Assembly: GCA_944321975.1 (NCBI GenBank)
Contig: CALUNJ010000009.1
Location: 1 to 44,586, forward strand
From: an uncultured Paraprevotella sp.
Lineage (GTDB): Bacteria > Bacteroidota > Bacteroidia > Bacteroidales > Bacteroidaceae
Reading direction: 5' to 3'
DNA: 44,586 bases
Part shown: positions 1 through 44,586 of the stretch, piece after piece
Layout: each line of letters starts with the position of its first letter
Numbering within the stretch: the stretch's first letter is position 1
Program-made: the position numbers and the translations under genes
The notes under the pieces: model-generated
Told to the model about the DNA's origin: nothing
Seen by the model: only the letters and a program-made list of their open reading frames with translations
Databases searched by the model: none

Positions 1-2
1 TT

Positions 3-75
<73 letters not shown>

Positions 76-80
76 CAGCG

Positions 81-105
81 AAGTTGCCTCTTGGCGACTT
101 TTTTT
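81..105 (+). terminator. terminator of the tRNA-Gly transcript
   Basis: AAGTTGCC and GGCGACTT pair as an 8-bp stem (one G-T pair) around a TCTT loop and run into seven T residues. It begins 6 bases after the tRNA, as expected for an intrinsic terminator. Confidence 0.8.
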
Positions 106-226
106 CATTTCTAGCGGTTTGCATTATTCCGGAGCAGTGGAAATTTGGGGCACGGTTCCAGAATTGGGGATTTGGCGCAAAGGCAAAAGGGGGGCGTGCG
201 GCCTTGCCCGTGCCGCATCCGTTTTC

Positions 227-502
227 CCTTCCGTAACCCCCATCCCCCGGCCTGTATGATCCTATTTTGGAGGCGGGTTTTATTTCGTTGGAAAACAACG
301 GGATAAATGCGCCTTGAAAGGCGCGGGTTTTTCTCAGGCGGTTCACATTTTTTTTGCTTGAGAAAAAAAAGTTAATCGCTTGAAGAAAATTCTCGTTCCT
401 CTTGAGGGCGGTTTTGTCCTATGCCGCCACGTTGTCTTTTCCCCTCACGGGGCAGTAAAAAGCCTTTCCGGTCCAGCGCCGCAAACCTTTAGGCTATTCC
501 CG
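227..502 (+). repeat. dispersed intergenic repeat, copy 1
   Basis: This copy aligns with copy 2 (9568-9850) nearly end to end: a left arm with TTCCGTAA and CCTATTTTG, then CTTGAAA..GCGCGGG, the AT-rich core, and a right arm with CCTCTTGAGGGCG, TTTTGTCCTAT and CCGCCACGTTGTCTTTTCC, ending near CAGCGCCGC. Its core (about 331-385) is an imperfect inverted repeat: CTCAGGCGGTTCACA plus a T run, GCTTGAG, an A run, then GTTAATCGCTTGAAG. It fills most of the gap between the tRNA and the DUF2130 gene. Function unknown. I see no convincing gene in the rest of 106-560. Confidence 0.8.
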
Positions 503-561
503 CTAAATTCCCTCGGCTCCATTATTCTTCCAAAATCCATCCGTATTTGGGCAAGTTTTCT

Positions 562-569
562 TATTTTTG
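562..569 (+). promoter_or_regulatory. -7 promoter box for the DUF2130 gene
   Basis: TATTTTTG matches the Bacteroidetes -7 consensus TAnnTTTG and lies 51 bases before the ATG at 621. No well-spaced -33 TTTG is evident. Confidence 0.45.
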
Positions 570-620
570 TTTTCATAACGGAAGTCTTTCGAGGGAAAGG
601 CGGAGAAAAGCAGGAAGATT

Positions 621-1991
621 ATGAAAGAACTAAAGTGCCCGAATTGTGGCAGCGTTTTTAAAGTGGACGAGGCGGACTATGCTTTCATCGTGGGGCAGGT
701 CCGCAACCAGGAGTTCCAGGATGAGGTGAGGCGCCGCACGGCGGAGCTTCACCGCCAATTCCAGGCAGAGCAGCAGGCTTCGGCCATGCAGGCCGAGAAG
801 GGCTTCGCGGCACAGTTGGCTCAAAAGGAGAAGGAGCTGGCCCGGCAGGCGGCCGAGGTGGCCCGGCTGCAAGAGAAGGTGGACGGCATCGCGCAGGCCA
901 AAGCCCTGGAGTTTGAGGCCCGGCTGGCCCAGAAAGAGAATGAGATCGCCGGGCTGAAAGCACAGCTCGGCCAGGAAAACGGCCGGTTGCAGATTGCCGT
1001 GTTGCAAGCCCGCAGCAAGGCGCAGGATGCCCTGCACGCCAAGGAGGCGGAGATTGCGGACCTGAAGGGGCAGATGAACCTGTACCGGACAGAGGCCGCG
1101 AGCCGGGAGCGTAGCATTAAGGAGGGCTACGAGCTGCAATTGCGCCAAAAGCAGGAAATGGTGGATTATTACAAGGACATGAAGACGCGAATGTCCACCA
1201 AAATGGTGGGCGAGACGTTGGAAATCCATTGCAGCACGGAATTCAACCGCGTGCGCCCGCTGTTCCCGAACGCCTATTTCGAGAAAGACAACGACGTTTC
1301 CGGCGGCTCGAAGGGCGATTTCATTTTCCGCGACTATGAGGACGGCGTGGAATATGTGTCGGTCATGTTTGAGATGAAAAACGAGATGGACGAGACGGCC
1401 ACCAAGCACAAAAACGAGGATTTCCTGAAGAAACTCGATGAAGACCGGAGGGCGAAGCACTGCGAATATGCCGTGCTGGTTTCCTTGCTGGAGGCCGACA
1501 GCGAGCTGTACAACACGGGCATTGTGGACATGTCGCACCGCTATGAGAAGATGTATGTCATCCGCCCGCAGTTTTTCATCCCCCTGATTACGCTGTTGGT
1601 GCAGACATCGAAGAAAAGCGTGGATTATCAGCGCCAATTGGCCGTGGCCCGCAGCCAGTCGGTCGATGTGACCCGTTTCGAGGAACAGCTGGACGACTTC
1701 AAGGTGCGTTTCGGGAACAACTATCGTTTGGCCAGCGAGAAGTTCCGCAAGGCCGTGGAGGAAATCGACAAGTCCATCGACCACCTGCAGAAAATCAAGG
1801 ACGCGCTGATGGGCTCCGAGAAGAACCTCCGCTTGGCGAACGACAAGGCCGAAAACCTGACCATAAAGAAACTGACGCGGAACAACCCGACGATGAAGGC
1901 CAAGTTTGAAGCGGCCCGTGCACAACGGCAGGCCGAAGAGGCTGAGGAGCTGGCGGACACGGGCGAAGAAGGCACGGGCGACGGAAGATAA
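621..1991 (+). CDS. DUF2130 domain coiled-coil protein
   Basis: A 456-residue soluble protein. It opens with a single CPNCG knuckle (residues 6-10), which could be half of a zinc-binding site. A long heptad-rich Ala/Glu/Gln/Lys coiled coil covers about residues 35-190. A globular C-terminal half (about 200-430) has the conserved look of DUF2130, with [11 protein letters not shown] and [20 protein letters not shown]; the acidic and lysine residues there resemble a restriction-endonuclease-like fold, but that is inference. The family has no settled function. The gene is monocistronic, with a -7 box at 562. A long antisense reading frame over it is a by-product of GC-rich codons. Confidence 0.85.
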
Positions 1992-2050
1992 ACAAATGTC
2001 AAAACAGAATATTTAGCCTGTTTTTGCGCCACGGAATGATTTTTTTATCG

Positions 2051-2058
2051 TATTTTTG
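2051..2058 (+). promoter_or_regulatory. -7 promoter box of the map-tsaD-cinA operon
   Basis: TATTTTTG fits TAnnTTTG. A transcript starting just after it begins downstream of the ATG at 2024 but upstream of the ATG at 2081, which favours the later start for map. Confidence 0.55.
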
Positions 2059-2080
2059 CACGATTAAAACAGATACGGAG

Positions 2081-2941
2081 ATGTTCAAAAAGAGAATAAG
2101 AAGGAATTGGTTTGTGCCCAAGGGGGAGGAATTGACGGAATTGGACAAGAAGGTCCTTTCGTTCCAGAACCGGGGATGCCTGGTTCCTTCGCGGGACTTG
2201 ATAAAGACTCCTGAACAGGTCGAAGGCATTCGCCGGAGCGGCGTGGTGAACACGGGGGTGCTCGACCTCGTGGCTCAGGAAATCCATGAAGGCATGACCA
2301 CTCTGGAAATCGACCAATTGGTGTATGACTACACCGTGGGCCACGGGGCTATTCCCGCGCCGTTGAATTATGAGGGATTCCCGAAAAGCGTATGCACCTC
2401 GGTCAACGAAGTGGTGTGCCACGGCATCCCGAGCGAGTCCGAGGTGCTGAAGGAGGGCGACATCATCAATGTGGATGTCTCGACCATCCTCGACGGCTAT
2501 TATAGCGATGCCTCGCGCATGTTTGTCATTGGGAAAACCACGCCGGAGAAACAGAAATTGGTGGACGTGGCCCGGGAATGCCTGGAAATCGGCATGGAGG
2601 CGGCCCGGCCTTTCGGCTTTGTGGGCGACATCGGCAACGCCATAGAGAAACATGCCAAGAAGAACGGCTTCAGCGTCGTGCGCGACTTGTGCGGTCATGG
2701 CGTGGGGCTGGAATTCCATGAGGAGCCCGATGTGGAGCACTTCGGCCGGAAGGGCACGGGGATGTTGCTGGTGCCCGGCATGGTGTTCACCATCGAACCT
2801 ATGGTGAACATGGGGGATTGGCGCGTGTTCGTGGACGAAGAAGACGGTTGGACGGTGGTGACGGAAGACGAATTGCCGAGCGCCCAGTGGGAACACACGT
2901 TCGTGATGACCGAACACGGGCTGGAAATCTTAACTTATTAA
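2081..2941 (+). CDS. map: type I methionine aminopeptidase
   Basis: Removes the initiator methionine from nascent proteins in the cytoplasm. From ATG 2081 it has 286 residues. The pita-bread fold residues are present: the substrate His in VVCHGIP, metal ligands in NVDVSTILDGYYSDASRMF (two Asp), GHGVG, FHEEP, FTIEPM and the final Glu of QWEHT. A basic N-terminal extension of about 42 residues precedes the point where the E. coli enzyme begins (IKTPEQ..). It lacks the Cys/His zinc fingers of some extended enzymes. I prefer 2081 because the -7 box lies between 2024 and 2081. tsaD follows after 3 bases. Confidence 0.95.
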   Translation: MFKKRIRRNWFVPKGEELTELDKKVLSFQNRGCLVPSRDLIKTPEQVEGIRRSGVVNTGVLDLVAQEIHEGMTTLEIDQLVYDYTVGHGAIPAPLNYEGFPKSVCTSVNEVVCHGIPSESEVLKEGDIINVDVSTILDGYYSDASRMFVIGKTTPEKQKLVDVARECLEIGMEAARPFGFVGDIGNAIEKHAKKNGFSVVRDLCGHGVGLEFHEEPDVEHFGRKGTGMLLVPGMVFTIEPMVNMGDWRVFVDEEDGWTVVTEDELPSAQWEHTFVMTEHGLEILTY

Positions 2942-2944
2942 GCC

Positions 2945-3979
2945 ATGAAGAAGGAGAGAGAAATCATCATATTAGGTATAGAGTCGAGCTGCGACGACAC
3001 TTCGGCGGCGGTGATCCGCAACGGCGTGTTGCTGAGTAATGTCACGGCAAGCCAAGCCGTGCATGAGGCCTACGGCGGAGTGGTGCCGGAACTGGCTTCG
3101 CGGGCCCATCAGCAGAATGTGGTGCCCGTGGTGGACCAGGCCTTGAAACGTGCGGGCGTGGCGAAAGAGGAGCTTTCGGCCGTGGCTTTCACACGCGGCC
3201 CCGGCTTGATGGGCTCGTTGCTCGTGGGAGTGTCTTTTGCCAAAGGATTCGCCCGCGGGTTGGGCATACCCATGATCGAAGTGAACCATTTGCAGGGACA
3301 CGTGCTGGCCCATTTCATCAAGGAGAGTGCGGACGACCACGACCAGCCGGCCTTCCCTTTCTTGTGCTTGTTGGTGAGCGGCGGCAATTCGCAGATCATC
3401 AAGGTGAACGCCTACAACGACATGGAGGTGTTGGGACAGACCATCGACGACGCGGCGGGCGAGGCCATCGACAAATGCTCGAAAGTGATGGGGCTGGGTT
3501 ATCCCGGCGGCCCGGTCATCGACAGACTGGCCCGTCAAGGCAACCCCTTGGCCTATACTTTTGCCAAGCCGCATATCGAAGGGTATGATTATAGTTTCAG
3601 CGGGTTGAAGACTTCCTTCCTCTATTCCCTGCGTGATTGGATCAAGGAAGATCCGGATTTCATCGCGCATCACAAGGAAGATCTTGCCGCCTCGTTGGAG
3701 CACACGATAGTGGATATCCTGATGAGAAAATTGCGGCAGGCCGCCAAAGACAAAGGAATCAAGGAAGTGGCGGTCGCGGGCGGTGTGTCGGCCAACAACG
3801 GCCTGCGCAACGCTTTCCGGGAACATGCCGGTAAATATGGCTGGAAAATCTTCATTCCCAAATTCAGCTATACCACAGACAATGCTGCGATGATAGCCAT
3901 TACGGGGCATTTCAAGTATCAGGACCATGATTTCTGCACGATTGATGTGCCCGCTTATTCAAGAGTGACGTTAAAATAA
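2945..3979 (+). CDS. tsaD: tRNA N6-adenosine threonylcarbamoyltransferase
   Basis: TsaD transfers the threonylcarbamoyl group from TC-AMP to A37 of ANN-decoding tRNAs, working with TsaB and TsaE in the cytoplasm. At 344 residues it has normal length. The ASKHA-fold start GIESSCDDT is at residues 11-19, the metal-binding His pair is H115 and H119 (NHLQGH), and the nucleotide-binding DDAAGEAIDK and AVAGGVSANN are present, as is the late TDNAAMIA. It follows map by 3 bases, so the two are almost certainly co-transcribed; cinA comes 15 bases later. Confidence 0.97.
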   Translation: MKKEREIIILGIESSCDDTSAAVIRNGVLLSNVTASQAVHEAYGGVVPELASRAHQQNVVPVVDQALKRAGVAKEELSAVAFTRGPGLMGSLLVGVSFAKGFARGLGIPMIEVNHLQGHVLAHFIKESADDHDQPAFPFLCLLVSGGNSQIIKVNAYNDMEVLGQTIDDAAGEAIDKCSKVMGLGYPGGPVIDRLARQGNPLAYTFAKPHIEGYDYSFSGLKTSFLYSLRDWIKEDPDFIAHHKEDLAASLEHTIVDILMRKLRQAAKDKGIKEVAVAGGVSANNGLRNAFREHAGKYGWKIFIPKFSYTTDNAAMIAITGHFKYQDHDFCTIDVPAYSRVTLK

Positions 3980-3994
3980 GATAAAATCAATAAC

Positions 3995-4498
3995 ATGATG
4001 AACGTAGAAGCTAAAATTATAAGCCGCGAGATCAGCCCTTTGCTATGGAAGGCGGGCGAAACGGTATGTACGGCGGAGAGTTGCACTTCCGGCCAGATTT
4101 CCGCTGCGATCACAAGTGTGCCGGGAAGTTCCACCTACTTCAAAGGCGGGATAGTTTGTTACACGAACGAGATGAAAACCCGTTTCTTGGGGGTCCCGGC
4201 CGAATTGCTGGAGGAGAAAGGCCCAGTGAGCGAGGAGGTGGTGCGCGCCATGTTCGACGGCGCCTTGAAGTCGATGGAGACGACTTATGCCATAGCCATT
4301 ACGGGGTATGCGGGTCCCGGCGGAGGAAGCGAGGCTCCGGTGGGTACCATTTGGATTGCCGTGGGCGACAAGGATGAGGTCACGGTGGAAAAAATGGAAG
4401 GCGACGACGGGCGTGACATGAATCTTGCGAAGGCCACGCTGGTGGCTTTGCAACTTCTGCTTGACTTGCTAAAAAAACGTCATCCGGTTGAAGAATAG
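3995..4498 (+). CDS. cinA: nicotinamide-nucleotide amidase (CinA C-terminal domain)
   Basis: A stand-alone 167-residue CinA C-terminal domain. This family (PncC) deamidates nicotinamide mononucleotide to nicotinate mononucleotide in pyridine nucleotide recycling. The hallmark TAESCTSG, containing the catalytic Ser29, is at residues 26-33, and [16 protein letters not shown] with the conserved Tyr and Lys follows at 46-61; [11 protein letters not shown] and PVGTIWIA are also typical. It lacks the N-terminal molybdopterin-binding-like domain of full CinA, which is usual for stand-alone PncC enzymes. An ATG-ATG start makes the first residue uncertain by one. Last gene of the map operon. Confidence 0.93.
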
Positions 4499-4518
4499 TG
4501 TTTTTTTTGCTGAAATGC

Positions 4519-4549
4519 TTGGATGTTCGGTTTTTAAGTAGTAATTTTG
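4519..4549 (+). promoter_or_regulatory. promoter of the ribosomal protein operon
   Basis: TTGG (4519-4522), 19 bases, then TAATTTTG (4542-4549) matches the Bacteroidetes -33/-7 architecture. The same two boxes with the same 19-base spacing occur before the MoxR gene. It lies 50 bases before the rpmB start. Confidence 0.7.
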
Positions 4550-4599
4550 CACTCTGTTTGAAGGAAGTAATAGAAATAGAAACAAAAAGGAAGATAGAA

Positions 4600-4860
4600 A
4601 TGTCGAGAATTTGTCAAATTACAGGGAAAAAGCCCGCTGTGGGTAACAACGTTTCCCATTCCAAACGTCGGACGAAGAGACGTTTTGATGTCAACTTGTT
4701 TACGAAGAAGTTCTACTACGTAGAGCAGGATTGCTGGATCAGCCTGAAAATTACGGCCGCAGGTCTTCGTTACATCAACAAGGTGGGTCTTGACGCTGCA
4801 TTGAACAATGCGGTGGCTAAGGGTTATTGTGATTGGAAAAGCATTAAAGTTATTGCCTAA
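4600..4860 (+). CDS. rpmB: 50S ribosomal protein bL28
   Basis: An 86-residue basic protein of the large ribosomal subunit. It opens [12 protein letters not shown] and continues [19 protein letters not shown], the bL28 signature, and ends with DWKSIKVIA. The in-frame region upstream of 4600 (from 4498) is not coding: it carries the promoter and does not resemble bL28. The gene heads a three-gene cluster with rpmG 22 bases downstream and the DUF4295 gene after that. Confidence 0.98.
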
Positions 4861-4882
4861 TAATTGAGGAGGATTAAGACTT

Positions 4883-5071
4883 ATGGCAAAGAAGGCTAAA
4901 GGCAACAGAGTGCAGGTGATTCTGGAATGCACGGAGATGAAGGAAAGCGGGCTCCCCGGAACATCCCGTTATATCACGACGAAAAACAGAAAGAACACTC
5001 CGGAAAGAATGGAATTGAAGAAGTATAATCCGATCTTGCGGAGAATGACGATTCACAAGGAAATAAAATAA
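4883..5071 (+). CDS. rpmG: 50S ribosomal protein bL33
   Basis: A 62-residue large-subunit protein. [34 protein letters not shown] and [11 protein letters not shown] are standard bL33. It has one cysteine and none of the CxxC pairs of the zinc-binding form, so it is the zinc-independent version. It lies between rpmB and the DUF4295 gene, sharing their promoter at 4519. A GGAGG tract lies 11 bases before the ATG, which is unusual because Bacteroidetes ribosomes rarely use Shine-Dalgarno pairing. Confidence 0.98.
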
Positions 5072-5085
5072 TTGAGATTTAGACT

Positions 5086-5244
5086 ATGGCAAAGAAAACC
5101 GTGGCGACCCTGCAGACCGGTAAGACTGATGGTCGCTCCTATACGAAAGTAATCAAGATGGTGAAGAGCCCGAAGACGGGTGCTTATGTCTTTGATGAAC
5201 GAATGGTGCCGAACGAGGCTGTGAAGGATTTCTTCAAGAACTGA
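5086..5244 (+). CDS. DUF4295 small ribosome-associated protein (probably bL38)
   Basis: A 52-residue basic protein, MAKKTVATLQTGKT..., ending DFFKN. It matches DUF4295, a family confined to Bacteroidetes and always near rpmB-rpmG. From memory, a Flavobacterium ribosome structure revealed a new large-subunit protein named bL38 that I believe is this family; treat that link as likely rather than proven. It starts 14 bases after rpmG and is followed by a strong terminator, so it closes the ribosomal protein operon. Confidence 0.9.
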   Translation: MAKKTVATLQTGKTDGRSYTKVIKMVKSPKTGAYVFDERMVPNEAVKDFFKN

Positions 5245-5271
5245 TTGGAGACTTGTTTGAGTTGAGGATAG

Positions 5272-5304
5272 TCCCTTCCACGAAGGCGTGGAGGGGATTT
5301 TTTG
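5272..5304 (+). terminator. terminator after the rpmB-rpmG-DUF4295 operon
   Basis: TCCCTTCCACG and CGTGGAGGGGA form an 11-bp stem with one G-T pair around AAGG, followed by a T6 tract. It separates the ribosomal protein genes from ftsY. Confidence 0.88.
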
Positions 5305-5337
5305 TAATGTGATGCTCGGATTTTAAAAAACTTATGC

Positions 5338-5345
5338 TATCTTTG
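5338..5345 (+). promoter_or_regulatory. -7 promoter box for ftsY
   Basis: TATCTTTG matches TAnnTTTG exactly and lies 29 bases before the ftsY ATG, after the upstream terminator. No good -33 box was found. Confidence 0.55.
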
Positions 5346-5374
5346 TGTCAATGAAGCACATTAAATAGGAATGT

Positions 5375-6337
5375 ATGGGATTTTTTAGCTTTTTCTCAAA
5401 GGAAAAAAAGGAAACCTTGGACAAGGGACTGGAAAAGACAAAAGAAAGTTTTTTCGGGAAACTGACACGCGCCGTGGCCGGAAAGTCAAAGGTGGACGAC
5501 GAGGTGTTGGATAACTTGGAAGAGGTGCTGGTGACTTCTGACGTGGGTGTGGACACTACGCTGGACATTATAAGCCGGATTGAAAAGCGTGTGGCGCGTG
5601 ACAAATATGTGACGACGAATGAATTGAACGGCATATTGAGGGATGAGATTGCATCTTTATTAACGGAGAATAACACGGGAGACACCGAAGGGTTTGACAT
5701 CCCGGCAGAAAAGAAGCCTTATGTGGTCATGGTGGTAGGCGTAAACGGAGTGGGGAAGACCACGACTATCGGAAAACTGGCCTATCAATTCAAAAAGGCT
5801 GGAAAGAAAGTCTATTTGGGCGCGGCCGACACTTTTAGGGCGGCCGCCGTGGAGCAGCTGGAGATTTGGGCCGCACGCGTGGGTGTCCCTATTGTCAAGC
5901 AACAGATGGGGAGCGACCCGGCTTCGGTGGCTTTCGACACCTTGAGTTCGGCTGTGGCCAACGGGGCGGACGTGGTGCTGGTCGACACGGCCGGCCGGTT
6001 GCACAACAAGAAGGGGTTGATGGATGAGTTGTCCAAGATAAAACGAGTGATGCAGAAGGTCGTGCCGGACGCGCCGCACGATGTGATGTTGGTGCTTGAC
6101 GGCAGCACGGGGCAGAATGCTTATGAGCAAGCCAAGCAGTTCACGTTGGCTACGGATGTGACGAGTATGGCGATCACCAAGCTCGACGGCACGGCCAAGG
6201 GCGGGGTGGTGATCGGCATTTCCGCCCAATTCAAGATTCCTGTGCGTTATATCGGATTGGGCGAGGGCATGGAAGACTTGCAACCGTTCAACCGGAAAGC
6301 CTTTGTGGACTCTCTTTTCGGGGATCAAAAGAAGTAA
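5375..6337 (+). CDS. ftsY: signal recognition particle receptor FtsY
   Basis: The membrane-associated SRP receptor GTPase that docks ribosome-nascent chain complexes at SecYEG. At 320 residues it is a short FtsY: the acidic A domain is almost absent and only a charged, partly aromatic N-terminal stretch (MGFFSFFSKEKKE) could contact membrane. The N domain covers about 20-105. The G domain has the P loop GVNGVGKTTT (122-131), AADTFRAAA, DTAGRLHNK and TKLDGTAKGG, ending with the GLGEGMEDLQPFN segment typical of FtsY. An overlapping ATG at 5371 is out of frame, so 5375 is the start. rimO follows 30 bases later. Confidence 0.97.
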   Translation: MGFFSFFSKEKKETLDKGLEKTKESFFGKLTRAVAGKSKVDDEVLDNLEEVLVTSDVGVDTTLDIISRIEKRVARDKYVTTNELNGILRDEIASLLTENNTGDTEGFDIPAEKKPYVVMVVGVNGVGKTTTIGKLAYQFKKAGKKVYLGAADTFRAAAVEQLEIWAARVGVPIVKQQMGSDPASVAFDTLSSAVANGADVVLVDTAGRLHNKKGLMDELSKIKRVMQKVVPDAPHDVMLVLDGSTGQNAYEQAKQFTLATDVTSMAITKLDGTAKGGVVIGISAQFKIPVRYIGLGEGMEDLQPFNRKAFVDSLFGDQKK

Positions 6338-6367
6338 TTTGATAAATCATAAAATCGGTAGTTAGTT

Positions 6368-7687
6368 TTGCGAAAGAATACGATCGATATCATTACGTTG
6401 GGCTGTTCCAAGAATCTGGTGGATTCGGAGAGGCTGATGAGGCAACTTGAGGCGAATGGCTATAGGGTGACGCACGACGCGGAGAATCCTCAAGGAGAAA
6501 TCGCCGTGATCAACACTTGCGGGTTTATCGGAGACGCGAAGGAAGAAAGCATCAACATGATCTTGGAGTTCTGCCAGGCCAAGGAGGAAGGAAGGCTGAA
6601 GCGGCTTTATGTCATGGGCTGTCTTTCGGAGCGTTACTGGAAGGAACTGGGAGAGGAGATTCCCCAAGTGGACAAATTTTACGGCAAGTTCAACTGGGGC
6701 GACCTTTTGCATGACCTGGGGAAGGCTTATCGTCCGGAGCTGGGGCTGGAGCGCAAGTTGACCACGCCGCCGCATTATGCGTATTTGAAAATCTCGGAGG
6801 GCTGTGACCGCCATTGTGCCTATTGCGCGATTCCGATCATCACGGGGCGGCATGTGTCACGTCCGATGGAAGAAATATTGGAAGAAGTGCGGACGCTGGT
6901 GGCTCATGGCGTGAAAGAATTCCAGGTCATAGCCCAGGAACTGACTTACTACGGCCTTGATTTGTACCGCAAGCAAATGCTTCCCGAGTTGGTCGAGCGG
7001 ATTTCCGATGTGCCTGGCGTGGAATGGATTCGCTTGCATTATGCTTATCCGGCGGGTTTCCCGGAAGACCTGTTCCGGGTGATGCGGGAAAGAGGGAATG
7101 TGTGCAAATATATGGATATCGCGTTGCAGCATATCAGTGACCGCATGTTGCAGGTGATGCACCGTCATGTGACCCGGCAACAGACTTATGACTTGCTTGC
7201 ACGTTTCCGCGAAGAGGTGCCCGGCATACATTTGCGCACGACGCTGATGGTGGGCCATCCGGGAGAAACCGAAGAGGACTTTGAGGAATTGTTGGATTTT
7301 GTGGCTAAAGCCAAATTCGAACGGATGGGGGCGTTTGCTTATTCGGAAGAAGAAGGCACTTATTCGGCCACGCACTACGCGGATGAGATTTCTCCGGAGA
7401 CAAAGCAGGAACGACTGGACAAGCTGATGGCGCTCCAGCAGAAAATATCGGCCGAACTGACGGCGCGGAAAAATGGCAAGGTGTTCAAGGCCATCATAGA
7501 CCGGAAAGAGGGCGACTACTATGTGGGACGCACGGAGTTTGATTCTCCGGAAGTGGATCCGGAAGTCTTGATTCCTGTGGCTGACGGGATTTTGGAAATC
7601 GGGAATTTTTATGAGATAAAAGTGACGGATACGGACGATTTTGACTTGTACGGAGTCAGGGTAAACGGGACGGAAAAACATGAATAA
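6368..7687 (+). CDS. rimO: ribosomal protein uS12 methylthiotransferase RimO
   Basis: A radical-SAM enzyme that adds a methylthio group to an aspartate of ribosomal protein uS12. At 439 residues it has normal length. The N-terminal UPF0004 domain carries the auxiliary cluster cysteines C13, C51 and C85; the radical-SAM cluster is C146-x3-C150-x2-C153 (EGCDRHCAYC); a TRAM domain closes the protein from about residue 370. The start is TTG: an in-frame TAG lies at 6359-6361 and no ATG occurs before the essential LGCSKN motif. Its last 8 bases overlap the next gene. Confidence 0.96.
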   Translation: MRKNTIDIITLGCSKNLVDSERLMRQLEANGYRVTHDAENPQGEIAVINTCGFIGDAKEESINMILEFCQAKEEGRLKRLYVMGCLSERYWKELGEEIPQVDKFYGKFNWGDLLHDLGKAYRPELGLERKLTTPPHYAYLKISEGCDRHCAYCAIPIITGRHVSRPMEEILEEVRTLVAHGVKEFQVIAQELTYYGLDLYRKQMLPELVERISDVPGVEWIRLHYAYPAGFPEDLFRVMRERGNVCKYMDIALQHISDRMLQVMHRHVTRQQTYDLLARFREEVPGIHLRTTLMVGHPGETEEDFEELLDFVAKAKFERMGAFAYSEEEGTYSATHYADEISPETKQERLDKLMALQQKISAELTARKNGKVFKAIIDRKEGDYYVGRTEFDSPEVDPEVLIPVADGILEIGNFYEIKVTDTDDFDLYGVRVNGTEKHE

Positions 7688-7952
7688 CAAGGAATTTGTG
7701 GCAGAATTGTCAAGGCGCATGGGCTATACGTTGAAAGACACTTCGTCGTTGATGAGTGCTTTGGTGGCGGAGATGACGGAGCAACTGGAGGATGAGAATG
7801 TCATCACCGTGCAGAATGTCGGTTCGTTCGAGGTGAAGAAGAAGCAAGAGCGCGTGGTGGTGAATCCTGCGACCCAGCAGCGCATGCTTGTGCCTCCTAA
7901 GTTGATCATCAGTTTCAAGCCTTCGGCTTCTTTCAAGGAAAAGATGCAATAA
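7680..7952 (+). CDS. HU-family DNA-binding protein
   Basis: A 90-residue histone-like protein expected to bind and bend DNA as a dimer. MNNKEFVAELSRRMGYTLKDTSSLMSALV is the HU dimerisation helix pair, VITVQNVGSFEVKKKQER the beta saddle, and VNPATQQRMLVPPKLIISFKPS the DNA-clasping arm with the conserved NP. It overlaps the rimO stop by 8 bases (ATGAATAA), suggesting translational coupling, and precedes a second, much larger HU-type gene by 12 bases. The two may form a heterodimer (inference). Confidence 0.9.
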   Translation: MNNKEFVAELSRRMGYTLKDTSSLMSALVAEMTEQLEDENVITVQNVGSFEVKKKQERVVVNPATQQRMLVPPKLIISFKPSASFKEKMQ

Positions 7953-7964
7953 TGTAGCTGGACA

Positions 7965-9440
7965 ATGGATAAGAAAATTTTACTGCAAGAGCTGGCCGAA
8001 GGCGTGGCGCGGCGAAGGGATATTCCGAAACGGGATGCGGAAAACTTCCTCCGTGCGGTGTTCGACGTGTTGGGCGAATATCTCCAGTCGGATAAGATTG
8101 TGAAGATCCGTGGCCTGGGTACGTTTAAACTGGTGACGGTCGACAGCCGTGAGAGCGTGGACGTGAACACGGGCGAACGCATCATGATCAAGGAATATAC
8201 AAAGGTAAACTTCACGCCGGATCCAGTGTTGCGGGATGCGGTGAACAAGCCTTTTGCACAATTTGAGACCGTCGTGCTGTATGAAGGTACGAAGGTGGAG
8301 GACATGGAGCGGATGGATTTGCCAGACCTGAAAGAGTTCGGGGTGGAAATTCCCGGGATTTCTCCCGCAACGCCTGAAGTTGAAGAGACGTTTCAGGCGG
8401 GGGCGGATGAAACTGTGGCGGAAGCGGAAGGGGAGGATGCCGCAAAACGGACTGGAGAGGACGAATTTGACATCGAGACGGCTTCGATCGAGGAGGCGGA
8501 TGAGGATGGTTCCATGCTTCCGCGAGAAGAACATGCGCCGGAGGAGACGGCGGGCGGGACTGAGGCGGAGGGGGCTGCGGAAACTGCCGGGGCTTCGTCT
8601 CCGCAGCCGGAGAATGTCGTCACGGTGGGCGGACAAGGAGAACCCGCGTTAGGGGAAATGGCGGAGGAGGCCGTTGCGGAAAGCGAAGAGAAGGAAACGG
8701 GGGACCATGCCGGAGTTTCCCGGGAAAGTGCGGACGGGGAGAAGAAACAGGATGATTCGGTCCTGTCCGGGAGAGGTGAAAAATCCACACAAAACCAGCC
8801 GGACTGCGGGGTTCATGTGGAGACGCAGCAGATTGAAGTGCAAAAGGTGGAACACCAGACTGTAGCCAACCAGCATATCGTACAAATGTTGCCTGACAGC
8901 GGGCGAAGAAGAGTCTATCTGACTCCATGGATGATTTTCCTGATGGTGTTGTTTGTCATGGCGTTGGTCGTGGCAAGTTATTATGTGGGCTACAATCATT
9001 TGCTGGCACCGGGGGATGCCGCGAAAAAAAGTGATGCCGCCATCCGGAGGGAGAGCCCGGAGGCGAAGAACGCACCTGACAGCAAGGAAAATGGCTTGGC
9101 GGGTGATTCGCTGCCACCCCTGAAAAGCCTGTTCCCTTGGGTGCCCGTGTGCGACAGCGTGAAGCCGGAACGTGCAGATACGGCCCGGTTGGAGGAGGAG
9201 CCGCGCCGGAAGGGGCGCGTCTATCCCCAAGTCGAGAACGGGGCCTATGAGATTGTCGGGACTTTGGAGAGCCACCGTTTGCGCCGCGGGGAGACTTTGC
9301 GCGGGCTTGCTTTGAAATATTATGGCTCAAAGGATTTTACGGTCTATATTGTGGCGTATAACCGGATTGCCAATCCCGACTTGGTGCCGGAAGGGAAGGT
9401 GCTGAAGATGCCCCTTCTGAAGTTGAAGTCCCGTGAGTGA
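7965..9440 (+). CDS. HU domain - membrane segment - LysM fusion protein
   Basis: A 491-residue protein with an unusual layout. Residues 1-105 are an HU-like domain (VKIRGLGTFKLVTVDSRES, VNTGERIMIKEYTKVNFTPD). Residues about 115-310 are a low-complexity, Glu/Ala/Gly-rich acidic linker. A single hydrophobic segment follows at about 321-344 (PWMIFLMVLFVMALVV..). After a polar stretch, a LysM domain ends the protein (about 435-483: RRGETLRGLALKYYGS, YNRIANPDLVPEGKVLKMP). The simplest topology is HU in the cytoplasm and LysM on peptidoglycan, which would tether the nucleoid to the wall. That role is inference. The HU gene lies 12 bases upstream in the same operon. Confidence 0.88.
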   Translation: MDKKILLQELAEGVARRRDIPKRDAENFLRAVFDVLGEYLQSDKIVKIRGLGTFKLVTVDSRESVDVNTGERIMIKEYTKVNFTPDPVLRDAVNKPFAQFETVVLYEGTKVEDMERMDLPDLKEFGVEIPGISPATPEVEETFQAGADETVAEAEGEDAAKRTGEDEFDIETASIEEADEDGSMLPREEHAPEETAGGTEAEGAAETAGASSPQPENVVTVGGQGEPALGEMAEEAVAESEEKETGDHAGVSRESADGEKKQDDSVLSGRGEKSTQNQPDCGVHVETQQIEVQKVEHQTVANQHIVQMLPDSGRRRVYLTPWMIFLMVLFVMALVVASYYVGYNHLLAPGDAAKKSDAAIRRESPEAKNAPDSKENGLAGDSLPPLKSLFPWVPVCDSVKPERADTARLEEEPRRKGRVYPQVENGAYEIVGTLESHRLRRGETLRGLALKYYGSKDFTVYIVAYNRIANPDLVPEGKVLKMPLLKLKSRE

Positions 9441-9479
9441 TCCTCAAAAACGGTTCCCATAAGCATCATTTAATCACCG

Positions 9480-9502
9480 GCCCTTCGAGAAAGGAGGGCT
9501 TT
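9480..9502 (+). terminator. possible terminator after the HU-LysM gene
   Basis: GCCCTT and GAGGGC can form a 6-bp stem (one G-T pair) followed by TTT. It is weak but well placed, 40 bases after the stop codon. Confidence 0.4.
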
Positions 9503-9567
9503 AATCCGGGAATAGCCGCCAGCGGCTTCCCCCATGCTGCCTTACCCTCGTCGTCCCTCTCTCCATT

Positions 9568-9850
9568 CTTTCCGTAAATCCCCTTCCTGATTCATATTGT
9601 CCTATTTTGAGTTGGTTTTTATTTTGTTCATGATCAGCCGGATGGGTCCTCCTTGAAACGCGCGGGGTTTTCTCAGGCGATTCACATTTTTTTCTCAAGC
9701 GGTTCATCAATTTTTCTCAAGAGGAAAACTTGCATTCCTCTTGAGGGCGATTTTGTCCTATTCCGCCACGTTGTCTTTTCCTTCCCTCACGAGGGGGCAG
9801 AAGCGTCTTCCGCTTTCAGCGCCGCCAGTTTTTTGGGCATCCCCGCCCCG
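9568..9850 (+). repeat. dispersed intergenic repeat, copy 2 (most complete)
   Basis: The clearest copy. The left arm (TTTCCGTAA, CCTATTTTG at 9601, CTTGAAACGCGCGGGG) leads to the core at 9671. Four units spaced 22 bases apart start at 9671, 9693, 9715 and 9737: CTCAGGCGATTCACA+T7, CTCAAGCGGTTCATC.., CTCAAGAGG.., CTCTTGAGGG. The right arm carries GATTTTGTCCTATTCCGCC, ACGTTGTCTTTTCC, CCTCACGAGG and TCAGCGCCGCC, shared with copies 1 and 3. It sits between the HU-LysM gene and the bat operon promoter. A reading frame stays open across it (9653-10048), but I do not call it a gene. Confidence 0.85.
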
Positions 9851-10074
9851 GATCGGCAGTTCCGTTTTCTCCCTATGGCGAGAGGTGTAAGATTTTTCCG
9901 CTCCAGTCTCATGAAATATAGGGCCGTTTCCCCGCAAATCCCACGCCCCTTGTTCTTGCGGGTGAGCCGGGTTGCTTTTATGGGTGAAAAACGTTTGGCA
10001 CTTTCTTGTGGCCTTGCAGAGCCAAAAAGTTTCTTAAATAGTCAATAGGGCAACTTTTTTTAATAGCCATAGTG
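9851..10074. other. intergenic stretch before the bat operon
   Basis: Between the repeat and the MoxR promoter I see no gene, RNA or strong hairpin. The open frame here continues from the repeat and lacks the composition of the neighbouring genes. Confidence 0.5.
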
Positions 10075-10105
10075 TTGGCTGTACGTGGCAAAAAGCGTAA
10101 TTTTG
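10075..10105 (+). promoter_or_regulatory. promoter of the MoxR-bat operon
   Basis: TTGG (10075-10078), 19 bases, then TAATTTTG (10098-10105) is a well-formed Bacteroidetes promoter 45 bases before the MoxR start. It is the only strong candidate for the operon that runs to about 19252. Confidence 0.7.
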
Positions 10106-10150
10106 ACATTTGAAAGGATTGAGTATAATTTATAAACAAATAAAACAGAT

Positions 10151-11146
10151 ATGGCTGAAGCGATAGATATTCGCGAATTAAATGAGCGAATCGAAAAACA
10201 AAGTGCTTTTGTGACGAATTTGGTGACCGGTATGAACCAGGTGATTGTGGGCCAGAAGCATTTGGTGGAATCCCTCTTGATAGGTTTGTTGAGTGACGGG
10301 CATGTGTTGTTGGAAGGCGTTCCGGGATTGGCCAAGACGTTGGCCATCAAGACGCTTGCCTCCTTGATTGACGGGAAATTCAGCCGGGTGCAATTCACGC
10401 CCGATTTGCTTCCTGCCGATGTGATTGGCACCATGATGTACAGTCAAAAGGACGAGACCTTCATCGCTCAACGAGGCCCGATTTTTGCCAATTTCGTGTT
10501 GGCGGATGAGATCAACCGCGCGCCGGCCAAAGTGCAGAGCGCGCTGCTCGAGGCGATGCAGGAACGCCAGGTGACCATCGGCAAGGAGACTTATGGACTG
10601 CCCGAACCCTTCCTGGTGTTGGCCACACAGAACCCGATAGAGCAGGAGGGGACTTATCCGCTCCCGGAGGCGCAGGTGGACCGTTTCATGCTGAAGGTGA
10701 TTATCGACTATCCGAAGCTGGAGGAGGAAAAGAAAATCATCCGCCAGCAGATCGGGGGCGAGAAACCGTCGGTGCGCCCGATCATGGGGACGTCCGAGAT
10801 CCTTTCGGCAAGAAACGTGGTGCGCGAGGTCTATTTGGACGAGAAGATCGAGCAATACATTGCAGACATCGTTTTTGCCACCCGTTTCCCGGATCAGTAT
10901 GGGCTGAAAGACCTGAAGAATTACATCGAGTTCGGGGGCTCGCCTCGTGCGTCCATCAATCTGGCTTTGGCGGCCCGTGCCTATGCCTTCATCAAGCGCC
11001 GCGGGTATGTGATTCCCGAAGACGTGCGTGCCGTGGCCCACGACGTGCTCCGCCACCGCATCGGGCTGTCTTATGAGGCCGAGGCAAATAATGTCACCAG
11101 CGAGGAGATTATCAGTCAGATATTGAATAAGGTGGAAGTTCCTTAA
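10151..11146 (+). CDS. MoxR-family AAA+ ATPase of the bat operon
   Basis: A 331-residue AAA+ chaperone-like ATPase, the first gene of the bat operon. It has Walker A GVPGLAKT (56-63), Walker B VLADE (116-120), the MoxR insert ALLEAMQERQVTIG and the sensor-type TQNPIEQEGTYPLPEAQVDRFM. MoxR proteins are thought to assemble or remodel partner proteins together with the von Willebrand A proteins encoded downstream. The DUF58 gene starts 9 bases later, as in the conserved MoxR-DUF58-vWA layout. Cytoplasmic. Confidence 0.95.
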   Translation: MAEAIDIRELNERIEKQSAFVTNLVTGMNQVIVGQKHLVESLLIGLLSDGHVLLEGVPGLAKTLAIKTLASLIDGKFSRVQFTPDLLPADVIGTMMYSQKDETFIAQRGPIFANFVLADEINRAPAKVQSALLEAMQERQVTIGKETYGLPEPFLVLATQNPIEQEGTYPLPEAQVDRFMLKVIIDYPKLEEEKKIIRQQIGGEKPSVRPIMGTSEILSARNVVREVYLDEKIEQYIADIVFATRFPDQYGLKDLKNYIEFGGSPRASINLALAARAYAFIKRRGYVIPEDVRAVAHDVLRHRIGLSYEAEANNVTSEEIISQILNKVEVP

Positions 11147-11155
11147 TGTGCGGGG

Positions 11156-12034
11156 ATGGCTGGGATGGATACAAGTGAAATCTTAAAGCGGGTCCGCCAG
11201 ATCGAGATTAAGACCAGGGGGCTGTCCAACAACATCTTCGCCGGAGAATACCATTCGGCGTTCAAGGGCAGGGGTATGGCTTTCTCCGAGGTGCGCGAAT
11301 ATCAGTATGGCGACGACATCAGGGACATTGACTGGAATGTGACGGCACGGTTCAACCGTCCGTTCGTGAAGGTCTTCGAAGAAGAGCGGGAACTGACGGT
11401 CATGTTGCTGATCGACGTGTCCGGAAGTCTGAATTTCGGCACGGTCTCCCAAACCAAGCGCGACATGGTGACGGAGATTGCCGCCACGTTGGCTTTTTCT
11501 GCCATCCAGAATAACGACAAGATAGGAGTGATTTTCTTTTCCGACCGGATAGAGAAGTTCATTCCTCCCAAGAAAGGAAGGAAACACATTCTCCGCATCA
11601 TCCGCGAGCTGCTGGACTTTGCTCCCGAAAGCCGGCTGACCGATGTCGGGCAGGCGGTGGAATATCTGACCCAAGTGATCAAACGGCGTTGCACGGCGTT
11701 TCTCCTGAGCGATTTTATCGACCGGAAAGACTATCGGACCGCGCTGACCGTGGCCAATCAGAAACATGACGTGGTGGCCATCCAGGTCTTTGACCGCCGC
11801 ATGGCTGAATTGCCGGACGTGGGGCTGATGAAGGTGCATGACGCGGAGACGGGGCATGAGCAGTATATCGACACGTCGAGCCGCCGGGTGCGCCAGGCTC
11901 ACCGCGAGTGGTGGCGGAACCGCCAGAGCGTGTTGCAGGACGTGTTCACCAAGAGCAACGTGGACTCGGTGTCCATCCGCACGGATCAGGATTATGTGTC
12001 TTCGCTGAAAACCTTGTTTGCCAAACGAAGTTAA
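11156..12034 (+). CDS. DUF58 / vWA-like protein of the bat operon
   Basis: A 292-residue protein with the DUF58 signature GRGMAFSEVREYQYGDDIRDIDWNVTAR near the N-terminus, and a vWA-type metal site in LLIDVSGSLNFG (about residues 83-94, the DxSxS pattern). No membrane segment is apparent, so it is probably cytoplasmic. It is the usual partner of MoxR ATPases. An alternative ATG lies 9 bases further in (11165), giving MDTSEILKRVRQIE; I kept the upstream start. The next gene begins 4 bases after its stop. Confidence 0.92.
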   Translation: MAGMDTSEILKRVRQIEIKTRGLSNNIFAGEYHSAFKGRGMAFSEVREYQYGDDIRDIDWNVTARFNRPFVKVFEEERELTVMLLIDVSGSLNFGTVSQTKRDMVTEIAATLAFSAIQNNDKIGVIFFSDRIEKFIPPKKGRKHILRIIRELLDFAPESRLTDVGQAVEYLTQVIKRRCTAFLLSDFIDRKDYRTALTVANQKHDVVAIQVFDRRMAELPDVGLMKVHDAETGHEQYIDTSSRRVRQAHREWWRNRQSVLQDVFTKSNVDSVSIRTDQDYVSSLKTLFAKRS

Positions 12035-12038
12035 ACAA

Positions 12039-13139
12039 ATGGATAGTTTTTATTATAAATGCAAGTGGTTGCCGTGTGTGGCGTTATGGGCTTTGATGAT
12101 TTTTGCCTGTGGCGTCGCCCGGGCACAAGTCACAGTGGATGTGAGGATAGATTCCTTGGAACTTTTTGTGGGGGAACAGGCACATATCACGTTGGAAGTG
12201 AGTGCGGACGCAAAATCGCGGATGACGCTTCCGCAAGTCAAGGCCGGCGACATGCTCACGCCGGGGGTGGAAGTCGTGGAGGTGACCCGGGCCGACACCC
12301 AGCGGTTGAACGAAAACGCGCGCATTCTGGTGTCGCAACGCTATTGCGTGACTTCGTTTGATTCTGCCTTCTATTATCTCCCCCCCTTTGTGGTCGACGT
12401 GGACGGCAAGGAGTATCAGTCGAAAAACCTGGCCTTGCGTGTGCTCTCTGTGCCGGTCGACACGGTGCACACGGACCAGTTCTATGGGCCGAAAGAAATC
12501 ATGAAAGTGCCTTTTTCCTGGGCCGACTGGTCGCCGATATTCTGGTTGTCGCTCTTGTTGCTCGCATGGACGCTTCTGCTGACCTATTTCTATATCCGCT
12601 ATCGGGACAACAAGCCGATCATCAAGATTATCAAATTGGCTCCGAAGGTGCTTCCGCACACGAAAGCCATGCAGGAAATCGACCAGATCAAGGCTGAAAA
12701 GGCATGGGCCAAGGAAGACTCGAAGGAGTATTACACCCGCTTGACCTCTATCTTGCGCACGTATATCGAGAAACGCTATGGGTTCAACGCCATGGAGATG
12801 ACTTCGGCTGAAATCATCGACCGGCTGCTGACGGAAAACGCGGAAAGCCTTGATGAACTGCGCGCGTTGTTCCAGACGGCCGATTTGGTGAAGTTTGCCA
12901 AATACAGCACCTTGATCAACGAGAATGACGCGAACCTGGTGAATGCGATAGAGTTTATCAACCAGACCAAGAGGGAGGCCGATCCGAAGGCGCAGGCCGT
13001 GCCCGACGAAGTGGTGGTGGAACAAAAACGCAGTCGCCGCACGCTGTTGGGCATGCGGGTGGGGCTTGCCGTGGCCACTTTGGCCGGTGTGGCCTTGTTG
13101 GTGTGGATCTGTGGGATGGTGTATGAGTTAATCGCTTAA
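12039..13139 (+). CDS. BatD-like membrane protein between DUF58 and batA
   Basis: A 366-residue envelope protein. From ATG 12039 it has a signal peptide ending near ACGVARAQ, a periplasmic beta-rich region resembling the N-terminus of BatD (about 25-150), a membrane segment near residues 166-188 (PIFWLSLLLLAWTLLLTYFYI), a cytoplasmic helical stretch with EEYYTRLTSILRTYIEKRYG-like spacing (seen as KEYYTRLTSILRTYIEKRY), and a final membrane segment near the C-terminus. An upstream in-frame ATG at 12018 would overlap the DUF58 gene and bury the signal peptide. Probably supplies a ligand-presenting part to the Bat complex (inference). Confidence 0.82.
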   Translation: MDSFYYKCKWLPCVALWALMIFACGVARAQVTVDVRIDSLELFVGEQAHITLEVSADAKSRMTLPQVKAGDMLTPGVEVVEVTRADTQRLNENARILVSQRYCVTSFDSAFYYLPPFVVDVDGKEYQSKNLALRVLSVPVDTVHTDQFYGPKEIMKVPFSWADWSPIFWLSLLLLAWTLLLTYFYIRYRDNKPIIKIIKLAPKVLPHTKAMQEIDQIKAEKAWAKEDSKEYYTRLTSILRTYIEKRYGFNAMEMTSAEIIDRLLTENAESLDELRALFQTADLVKFAKYSTLINENDANLVNAIEFINQTKREADPKAQAVPDEVVVEQKRSRRTLLGMRVGLAVATLAGVALLVWICGMVYELIA

Positions 13140-13154
13140 AAAGAGAAAAGTAAG

Positions 13155-14153
13155 ATGACATTTGCAAATATTGAATATTTCTTTTTGCTATTTCTGCTCA
13201 TACCTTATATATTATGGTATGTGCTTAAGAACAAACAGAAGGAACCCACTTTGCAGGTACCCGACACGACGGCCTATCGCTATGTCCCCAAGAGCTATAA
13301 GAACCATCTGATCCACGTGCCCTTCATATTGCGGCTTCTCACGTTTGTCATGATAGTGGTGGTGCTTGCGCGCCCTCAGACGAGCAACAGTTGGAAAAAT
13401 ACGCAGGTGGAAGGCATTGACATCATGTTGGCGGTGGATGTGTCCACCAGCATGTTGGCGGAAGACCTGAAGCCGAATCGCTTGGAAGCGGCCAAGCAAG
13501 TGGCTTCGGAGTTTATTGCCGGACGCCCGAATGACAACATCGGGTTGACGATTTTTGCCGGAGAGGCTTTCACCCAATGTCCGATGACAACAGACCATGC
13601 CGTGTTGCTGAATCTGTTCCATGGCTTGAAAACCGACATGGCGCAGCGGGGAATGATAGAGGACGGCACAGCCGTGGGCATGGGCATCGCCAACGCAGTT
13701 TCGCGTCTGAAAGACAGCAAGGCCAAGAGCAAGGTGGTCATCTTGCTGACCGATGGGACAAACAATGCCGGCGACATCTCGCCGATGATGGCGGCCGAGA
13801 TTGCTAAAAGTTTTGGCATAAGGGTTTATACGATCGGAGTGGGCACCAACGGGCTTGCGCCTTATCCCATGCCGGTGGCCGGAGGGGTCCAATACTTGAA
13901 CATCCCGGTGGAGATCGACACCAAGACTTTGGCGGCTATCGCCGGGAAAACCGACGGCGAGTTCTATCGGGCCACGGACAATAAGAAATTGGAAGAAGTC
14001 TATAAGGACATAGACAAATTGGAAAAGACGAAGTTGAATGTCAAGCAATACAGCAAACGCTATGAAGCATACGCCTTGTTTGCCTGGATCGCGGCTGTGA
14101 GTCTGTTGCTGGAGATTTTGCTGCGCACGACGATATTGAAGAAAATCCCTTAA
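13155..14153 (+). CDS. batA: BatA, vWA membrane protein
   Basis: A 332-residue inner-membrane protein of the Bacteroides aerotolerance (bat) operon. Two N-terminal hydrophobic segments (about 8-24 and 57-73), a vWA domain with an intact metal-ion site DVSTS (D95, S97, S99) followed by MLAEDLKPNRLEAAK, and a C-terminal membrane helix (about 300-324, ALFAWIAAVSLLLEILL). The conserved Thr of the metal site lies in MIEDGTAVGMGI. Bat proteins were linked to oxygen tolerance in B. fragilis; their biochemical role is unclear. batB follows 12 bases later and is a paralogue. Confidence 0.94.
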   Translation: MTFANIEYFFLLFLLIPYILWYVLKNKQKEPTLQVPDTTAYRYVPKSYKNHLIHVPFILRLLTFVMIVVVLARPQTSNSWKNTQVEGIDIMLAVDVSTSMLAEDLKPNRLEAAKQVASEFIAGRPNDNIGLTIFAGEAFTQCPMTTDHAVLLNLFHGLKTDMAQRGMIEDGTAVGMGIANAVSRLKDSKAKSKVVILLTDGTNNAGDISPMMAAEIAKSFGIRVYTIGVGTNGLAPYPMPVAGGVQYLNIPVEIDTKTLAAIAGKTDGEFYRATDNKKLEEVYKDIDKLEKTKLNVKQYSKRYEAYALFAWIAAVSLLLEILLRTTILKKIP

Positions 14154-14165
14154 TTTGTTCAGACT

Positions 14166-15191
14166 ATGTTTCGTTTTGAAGACCCATTATATTTGTATTT
14201 GCTCCTGCTGGTTCCGGCATTGGCCGGATTGCACTATGCTACGAATTATTTTCGCAAGAAGCGGCTTGCCCGTTACGGCGACATTCGGTTGCTGAAAGAA
14301 CTGATGCCGGAGGTTTCGGTGGCGCGTCGCGAGGTGAAAATGTGGCTGATGTTGTTGGCCTTCGCCATGCTGGTGTGTGCATTGGCGCGCCCGCAGTTCG
14401 GCACAAAGGAAGAAACCCTCAAGCGGCAGGGCATAGAAGCTATTATTGCGATGGATGTGTCGAACTCCATGTTGGCGGAAGACGTGACGCCAAGCCGTCT
14501 GGATAAGGCGAAAATGTTGGTGAGCAGCATCGTGGACAAAATGACAGAGGACAAGATCGGGCTGATTGTCTATGCGGGGGAGGCTTATACCCAGTTGCCC
14601 ATCACGAGTGATTACGTGTCGGCGAAAATGTTCCTTGAGACAATTTCCCCGGCCATGATTACCACGCAGGGCACGGACATCAAGCAAGCCGTGGATTTGG
14701 CGATGAAGAGCTTTACTCCGAACCAGAATGTAAGCAAGGCGATTTTCGTCATTACAGATGGTGAGGACAACGAAGGAGGAGCTGTGGAGATGGCCAGGGC
14801 GGCGGCCGAAAAGGGGATAAAAGTATATATCCTTGGGATTGGGTCGCCGCAGGGGGCACCGATACCGATGCCCGGAAACGCCTCGCAGTATATCACGGAT
14901 AATGGAGGCAATGTGGTTGTGTCCAAACTGAATGAGCAGATGTGCCGCGACATTGCCGCCGCCGGGCAGGGGGCTTATATTTATGTGGATAACAGTTCGT
15001 CCGCCCAAGAGCAGCTTTCGGGATATGTGGACAAGCTGGGCAAGGCGGAAATGGAAAGCAAAGTGTTCTCTGAATACGACGAGCAGTTTCAGGCCGTGGC
15101 TTTGCTCGCTTTGTTTTTCCTGATGCTGGAGGTGTGCATTATTGAGCGGAAGAACCCGTTGTTTAAAGGAATCAAATTGTTTCGGAAATGA
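14166..15191 (+). CDS. batB: BatB, vWA membrane protein
   Basis: A 341-residue paralogue of the preceding BatA with the same plan: two N-terminal hydrophobic segments, a vWA domain with metal site DVSNS (D97, S99, S101) and MLAEDVTPSRLDKAK, TDIKQAVDLAM containing the metal-site Thr, and a final membrane helix (VALLALFFLMLEVCII). Likely forms a membrane complex with BatA. Its stop overlaps the batC start (ATGA), so translation of the two is coupled. Confidence 0.94.
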   Translation: MFRFEDPLYLYLLLLVPALAGLHYATNYFRKKRLARYGDIRLLKELMPEVSVARREVKMWLMLLAFAMLVCALARPQFGTKEETLKRQGIEAIIAMDVSNSMLAEDVTPSRLDKAKMLVSSIVDKMTEDKIGLIVYAGEAYTQLPITSDYVSAKMFLETISPAMITTQGTDIKQAVDLAMKSFTPNQNVSKAIFVITDGEDNEGGAVEMARAAAEKGIKVYILGIGSPQGAPIPMPGNASQYITDNGGNVVVSKLNEQMCRDIAAAGQGAYIYVDNSSSAQEQLSGYVDKLGKAEMESKVFSEYDEQFQAVALLALFFLMLEVCIIERKNPLFKGIKLFRK

Positions 15192-15934
15192 GAAGGATGA
15201 TAGGTATGTTTCGCTGGAAGTTTAGATGGGGCTTGGCATTATGCTTGTGTGTGGCGGCCGTTGCGGTTTCTGCTCAAGAAGATGCCGGGCGCGAATATTT
15301 GAGAAGCGGGAACCGCCTGTATCGCGACAGCATGTATACCGAGGCGGAAGTGGACTATCGGAAGGCGATAGAAGCCGACAGCCGTCTGCCGCAGGCTTAT
15401 TTCAACTTGGGCAATGCCTTGTTGCGGCAACAGAAGCCTAAAGATGCCATGCAGGCCTATGAGCAGGCAGTCAAGGTGGAAACCAACAAAGGTCGCCTGG
15501 CTTCCATGTACCATAACATGGGGGTGATATTGCAGAGCCAGAAACAGTTCGGGCCGGCCATAGAATGTTATAAGAATGCCCTGAGGAGGAATCCGCAAGA
15601 CGATGAAAGCCGTTACAATCTCGTGCTTTGCCAGCATCAATTGAAGAACAACCCGCAGCAGGAGCAGCAGAATGGCGGCAACGAGAACAAAGACGGAAAG
15701 GACCAGAACAAAGAAGAAGACAAGAATAGCCAGAAACAAGACAAACCACAGTCCAAGGACGACACGGAAGAGCAGAAGCAGCAAAAGCAGCAGCAACAGC
15801 ATTCGGACGAAATGTCGAAAGAGACTGCCGAACAGCTTTTGAATGCCGCCATGCAAGAAGAGAAGCAAACGCAGGAGCGCATCAAAAAGGCTGCGGCTCA
15901 ACCGCAACGCCGGAGGCTGGAAAAACAATGGTGA
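15188..15934 (+). CDS. batC: BatC, TPR protein
   Basis: A 248-residue secreted or periplasmic protein. A signal peptide ends near VAVSAQE. Three tetratricopeptide repeats occupy about 35-150 (AEVDYRKAIEADSRLPQAYFNLGNALL, and two more), followed by a highly charged Gln/Glu/Lys/Asp-rich tail (about 155-248) with runs such as KQQKQQQQH, predicted disordered. TPRs in BatC and BatE are thought to scaffold the Bat complex. It overlaps batB by 4 bases and is closely coupled to batD. Confidence 0.92.
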   Translation: MRRMIGMFRWKFRWGLALCLCVAAVAVSAQEDAGREYLRSGNRLYRDSMYTEAEVDYRKAIEADSRLPQAYFNLGNALLRQQKPKDAMQAYEQAVKVETNKGRLASMYHNMGVILQSQKQFGPAIECYKNALRRNPQDDESRYNLVLCQHQLKNNPQQEQQNGGNENKDGKDQNKEEDKNSQKQDKPQSKDDTEEQKQQKQQQQHSDEMSKETAEQLLNAAMQEEKQTQERIKKAAAQPQRRRLEKQW

Positions 15935-15969
15935 GAAAACATGAGCGAAAGAAAATCAGCAGAAAGAAT

Positions 15970-17796
15970 ATGAAAAGATTCGTTTTGATATTGTGGCTGT
16001 GCTGGGCGGGCATGTGTGCCCGGGCGGCCATTCAGGTTAAGGCTTCGGCTCCGGATGTGGTGGAAGAAGGCGAGCAGTTCAGGCTAAGTTTCACGATAAA
16101 TTCTCAGGACGTGGGTAATTTCCGTCTGCCCGACTTGGAAGGCTTTAACGTGGATATTGGCCCCAGCCGTTCCGTGCAGTCCAGTATTCAGATTATCAAT
16201 GGGCGCACCACACACAGCAGTTCGGTGACCTATACTTATATATTAAGTGCCTTGAAGGCGGGTGACTATACCATTCCGGCCATCACGGTTACGGTCGAAG
16301 GGAAACCGCATCGTTCCAATCCTTTGAACATCAAAGTCATGCCGGGAAGCGGCGGCGCAACCGGGCAGGGGAGTCGTGGCGGATCGCAAGGCGGACGGAT
16401 GCAAATGCAGGATGCCGGCACGAAAATCACGGGGAAAGATTTGTTCATTACGGTGACGGCGGATAAGAAGAGGCTGTATGAACAGGAAGCCGTGGTGTTG
16501 ACCTATAAGGTCTATTCATTGGTCAATCTTTCGCAGTTGGCGGGCGACATGCCGGATCTGGATGGGTTCCATATCCAGGAAATCGCCCTTCCGCAGCAGA
16601 AGAGCCTGAAGATGGAGCGCCACAACGGGCGTAATTACGGCACGGTCGTGTGGCGGCAGTATGTGTTGTTTCCCCAACGGAGTGGAAAGCTGACCATCCC
16701 TTCCATTAAGTTTGAGGGGGTTGTGGTCCAGCAGAATCGCAATATCGATCCTTTCGATGCTTTTTTCAATGGCGGGAGCGCAATGGTCGAGGTGCGGAAG
16801 ACCATCGTGGCACCTTCGCTCACCCTGGAGGTCGATCCTTTGCCTGCCCCCAAACCGGCCAACTATTCTGGTGCCGTCGGTTCGTTTAACATCAGTGCTT
16901 CTTTGAGCCCGGAAGAGGTCAAGGCCAATGACGCGTTGACATTGCGGGTCACGGTTTCGGGCAATGGCAACATGAAGCTGATGAAGACTCCTTTGGTGGA
17001 TTTTCCGAAGGACTTTGAGACTTATGATGCCAAAATCACCGATAAGACGAAAGCCGGTCACAATGGTGTGTCAGGTAACAAGGTGTTCGACTATTTGGCT
17101 GTGCCCCGCCATGCCGGAAAGTATACGGTTCCGGCAGTGGAGTTCTGTTATTTCGACACCGGCGAGAAAAAATACAAGACTATCCGTACGGAGAGTTTTG
17201 ACGTAGAAGTGGCCAAGGGGAAAAACACAGGCGGAGGAAGCGTGAACTACACGAACAAGGAGGATGTGGAATTGCTGGCTTCGGACATCCGTTACATCCA
17301 CCTGGGCGACGCGGCCTTGCGTCCCAGGGGAGAGTCTTATTTCGGCACGGCGGGGTATGCGTGGAGCTACGTGGTTCCTTTCCTGCTTTGCTTAGGATGT
17401 GCCATCGTGTTCCGCAAGAAAGCATTGGAAAACGCCAATGTGGCCAAGATGCGCAATAAAAAGGCCAATAAGGTGGCCACTAAGCGTTTGAGGCAGGCGG
17501 CCGTGTTGCTGAAATCCAACCGTCCGGAGGATTTCTACGATGAAGTGTTGAGGGCCTTGTGGGGATATGCCGGGGATAAGCTGGACATAGCCGTGGCGGA
17601 GCTGAACAAGGACAACATCAGCGAAAAACTTTTGGCCAAAGGAGCTGATGCGGAAGTGGTGAAGGCTTTGGTGGACACGATGAACGAGTGCGAGTTCGCC
17701 CGTTATGCCCCGGGAGACCCGGCCCAGGCGATGGATAAGGTTTACATGGCGGCCACGGAAGTTATCAATAAAATGGAAAGTTCAATTAAACGGTAG
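15970..17796 (+). CDS. batD: BatD, oxygen-tolerance membrane protein
   Basis: From ATG 15970 it has 608 residues: signal peptide MKRFVLILWLCWAGMCARA, a long periplasmic part with repeated beta-sandwich modules (AIQVKASAPDVVEEGEQFRLSF, then similar modules with VTADKKRLYEQEAVVLTYKV and SASLSPEEVKANDALTLRV), one membrane segment at about 462-480 (WSYVVPFLLCLGCAIVF) and a cytoplasmic helical tail. An in-frame ATG at 15928 overlaps the batC stop and would add 14 charged residues before the signal peptide; coupling makes it possible. The family name comes from Bacteroides aerotolerance work. Confidence 0.92.
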   Translation: MKRFVLILWLCWAGMCARAAIQVKASAPDVVEEGEQFRLSFTINSQDVGNFRLPDLEGFNVDIGPSRSVQSSIQIINGRTTHSSSVTYTYILSALKAGDYTIPAITVTVEGKPHRSNPLNIKVMPGSGGATGQGSRGGSQGGRMQMQDAGTKITGKDLFITVTADKKRLYEQEAVVLTYKVYSLVNLSQLAGDMPDLDGFHIQEIALPQQKSLKMERHNGRNYGTVVWRQYVLFPQRSGKLTIPSIKFEGVVVQQNRNIDPFDAFFNGGSAMVEVRKTIVAPSLTLEVDPLPAPKPANYSGAVGSFNISASLSPEEVKANDALTLRVTVSGNGNMKLMKTPLVDFPKDFETYDAKITDKTKAGHNGVSGNKVFDYLAVPRHAGKYTVPAVEFCYFDTGEKKYKTIRTESFDVEVAKGKNTGGGSVNYTNKEDVELLASDIRYIHLGDAALRPRGESYFGTAGYAWSYVVPFLLCLGCAIVFRKKALENANVAKMRNKKANKVATKRLRQAAVLLKSNRPEDFYDEVLRALWGYAGDKLDIAVAELNKDNISEKLLAKGADAEVVKALVDTMNECEFARYAPGDPAQAMDKVYMAATEVINKMESSIKR

Positions 17797-17804
17797 GAGA
17801 GAGC

Positions 17805-18560
17805 ATGAAAGAGCTTAGGAAATTAGTCTTGGTCATAATAGCGGGCATCATGGGCGTGTGGCCTGTCTCGGCGCAGACCAAAGCGGAGGCCGACAGCGCC
17901 TATGCTGCAGGAAAGTATGAAGAGGCCATCTCGGGTTATTCCGCCTTGCTGAAGGAAGGCGAAAACGCGGAAATCTATTACAATCTGGGAAATTCTTTTT
18001 ATAAGACGGATCGTATAGCCCCGGCGATTTTGAACTATGAGCGGGCGCTCCTGCTGGAACCGGGCAGTTCCGACATCCGTTTCAATCTCGAGCTGGCGCG
18101 GTCGAAGACCATTGACAAGATCACGCCCGAAAGCGAGATGTTTTTCATTACCTGGTTTAAAGGCATGGTCGACCTTATGGGAATGGACGGATGGGCGCTT
18201 GTCGGGGTCGTCGCTTTCGCCTTGCTGTGCGTGTTGGTGCTGTTGTATCTCTTTGCCAATAAGGTTTCGTTGAAAAAGGCCGGTTTCTTCGGTGCGTTGC
18301 TGATGTTGGTGGTGGCCGTGCTGGCCAATGTGTTTGCATGGATGCAACATCAGGACCTGAACGTGCGGCGGGGAGCCGTGGTCATGGACTCTTCCGTGGT
18401 GGTGAAGAGCACGCCAGATGCGTCCGGGACCGATCTTTTTGTGCTTCATGAGGGGACGAGGGTGGACGTGATTGACGATTCGATGAAAGATTGGAAGGAA
18501 ATACGTCTGGCAGACGGCAAGGTGGGCTGGATGCCGGCAAAAGCAATGGAGGTGATTTGA
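17805..18560 (+). CDS. batE: BatE, TPR and SH3-domain membrane protein
   Basis: A 251-residue protein with a signal peptide ending at VSAQ, two TPRs (about 28-100, YYNLGNSFYKTDRIAPAILNYERALLLEP), two adjacent membrane helices (about 127-148 and 160-180) and a C-terminal bacterial SH3-like domain (about 190-250: VVVKSTPDASGTDLFVLHEG, VGWMPAKAMEVI) outside the membrane. It is the last canonical bat gene; the phosphatase gene follows after only 2 bases and is probably in the same transcript. Confidence 0.92.
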   Translation: MKELRKLVLVIIAGIMGVWPVSAQTKAEADSAYAAGKYEEAISGYSALLKEGENAEIYYNLGNSFYKTDRIAPAILNYERALLLEPGSSDIRFNLELARSKTIDKITPESEMFFITWFKGMVDLMGMDGWALVGVVAFALLCVLVLLYLFANKVSLKKAGFFGALLMLVVAVLANVFAWMQHQDLNVRRGAVVMDSSVVVKSTPDASGTDLFVLHEGTRVDVIDDSMKDWKEIRLADGKVGWMPAKAMEVI

Positions 18561-18562
18561 AC

Positions 18563-19252
18563 ATGGGATTGGAAGACTGGATTGCATTCGACCAGCAACT
18601 TCTGTTGCGGCTCAATGGTAGTGACTCTTTGTTCTGGGACCGTCTGATGGAAGGCATCACCAGCACGGTGGCGTGGCTTCCGGTGGGCGTGGTTTTGCTC
18701 TATGTGGTGATCAAGAACAACACCATGCGTGTGGCCGGCTTGGTGATTCTCTTCTTCGCCCTGACCATCTTGCTGGCCGACCAGTTTTCTTCTTCTTTCT
18801 GCAAACCTTACTTCGCCCGTTTCAGGCCTACGCAGGATCCGTTGTTGATGTATTTGGTGGATGTGGTCGACGGCTATCGTGGCGGCCGGTACGGATTCAT
18901 TTCCAGCCATGCCGCCAACACCTTTGGCGTGTGCATGTTTCTGTCCCTGTTGTTGCGCAACCGGTGGATGACTTTCTCCTTGGCGACATGGGCCTCGTTG
19001 TGTTCCTATTCCCGGATATATCTGGGAGTGCACTATCCCGGTGACATCTTTTTCGGCACGTTGTGTGGCTTGTGCTCGGGTGCTTTGTGTTATTATTTGT
19101 ACAAATGCCTGCATCGCAGGATCATGCCGGAGAAACGGTTCATTTCCACCCAATACACTTCGAGTGGTTATGCGGTTGTCGATTTGGACTTGTTCCAGTC
19201 TGTGCTTTATTTCACTTATGTCGTGTTGGCCATTCGTGCCGTGGTAGTGTAG
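18563..19252 (+). CDS. PAP2-family membrane phosphatase
   Basis: A 229-residue integral membrane phosphatase, probably acting on a lipid phosphate such as undecaprenyl pyrophosphate or phosphatidic acid. All three motifs are present: K81-x6-R88-P, S114-S115-H116 (SSHAAN) and S150-R151-x5-H157-x3-D161 (SRIYLGVHYPGD). Five or six membrane helices are visible. I place the start at ATG 18563, two bases after the batE stop; an open frame reaching back to 18491 lies inside batE. Its exact substrate cannot be told from sequence. Confidence 0.93.
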   Translation: MGLEDWIAFDQQLLLRLNGSDSLFWDRLMEGITSTVAWLPVGVVLLYVVIKNNTMRVAGLVILFFALTILLADQFSSSFCKPYFARFRPTQDPLLMYLVDVVDGYRGGRYGFISSHAANTFGVCMFLSLLLRNRWMTFSLATWASLCSYSRIYLGVHYPGDIFFGTLCGLCSGALCYYLYKCLHRRIMPEKRFISTQYTSSGYAVVDLDLFQSVLYFTYVVLAIRAVVV

Positions 19253-19276
19253 GGGAGGGCATGTTTTTGTATCTCT

Positions 19277-19310
19277 CCGCCGGGGGCTGCTTGTAGCCCT
19301 GAGGGGGCGG
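19277..19310 (+). other. hairpin after the PAP2 gene
   Basis: CCGCC pairs with GGCGG and, inside it, GGGCT with AGCCC around GCTTGT. There is no T tract, so termination is uncertain, but it lies 24 bases after the stop of a long operon. Confidence 0.35.
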
Positions 19311-19469
19311 TGCGGCTCGTTTTCTTTGCAGGATTGGTGGAGGGAAGGCTCTGTCGGCCTGTCCTTTTCGTTTCCATACCATTCGGTGGCGGCGTGCCGC
19401 GGTTCCCCTTTTTGCGGGATTTGGCCTGGCGGTTTCACCGCTTCCTTTCGGCTTTTCCGAGGCTGTGTG

Positions 19470-19500
19470 GCTTGCGGGGGAAGCCTCGTTTCCCCCAAGC
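19470..19500. terminator. hairpin between convergent PAP2 and thioesterase genes
   Basis: GCTT, GGGGGAA and their complements TTCCCCC, AAGC form an 11-bp stem with a 2-base bulge. It lies 4 bases past the thioesterase stop. T tracts are poor on both strands, so the terminator call is tentative. Confidence 0.4.
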
Positions 19501-19503
19501 GCA

Positions 19504-19878
19504 CTATTTTTTCAGTTTTCCAAGGAATTTTTCTTTGTCCACGATGAATCGCACGTGTTCACCCTCTCCGATGAGCCCTTCCTCGTCGGCGGCCGACACC
19601 TTGAAGGTCAGTTTGCGCCGGTCTATGCCGGTGAGCGTGGCTGTGGCAGTGATGGTTTTTCCTTTTGCCGTGGGATGCAGGTGTGTGGCCGAGATTTGTC
19701 CGCCCACGGTGGTCATTCCTTCTTCCAGCGCATCCTTCACTGCCATCATGGCCGCGTTTTCCATCAGGGCCATCATGGCCGGGGTGGCCAGCACCTCCAA
19801 GTCGCCGCTGCCAACGCGTGCGGCCAGATGTTTGTCTTCCACGGTGAGTGTGCTGGTGTGTGTCAGTCCTGTTTCCAT
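19504..19878 (-). CDS. FlK-like hotdog thioesterase family protein
   Basis: A 124-residue single hotdog-fold protein starting METGLTHTSTLTVEDKHLAARVGSG. The layout (GSGDLEVLATPAMMALMENAAM, TTVGGQISATHLHPTAKGKTITATATL) matches the thioesterase family that includes fluoroacetyl-CoA thioesterase FlK; in that family a Thr, Glu and His act at the active site, and T47, E55 and H81 here are plausible equivalents by position. Substrate is unknown; most relatives are not fluoroacetate enzymes. An upstream in-frame start would include the -7 box at 19912-19919, so the start at 19878 is preferred. Confidence 0.85.
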   Translation of the reverse strand: METGLTHTSTLTVEDKHLAARVGSGDLEVLATPAMMALMENAAMMAVKDALEEGMTTVGGQISATHLHPTAKGKTITATATLTGIDRRKLTFKVSAADEEGLIGEGEHVRFIVDKEKFLGKLKK

Positions 19879-19911
19879 ATTTTTCGAATGTCGTAAGTTT
19901 AAATCATAGTG

Positions 19912-19919
19912 CAAAAATA
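19912..19919 (-). promoter_or_regulatory. -7 promoter box for the thioesterase gene
   Basis: On the minus strand the sequence is TATTTTTG, fitting TAnnTTTG, 33 bases before the ATG at 19878. Confidence 0.5.
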
Positions 19920-20019
19920 GCATTTAATCGCCGCATTCCGGCCATGTCATGCGCTTTTTTTATGGGCGCGGTAGCCGGCAGCAAAGTAAAGGGCAATGCA
20001 GGGACGCGGACAGGTGATT

Positions 20020-20260
20020 AGTGGGAGGCTGAGAGTTTGCAGCGTTGAAGCGGAAGAGCCCGATCGCCTCGTGAGGGAAAAGGCCACGTGGCGGAACAAG
20101 ACAAAACCGCCCTCAGGAGGAATGCAAATTTCCTTCAAGCGATTCACATTTTTTTTGCTTGAGAAAAAAATGTGAATCGCTTGAGAAAAATCCACGTTTC
20201 TCAAGATGGTGTCTACTTTGTTGATTATCAATAAAATAATATTTTCTTCAAAATAGGGCA
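20020..20260 (-). repeat. dispersed intergenic repeat, copy 3, with a perfect palindrome
   Basis: On the minus strand it runs CCTATTTTG, .. CTTGAGAAACGTGGA, core, then TTTGCATTCCTCCTGAGGG, CGGTTTTGTCTTGTTCCGCC, CCCTCACGAGG and CTTCCGCTTCAACGCTGC. The core at 20135-20184 is a perfect 21-bp inverted repeat (TCAAGCGATTCACA+T7 with its complement) around an 8-base loop. Such a structure could form a cruciform or a bidirectional terminator. Its left end abuts the transposase remnant. Confidence 0.85.
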
Positions 20261-20264
20261 GGCT

Positions 20265-20684
20265 TTGTTTCCTTGCCTCTTACAATAGGACGGACATAAT
20301 GACGGTCGATGCTGACGATGCGTCCACTGACCTTCCGCCCCTCAAACAATTCCTTTTTCCTGTAGGAGGAGCTTCCTTATGACGGAAAGCCGCTTCTGGT
20401 AATCAGGGTATGACGCAGCGAAGTCCCGTATTCCCCGTGAATTTCATCTCTCTGCATGGAGGAGCTTTTCAAGAAGCCCGGTCATGCGGCGCTTGAACAT
20501 CCTTGTCCTTGAAGCCTTCCCCTTCCTTTTCTTGCGGCAGGACAGGCAGGCCTTTTGCCACATCCGCATACTTGTTGCGCGGACGCCTTATGCCAAACTC
20601 CTTGCAATGCCGGCTGATATGCCTGTGGAGCCATTCGGCACATTTCCCTTGTGCATAAAAAAGGAGACTGAAAAAAGAGGGCAT
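20265..20684 (-). pseudogene. decayed IS transposase fragment (IS5/IS1182-like)
   Basis: Translating the minus strand and changing frame where needed gives pieces of one transposase, in order: EWLHRHISRHCKEFGIRRPR with NKYADVAK; LSCRKKRKGKASRTRMFKRR then MTGLLEKLL; DYQKRLSVIRKLLLQEK; KELFEGRKVSGRIVSIDRH then YVRPIVRGKETKP. The RIVSI..RPIVRGK motif marks the central region of IS5/IS1182-type DDE transposases. At least three frameshifts and an in-frame stop separate the pieces. The N-terminal domain and everything after KETKP, including most of the catalytic region, are missing. The family assignment is from memory of the motif. Confidence 0.75.
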
Positions 20685-20707
20685 GTCTATTTTGACACAC
20701 CCTCTTT
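20671..20707 (-). terminator. hairpin, lyase terminator and possible IS end
   Basis: AAAGAGGG and CCCTCTTT flank TGTC/GACA, giving a stem with two mismatches and, on the minus strand, a run of T after it. It lies 27 bases past the lyase stop. The sequence GAGGGTGTGTCAAAAT resembles terminal inverted repeats of Bacteroides insertion sequences, so it may be the left end of the decayed element reused as a terminator. Confidence 0.6.
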
Positions 20708-20733
20708 GCGATGTGACGGACCGGCCGCCGGAA

Positions 20734-23526
20734 TTATTTGGCGAACTTCAGTCCTTTGGTCGTTTGCCCGTCGGAGGCCCTCAGCACATAGATGCCTTTG
20801 GGCAGCGAGGAAATGTTCATGATATTTGTTCCGGCCTCCAGTTGCGCGTGCTGCATGAGCAGCCCGGAGATGGAATAGACCGCAGCTTGCACCCTGCGTG
20901 CAGACTTTACTTCGATTCCTGATGCCTTTAAGGACAATTCCAAAGCGCTTCCGTCTGTTTCCGTGCCGGATATGGCCATTTCACCTCCTCCTGTGGTTAC
21001 CGGTTCAAGCACGAACGTGAAATCCGAGGGCATTTCGGTCGTTTGGTCGCAGATCAGCGTTTCGCCGTTTGTTTCCCAGAAGTAACTTCCGGAGCGCTCC
21101 GGAGCCTGAATGAAGCATTCTTTTTCTCCTCCTCCTTGCATTAAATATAAGTCGTAGCTGCTCTTGGTGCGGCTATATACGCGGTCGGTCAGGACGCCTT
21201 CATTGTTCAGGTAGGCCGAGTCGTTATGGTTTTCGATCTTATACCGTTTGGCTGTGTCGTCCCAGGTGAAATGCCACACGTAAGCCGTGGTGTCTTCTTC
21301 GTTGCCCAGGGCCTCGAAATGCATGTTTTTGCTATTCAGATAGTCTCCCGTCTGGCGGTCTTTAATCCGGTAATACCCGTCTTCCAGATATTGTCCTTGT
21401 TTATAGACTTTTACCACAAAGTCGAAACTGGCTTCATAGGTTTTTACGGACGATGAGCTGTCCACCCAGTCCAAGTGGCGCTCAAAGGAGGTCTGGACAT
21501 TTTCGAAGCAGAGGGAGTCCGTGTGTTCACCGGAACTCCACGTGTGAATCCCGTTTCGGTAACGGAATGAGGTGGGTTCACCGATCAGGGTTATGTTTTT
21601 TCCTGTCGGGATAATAGCCCGTAGTCCGTTTTGTGCCACGCCGTCTACCTTAAGAATGGGGTTCACAACCGAATTCGTGATGGTGAATACTTGTTCAATC
21701 TGCACGCCGGATTCATTGGTCAGGATCAGACGGAGTGTTTGGTCTTTGTTGCCTTGCCTGAAGGAATAGGTGCCGTTGGTGGACAGCAGTTTTCCGCTTT
21801 CATCCAGCCAGCGTGTGTTGGCGATGTAATTCCAGTTGGCGTAGTCGGCTCCGAGCGTGACCGTGCGGCCGCTGACGGCACTGAAAGTCGAGGTGTTGGG
21901 CATGCGCACTTCGTCGTATTCCACCCAGGGGGTCAAGGTGGCGCGGATGCCTTCTCCGGTCACGGAAATGCAGAACATTTGGGTGCTCGTCACGCCGCGG
22001 GTGTTCGTGTAATGCACACGGTAGATGCCCGAAGTGTTGGCCGTGATGTCACGGCTTTGTCCGCTCACGCCATCTTCCCATTCCCATTTCCCGGTGTTTT
22101 CTTCCCCGTCGGGCAGTACGGCGGACAAGGTCATTTGAGTGCCTTTGGCCACGTTCTTCATTTCTGCATAGGGGCGTGTCTCGCCGCCTGTCTTGATTTC
22201 GGGAGAGAGTATGGTGGGTCTGTTTTCTTCCGTTACGGGCGTGTCGGAGTGCATCAGCGTCCCGAACCCGGTGTGGTCGAAACCTCCGCTGTTGGTCCCG
22301 TATGACCCTCCGCCGGCTTCGATGCCCACGATGGCTGTCATTCGTTTGCAGTATTCCATCGGGATGCCCATGCGGTTTTCATAATGGTTTACGAAGAGTT
22401 GCCATATCGGGCGCCACTGGCCGCGTCCCGTGCCGCTCAATCCTCCCATCCACCAGTTTTGCGTGTAAGGCATGTCTGCGGGATCCACCTGGTTGCAGTT
22501 GTACATGGCTACATATTCTGCCGCCCCGGCCACCATCGTTTTGCCGGCCATGCCGGGGATGAGCGGGTTGTAGAGGTTGCAGAAGGCATTGTCGCCTTGG
22601 TTGTAAGCCGACTGGAGCGCATAGGACAACAGCCCGAGCGCCGCCATGGCGTGTCCCTGGTCGCGTCCGCTTTCCTGCATCTGGTTGAGGTAGCCTTGCG
22701 GCCCGCGTTCGTCTTCGTGGAACCAAGGGAGGAGCCCCCAGCCGTATCCGCACATGCCTTGGTCTATTTTCCAAGGATGGCTTTCGCCCACGTAGAGCGA
22801 CTCATTGCCCGGTCCTTCTTTGATCCACCACATGCCATAGTTGTAAATGTCCGGCAGGTCGGCGAAGATGCCCAATGACACGCAGAAGAGCGCGTTGCCG
22901 AGTCCCCAGTTGCTATGGTAATGATACCAGTTTCCTTCACGGGTCACGGTGTCGTGGCGTCGTTCCAAAAAGTCTTGTGCCGTGGTGAACCACACGTCGA
23001 TCATCCATTGTTTGAAACGGTCGAAGTCGGCTTTTGCCCATCCTTCATAGTCGCGCATCAATTCGGCGGCGTTCAGGAATTGATAGCCGATGAATCCCGG
23101 CACGAGAGACTGGTTGGTGTTTCCGCCAATGCCTTTGGTGATCAAAGGATATTGGTTCAGCACGTAAAGGGCGCGGTCGGCCCATTGTTTTTCTCCCGTG
23201 ATTTTCCACAGCAAGGCGCATTGGTAGGCTTTTGCTGCGTTCCGATAGGCGTTCATGTAGTTTTCGTCCCCGGCGATGCCGCGTTTGATATATTCCGTCA
23301 CGCCCCAAATATCCTTTTCCGCCTTAACCGCCACCCAGCTGTTTTGCAATACGTTGAATGCTTGTACCGTGTGTGCGTCGTTTGCCGCCAGCTTTTGTTT
23401 GATTTGTTCGAAGTCCTGTTCTGTATGCAACAGTCCTGGGTGTACGAAAGCGCCTTGGGCTGCCAGGTTTCCGCCATTGCAGCAGAAAAAGACAGCCACC
23501 GCCCATAAAGTAAGTTTTTTCATCAT
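20734..23526 (-). CDS. secreted alginate-lyase-family protein with C-terminal sorting-like domain
   Basis: A 930-residue exported protein. After a signal peptide (MMKKLTLWAVAVFFCCNGGN.., cut near LAAQ) comes an alpha-barrel lyase-type domain (about 25-420) with NWYHYHSNWGLGNALFC, ESGRDQGHAMAALGLLSYA and GGGSYGTNSGGFDHTGFGTL, motifs seen in Bacteroidetes alginate-lyase-family proteins that cleave uronate polysaccharides. Several beta-rich modules follow (about 440-840). The last 75 residues (AVYSISGLLMQHAQLEAGTN, IMNISSLPKGIYVLRASDG) resemble the type A sorting domain of type IX secretion. The exact polysaccharide lyase family (perhaps PL38) and substrate are not determined. No SusCD pair is nearby. 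Confidence 0.85.
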   Translation of the reverse strand: MMKKLTLWAVAVFFCCNGGNLAAQGAFVHPGLLHTEQDFEQIKQKLAANDAHTVQAFNVLQNSWVAVKAEKDIWGVTEYIKRGIAGDENYMNAYRNAAKAYQCALLWKITGEKQWADRALYVLNQYPLITKGIGGNTNQSLVPGFIGYQFLNAAELMRDYEGWAKADFDRFKQWMIDVWFTTAQDFLERRHDTVTREGNWYHYHSNWGLGNALFCVSLGIFADLPDIYNYGMWWIKEGPGNESLYVGESHPWKIDQGMCGYGWGLLPWFHEDERGPQGYLNQMQESGRDQGHAMAALGLLSYALQSAYNQGDNAFCNLYNPLIPGMAGKTMVAGAAEYVAMYNCNQVDPADMPYTQNWWMGGLSGTGRGQWRPIWQLFVNHYENRMGIPMEYCKRMTAIVGIEAGGGSYGTNSGGFDHTGFGTLMHSDTPVTEENRPTILSPEIKTGGETRPYAEMKNVAKGTQMTLSAVLPDGEENTGKWEWEDGVSGQSRDITANTSGIYRVHYTNTRGVTSTQMFCISVTGEGIRATLTPWVEYDEVRMPNTSTFSAVSGRTVTLGADYANWNYIANTRWLDESGKLLSTNGTYSFRQGNKDQTLRLILTNESGVQIEQVFTITNSVVNPILKVDGVAQNGLRAIIPTGKNITLIGEPTSFRYRNGIHTWSSGEHTDSLCFENVQTSFERHLDWVDSSSSVKTYEASFDFVVKVYKQGQYLEDGYYRIKDRQTGDYLNSKNMHFEALGNEEDTTAYVWHFTWDDTAKRYKIENHNDSAYLNNEGVLTDRVYSRTKSSYDLYLMQGGGEKECFIQAPERSGSYFWETNGETLICDQTTEMPSDFTFVLEPVTTGGGEMAISGTETDGSALELSLKASGIEVKSARRVQAAVYSISGLLMQHAQLEAGTNIMNISSLPKGIYVLRASDGQTTKGLKFAK

Positions 23527-23568
23527 TGGTAATGTTCTAAGCGATTATACTTTGAGTTAATTTTACGA

Positions 23569-23576
23569 CAAGATTA
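23569..23576 (-). promoter_or_regulatory. possible -7 promoter box for the lyase gene
   Basis: The minus strand reads TAATCTTG, one mismatch from TAnnTTTG, 42 bases before the lyase start. Confidence 0.35.
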
Positions 23577-23713
23577 CGAATGTCCGGCGGATTTTCCTCA
23601 AAATGCACACACTATTTAACATAAAATGCCTTTTGCAGAAGGCTTGTCTCATTTGGGGCTTGTTTCTTGTGGAAAAGTGGCTGGGGAATAGGCCCTGTTT
23701 GTTTAAAAAATCT

Positions 23714-23721
23714 TATCTTTG
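23714..23721 (+). promoter_or_regulatory. -7 promoter box for the Wzi-like gene
   Basis: TATCTTTG matches TAnnTTTG and lies 52 bases before ATG 23774. It places the transcript start downstream of the open frame's first ATG (23603), arguing against that start. Confidence 0.55.
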
Positions 23722-23773
23722 CCACCGGATATGGAATGGCCGCAGGCTTTCTAATGGATTATATAAAATAAGG

Positions 23774-25276
23774 ATGAAGGGATTAAGAGTAAATATGTTG
23801 TGTTTGTGCCTGTGCCAGGTGTTGTTCGCGCGGGCGCAGTCGGACACTTTGCTGACTTATCATGTGGAGGCATCCGGCAATGTGTCTTCGGGCAGTTATG
23901 CGCCGCTATGGTTCACGGCCAACCGGAACGGTTTGTCAAGCCAGGAACCGAACAGTGCCTACCTGAGGGCGGGGTTGGCCTACCGCCAGGAACTCAGGCG
24001 CGGATGGCGTGTCGGCGCTGGACTTGATCTGGCCGGTGCGGTGAACAGCCCCACGGATTTCATCGTCCAGCAGGCTTATGCCGACATTTCGTGGAGAGTG
24101 TTGAATCTGAGCTTTGGAAGCAAGGAACGCCCGCCTCTCGGCAAGAACCCCCTGTTGAGCAGTGGAGGGATGGTGGAAGGCAACAACGCACGCCCCATTC
24201 CACAAATCCGTGCGGAGATTGCCGATTATTATACGGTGCCGGGCACCAAAGGCTGGTTCGCCTTTAAGGGGTATATTGCTTATGGGTGTTTCACGGACGG
24301 CCGTTGGCAACGCGATTTTGCACAGCCCCACCGCCAGTCCTATGTGCGGAATGTGCTCTACCACAGTAAGGCTTTGATGTTGAAGGTGGGAAACAGGGAA
24401 AAGTTTCCACTGGAAGCGGAGGTCGGTATGTTGATGTCCGCGCAGTTCGGCGGGGAACAGCATCGTTTCCGTACGGACGGCAAAGAAGTCGTGGAAGAGA
24501 TGCCTCATGGTTTGAAAAACTTCGCGAAAGTGTTTTTTGCCCGTTCCGGTGGTTCGGACACTCCGGGAGGCGACCAGGTGAACGTGGAAGGCAACCACGT
24601 CGGGAGCTGGAACTTTGCGTTGAATTATTATTGGCAGGACTGGAAGTTCAGGGCTTATTACGAACATTTCTTCGACGACCACTCGCAAATGTTCTTTGAA
24701 TATGGCCGGTGGAAGGACGGGCATTTGGGATTTGAAGTGACTCTTCCCAAGAACCGTTGGGTGAACACACTGTTGTGGGAAGGTTTGGCCACGAAGCATC
24801 AGTCCGGCCCGATTCTCTACGATGGTGACGAGCGTTTCGAGAATGCAGCTTTCAAGGGCAAACAAATCAGTGCCAATGACGATTATTACAATAATTTCTT
24901 CTATCAGTCTTGGCAACATTATGGCCAGGGAATCGGCAACCCCTTGCTTCCGGGTCCTATATATAATAAGGATGGCAGCTTGAAGTTCAGAAGCAACCGC
25001 GTCAGGGCCAACCACTGGGCTTTCAGTGGCACGCCGACAGAGGAGTGGGGCTACCGTGTGTTGATGTCATATGCCCTTCATTGGGGGCGTTATAACAATC
25101 CGTTGGATCGGATTTGCAAGCAATTCAGTTCGCTGTATGAGGTCACATATTCGCCGAAAGCGTGGGGCGGGTGGCATTTTTCATTGGCTGCGGCTGTAGA
25201 CCACGGGACTTACCTTGGCAATAGCGGAGGCGGAATGTTAACCATAAAGAAGGAGGGAATATGTATAAGGAAATAA
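23774..25276 (+). CDS. Wzi-like capsule assembly outer-membrane protein
   Basis: From ATG 23774 the product has 500 residues, with a signal peptide cut near LFARAQ. The rest is rich in alternating aromatic beta strands, as in an outer-membrane barrel: VSSGSYAPLWFTANRNGLSS, PNSAYLRAGLAYRQEL, NFALNYYWQDWKFRAYYEHFFDDHSQMF, and KNRWVNTLLWEGLATKHQSGP. This pattern matches the Bacteroidetes Wzi-type capsule assembly family, in which E. coli Wzi anchors capsule at the surface. No capsule synthesis genes are nearby. The last 16 bases overlap the next gene, a lipoprotein. Confidence 0.85.
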   Translation: MKGLRVNMLCLCLCQVLFARAQSDTLLTYHVEASGNVSSGSYAPLWFTANRNGLSSQEPNSAYLRAGLAYRQELRRGWRVGAGLDLAGAVNSPTDFIVQQAYADISWRVLNLSFGSKERPPLGKNPLLSSGGMVEGNNARPIPQIRAEIADYYTVPGTKGWFAFKGYIAYGCFTDGRWQRDFAQPHRQSYVRNVLYHSKALMLKVGNREKFPLEAEVGMLMSAQFGGEQHRFRTDGKEVVEEMPHGLKNFAKVFFARSGGSDTPGGDQVNVEGNHVGSWNFALNYYWQDWKFRAYYEHFFDDHSQMFFEYGRWKDGHLGFEVTLPKNRWVNTLLWEGLATKHQSGPILYDGDERFENAAFKGKQISANDDYYNNFFYQSWQHYGQGIGNPLLPGPIYNKDGSLKFRSNRVRANHWAFSGTPTEEWGYRVLMSYALHWGRYNNPLDRICKQFSSLYEVTYSPKAWGGWHFSLAAAVDHGTYLGNSGGGMLTIKKEGICIRK

Positions 25277-25716
25277 GGAAAATAGCCCGGAAGGCATGGC
25301 AAATGGCGGCCTGCCTCTTGTTGACGCTCTGCGTGGCTTGCACGGAGAAAGCGCCGGAATTCCCGGTTTTGGAGAAATATTGGAAGCAGGAGCGCATCGA
25401 GGATAACCGCACGGGGGAATCGCAAGACTGCAAAAGGCTTTTCTGGGCATTGCAAATGGGGGTGTCCGAAATAAAGGATTTGGGAGGGAACGGCTATGGC
25501 ACCTTCCTGTGCCGTTATGAGTATGACGAGGGCGCTTCCACTTTGCGTCTGTATGATTTCAGATTAAGGACGGACCAGTCGGAGGTGGCTGACGAATCCG
25601 ACCTGGCTCATTTCGGAATTCCTTCGGGCGATGTCACATTTGACGTCATGCAGCTTGAGGACGACCACATGATACTCCGTTCGGAAGAGACGACGTTGTA
25701 TTTCCGTTCGTTCTGA
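25261..25716 (+). CDS. small lipocalin-like lipoprotein, function unknown
   Basis: A 151-residue protein with a basic N-terminus, a hydrophobic stretch and a Cys at the end of LLTLCVACTE, consistent with a lipoprotein though the lipobox is not canonical. The mature part (APEFPVLEKYWKQERIED.., ending ETTLYFRSF) is beta-rich and reminiscent of lipocalin-like DUF proteins of Bacteroidales. It overlaps the Wzi-like gene by 16 bases, so the two are co-translated and probably act together at the outer membrane. Confidence 0.8.
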   Translation: MYKEIRKIARKAWQMAACLLLTLCVACTEKAPEFPVLEKYWKQERIEDNRTGESQDCKRLFWALQMGVSEIKDLGGNGYGTFLCRYEYDEGASTLRLYDFRLRTDQSEVADESDLAHFGIPSGDVTFDVMQLEDDHMILRSEETTLYFRSF

Positions 25717-25823
25717 CGGCTTTTCCCGACGCGGGGCAGGAACGATTTCCCGCACATTCAGGATTAATGGCAAATGAAGTGATTTTTTCATCTTTTCTTA
25801 TGCCATAATTCAAAAGAATTTCA

Positions 25824-25831
25824 TAAATTTG
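25824..25831 (+). promoter_or_regulatory. -7 promoter box for GAPDH
   Basis: TAAATTTG matches TAnnTTTG. It leaves an untranslated leader of about 100 bases before the ATG at 25941. Confidence 0.55.
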
Positions 25832-25843
25832 CAGTGCCGATTA

Positions 25844-25875
25844 AAAGGACGCCGCAACGTCCCCGGGTCGGGGGA
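25844..25875 (+). other. tandem small hairpins in the GAPDH leader
   Basis: GGACG/CGTCC around CCGCAA, followed at once by CCCC/GGGG around GGGTC. They sit near the 5' end of the presumed transcript, where such structures can protect mRNA. No known riboswitch fold is recognised. Confidence 0.45.
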
Positions 25876-25928
25876 AACAAAACAAGAGAGTTAGAGAGAA
25901 TGATTCATATTAAAACCTTTAATTTTAA

Positions 25929-26951
<1,023 letters not shown>

Positions 26952-26981
26952 TTCCCGCTCAAGAAAGATAAAAAAAAGTGG

Positions 26982-27012
26982 GCCACCCTCCGGCGGAGGG
27001 TGGCTTTTTTTT
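26982..27012 (+). terminator. GAPDH terminator
   Basis: GCCACCCTCC and GGAGGGTGGC form a perfect 10-bp stem around GGC or CGG, followed by eight T residues; an A run precedes the stem, so it could work in both directions. Confidence 0.95.
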
Positions 27013-27015
27013 GTT

Positions 27016-27023
27016 TATCTTTG
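27016..27023 (+). promoter_or_regulatory. -7 promoter box for miaA
   Basis: TATCTTTG matches TAnnTTTG, placed directly after the GAPDH terminator and 25 bases before the miaA ATG. Confidence 0.55.
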
Positions 27024-27048
27024 TGGCGAAAGACAGAACGGATGGAAC

Positions 27049-27984
27049 ATGGATTTTGATTTGATTACGATTCTTGGCCCTACGGCTTCGGGAAAGACCT
27101 CGCTGGCAGCCGCATTGGCTTTCGAACTACACACGGAAATCATCAGCGCGGACAGCCGGCAGGTGTACCGGAGGATGGACTTGGGCACGGGAAAGGACTT
27201 GGCGGATTATGTGGTGGACGGGGTGCGCATACCCTGTCATCTGATAGACATCGTGGAGCCGGGCACGAAATATAATGTGTTTGAATACCAGCGCGATTTC
27301 CTGGCCGCTTATGAAGAGGTGCGCCGCCGGGGGATGGTGCCGGTACTCTGTGGCGGAACGGGATTGTATCTGGAAGCCGTGTTGAGGGGCTATAGGCTGA
27401 TGCCCGTGCCAGAGGACAAGAACTTGCGCGACAAACTGGCCGGGAAAAGCCTGAAGGAACTGACAGGGATCCTGAAGACTTACAAGCAGTTGCACAATAC
27501 GACGGATGTGGACACCCCGAAACGGGCTGTCAGGGCTATTGAAATTGAAGAGTATTACCGGAGCCATCCGCTTGAAGGGCGGGATTTCCCGGCTTTGCGC
27601 TCGTTGGTCGTGGGCATCGAGATCGGACGGGAGGAACGCCGCCGGAAAATCAGTGAACGGTTGGAGCAAAGGCTGGCGCAAGGCATGGCCGACGAGATCC
27701 GGGGGCTGCTGGACGAAGGGATCGCGCCGGAAGATCTGATTTATTATGGGTTGGAATACAAGTATCTGACGCAGTATGTGGTCGGGCAATTGGGATATGA
27801 CGAGATGTTCAGCCATCTGGAGACTGCCATCCATCAGTTTGCCAAAAGGCAGATGACGTGGTTCCGGGGCATGGAGCGCAGAGGCGTCCCGATACATTGG
27901 TTGGACGCCTCGTTGCCGATGGAGGAAAAAGTGGACCGCATAAAACGCTGGGCCGGAGGCGAAGATTTGGGCGCGGGGGCGTGA
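27049..27984 (+). CDS. miaA: tRNA dimethylallyltransferase
   Basis: MiaA transfers a dimethylallyl group to N6 of A37 in tRNAs reading UNN codons. At 311 residues it has the usual length. The P loop LGPTASGKTS is at about residues 9-18, with SADSRQVYRRMDLGTGK (substrate-binding), HLIDIVEP, VLCGGTGLYLEAVLRG and TPKRAVRAIEI in order, and QMTWFRGMERR near the end. It has its own promoter box between it and the GAPDH terminator. The next gene, 52 bases on, has a separate -7 box. Confidence 0.96.
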   Translation: MDFDLITILGPTASGKTSLAAALAFELHTEIISADSRQVYRRMDLGTGKDLADYVVDGVRIPCHLIDIVEPGTKYNVFEYQRDFLAAYEEVRRRGMVPVLCGGTGLYLEAVLRGYRLMPVPEDKNLRDKLAGKSLKELTGILKTYKQLHNTTDVDTPKRAVRAIEIEEYYRSHPLEGRDFPALRSLVVGIEIGREERRRKISERLEQRLAQGMADEIRGLLDEGIAPEDLIYYGLEYKYLTQYVVGQLGYDEMFSHLETAIHQFAKRQMTWFRGMERRGVPIHWLDASLPMEEKVDRIKRWAGGEDLGAGA

Positions 27985-28003
27985 AAAACCGGATTGTTTT
28001 GAC

Positions 28004-28011
28004 TATATTTG
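28004..28011 (+). promoter_or_regulatory. -7 promoter box for the lipid kinase
   Basis: TATATTTG matches TAnnTTTG, 25 bases before the ATG at 28037. Confidence 0.5.
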
Positions 28012-28036
28012 TGATTAGTTTTATGGAATAGAGCAT

Positions 28037-28963
28037 ATGGAACCGAACCGATGGGGGATTATTTATTGCCCGAAAGAAGGCGTCCGTCACATCCACAAGG
28101 AGTGGGAGGCCATACGTGCTTACTTGGAAGAAAAGGGCGTGGCGTATGATTTCGTCCAGAGCGAAGGCCCCAAGTCCGTGGAGCGTTTGGCTGCCATGCT
28201 GGCAGCCAATGGATATTCGACGTTGGTTGTCGTGGGCGGGGACGCGGCCTTGAACCGAGCCTTGAACGGCGTGTTGTCGCAAGGGGAGAACGTCCGTGGA
28301 CGGCTCGCCCTGGGGGTGATTCCGAACGGGTGGGGGAATGATTTTGCTCATTTTTGGGGATTTGATGAAGACAATTACAAGCAGACGATAGACTGGCTGG
28401 TGAACCGCCGCGTCAGGAAGGTGGACGTGGGGGTCTGCACGCCAGAGGGCAAAGAAGGGGGGAAACCTCGCTATTTCCTCAATTGCGTGAACGTGGGCTT
28501 GGTGGCCAACATCATGAACATCAAGCACAAGACAAGGCGTTTCTGGGGCATGCTCACGTTGTCCCACTTGTCGTCCATGTTTATACTCCTGTTTCAGCGC
28601 ATGGAACACAGAATGCACTTCAAGGTGAACCAAGACGAGATAGACACCAGCGTGATGACGGTGTGCGTGGGGAGCGCGAGAGGGTATGGGCAAACGCCGA
28701 GCGGCGTGCCTTACAATGGTTTGTTGGATGTGTCCGTCGTGTCACATCCGGAAATGTCGCAGATGGTGGAAGCCTTGTGGATGCTTTTCAAGGGACGTTT
28801 CCTGAACCACAAGGCGGTGAGGTCTTACCGCACGAAGCAAGTGTTTTTCTATGACAACGGGAAGGCGATGGTGAGTCTCGACGGGGCGGTATGGGAAAAT
28901 GCCTCCATGCCGATGAGCATCGGGATCCGCCAGGAGTGGATAGACTTCATCATCCCTTCTTGA
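28037..28963 (+). CDS. diacylglycerol/sphingoid-type lipid kinase family protein
   Basis: A 308-residue member of the DAGK catalytic family, which phosphorylates membrane lipids or sphingoid bases with ATP. The nucleotide-binding region is present but altered: the usual GGDGT reads VVGGDAALNRALNGVL (about residues 71-86) and the usual IPxGTGND reads GVIPNGWGNDFA (about 94-105). The C-terminal beta domain has VCVGSARGYGQTPSGVPYNGLLDV and a closing DGAVWE (family DGE). Bacteroidales make sphingolipids, so a sphingoid substrate is possible but unproven. Followed by repeat copy 4. Confidence 0.85.
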   Translation: MEPNRWGIIYCPKEGVRHIHKEWEAIRAYLEEKGVAYDFVQSEGPKSVERLAAMLAANGYSTLVVVGGDAALNRALNGVLSQGENVRGRLALGVIPNGWGNDFAHFWGFDEDNYKQTIDWLVNRRVRKVDVGVCTPEGKEGGKPRYFLNCVNVGLVANIMNIKHKTRRFWGMLTLSHLSSMFILLFQRMEHRMHFKVNQDEIDTSVMTVCVGSARGYGQTPSGVPYNGLLDVSVVSHPEMSQMVEALWMLFKGRFLNHKAVRSYRTKQVFFYDNGKAMVSLDGAVWENASMPMSIGIRQEWIDFIIPS

Positions 28964-29065
28964 GCGATTAGTGGGCCGGCCTGGTGGCAGGGACGGAAAA
29001 ACGGGCTTCTGCACGTGCGGGGAAAGAGAGGGGGGCAGGCATGCGCAAGGGACACTTGTTTTTTC

Positions 29066-29127
29066 CTCTTGAGAAAAAAACAAGAATCGCTTGAGAAAAA
29101 AATGTGAATCGCTTGAGAAAAAAAAGG
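29066..29127 (-). repeat. dispersed intergenic repeat, copy 4 (core only)
   Basis: On the minus strand two 22-base units stand head to tail: CTCAAGCGATTCACA+T7, then CTCAAGCGATTCTTG+T7, then CTCAAGAGG. The right arm seen in copies 1-3 is missing. It lies between the convergent lipid kinase and Crp/Fnr genes. Confidence 0.8.
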
Positions 29128-29340
29128 CTTTTTAGGCGTTTTTGTATGTTTTTGTCTTTTAACGTGTTACGTTTTCATGGGAAAGGTTTCCGGACAAGGT
29201 GCCCCTAAGCGTTCCTGCAGGGTGCGCGGGGATGTCGTGCGATGGGGCGGTCCGGAAATCCCAAGAGGCTGCAAGCCTTTGGGCAGGTTCTTTTTTTGCC
29301 GGCTTCCAATTTCCGCCCTTTCAAGGTGTGCGCCAGTATT
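29128..29340. other. intergenic stretch after repeat copy 4
   Basis: No gene or RNA is evident. A T-rich segment (29128-29170) and ordinary GC-rich DNA lead to the Crp/Fnr stop codon at 29341. Confidence 0.5.
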
Positions 29341-30045
29341 TTATCCGATCCTTGAAATCTGCTCCAGCTTGCCTTCCTCTATGATTTTGATTTTCCGTCC
29401 GTCGATCGCGATGATCTTTTCCGTGGCAAAGTTGGAAAGCGTGCGGCTGGCGTTCGCCGTGGTCATGTTGGAGAGGTTGGCCAAGTCTTCACGCGAAAGA
29501 TAGATGCTTAGTGTGCAACCATCTTCTTCCAGCCCGTAGCTTTCCTTCAGGAACAGGAGGGATTCGGCGAGCCTTCCCCGGATGTGTTTCTGGGTGAGGT
29601 TGACTGTCCTTTCGTCGGCCACTCCCAAGTCGATGGAAAGTTGCCGGATGAAAAACCATGCCAAATCGTTGTTTTCCCTTACGAGCCGTTGGATGGTGGT
29701 CATGGGAATCATGCCGATGAGCGAGGTTTCGAAAGCCGCTGCGGCGGTCAGGTATTTCTGCTTGGCAAAGTAGGCGCGATAGGCGAAGTATTCCACGGGC
29801 TTGATGACCCTCATGATCTGGTTCCGCCCGCTGGTTCCGTTCTTGAATATTTTCACTTTCCCGTCAAGGAGACACATGAGCCGTGTGGGGAAATCGCCTT
29901 CGCGATAGATCGGCTCATCTTTTTTAAAGGTATAAACCGTGAGATTTTGGGTTAAATATTCCCGTTGTCCAGGATTGAGTGGATTCCACAGGTCGGAGAT
30001 TTTTTCCCAAATCTCTTCTTGGTTATCCATTTCTATTCTGACCAT
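29341..30045 (-). CDS. Crp/Fnr-family transcription regulator
   Basis: A 234-residue regulator. An N-terminal cyclic-nucleotide-binding-type beta roll (about 30-140: VYTFKKDEPIYREGDFPTRLMCLLDGKVKI) is followed by a dimerisation helix and a C-terminal winged helix (about 160-225) with SREDLANLSNMTTANASRTL as the helix-turn-helix. The FNR cluster cysteines are absent and the cAMP phosphate-binding RxS motif is not obvious, so its ligand is unknown. It is divergent from the glycogen operon and may regulate it (inference). A second start at 30030 (MDNQEEIW) is equally possible. Confidence 0.9.
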   Translation of the reverse strand: MVRIEMDNQEEIWEKISDLWNPLNPGQREYLTQNLTVYTFKKDEPIYREGDFPTRLMCLLDGKVKIFKNGTSGRNQIMRVIKPVEYFAYRAYFAKQKYLTAAAAFETSLIGMIPMTTIQRLVRENNDLAWFFIRQLSIDLGVADERTVNLTQKHIRGRLAESLLFLKESYGLEEDGCTLSIYLSREDLANLSNMTTANASRTLSNFATEKIIAIDGRKIKIIEEGKLEQISRIG

Positions 30046-30080
30046 AAAATTGAATTATTACAAATCAGTGTTTATTAATG

Positions 30081-30088
30081 CAAAATTA
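30081..30088 (-). promoter_or_regulatory. -7 promoter box for the Crp/Fnr gene
   Basis: The minus strand reads TAATTTTG, matching TAnnTTTG, 35 bases before the start at 30045. Confidence 0.5.
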
Positions 30089-30203
30089 GTAAATCCGACT
30101 TAAGAATGAAAATATTTGGATTATAAAAACATGTTGTTCGGCATGTTTTTAGTTTTTCTTAAAAAAAAGTGGCGCATAATTTCTCCGGTACGTGAATTTT
30201 TAC

Positions 30204-30211
30204 TATTTTTG
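30204..30211 (+). promoter_or_regulatory. -7 promoter box of the glycogen operon
   Basis: TATTTTTG matches TAnnTTTG, 63 bases before the debranching enzyme start. The 115 bases between it and the opposite Crp/Fnr promoter are AT-rich and would be the place for an operator; no clear palindrome was found. Confidence 0.5.
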
Positions 30212-30274
30212 GAATGAATAAAAGCAATGACAAAATTAGCAATAAAGTGAATAACCTTATATAATTTCAAGACC

Positions 30275-32218
30275 ATGAGTTACATTCATTTTGATAAGAC
30301 CTTGATGACGAATTTGGAAGAGGCTCTGCAGAAAGAGGTTTTGCGTTCGAATCGTTCGGGGGCTTATTCGTGCTCCACGATAGTGGATTGCAACACGCGG
30401 AAGTATCACGGTTTATTGGTGGTTCCCATACCGGAATTGGGCGATGAGAATTATGTGCTGCTGTCGTCGTTGGACGAGACGGTCGTGCAACACGGCGCAG
30501 AGTTCAATCTGGGCCTTCATAAGTATCAGGGGAACAACTTCAGCCCGAACGGGCATAAGTATATCCGCGAATTTAACTGTGATCAGGTGCCCACGACCAT
30601 CTACCGTGTGGGCGGTGTCGTCCTGAAAAAGGAAAAGGTGTTCCAGCACTATGAAAACCGCATCATTATCCGTTACACGCTCTTGGATGCTCATTCGGAG
30701 ACGACCTTGAAGCTCAGGCCTTTCCTGGCTTTCCGTTGCGTGAGGGAATACACGCATGAGAATTCCCGCGTGAACCGGGACTATCAGCAGGTGGCCAACG
30801 GCATCAAGACGTGCATGTATGAGGGCTATCCGGATTTGTACATGCAACTGAACAAAAAAAATGATTTCGTCTTCCAGCCCGATTGGTATCGCGGCGTGGA
30901 GTACCCCAAGGAATTGGAGCGCGGGTATGCTTTCAATGAAGACCTCTACGTGCCGGGCTATTTCGAATTCAAGATCAAGAAAGGCGAGAGCGTGGTGTTT
31001 TCTGCCGGGCTTTCCGAAATCAAGACGACGCAATTGAAACAGATTGCCGACTTCGAGGTTAAAATCCGCACGCCGAGAGACAATTTCTACCATTGCTTGG
31101 TAAATTCGGCCCATCAGTTCTATTATCATGTGGATGGCGAGAACTACATCCTGGCCGGCTATCCGTGGTTTAAATGCCGTGCCCGCGACATGATGATAGC
31201 CCTTCCGGGGTTGACGCTGGCCAATGAGGAGGTGGAACAGTTCGAGATGTGCATGCAGACGATGGAGAAGGGAGTGCGCCAGTTCATGGCCGGCGAGCCG
31301 CTCACGGTCAAGATCCATGAGATGGAATATCCCGACGTGCTTCTATGGACCGTGGCTTGCATCCAGCAATATGCCAAGATCGTGTCAATGGAGAAATGCA
31401 TTGAAAAGTATGGGACGCTGGTGAAAGACATCATGACCTATTTGATAGAAGATCTTCATCCGAGCCTGAGAGTGATGGAAAACGGGTTGGTCTATGCCAA
31501 GGGAAAAGAGAAGGCGATCACGTGGATGAATTCCACGGCCAATGGGCGACCCATCGTCCCGAGGAGCGGCTATATCGTGGAATTTAATGCTTTGTGGTAT
31601 AATAATCTGAAATTCAGTGCGGAAATTTGCCGTGCAAGGGGACACAATGCCGATGAGGAATTGCTGGAGCGCATGGCCGGAAAAGTAGGCCAGTCTTTCC
31701 GTGAAGTGTTCCTCAACGGGCAGGGCTACTTGTTCGATTATGTGGACGAGACCAACGACAGCCCGGATTGGAGCGTGCGTCCCAACATGATTTTTGCGGT
31801 GGCTTTGGAATATTCGCCGTTGACCCTGCCGGAGCGCAAGCAGGTTTTTGACATTTGCACGAAGGAACTGCTCACCCCGAAAGGCTTGCGGTCGCTCAGC
31901 CCGAAAAGCGGCGGTTATAATCCCATGTATGTCGGTCCGCAGATCCAGCGGGACTATGCCTATCATCAAGGCACGTCATGGCCTTGGCTGGCCGGATTCT
32001 ACATGGAGGCATGCCTGCACCTTTACAAGAGGAGCCGGTTGAGCTTCATCGAGCGCGTGCTGGTGGGTTTCGAAGAGGAAATGTTCTCGCATTGCGTGGG
32101 CACGATTCCCGAAATGTTCGACGGCAACCCGCCTTTCCATGCGAGGGGAGCCATTTCTTTTGCCATGAACGTGGCGGAAATCTTGCGAGTTGTGAAGATT
32201 TTGGAATTATATAAATAG
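30275..32218 (+). CDS. glycogen debranching enzyme (amylo-alpha-1,6-glucosidase, GH133)
   Basis: A 647-residue cytoplasmic enzyme that hydrolyses alpha-1,6 branch points. The N-terminal GDE_N beta domain (about 20-240) has SNRSGAYSCSTIVDCNTRKYHGLL. The C-terminal (alpha/alpha)6 domain has GYPWFKCRARDMMIALPGL, ITWMNSTANGRPIVPRSG, EFNALWYNNL and AYHQGTSWPWLAGFYMEA, closely following the family pattern. In related enzymes the segment after ITWM reads DA; here it is NS, a small departure near the substrate site. The GT4 gene follows after 14 bases and GH57 after that, so the three form a glycogen operon. Confidence 0.93.
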   Translation: MSYIHFDKTLMTNLEEALQKEVLRSNRSGAYSCSTIVDCNTRKYHGLLVVPIPELGDENYVLLSSLDETVVQHGAEFNLGLHKYQGNNFSPNGHKYIREFNCDQVPTTIYRVGGVVLKKEKVFQHYENRIIIRYTLLDAHSETTLKLRPFLAFRCVREYTHENSRVNRDYQQVANGIKTCMYEGYPDLYMQLNKKNDFVFQPDWYRGVEYPKELERGYAFNEDLYVPGYFEFKIKKGESVVFSAGLSEIKTTQLKQIADFEVKIRTPRDNFYHCLVNSAHQFYYHVDGENYILAGYPWFKCRARDMMIALPGLTLANEEVEQFEMCMQTMEKGVRQFMAGEPLTVKIHEMEYPDVLLWTVACIQQYAKIVSMEKCIEKYGTLVKDIMTYLIEDLHPSLRVMENGLVYAKGKEKAITWMNSTANGRPIVPRSGYIVEFNALWYNNLKFSAEICRARGHNADEELLERMAGKVGQSFREVFLNGQGYLFDYVDETNDSPDWSVRPNMIFAVALEYSPLTLPERKQVFDICTKELLTPKGLRSLSPKSGGYNPMYVGPQIQRDYAYHQGTSWPWLAGFYMEACLHLYKRSRLSFIERVLVGFEEEMFSHCVGTIPEMFDGNPPFHARGAISFAMNVAEILRVVKILELYK

Positions 32219-32232
32219 GAGGAGAACCGGAT

Positions 32233-33513
32233 ATGAAAGTTTTAATGTTTGGATGGGAGTTTCCTCCTCATATTCTTGGAGGACTCGGTACGGCCAGCTA
32301 CGGCATGACCAAAGGGCTTTCTGCGCAGCCCGACATGGAAATTACTTTTTGCATTCCCAAACCTTGGGGGGATGAAGACCAAAGTTTCCTGAAAATAATC
32401 GGGATGAATAGCGTGCCCATCGTGTGGCGCGATGTGAATTGGGATTATGTGCAAGGCCGCGTGGGGCGTTATATGGATCCGCAATTGTATTATGACCTTC
32501 GCGACCACATCTACGCCGATTTCTCTTATATGTATGTGAACGACTTGGGCTGCATTGAGTTTTCCGGCCGCTATCCGGATAACCTGCACGAGGAAATCAA
32601 TAATTATTCCATCGTGGCCGGTGTCGTGGCCCGCCAGCAGCAGTATGACATTATCCATGCCCACGACTGGCTGACTTATCCGGCCGGAATCCACGCGAAG
32701 CAAGTGAGCGGGAAACCGCTTGTGATTCATGTGCATGCCACTGATTTCGACCGTAGCCGGGGCAACGTGAACCCCACGGTCTATGGCATAGAGAAAAACG
32801 GGATGGATCATGCCGACTGCATCATGTGCGTGAGCGAACTTACGCGCCAGACGGTGATAAACCATTATCATCAGGATCCGGCCAAATGCTTTGCCATGCA
32901 CAATGCCGTTTACCCTTTGGCTCCCGACTTGCAGGCGATTGTGGATCAGCGCAAGCCCAGTTCCGAACGCAAGGAAAAGGTGGTGACTTTCCTGGGGCGT
33001 ATCACGATGCAAAAAGGGCCGGAATATTTCATCGAAGCAGCCAAGCGGGTTCTTGACCGCACGCATAATGTGCGTTTTTGTTTCGCCGGCAGTGGCGACA
33101 TGATGAATGCCATGATTGAAATGGCGGCGGCTTACGGAATTGCCGATCGTTGCCATTTCCCCGGCTTTATGAAAGGCAAGCAAGTGTTTGAATGTTTCCG
33201 TGACAGTGATGTTTACGTGATGCCTTCCGTGTCAGAGCCCTTTGGCATATCTCCGCTCGAAGCGATGCAAAGCGGAGTGCCATCGATTATCAGCAAGCAG
33301 TCTGGTTGTGCCGAGATTCTTTCCAAATGCATCAAGGTGGATTATTGGGACATTGACGCAATGGCCGATGCCATGTATGCCCTTTGCATGTATCCTTCCT
33401 TGCATGATTATCTCCAGGTGGAAGGCAAGAAAGAAGTGGATGGCATCACGTGGGAGAAAGTGGGACAACGCATACGACGGTTGTATGACGAGACGATTCA
33501 AAAATGCAAATAA
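32233..33513 (+). CDS. GT4 glycosyltransferase, glycogen-synthase-like
   Basis: A 426-residue GT-B glycosyltransferase. The N-terminal domain opens LMFGWEFPPHILGGLGTASYGM, carrying the glycine-rich donor/acceptor loop of glycogen synthases; DIIHAHDWLTYPAGI follows. The C-terminal domain has VTFLGRITMQKGPEYFIEAA and the EX7E element EPFGISPLEAM. Between a debranching enzyme and a GH57 amylase, it is probably the glycogen (alpha-glucan) synthase; the donor nucleotide sugar cannot be read from sequence. It is full-length, unlike the GT5-type fragment at 36442-37263. Confidence 0.9.
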   Translation: MKVLMFGWEFPPHILGGLGTASYGMTKGLSAQPDMEITFCIPKPWGDEDQSFLKIIGMNSVPIVWRDVNWDYVQGRVGRYMDPQLYYDLRDHIYADFSYMYVNDLGCIEFSGRYPDNLHEEINNYSIVAGVVARQQQYDIIHAHDWLTYPAGIHAKQVSGKPLVIHVHATDFDRSRGNVNPTVYGIEKNGMDHADCIMCVSELTRQTVINHYHQDPAKCFAMHNAVYPLAPDLQAIVDQRKPSSERKEKVVTFLGRITMQKGPEYFIEAAKRVLDRTHNVRFCFAGSGDMMNAMIEMAAAYGIADRCHFPGFMKGKQVFECFRDSDVYVMPSVSEPFGISPLEAMQSGVPSIISKQSGCAEILSKCIKVDYWDIDAMADAMYALCMYPSLHDYLQVEGKKEVDGITWEKVGQRIRRLYDETIQKCK

Positions 33514-33530
33514 TCAAAAAATACTATGAT

Positions 33531-34901
33531 ATGAAAACAATTTGTCTTTATTTTGAGATTCATCAGAATATACATTTGAAACGTTACCGCTTCTTTGACA
33601 TCGGTACGGATCATTATTATTATGATGATTATGAAAACGAGCGGAGCATTACGGATACGGTGGAGCATTCTTATGTGCCGGCTCTTCAGACTCTGCTTCA
33701 GATGGCCAAAGAAAACCAGGGATATTTCAAGGTGGCTTTCTCCATTTCGGGGTGTGCCATTGAATTGTTGGAGAATTATGCTCCGTCCGTGATTGAGTTG
33801 CTGCAAGAACTGAACGACACGGGGTGTGTGGAATTCCTGGCCGAACCTTACTCGCATGGTCTGTCCTCGCTGGCCAACGAGGAAACTTTCAAGGAAGAGA
33901 GTTTGCGGATGTCGAAGAAGATCCAGGAGCTTTTCGGGCAAGAACCGAAAGTGTTCCGCAACTCTTCGCTGATTTATTCTGATGACATTGGCAGCACCGT
34001 GGCTTCCATGGGATTTAAGGGAATGATCACGGAAGGGGCAAAGCATATTCTGGGATGGAAGAGCCCTCACTTTGTCTACCATTGTGCGCAGAATCCCAAT
34101 TTGAAATTGTTGTTGCGCGATTATAAATTGTCGGACGACATCGGCTTGCGTTTCAGCAACAAGTCATGGAGCGAATATCCGCTGTTCGCCGACACTTACA
34201 TGGATTGGATCGCGTCGGAGCCCGAAGAAGAACAGGTTATCAATATTTTCATGGAATTGTGCGCTTTGGGCATGTTCCAGCCTTTGTCTTCCAATATCCT
34301 GGAGTTCATCAAGGCATTTCCGGCTTGCGCCCGGCAGCGTGGCATTACTTTCTCCACGCCTTCGGAGGTCATAGAGAACCACAAGTCGGTAGATGCATTG
34401 GAGGTGGCCTATCCGATTTCTTGGGTGGACGAGGAAAGAGACATCAGTTGCTGGTTGGGCAACGGGATGCAGCGCGAGGCGTTCAACAAGTTGTATAGTG
34501 TGGCCGACCGTGTGCGGATTTGCAATGACCGCAGGATTCAGCAAGATTGGGATTATCTGCAAGTCAGCAACAATTTCCGTTTCATGACCACCAAGCCCAG
34601 CAGTTGGAATATGTATCGGGGCATTTATGATTCTCCTTATGACGCGTTCACCAACTATATGAATATTTTGGGCGATTTTATCAATCGTGTGAATAGTATG
34701 TACCCGAGCGACATTGACAACGAAGAGTTGAACGCATTGCTCACGTTGATCAAGAACCAGGGCGAGGAACTTGAGGTGAAGGACAAGGAGATTGCACGCT
34801 TGAATGCGAGGTTAAAGAAATTGTCTCCGGAAGAAGAGCCTAAGAAGCCGGCACGTAAGGCTGCGGCAAAGAAGCCGTCGTCGCAGTCTGTGAAAGAATA
34901 G
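33531..34901 (+). CDS. GH57 alpha-amylase-family glycoside hydrolase
   Basis: A 456-residue GH57 enzyme, presumably acting on alpha-1,4-glucan in the cytoplasm. Motif 1 is FEIHQNIHL; the family's nucleophile Glu is likely in EFLAEPYSHGL (motif 3), and the acid/base Asp in FADTYMDWI or nearby (motif 4). No signal peptide. The last 55 residues form a short coiled coil (EELEVKDKEIARLNARLKK) and a Lys/Ala/Pro-rich tail. The start at 33531 is preferred to an in-frame ATG at 33504 that overlaps the GT4 gene, because MKTICLYFEIHQN matches the family start. A terminator follows. Confidence 0.92.
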   Translation: MKTICLYFEIHQNIHLKRYRFFDIGTDHYYYDDYENERSITDTVEHSYVPALQTLLQMAKENQGYFKVAFSISGCAIELLENYAPSVIELLQELNDTGCVEFLAEPYSHGLSSLANEETFKEESLRMSKKIQELFGQEPKVFRNSSLIYSDDIGSTVASMGFKGMITEGAKHILGWKSPHFVYHCAQNPNLKLLLRDYKLSDDIGLRFSNKSWSEYPLFADTYMDWIASEPEEEQVINIFMELCALGMFQPLSSNILEFIKAFPACARQRGITFSTPSEVIENHKSVDALEVAYPISWVDEERDISCWLGNGMQREAFNKLYSVADRVRICNDRRIQQDWDYLQVSNNFRFMTTKPSSWNMYRGIYDSPYDAFTNYMNILGDFINRVNSMYPSDIDNEELNALLTLIKNQGEELEVKDKEIARLNARLKKLSPEEEPKKPARKAAAKKPSSQSVKE

Positions 34902-34930
34902 AGGTAGAGGCCGACCGTTTAAAAATAAAA

Positions 34931-34972
34931 ATCCCCGCCGTTTTCATGATGCTGTAACGGCGGGGATTTTTT
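34931..34972. terminator. bidirectional terminator between GH57 and DUF4270 genes
   Basis: CCCCGCCGTT and AACGGCGGGG form a perfect 10-bp stem, with T6 on the right and an A run on the left that is a T run on the minus strand. It serves the convergent GH57 (plus) and DUF4270 (minus) genes. Confidence 0.93.
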
Positions 34973-35001
34973 GTTATGGCGTGAGAATCCGTTCCTCTTT
35001 T

Positions 35002-36414
35002 TTATCGGAAGGTGCTGTATATCACTTGCAGCCGTATGCGGTCGTTGGCGCCGCCCACCAGACGGGCACTTCCAATCCCCATGTCGTGGGTTACGCTGAC
35101 GATGTTGTTGCTGTTGTCCAGATTTGTTTCAACGGGGATGAGCACGACTTTGTTCCAGTCTCCGTGGCTTTGCGCCCAAACTTCCGGGGTCAGTCCGGCT
35201 TTGGCGGCCTCCTCGTTCTTTTCTTTCCGGCAATAAGCCACCAGGTTGCTGATGTTGGAGAAAGTGTAGGTGTTGTAATTCCGGTTAAAAGAGGTCACAA
35301 ATGAAGTCTTGTTGTCGGGCACCTTGCTTTCTTCGAAGAAGGAATACATGTCTTTTTTGCGCACCAGCAGGAGGGTCTGTGGAATGTCGAATGCCGTTTC
35401 CTGGTCTTCTGCCTGCGCGTTGTAGCGGTACAAGGTGAATTGGGCTTGGCTGATGCTGTCATTGTCGTGCCCTTGATAGATTTCGTCTATCGGGAGTGTC
35501 ATTTCGGTGAACACGCCGGCGGGCGTTTTCACGTAAGTACACTCGTCGTGGCCGTCCAGCCATGTGGCCAGCCCGTCGTTTTCCACATATGTGTTTTGCA
35601 GCACTTCGGGAGTTGCCGCGAAGCGCCCCATGCCCGCATAGACGGTGTCTCTTGCTTCATCCTTGTATCTGAAGTAAAGGTTCATCGCGCCGACTCTCAT
35701 TTTCACCATCGTGCCGTTTCCGTCCGTCAGTTTGAAATAGAAGCCCGGGCACACGTGGTGGATGAAATTATAGGAATTCCGGAAGAAGTCCTTGTTCTCA
35801 TAATACTTTTGCAAGATGAATGTGCCGTATGCTTTGGGCAATATGATGCGGATGTTGGGATTCGGATTGTCCTCCAGTTCGTCTTCTGGCAAGGTGAAAT
35901 CTGTCGCCGTGAATATTTTGCTGACAAGGGGGGCGTTTGTCCGGTGGTTGATATATTGGGTCAGGTCTGCATTGCTGTAATAGGTGGAATCTTCCCGGAT
36001 CACGTTTGTGGAGTCCAGTTCATACACGTCTATTTTCATGGGGTTGTTGCCGTTCCCGTAATATTTTTCATAATAGAGCCTGATTTCGATGGAGTCGGCC
36101 TCGACTTTTCCTTCTTCATTTTTCACCATCAGGTCGTAGTCGGGGAACTCCCAGTTTTCCAACGTGCTGAATTGTGCCAGGAACTCGGCTTTCACCTGCA
36201 ACCCGGTCTCCGGATCTGTCATGCGTCCCAAAAAGGAACTGTTGCTGTTGCTCAACACAGAATCTGCGGCCAACGAACGTGTAACCGCTTCATACACGGC
36301 GGTGGAAGCGCTGATGTTGTCGTCTTCTGTGTAAATGCCGATGTCGTTTGTCGTGTCGTCACATGCCGCGCCGCACAATCCAAGCAGCGCGATGAACGGA
36401 GTTTTTATTTTCAT
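35002..36414 (-). CDS. DUF4270 lipoprotein
   Basis: A 470-residue secreted lipoprotein. The N-terminus MKIKTPFIALLGLCGAACDD fits a lipoprotein signal with the lipidated Cys at residue 18 followed by DD. The mature protein is beta-rich: SFLGRMTDPETGLQVKAEFLAQF, EADSIEIRLYYEKYYGNG, GFYFKLTDGNGTMVKM. It matches the Bacteroidetes DUF4270 family, of unknown function. It lies 27 bases after the GT5-like gene on the same strand, an arrangement I recall from other Bacteroides, so the two are likely one operon. Confidence 0.88.
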   Translation of the reverse strand: MKIKTPFIALLGLCGAACDDTTNDIGIYTEDDNISASTAVYEAVTRSLAADSVLSNSNSSFLGRMTDPETGLQVKAEFLAQFSTLENWEFPDYDLMVKNEEGKVEADSIEIRLYYEKYYGNGNNPMKIDVYELDSTNVIREDSTYYSNADLTQYINHRTNAPLVSKIFTATDFTLPEDELEDNPNPNIRIILPKAYGTFILQKYYENKDFFRNSYNFIHHVCPGFYFKLTDGNGTMVKMRVGAMNLYFRYKDEARDTVYAGMGRFAATPEVLQNTYVENDGLATWLDGHDECTYVKTPAGVFTEMTLPIDEIYQGHDNDSISQAQFTLYRYNAQAEDQETAFDIPQTLLLVRKKDMYSFFEESKVPDNKTSFVTSFNRNYNTYTFSNISNLVAYCRKEKNEEAAKAGLTPEVWAQSHGDWNKVVLIPVETNLDNSNNIVSVTHDMGIGSARLVGGANDRIRLQVIYSTFR

Positions 36415-36441
36415 GTCCCAGTGTCGTGATAAGGGGTGTTT

Positions 36442-37263
36442 TTATTCTTTTGGGGCGGTGTCCCATACCTTGTCATAGAAATCGGCGAATGCGTCCACGC
36501 AAGTCGCGTCCACGTCTCCCAGCACGGGTATTTGCTTTTTTCCGGCATATTCCACGAACTCCTTGAATTTATCAGTGTCCGGCACGGTCAGCCCGTCGGA
36601 GAAGTCGATGGCCAGCTTGTTCAATTCGGCAAAGGTCATTTCTTCGCTGAATGCTTTCAGCACCGAGCCATCCACATCCCGGAACGCGATGCAGTTGCCG
36701 AAGTTATTGCCCAAGGGCTGCTTCAGTTCTTCGTGCGACATGGAGTAGATGATCTTGCTGTCGCAGAAGGACGGTTCGTCCTGATAGGCTGTTTTCACGT
36801 AGAGGGGAACCAGCGCGGACATCCAGCCTTCACAGTGGATCACGTCGGGAACCCACCGTAGTTTCTTCACGGTTTCCAACACTCCCCGTGCGTAGAAGAT
36901 AGCCCGTTCCCCGTTGTCGTCATATTCATTGCCGTCTTCGTCACAACCCATTTGCCGTTTCAGGAAATAGTCGTCGTTGTCGATGAAATAGACTTGCATG
37001 TGGGCTGATTGGATGGAAGCCACTTTGATGATCAAGGGGTGGTCTGTGTCATCGATGATCAGATTCATGCCCGAGAGGCGGATCACTTCATGCAGTTGGT
37101 TGCGGCGTTCGTTGATGTTGCCCCATTTGGGCATGAAAGTCCTGATTTCCCTTCCCGCGTTTTGGATTTCTTCGGGCAGGTCTCTTCCCAAAGCGGCCAA
37201 TTCTGACGCGGGGACGTAGGGTGTCATTTCCTGGGTTATGAATAATATTTTCTTCGCCTTCAT
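36442..37263 (-). CDS. GT5 glycogen/starch-synthase N-terminal-domain protein (probably non-catalytic)
   Basis: From ATG 37263 the product has 273 residues. It begins MKAKKILFITQEMTPYVPAS, matching the start of bacterial glycogen synthase, and continues with ALGRDLPEEIQNAGREIRTFMPKWGNI and WVPDVIHCEGWMSALVPLYVK, all in the first Rossmann domain of GT5. Two things are missing: the donor-binding KTGGL motif, which reads PASELAALG here, and the entire C-terminal GT-B domain (family length is about 480). It should not be able to transfer glucose alone. It may bind glucan or nucleotide sugar, or regulate glycogen enzymes. An open frame extends to 37362 but covers the promoter box. Confidence 0.85.
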   Translation of the reverse strand: MKAKKILFITQEMTPYVPASELAALGRDLPEEIQNAGREIRTFMPKWGNINERRNQLHEVIRLSGMNLIIDDTDHPLIIKVASIQSAHMQVYFIDNDDYFLKRQMGCDEDGNEYDDNGERAIFYARGVLETVKKLRWVPDVIHCEGWMSALVPLYVKTAYQDEPSFCDSKIIYSMSHEELKQPLGNNFGNCIAFRDVDGSVLKAFSEEMTFAELNKLAIDFSDGLTVPDTDKFKEFVEYAGKKQIPVLGDVDATCVDAFADFYDKVWDTAPKE

Positions 37264-37288
37264 TGTATCATTAACGTTTTCCTGGCCG

Positions 37289-37296
37289 CAAAGATA
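37289..37296 (-). promoter_or_regulatory. -7 promoter box of the GT5-like/DUF4270 operon
   Basis: The minus strand reads TATCTTTG, matching TAnnTTTG, 25 bases before the ATG at 37263. Confidence 0.55.
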
Positions 37297-37381
37297 CGAA
37301 AAAAAGTTGGCATTGCCCCCTTCCGGAGGGGCGGAGGGAGCATTCTTTTGCATAAATTTCACTTATTTCTTCAGGCTTTGT

Positions 37382-37412
37382 TTTGCCGTTTGGCATTTTA
37401 TATGTTATTTTG
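37382..37412 (+). promoter_or_regulatory. possible panC promoter
   Basis: TTTG (37382-37385), 19 bases, then TTATTTTG (37405-37412), one mismatch from TAnnTTTG. It lies 39 bases before the panC start. Confidence 0.45.
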
Positions 37413-37451
37413 CAGCGTTTTTTAGGATTACAATTTTAAAATCGGCTGCAA

Positions 37452-38312
37452 ATGAAAGTAGTTCATACAGTAGAAGAGTTGCGCCGCGAGCTGGAACAGG
37501 CTCGGGCGGAAGGTAAAAAGATAGGGATGGTGCCCACGATGGGGGCATTGCATGCCGGCCATGCCTCGTTGGTGCGGCGTAGCGTGGCGGAAAACGGGGC
37601 GACGGTGGTCAGCGTGTTCCTGAACCCGACGCAATTTAATGACAAGAAGGATTTGGAAAAATACCCGCGCACTTTGGAGGCCGACTGTGCGTTGTTGGAA
37701 AGGGAAGGGGCCGACATCGTGTTTGCCCCCTCGGTGGAGGAGATGTATCCCGAACCGGACACCCGCAAGTTCAGCTATCCTCCCGTGGACACGGTGATGG
37801 AAGGGGCTTACCGGCCCGGCCATTTCAACGGCGTGTGCCAGATCGTGAGCAAATTGTTTGCGGCGGCAAATCCCGACAGGGCCTATTTCGGGGAAAAGGA
37901 TTTCCAGCAGATTGCCGTGATCCGTGCCATGGTGAAGGACTTGAAAATGCCGGTGGAGATCGTGCCCTGCCCGGTGGTCCGCGAAGAGAGCGGGCTGGCC
38001 ATGAGCAGCCGGAACACGCTGTTGACGGCAGAGGAGCGTGCCGTGGCGGCCAATATCAACGCCGTGTTGGTGAAAAGCCGGAATTTTGCCACCAACCACA
38101 CCCTGAAGGAAACGAAGCGTTACGTGGAGGATGCCCTGAATGCCATCGTGGGGCTGGAAGTGCAATATTTTTCCATCGTGGACGGAGACACGTTGCAGGA
38201 TGTGGACAGTTGGTCGGATTCGGGCTACATCGTCGGTTGCATCACGGTCTTTTGCGGAAGCCAGCCGGTGCGCCTGATAGATCACGTAAAGTATAAAGAG
38301 GAAACCAAGTAA
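37452..38312 (+). CDS. panC: pantothenate synthetase
   Basis: PanC joins pantoate and beta-alanine using ATP to make pantothenate. At 286 residues it has normal length. Motifs: [19 protein letters not shown] (ATP-binding HxGH region, about residues 25-43), [21 protein letters not shown] (pantoate site), [28 protein letters not shown] and the KMSKS-equivalent AMSSRN. panD, which makes its beta-alanine substrate, follows 17 bases later, so the operon covers both final steps of vitamin B5 synthesis. Confidence 0.97.
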
Positions 38313-38329
38313 TAAAGAAGATAAGTCTT

Positions 38330-38689
38330 ATGATGATTCAAGTGTTGAAGTCGAAGTTGCATTGTGTGCGTGTGACGGAAGCAAATTTGAATTACATGGG
38401 CAGCATCACCATTGACGAGGAACTGATGGATGCGGCCAACCTGATTGCGGGCGAGAAAGTGCAGATCGTGAACAATAACAATGGCGAGCGCTTCGAGACG
38501 TATGTCATCAAGGGCGAGCGCGGTTCGGGTTGCATTTGCCTCAACGGGGCTGCGGCCCGGAAGGTGCAGGTGGGCGATATTTGCATTATTATTTCTTACG
38601 CATTCATGGATTTCGAGGAGGCCAAGGTCTTTACACCGACGGTCGTGTTCCCGGATTCCGAAACGAACAAGTTGCCGCAGGGTGCCTGA
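38330..38689 (+). CDS. panD: aspartate 1-decarboxylase proenzyme
   Basis: PanD converts aspartate to beta-alanine for PanC. The 119-residue proenzyme self-cleaves between G24 and S25 (YMGSITID), turning Ser25 into the pyruvoyl cofactor; with the ATG-ATG start at 38330 the cut falls at the canonical 24/25 position, which supports that start. [23 protein letters not shown] and [19 protein letters not shown] follow the family. Co-transcribed with panC. Confidence 0.97.
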
Positions 38690-38702
38690 GCGCATTGTGT
38701 TT

Positions 38703-38742
38703 GCAGCACCCCCGCGTGGCCGTCGCCGCGCGGGGGTGCTGC
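38703..38742 (+). terminator. hairpin after panD
   Basis: GCAGCACCCCCGCG and its exact complement form a 14-bp GC-rich stem 14 bases after the panD stop. Only ATTT follows, so termination may be inefficient or aided by other factors. Confidence 0.75.
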
Positions 38743-38879
38743 ATTTCCAAAGCATAGGGCCGGAGTTTTCCCCGTTTGGCGGCGGCCGGGAGTTTCGGTT
38801 TTTTGTATAATTCGCGGTTTGGCTCCCGCGGTTCCATGCCGGGGGCGGGAGCGGGGCGGCATGTCGGAAGCGGCCTGTC
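38743..38879. other. intergenic stretch before repeat copy 5
   Basis: GC-rich DNA with no gene seen. Short inverted segments (CTCCCGC.. and GCGGGAGC around 38822-38852) could form a hairpin. The left arm of the repeat (CCTATTTTG) is not recognisable here. Confidence 0.4.
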
Positions 38880-38965
38880 TTGAAACACGCGGATTTCTCT
38901 CAAGCGATTCACATTTTTTTCTCAAGCGAGAAAGGATTTTTTCTCTTGAGAAAACTTGAAGACTG
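38880..38965 (+). repeat. dispersed intergenic repeat, copy 5 (left part and core)
   Basis: CTTGAAACACGCGGATT leads to units starting at 38899, 38921 and 38943: CTCAAGCGATTCACA+T7, CTCAAGCGAGAAAGG.., CTCTTGAGAAAA, again 22 bases apart. After the third unit it diverges; the right arm is absent. Confidence 0.8.
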
Positions 38966-39237
38966 TGAGGGTTTCCGTATCTGGTTGATTATGAGTTGTC
39001 TTGAAAAAATGGTAAGTCTGTGGCGGAGGCGGTGCCAGGCTCGTTTTTATGTGAGGCGGGCGGATGGGCTGGCGGGTAAAAAGAATGAACAATGTGTGCC
39101 GCATTCGAGGCTCTTTGGGGCTTTCCGGCCGGCTCATGAAAGCTCTTTTTGCTTTTTTTAATCAAAAAGCGGGCTTTTTATGCGTATTCTTTGTCTTTCG
39201 TTCGTAGTATAATATAAAAATGGAAACATAGAAACGA
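38966..39237. other. intergenic stretch upstream of the GH28-like gene
   Basis: No gene is convincing. A small imperfect hairpin (GCTTTTT..AAAAAGC, 39148-39170) and an AT-rich segment (39190-39232) that may hold the promoter precede the ATG, but no clean TAnnTTTG box with a -33 partner was found. Confidence 0.4.
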
Positions 39238-40701
39238 ATGATGCGTAAATTCATTTATTTAGGAGTGTTGTGTTGGCTTATGGCGTATTCGGCAACGGCC
39301 AAGGTCGTGGTTTATCCCCGTGTGTCAGACCAGGTGATGCCGGGCAACGAGGCATACGAGGTCTACGTCCGGGGGCTGGAAAGCGGCGGCGGGTGGCAAG
39401 AATTGCAGGTGTTCGGCGTGGAGGTCGACATGGACACGCGCAGCAAGGCAGCCTTCGTGCAATTCGACATGGATGAGCCGGTTGAAGTGAAGGTGGTGGC
39501 TACGGGGTGTCCGGTGGAGCATGTGAAGATCCGCCCCTTGTCGCGTGCCATAAGTTGTCGTCCTTCTGGCGAGGGAGCCATCGTTTTCCGGCTTGAGCGG
39601 CCTGCCAAGTTGAGTGTGGAGTTCGGCGGGAACCGGCTGAACAACCTGCATCTTTTTGCCAATCCGGTGGAGACGGAGACCTACGATGCCACGGAGCGTG
39701 ACGGCGTGATGGTGTGGGACGGGGGCACGAAAGACATTTTCCGCAAGGATTGCCGGCTGATATATTTCGGGCCGGGTGTCCACCAGCCCAAGGATTTGCC
39801 GAACAACGAGATTGCCCTGCCTTCCAATTGCACCGTTTATTTGGCTCCGGGCGCTGTGCTGAAGGCCAAACTCAGGATGGAAGGTGTGGAAAACGTGCGC
39901 ATCCTGGGGCGCGGCATGTTGCTCCACCCCCTGCGCGGGCTGGAAATCACCCGTTCGCGGAATGTGCTGGTCGAAGGCGTGACGGTGGTGAATCCTCAGC
40001 ATTACACGATCTTTGGCGGCGAAAGCGAGGGCGTGACGGTGCGCAACGTGAAGAGCTTTTCCTCCCGTGGCTGGAGCGACGGCATCGACCTGATGTGTTG
40101 CCGCGACTGGCTGATTGAAGATGTTTTTCTGCGCACGAGCGACGACTGTCTGGCTTTCTATAACCACCGCTGGTGGTATTGGGGCGGTTCGCGCGACCTG
40201 ACGGTGAGGAATTCGGTCTTGTGGGCGGATGTGGCACACGCCATCAATGTGGCCGGGCACGGCGATGACCGTTCGCCGGAGGGGGAGCTGATCAGCGGGT
40301 TGGTTTTCCGCGACATCGACGTGCTGAACGTGGATGAGGATGATGACAACTACCGTGGGGTGATGTCGGTTTGTTGCGGCGACAAAAACCGTGTGGAAAA
40401 CGTGTTGTTTGAAAACATCCGGGTGGAGGATTGCGAGGAGGCGCGCCTGATAGACGTGAGGGTGCTCTACAACGCGAAATACAATCGTGCGCCCGGCGGG
40501 CCGGTGCGCGGCTTGACGTTTCGGAACATCGTTTACCAGGGCGAAGGAGGGAAGATGTATCCCATGCGGATAAAAGGCTATGACTCACATTCGGACATAC
40601 GGGGGGTCACGTTGGAGAATGTCGTGGTGGACGGAGAGAAAATGAAAGACCTCTCAGGCGTGGAGATGAACGAATACGTGGACGATGTGCGGGTGAATTG
40701 A
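39238..40701 (+). CDS. exported GH28-like (polygalacturonase family) hydrolase
   Basis: A 487-residue exported protein with signal peptide MMRKFIYLGVLCWLMAYSATA. After an N-terminal beta domain (about 25-150) comes a right-handed parallel beta-helix with repeated short strands (VENVRILGRGMLLHPLRGLE, ITRSRNVLVEGVTVVNPQH). The GH28 catalytic elements appear as SDGIDL, SDDCLAF, AGHGDD and RIKGYD, corresponding to the family NTD, DD, GHG and RIK motifs with the first changed. GH28 enzymes cut pectin backbones, but relatives with this pattern may act on other alpha-galactosides or dextran. No SusCD or other glycanase genes are adjacent, so it stands alone. Confidence 0.82.
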   Translation: MMRKFIYLGVLCWLMAYSATAKVVVYPRVSDQVMPGNEAYEVYVRGLESGGGWQELQVFGVEVDMDTRSKAAFVQFDMDEPVEVKVVATGCPVEHVKIRPLSRAISCRPSGEGAIVFRLERPAKLSVEFGGNRLNNLHLFANPVETETYDATERDGVMVWDGGTKDIFRKDCRLIYFGPGVHQPKDLPNNEIALPSNCTVYLAPGAVLKAKLRMEGVENVRILGRGMLLHPLRGLEITRSRNVLVEGVTVVNPQHYTIFGGESEGVTVRNVKSFSSRGWSDGIDLMCCRDWLIEDVFLRTSDDCLAFYNHRWWYWGGSRDLTVRNSVLWADVAHAINVAGHGDDRSPEGELISGLVFRDIDVLNVDEDDDNYRGVMSVCCGDKNRVENVLFENIRVEDCEEARLIDVRVLYNAKYNRAPGGPVRGLTFRNIVYQGEGGKMYPMRIKGYDSHSDIRGVTLENVVVDGEKMKDLSGVEMNEYVDDVRVN

Positions 40702-40793
40702 TTCATGAGGTTTCATTTTGTGCTTTTTGTCCGTGAAAATGTGCCATTCCGTTATTCTTTGCATCTTTTTTGATCCTGGGCTGCAAAATAAAA

Positions 40794-40824
40794 TTGCAGA
40801 TATTCCTATTTATTCGTAACTTTG
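40794..40824 (+). promoter_or_regulatory. promoter of the PurF-like/carAB operon
   Basis: TTGC (40794-40797), 19 bases, then TAACTTTG (40817-40824) has the same layout as the rpmB and MoxR promoters. It is 31 bases before the ATG. Confidence 0.65.
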
Positions 40825-40855
40825 TGCCTTAATAGGACTTTTAAAGTCGAGAGGC

Positions 40856-42745
40856 ATGGAAGAGTTAAAGCATGAGTGCGGGATCGCAATGATACGCTTG
40901 TTAAAGCCCCTTGAATATTATGCGGAAAAATACGGTACGTGGATGTTCGGGCTGAACAAGCTGTACTTGTTGATGGAGAAACAGCACAATCGCGGTCAGG
41001 AAGGCGCGGGGCTGGCGTGTGTGAAGTTGGATGCGCCGCCGGGAGAGGAATACATGTTCCGCGAGCGCGCCTTGGGAACCGGTGCCATCACGGAGATCTT
41101 TTCCGCCGTGCAGCAAAAACTGAAGGACGCCGGAGGCAACCGGCTTTCCGACGCGGCGTTTGCCCGGCGCGCCTTGCCGTTTGCCGGCGAGGCGTACATG
41201 GGGCATCTCCGCTATTCCACGACGGGCAAGAAAGGGATTTCCTTCGTGCATCCTTTCTTGCGGCGCGACAACTGGCGGGCCACCAACCTGGCCCTCTGCG
41301 GCAACTTCAACCTGACGAACGTGGAAGAGGTGTTCGCCGAGATCACGGCCAAGGGGCAGCACCCGCGCATCTACTCGGACACCTATATCATGCTGGAACA
41401 AGTCGGGCACAGGCTCGACCGCGAAAGCGAGCGCCTTTATGGCGAGGCCGTGGCCCGCGGGCTGCGGGGGACAGACATCACCCGGTATATAGAAGAACAG
41501 ATAGACGTGAACAACGTGTTGCGCACGTCGGCTCCGTCGTGGGACGGCGGCTACGTGGTGTGCGGCCTGACGGGCAGCGGCGAGATGTTCGCCATGCGAG
41601 ACCCTTGGGGCATCCGTCCGGCCTTCTGGCATGCGGACGACGAGGTGGTCGTGGTGGCCTCCGAGCGTCCGGTCATCCAGACCGTGTTCGCCCTCGAGGC
41701 GGAACAGATAAACGAACTCCTGCCGGGGCAGGCGCTGAGTGTGCGGCGCAGCGGCGCATTGCGTCTGGAACAAATCCTCGCGCCGAAAAAGGAGCGGGCC
41801 TGTTCCTTCGAGCGCATCTATTTCAGCCGGGGCAGCGACCGCGACATTTATCGCGAGCGCAAAGCCTTGGGACGGCAGCTGTGCGGCGACATCTTGCAGG
41901 CCATCGGCGGCGACTTGTCGCACACGGTGTTCTCGTTCATCCCCAACACGGCCGAAACGGCGTTCCTGGGCATGCTGGAAGCCCTCAAGGCGCATCTGAA
42001 CCAAACCAAGATCGCCCAAATCGAGGCGTTAGGACACAAACCCACCCATGAGGAACTCAAAACCATACTAAGCCAATACATCCGGAGCGAGAAGGTGGCC
42101 ATCAAGGACATCAAGCTCCGCACGTTCATCACCGAAGGGGCAAGCCGCAACGACCTGGCCGCGCACGTGTATGACGTGACATACGGTAGCTTGCGCCCCT
42201 ACGAGGACAACCTGGTGATTATCGATGACAGCATCGTTCGGGGCACGACGCTCAAGGAGAGCATCATCCGCATCCTGGACCGCCTGCACCCGCGTAAGCT
42301 CGTGCTGGTGTCTTCCTCCCCCCAGGTGCGCTACCCCGACTTCTACGGCATCGACCTGGCCGGGCTGGGGGAGCTGGCCGCCTTCCGCGCCGCCGTGGAG
42401 CTGCTGCGCGGCGGGGGAATGGAGCAGATAATCGGAGAGACTTACGAACGCTGCAAGGCGCAGGCGGCCCTTCCCGGGGAGCGGATGGAGAACTGCGTGA
42501 AGGCCATCTACGCGCCGTTCGCCGACGGGGACATTTCGCGCAAGATGGCGGAGATGCTGCGCCCCGAAGGCGTGGCGACGCCCATCGAGATCGTCTACCA
42601 GACGCTGGACGGGCTGCACGAGGCGTGCCCGGGGCACAGGGGCGACTGGTATTTCAGCGGCGACTATCCCACGCCGGGCGGGGTGAAGATGGCCAACCGG
42701 GCCTTTATCGACTATTATGAACAGGAATTCAAGGCAAACCAATAA
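40856..42745 (+). CDS. PurF-like amidophosphoribosyltransferase (long form)
   Basis: A 629-residue enzyme, about 130 residues longer than ordinary PurF. The N-terminal class II glutaminase has its nucleophile at Cys8 (KHECGIAMI) after a 7-residue leader that would have to be removed, then EKQHNRGQEGAGLACV and HLRYSTTG. The C-terminal PRPP-binding domain has NLVIIDDSIVRGTTLKESI (about residues 450-470). The reaction in PurF is PRPP + glutamine to phosphoribosylamine, the first step of purine synthesis. It lies upstream of carA and carB, an arrangement seen in Bacteroides. Whether it supplies purines or has another role is open; a second standard purF may exist elsewhere. Confidence 0.9.
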   Translation: MEELKHECGIAMIRLLKPLEYYAEKYGTWMFGLNKLYLLMEKQHNRGQEGAGLACVKLDAPPGEEYMFRERALGTGAITEIFSAVQQKLKDAGGNRLSDAAFARRALPFAGEAYMGHLRYSTTGKKGISFVHPFLRRDNWRATNLALCGNFNLTNVEEVFAEITAKGQHPRIYSDTYIMLEQVGHRLDRESERLYGEAVARGLRGTDITRYIEEQIDVNNVLRTSAPSWDGGYVVCGLTGSGEMFAMRDPWGIRPAFWHADDEVVVVASERPVIQTVFALEAEQINELLPGQALSVRRSGALRLEQILAPKKERACSFERIYFSRGSDRDIYRERKALGRQLCGDILQAIGGDLSHTVFSFIPNTAETAFLGMLEALKAHLNQTKIAQIEALGHKPTHEELKTILSQYIRSEKVAIKDIKLRTFITEGASRNDLAAHVYDVTYGSLRPYEDNLVIIDDSIVRGTTLKESIIRILDRLHPRKLVLVSSSPQVRYPDFYGIDLAGLGELAAFRAAVELLRGGGMEQIIGETYERCKAQAALPGERMENCVKAIYAPFADGDISRKMAEMLRPEGVATPIEIVYQTLDGLHEACPGHRGDWYFSGDYPTPGGVKMANRAFIDYYEQEFKANQ

Positions 42746-42781
42746 GACACAACAAAAAGATTGCATTTCGACAAAGGAAAG

Positions 42782-43864
42782 ATGAGAAACGTGACACTGA
42801 TCCTCGACGACGGGAGCCGCTTCCGCGGCAAGTCGTTCGGCTATGAGAAGCCCGTGGCGGGCGAAGTGGTGTTCAACACGGCCATGACGGGCTATCCGGA
42901 GAGCCTCACAGACCCGTCGTACGCCGGGCAGCTGATGGCGCTGACTTATCCCTTGGTTGGGAACTACGGCGTCCCGCCCTTCACCATGGAGCCCGACGGG
43001 CTGGCCACTTTCATGGAGAGCGACAGGATTTACGCCTCGGCCGTCATCGTGGGCGACTACAGCGAGGCTTACAGCCATTGGAACGCCAGGGAGAGCCTGG
43101 CCGGCTGGCTGAAGCGCGAGCAGGTGCCGGGCATCACGGGCGTGGACACGCGGCAGCTGGCGAAGGTGCTGCGCGAGCATGGCGTGATGATGGGCAAGAT
43201 CGTGTTCGACGACGAGCCGGCAGACCTGCCGGAAGCGCACTACGAGGGCGTGAACTTCGTGGACCGGGTGTCGTGCAAGGAGATTATCCGCTACAACGAG
43301 GGCGGCGGGCGGAAGAAGGTGGTCCTCGTGGACTGCGGCGTGAAGCACAACATCATCCGCTGCCTCGTCCGCCGGGGCGTGGAAGTCATCCGCGTGCCTT
43401 GGAACTACGACTTCAACACCTTGGAGTTCGACGGGCTGTTCCTGTCCAACGGGCCGGGCGACCCCGACACGTGCGGCGAGGCCGTGGCGCATATCCGCCG
43501 TTTCCTTGCAGGAGAGAAGGTGCGGCCTTGCATGGGCATCTGCATGGGCAACCAGCTGCTGGCCAAGGCGGCGGGCGCACGCATCTACAAGCTGAAGTAC
43601 GGCCACCGCAGCCACAACCAGCCCGTGCGCCGCGTGGGCGCCACGCAGTGCTTCATCACCAGCCAGAACCATGGCTATGCGGTGGATGCCGAAACGCTTG
43701 GCGAGGGTTGGGAACCGCTGTTCGTGAACATGAACGACGGGTCGAACGAGGGCATACGCCACAAGGAGCACCCTTGGTTCAGCGCACAGTTCCATCCCGA
43801 GGCCTGCAGCGGCCCGGTGGACACGGAGTTCCTGTTCGACGATTTTGTGGGATTGCTTAAATAA
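42782..43864 (+). CDS. carA: carbamoyl phosphate synthase small subunit
   Basis: The glutaminase subunit of carbamoyl phosphate synthase, feeding ammonia to CarB for pyrimidine and arginine synthesis. From ATG 42782 it has 360 residues. The triad is C254 (GICMGNQ), H338 and E340 (FHPEA); the N-terminal domain has [19 protein letters not shown] and [15 protein letters not shown]. The nucleophile elbow has Asn where many enzymes have His (GxCxGHQ). A TTG start at 42761 would add MHFDKGK; the ATG matches the family better. It follows the PurF-like gene by 36 bases; carB starts 5 bases later. Confidence 0.96.
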
Positions 43865-43869
43865 GGAGG

Positions 43870-44586
43870 ATGACGTTCATGGAAGACAATAAGATAAAGA
43901 ATATAAAGAAAGTGTTGCTGCTGGGGTCCGGCGCGTTGAAGATCGGCGAGGCCGGCGAGTTCGACTATTCCGGCTCCCAGGCGTTGAAGGCATTGAAGGA
44001 AGAAGGGATAGAGACCGTGCTGATCAACCCGAACATCGCCACGGTGCAGACGAGCGAGGGCGTGGCCGACCGGATTTACTTCCTCCCCGTCACGCCGTTC
44101 TTCGTGGAGAAGGTCATCGCCAAGGAAAGGCCGCAGGGCATCCTGCTGGCCTTCGGCGGGCAGACGGCGCTCAATTGCGGCGTGTCCTTATATAAAGAAG
44201 GTGTGTTGGAGAAATACGGCGTGGAGGTGCTGGGCACTCCCGTGCAGGCCATCATCGACACGGAAGACCGCGAGCTGTTCGTCAGGAAACTCGACGAGAT
44301 CGGCGTGAAGACCATCAAGAGCCATGCCTGCGAAAACATGGAGGAGGCGCGGCAGGCCGCATTGGATTTGGGCTATCCCGTCATCATCCGCGCGGCATAC
44401 GCGCTGGGCGGGCTGGGCTCGGGGTTCTGCGACAATGAGGAGGAGCTTGACAAACTGGCCGAGAAGGCATTCTCTTTCTCCCCCCAGGTGCTGGTGGAGA
44501 AGAGCCTGAAGGGGTGGAAGGAAATCGAATACGAGGTGGTGCGCGACCGTTATGACAACTGCATCACGGTGTGCAACATGGAGAAC
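43870..44586 (+). CDS. carB: carbamoyl phosphate synthase large subunit, 5' part
   Basis: The beginning of CarB (239 of about 1070 residues), cut by the window end, so no stop is visible. The first carboxyphosphate ATP-grasp half starts with [20 protein letters not shown] and [20 protein letters not shown], then [30 protein letters not shown] and [16 protein letters not shown]. Two in-frame starts, ATG 43870 and 43879 ([11 protein letters not shown]), are both possible; the second agrees better with the length of relatives. It is co-transcribed with carA. Confidence 0.95.

Follow-up and report, generated by a model that had tools for sequence, protein, structure and literature searches.

A 22-bp ladder of dyad-like sites, with and without an ISL3-type MITE, between genes of an uncultured Paraprevotella

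The window, by which we mean the whole 44,586-nucleotide stretch that was analysed, is contig C9 of an uncultured Paraprevotella MAG (here G000; 2.65 Mb in 171 contigs, 86% complete). All five copies of an intergenic repeat that a sequence-only reading had listed were found in it. A tRNA-Gly gene (3-76, + strand) stands immediately ahead of copy 1, and by eye another copy of the family, L021, comes after tRNA-like sequence at a contig start. Just before copy 2 lies a 491-aa frame (7965-9440, + strand) for a DNA-binding protein whose N-terminal domain is HU/IHF-like; residues 8-95 are matched by NCBIfam IHF models at scores under the cut-offs. The stretch 10151-15191 (+ strand), which resembles a MoxR/Bat-type cluster, holds an AAA-type ATPase frame with weak chelatase/MoxR-like matches and then further frames, which have a common 83-nt repeat at 13413 and 14430. 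A 930-aa protein with a C-terminal type IX secretion sorting domain is encoded at 20734-23526 (- strand). The repeats themselves comprise the following features:

122-129: left target-site duplication of copy 1, CATTATTC, identical to the 8-mer at 520-527; register +/- one base
130-519, + strand: copy 1, a 390-bp MITE with left end CGGAGCAGTGGAAATTT and right end ...GGCTATTCCCGCTAAATTCCCTCGGCTC, from the end and duplication search; right-arm model at 410-520
333-406, + strand: core of copy 1, near-palindromic type, with 8-mers CTCAGGCG at 333 and CTCTTGAG at 399, 66 apart
520-527: right target-site duplication of copy 1, CATTATTC, from the end and duplication search
9568-9862, + strand: copy 2, arm-bearing, ends not delimited; right-arm model at 9749-9862
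9672-9745, + strand: core ladder of copy 2, direct type, with CTCAGGCG at 9672, CTCAAGCG at 9694, CTCAAGAG at 9716 and CTCTTGAG at 9738
20013-20260, - strand: copy 3, arm-bearing, ends not delimited; right-arm model at 20013-20108
20112-20185, - strand: core of copy 3, with strict 8-mers at 20112 and 20178, 66 apart
29066-29117, - strand: copy 4, a core-only ladder in a convergent gap, with 8-mers at 29066, 29088 and 29110
38899-38950, + strand: copy 5, a core-only ladder in a tandem gap, with 8-mers at 38899, 38921 and 38943

The 22-mer CTCAAGCGATTCACATTTTTTT was found with 0-3 mismatches at 333, 9672, 20134 and 38899 on the + strand and at 363, 20164, 29074 and 29096 on the - strand; a first-order Markov model of the window predicts 2e-8 exact matches on both strands. 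As had been noted from the letters alone, copies 1, 2 and 3 have a right arm in common, and CTTGA(A/G)A, read from the sequence, stands upstream in copies 1, 2, 3 and 5. In copies 4 and 5 the core is present without a match to the right-arm model. Copy 1 had been placed at 227-502, which needs correcting, as the mobile element spans 130-519.

Across G000, we found the core at no fewer than 164 distinct places, or about one per 16 kb of the 2.65 Mb; this number is a lower bound, being the union of the listed model matches, the listed exact places and the first search. The family is thus not confined to the five copies of the window. A 22-nt core word, allowing at most 2 mismatches, occurred at 132 + 119 places in G000, counts in which palindromic cores score twice. 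The same word occurred three times in G017, once in G009 and not at all in 15 of the 17 other genomes of the genus, and a reversed control word had no match in any of the 18. Most relatives are thus without this family. An exact 29-mer of the core was present in two GTDB r220 records, both uncultured Paraprevotella, in a collection that may omit the window's own genome. Spread by plasmids or phages was rejected, since a search of plasmids and phages with copy 2 gave no match and viral contigs held no exact 22-mer.

The core occurs both with and without its arms. Among the matches listed, the core model marks 137 distinct places in G000, and the right-arm model has 107 matches, 94 of which adjoin a listed core. 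Seven of the other 13 cover just the last part of the arm model and were taken as insertion sequence ends, and one, on contig C146, has an exact core. Seen from the core, 94 of the 137 listed places have the right arm and 43 have no match to it, some of the 43 keeping part of the left arm. When copies were chosen by the right arm alone (30 loci, one too short), 28 of 29 held the core, which is the best-conserved part of these 29 copies, with a mean pairwise identity of 0.85, as compared with 0.75 for the next 58 positions, 0.71 for the right arm and 0.60 for the left arm. The copies had been described as near-identical, which is apt for the core and not for the arms. The family is composite: at 94 or more places, the core adjoins the right arm of a non-autonomous MITE. 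Among single copies, L153 bears arms between which the ladder has collapsed, and L187 is truncated and has no core.

A non-autonomous mobile element had been one of the early suggestions for these repeats, and the arm-bearing copies bear it out through their inverted ends, target duplications and a related insertion sequence; core-only copies, 4 and 5 included, lack the arms and terminal repeats of a MITE. Long copies measure about 280-470 bp, which leaves no room for a transposase gene of their own, and they end in inverted repeats of the GGRGCAGTAGRAATTTAGYGGGG type. This terminal repeat was matched in 8 of the 18 genus genomes. In G007 a 1423-bp insertion sequence is delimited by this repeat; the insertion sequence has two frames, and the second encodes a 330-aa DDE_Tnp_ISL3 transposase (PF01610, 178 bits), so that the arm-bearing copies have terminal inverted repeats in common with an autonomous element. 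In G000 we found matching ends and, where contig C92 starts, part of a PF01610 frame; the complete insertion sequence was seen in G007 only. The terminal repeat also lies about 50-90 bases from the ends of G000 contigs C134, C137, C21, C11 and C2, as expected if the assembly breaks at a multi-copy insertion sequence. The elements resemble ISL3-family insertion sequences (PF01610) in their inverted ends and, by eye, in a right arm similar to the end of the transposase gene, and differ from them in being short and in having an added ladder. Two 361-bp shortened ISL3 copies, L141 (1727-2087, in G007) and L127 (1501-1861, in G009), retain no more of the transposase gene than its end.

Flanking 8-bp duplications with an agreement of at least 7/8 were present at 6 of 32 two-ended copies, copy 1 included, and absent from the other 26. 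In the first set of arm-bearing copies, 5 of 22 two-ended copies had such a target-site duplication, one of which (L046) is G-rich; shuffled partners gave a mean of 0.54, and 0 of 1000 shuffles reached 5. The second set consisted of 28 arm-chosen copies, none of them in the first duplication or gene-context sets, and 1 of its 10 two-ended copies had a target-site duplication (L173, a perfect one), a result equalled in 92 of 1000 shuffles and so by itself not above chance. In seven other short or complete elements inspected by eye, a duplication was seen at L157 (8/8) and L159 (7/8), and not at L141, L143, L146, L151 or L158.

Within the arms, where these are present, the core of all copies consists of CTC-NN-GAG-like 8-mers at intervals of 22, 44 and 66 bp; the spacers are A/T-rich and 14 bp long. 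Using the 8-mers CTCNNGNG or CNCNNGAG in 103 G000 copies, we counted 148 pairs at a spacing of 22, 104 at 44 and 68 at 66, whereas shuffled sequence gave no pair at 22. Three strict sites in an unbroken chain were present in 20/29 core-only and 23/74 arm-bearing copies. In the window, copies 2, 4 and 5 have such chains, in copies 1 and 3 the strict sites are separated by 66 and the sites in between are weaker (in copy 1, TGCTTGAG at 355 and CGCTTGAA at 377, which were read off the letters and lie outside the strict pattern), and no chain formed at the spacings 14-21 and 24-33.

The spacing is well kept, even though homopolymers lie within the ladder. The distance from first to third site was 44 in 62/72 arm-bearing and 27/28 core-only copies, and that from first to fourth site was 66 in 61/66 and 12/13, while three arm distances were at their mode in only 7/17, 15/32 and 21/38 copies, a comparison that favours the ladder somewhat because the script picked the match closest to expectation for ladder sites, whereas arm landmarks were represented by their first or last match. 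The distance from CTTGA to the first site was 20 bp in 33/34 copies, which is not a 22-bp step, and that from the first site to the right GTCCTAT was 83 bp in 40/51. Since the G000 copies descend from one another, their ladder spacing is not independent from copy to copy. Many cores are also palindromic; in copy 3 a palindrome with 21-bp arms and an 8-nt loop lies at 20135-20184. In 53 distinct palindromic cores of G000 the arms keep the word, and joint changes numbered 8 as compared with a shuffle mean of 11.4, so there is no covariation: it is the word as DNA that is conserved, not the stem. Non-palindromic cores were found in 24/74 arm-bearing and 23/29 core-only copies.

In agreement with the sequence-only reading, the elements lie between genes: 0 of 103 G000 copies overlapped genes predicted with a home-made codon-usage script, and in the second set 1 of 28 overlapped a weak predicted frame. 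Where both neighbours were known (n = 83), 38 of the gaps were convergent, 5 divergent and 40 tandem, and the second set (n = 23) gave 13, 1 and 9, for a total of 51 convergent and 6 divergent gaps. As convergent gaps alternate with divergent ones along a chromosome, in roughly equal numbers, a split of 38 to 5 departs strongly from parity (two-sided binomial 2.5e-7).

Arrays of the 8-mers with other spacers were found in three genomes of the same genus, G012, G014 and G015. The G000 8-mer pattern occurred at spacings of 22 (7), 44 (1) and 66 (2) in the 23 arrays of G012, 22 (4) and 44 (3) in the 15 of G014, and 22 (3) and 44 (1) in the five of G015, and a looser pattern at 22 (9), 44 (7) and 66 (3) in G012 and at 22 (6), 44 (5) and 66 (1) in G014; as these arrays were detected with the G000 core model or with a word holding one site, the method of detection guarantees one site in most of them but does not impose the spacing. 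The word CTCNNGAGAWTGAWWWWTC was found 35 times in G014 and 27 times in G012, a genome outside the family sample, and not in the other 150 genomes of that sample, its reversed control being absent throughout. Searches with copy 2 gave no match in G012, G014 or G015, in which the MITE end had 1, 0 and 0 matches, respectively. Chains of three strict sites were absent from 400 kb of G001, G007, G009, G016 and G017, by a test that is insensitive, since it likewise found none in 200 kb of G012, a genome with arrays.

The relatives' arrays likewise favour convergent gaps. In 16 blocks of G012 and G014, an array stood in 7/14 convergent, 0/22 divergent and 4/62 tandem gaps of at least 80 bp, the blocks having been picked for holding model matches and at least one gap (L228/L234, orthologous) being counted in both species; the array detector found none in shuffled gaps. 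Between one convergent gene pair, G015 and G012 have arrays of different words (L194/L259), and the flanking frames are 92% and 79% identical. Array gaps common to G000 and a relative on both flanks were L173/L255 and L108/L270; L049/L229 is a common gap with 4 kb extra between the flanks in G012, L068/L277 has a weak second flank, and L076/L294 and L023/L280 match on one flank only. We do not claim a conserved array position between G000 and its relatives, as an automated comparison matched 2/11 array gaps and 16/87 others, many matches being low-identity paralogues, and as L173 has a perfect target-site duplication in a gap that holds a G012 array, so that common gaps can come from separate insertion.

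The explanation we favour, with a probability of roughly 45%, is that the ladder is bound by a putative host protein at gene ends and was captured and spread by a MITE. An ISL3-type transposase, acting in trans, would most likely have moved the arm-bearing element, duplicating about 8 bp of target. Steps of 22 bp come close to two helical turns, which puts all sites on the same face of the helix; this arrangement of dyad-like sites, a spacing and word kept as DNA, and a location where transcription converges led us to propose a putative dimeric host protein that most likely binds the 22-bp ladder cooperatively. Such a protein may mark or insulate gene 3' ends, mainly between convergent genes, with other spacer words serving related species, and in the G000 lineage the MITE would have captured the ladder and then amplified it. 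The early suggestion of a chromosome-organisation site would fit both the conserved 22-bp spacing and the bias towards gene ends. If the ladder did act as a boundary through a bound protein, some bacteria would possess a repeat-coded means of keeping converging genes apart, one whose words differ between related species and which a transposon spreads.

The close rival of the protein-bound ladder, which we regard as a quite possible account, is a purely selfish repeat: a MITE burst with decayed copies, in which the core has no host role and owes its conservation to the requirements of transposition, to recency or to gene conversion, any of which the core identity could reflect, and in which the gene-end placement comes from purged insertions. 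The gene-end bias is indeed equally expected from the purging of insertions in genes and promoters, and the lack of overlap with predicted genes, the single weak frame apart, fits such purging. The MITE ends, the duplications and the related insertion sequence also speak for it, as do the collapsed ladder of L153, the core-less L187 and the perfect duplication of L173 in a gap holding a G012 array. A known precedent is BrickBuilt of Porphyromonas gingivalis, a MITE described (PMC4596501) as having 19 copies, IS5-type ends and inner 23-nt direct repeats, and of which 3/19 copies are without either flanking segment. Our family resembles it in being a Bacteroidales MITE with an inner array, always between genes, with ends resembling a resident insertion sequence and with arrays that also occur without flanks; it differs in occupying no fewer than 164 places, in its ISL3-type ends, in ladders of 22 bp that are direct or inverted, and in the other-word arrays of relatives, and by-eye comparison with the published description found neither the IS5-type ends nor the 23-nt repeat of BrickBuilt here (PMC4596501). 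What a selfish repeat accounts for less well, while covering placement and the MITE, is the 43 of 137 listed cores without a right arm and the other-spacer arrays of three relatives in which copy 2 has no match and the MITE end next to none; the ladder spacing, better kept than the three arm distances, also counts against it. Even a selfish origin would leave the same array type found alone and inside a mobile element.

That the palindromes act in RNA, as hairpins at 3' ends, terminating or protecting transcripts from both sides of convergent gaps, seems to us improbable. It would suit the bias to convergent gaps, the long stems in G000, G012, G014 and G015 and the A-stem-T polarity of some relatives' arrays. 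However, selection on an RNA stem was rejected because the stem arms of the 53 G000 palindromes lack covariation, and an intrinsic terminator (a GC-rich stem, then a T run) because scans were empty at copy 4 and within copy 3; the early suggestion of termination or RNA-processing sites thus found no support in these tests. In addition, most G000 palindromes are flanked by T runs on the 5' side of the stem and by A runs on its 3' side, the reverse of what an intrinsic terminator needs, and many copies, as counted above, are not palindromic. A known structured RNA was rejected as well, as Rfam 15 at gathering score matched just a tRNA in the window. As a separate observation, the copy-3 region held 4 promoter-like matches versus 0.7 in shuffles, two of them inside the core (20134-20185, on both strands), which leaves open a possible promoter role for the copy-3 core.

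REP/REPIN elements moved by a RAYT transposase, suggested by more than 100 often palindromic places between genes, are very improbable and were rejected, since Y1_Tnp was found neither in G000 (86% complete) nor in 16 of the 17 other genus genomes, the sole match among the 18 being in G009. The REP, BIME and REPIN families (PMC3116915, PMC2817692, PMC3733652) resemble ours as many short intergenic palindromic repeats in single or composite arrays, and a GTAG or CGTC tag at one palindrome end is given as a REP/REPIN feature (PMC3733652); ours differs in the 22-bp ladder, in its partial location inside an ISL3-type MITE and in a genome in which no RAYT was found.

A MITE with an inner 23-nt array in the same order and intergenic palindromic repeats are already known (PMC4596501, PMC3116915). 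In the open-access PMC literature we met no 22-bp dyad ladder that occurs with and without an ISL3-type MITE and has species-specific words, and no report of the family, which may still be in print; matches to the core words themselves were in unrelated papers only. Returning to the protein-bound ladder, the stronger proposal that it forms a new class of chromosomal boundary site in some Paraprevotella species, with species-specific words, a putative protein bound cooperatively at convergent ends and multiplication by an ISL3-type MITE, is one we offer tentatively and consider possible but less likely than not.

The palindromic arrays also appear to invert at their centres. Since a perfect palindrome looks identical on either strand, an unoriented count of loops depends on the strand kept, and we therefore used arm-oriented copies: among 50 palindromic G000 copies the loop was of the CTTGAG type in 31, of the CTCAAG type in 18 and self-complementary in 1. 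Eleven orthologous G012/G014 array pairs were aligned, and six, picked by eye, were tested for centre inversion. Inverting 22 bases reduced the differences in L221/L243 from 10/68 to 0, and inversion reduced those in L202/L296 from 9 to 3; under a control of random substitution the gain was at most 3, and 0 of 300 trials reached either pair. The gain was 2 for L259/L293 (6/300) and 1 for L260/L254 (67/300), and L280/L299 and L258/L196 gained nothing. Small inversions linked to hairpins in chloroplast spacers are similar (PMC2903610) in that inversion is tied to an intergenic palindrome, and differ from the bacterial ladder arrays described here. Even if the repeat is selfish, orthologous G012/G014 arrays that lie in flanks about 90-95% identical and differ by a centre inversion make this mutational process measurable.
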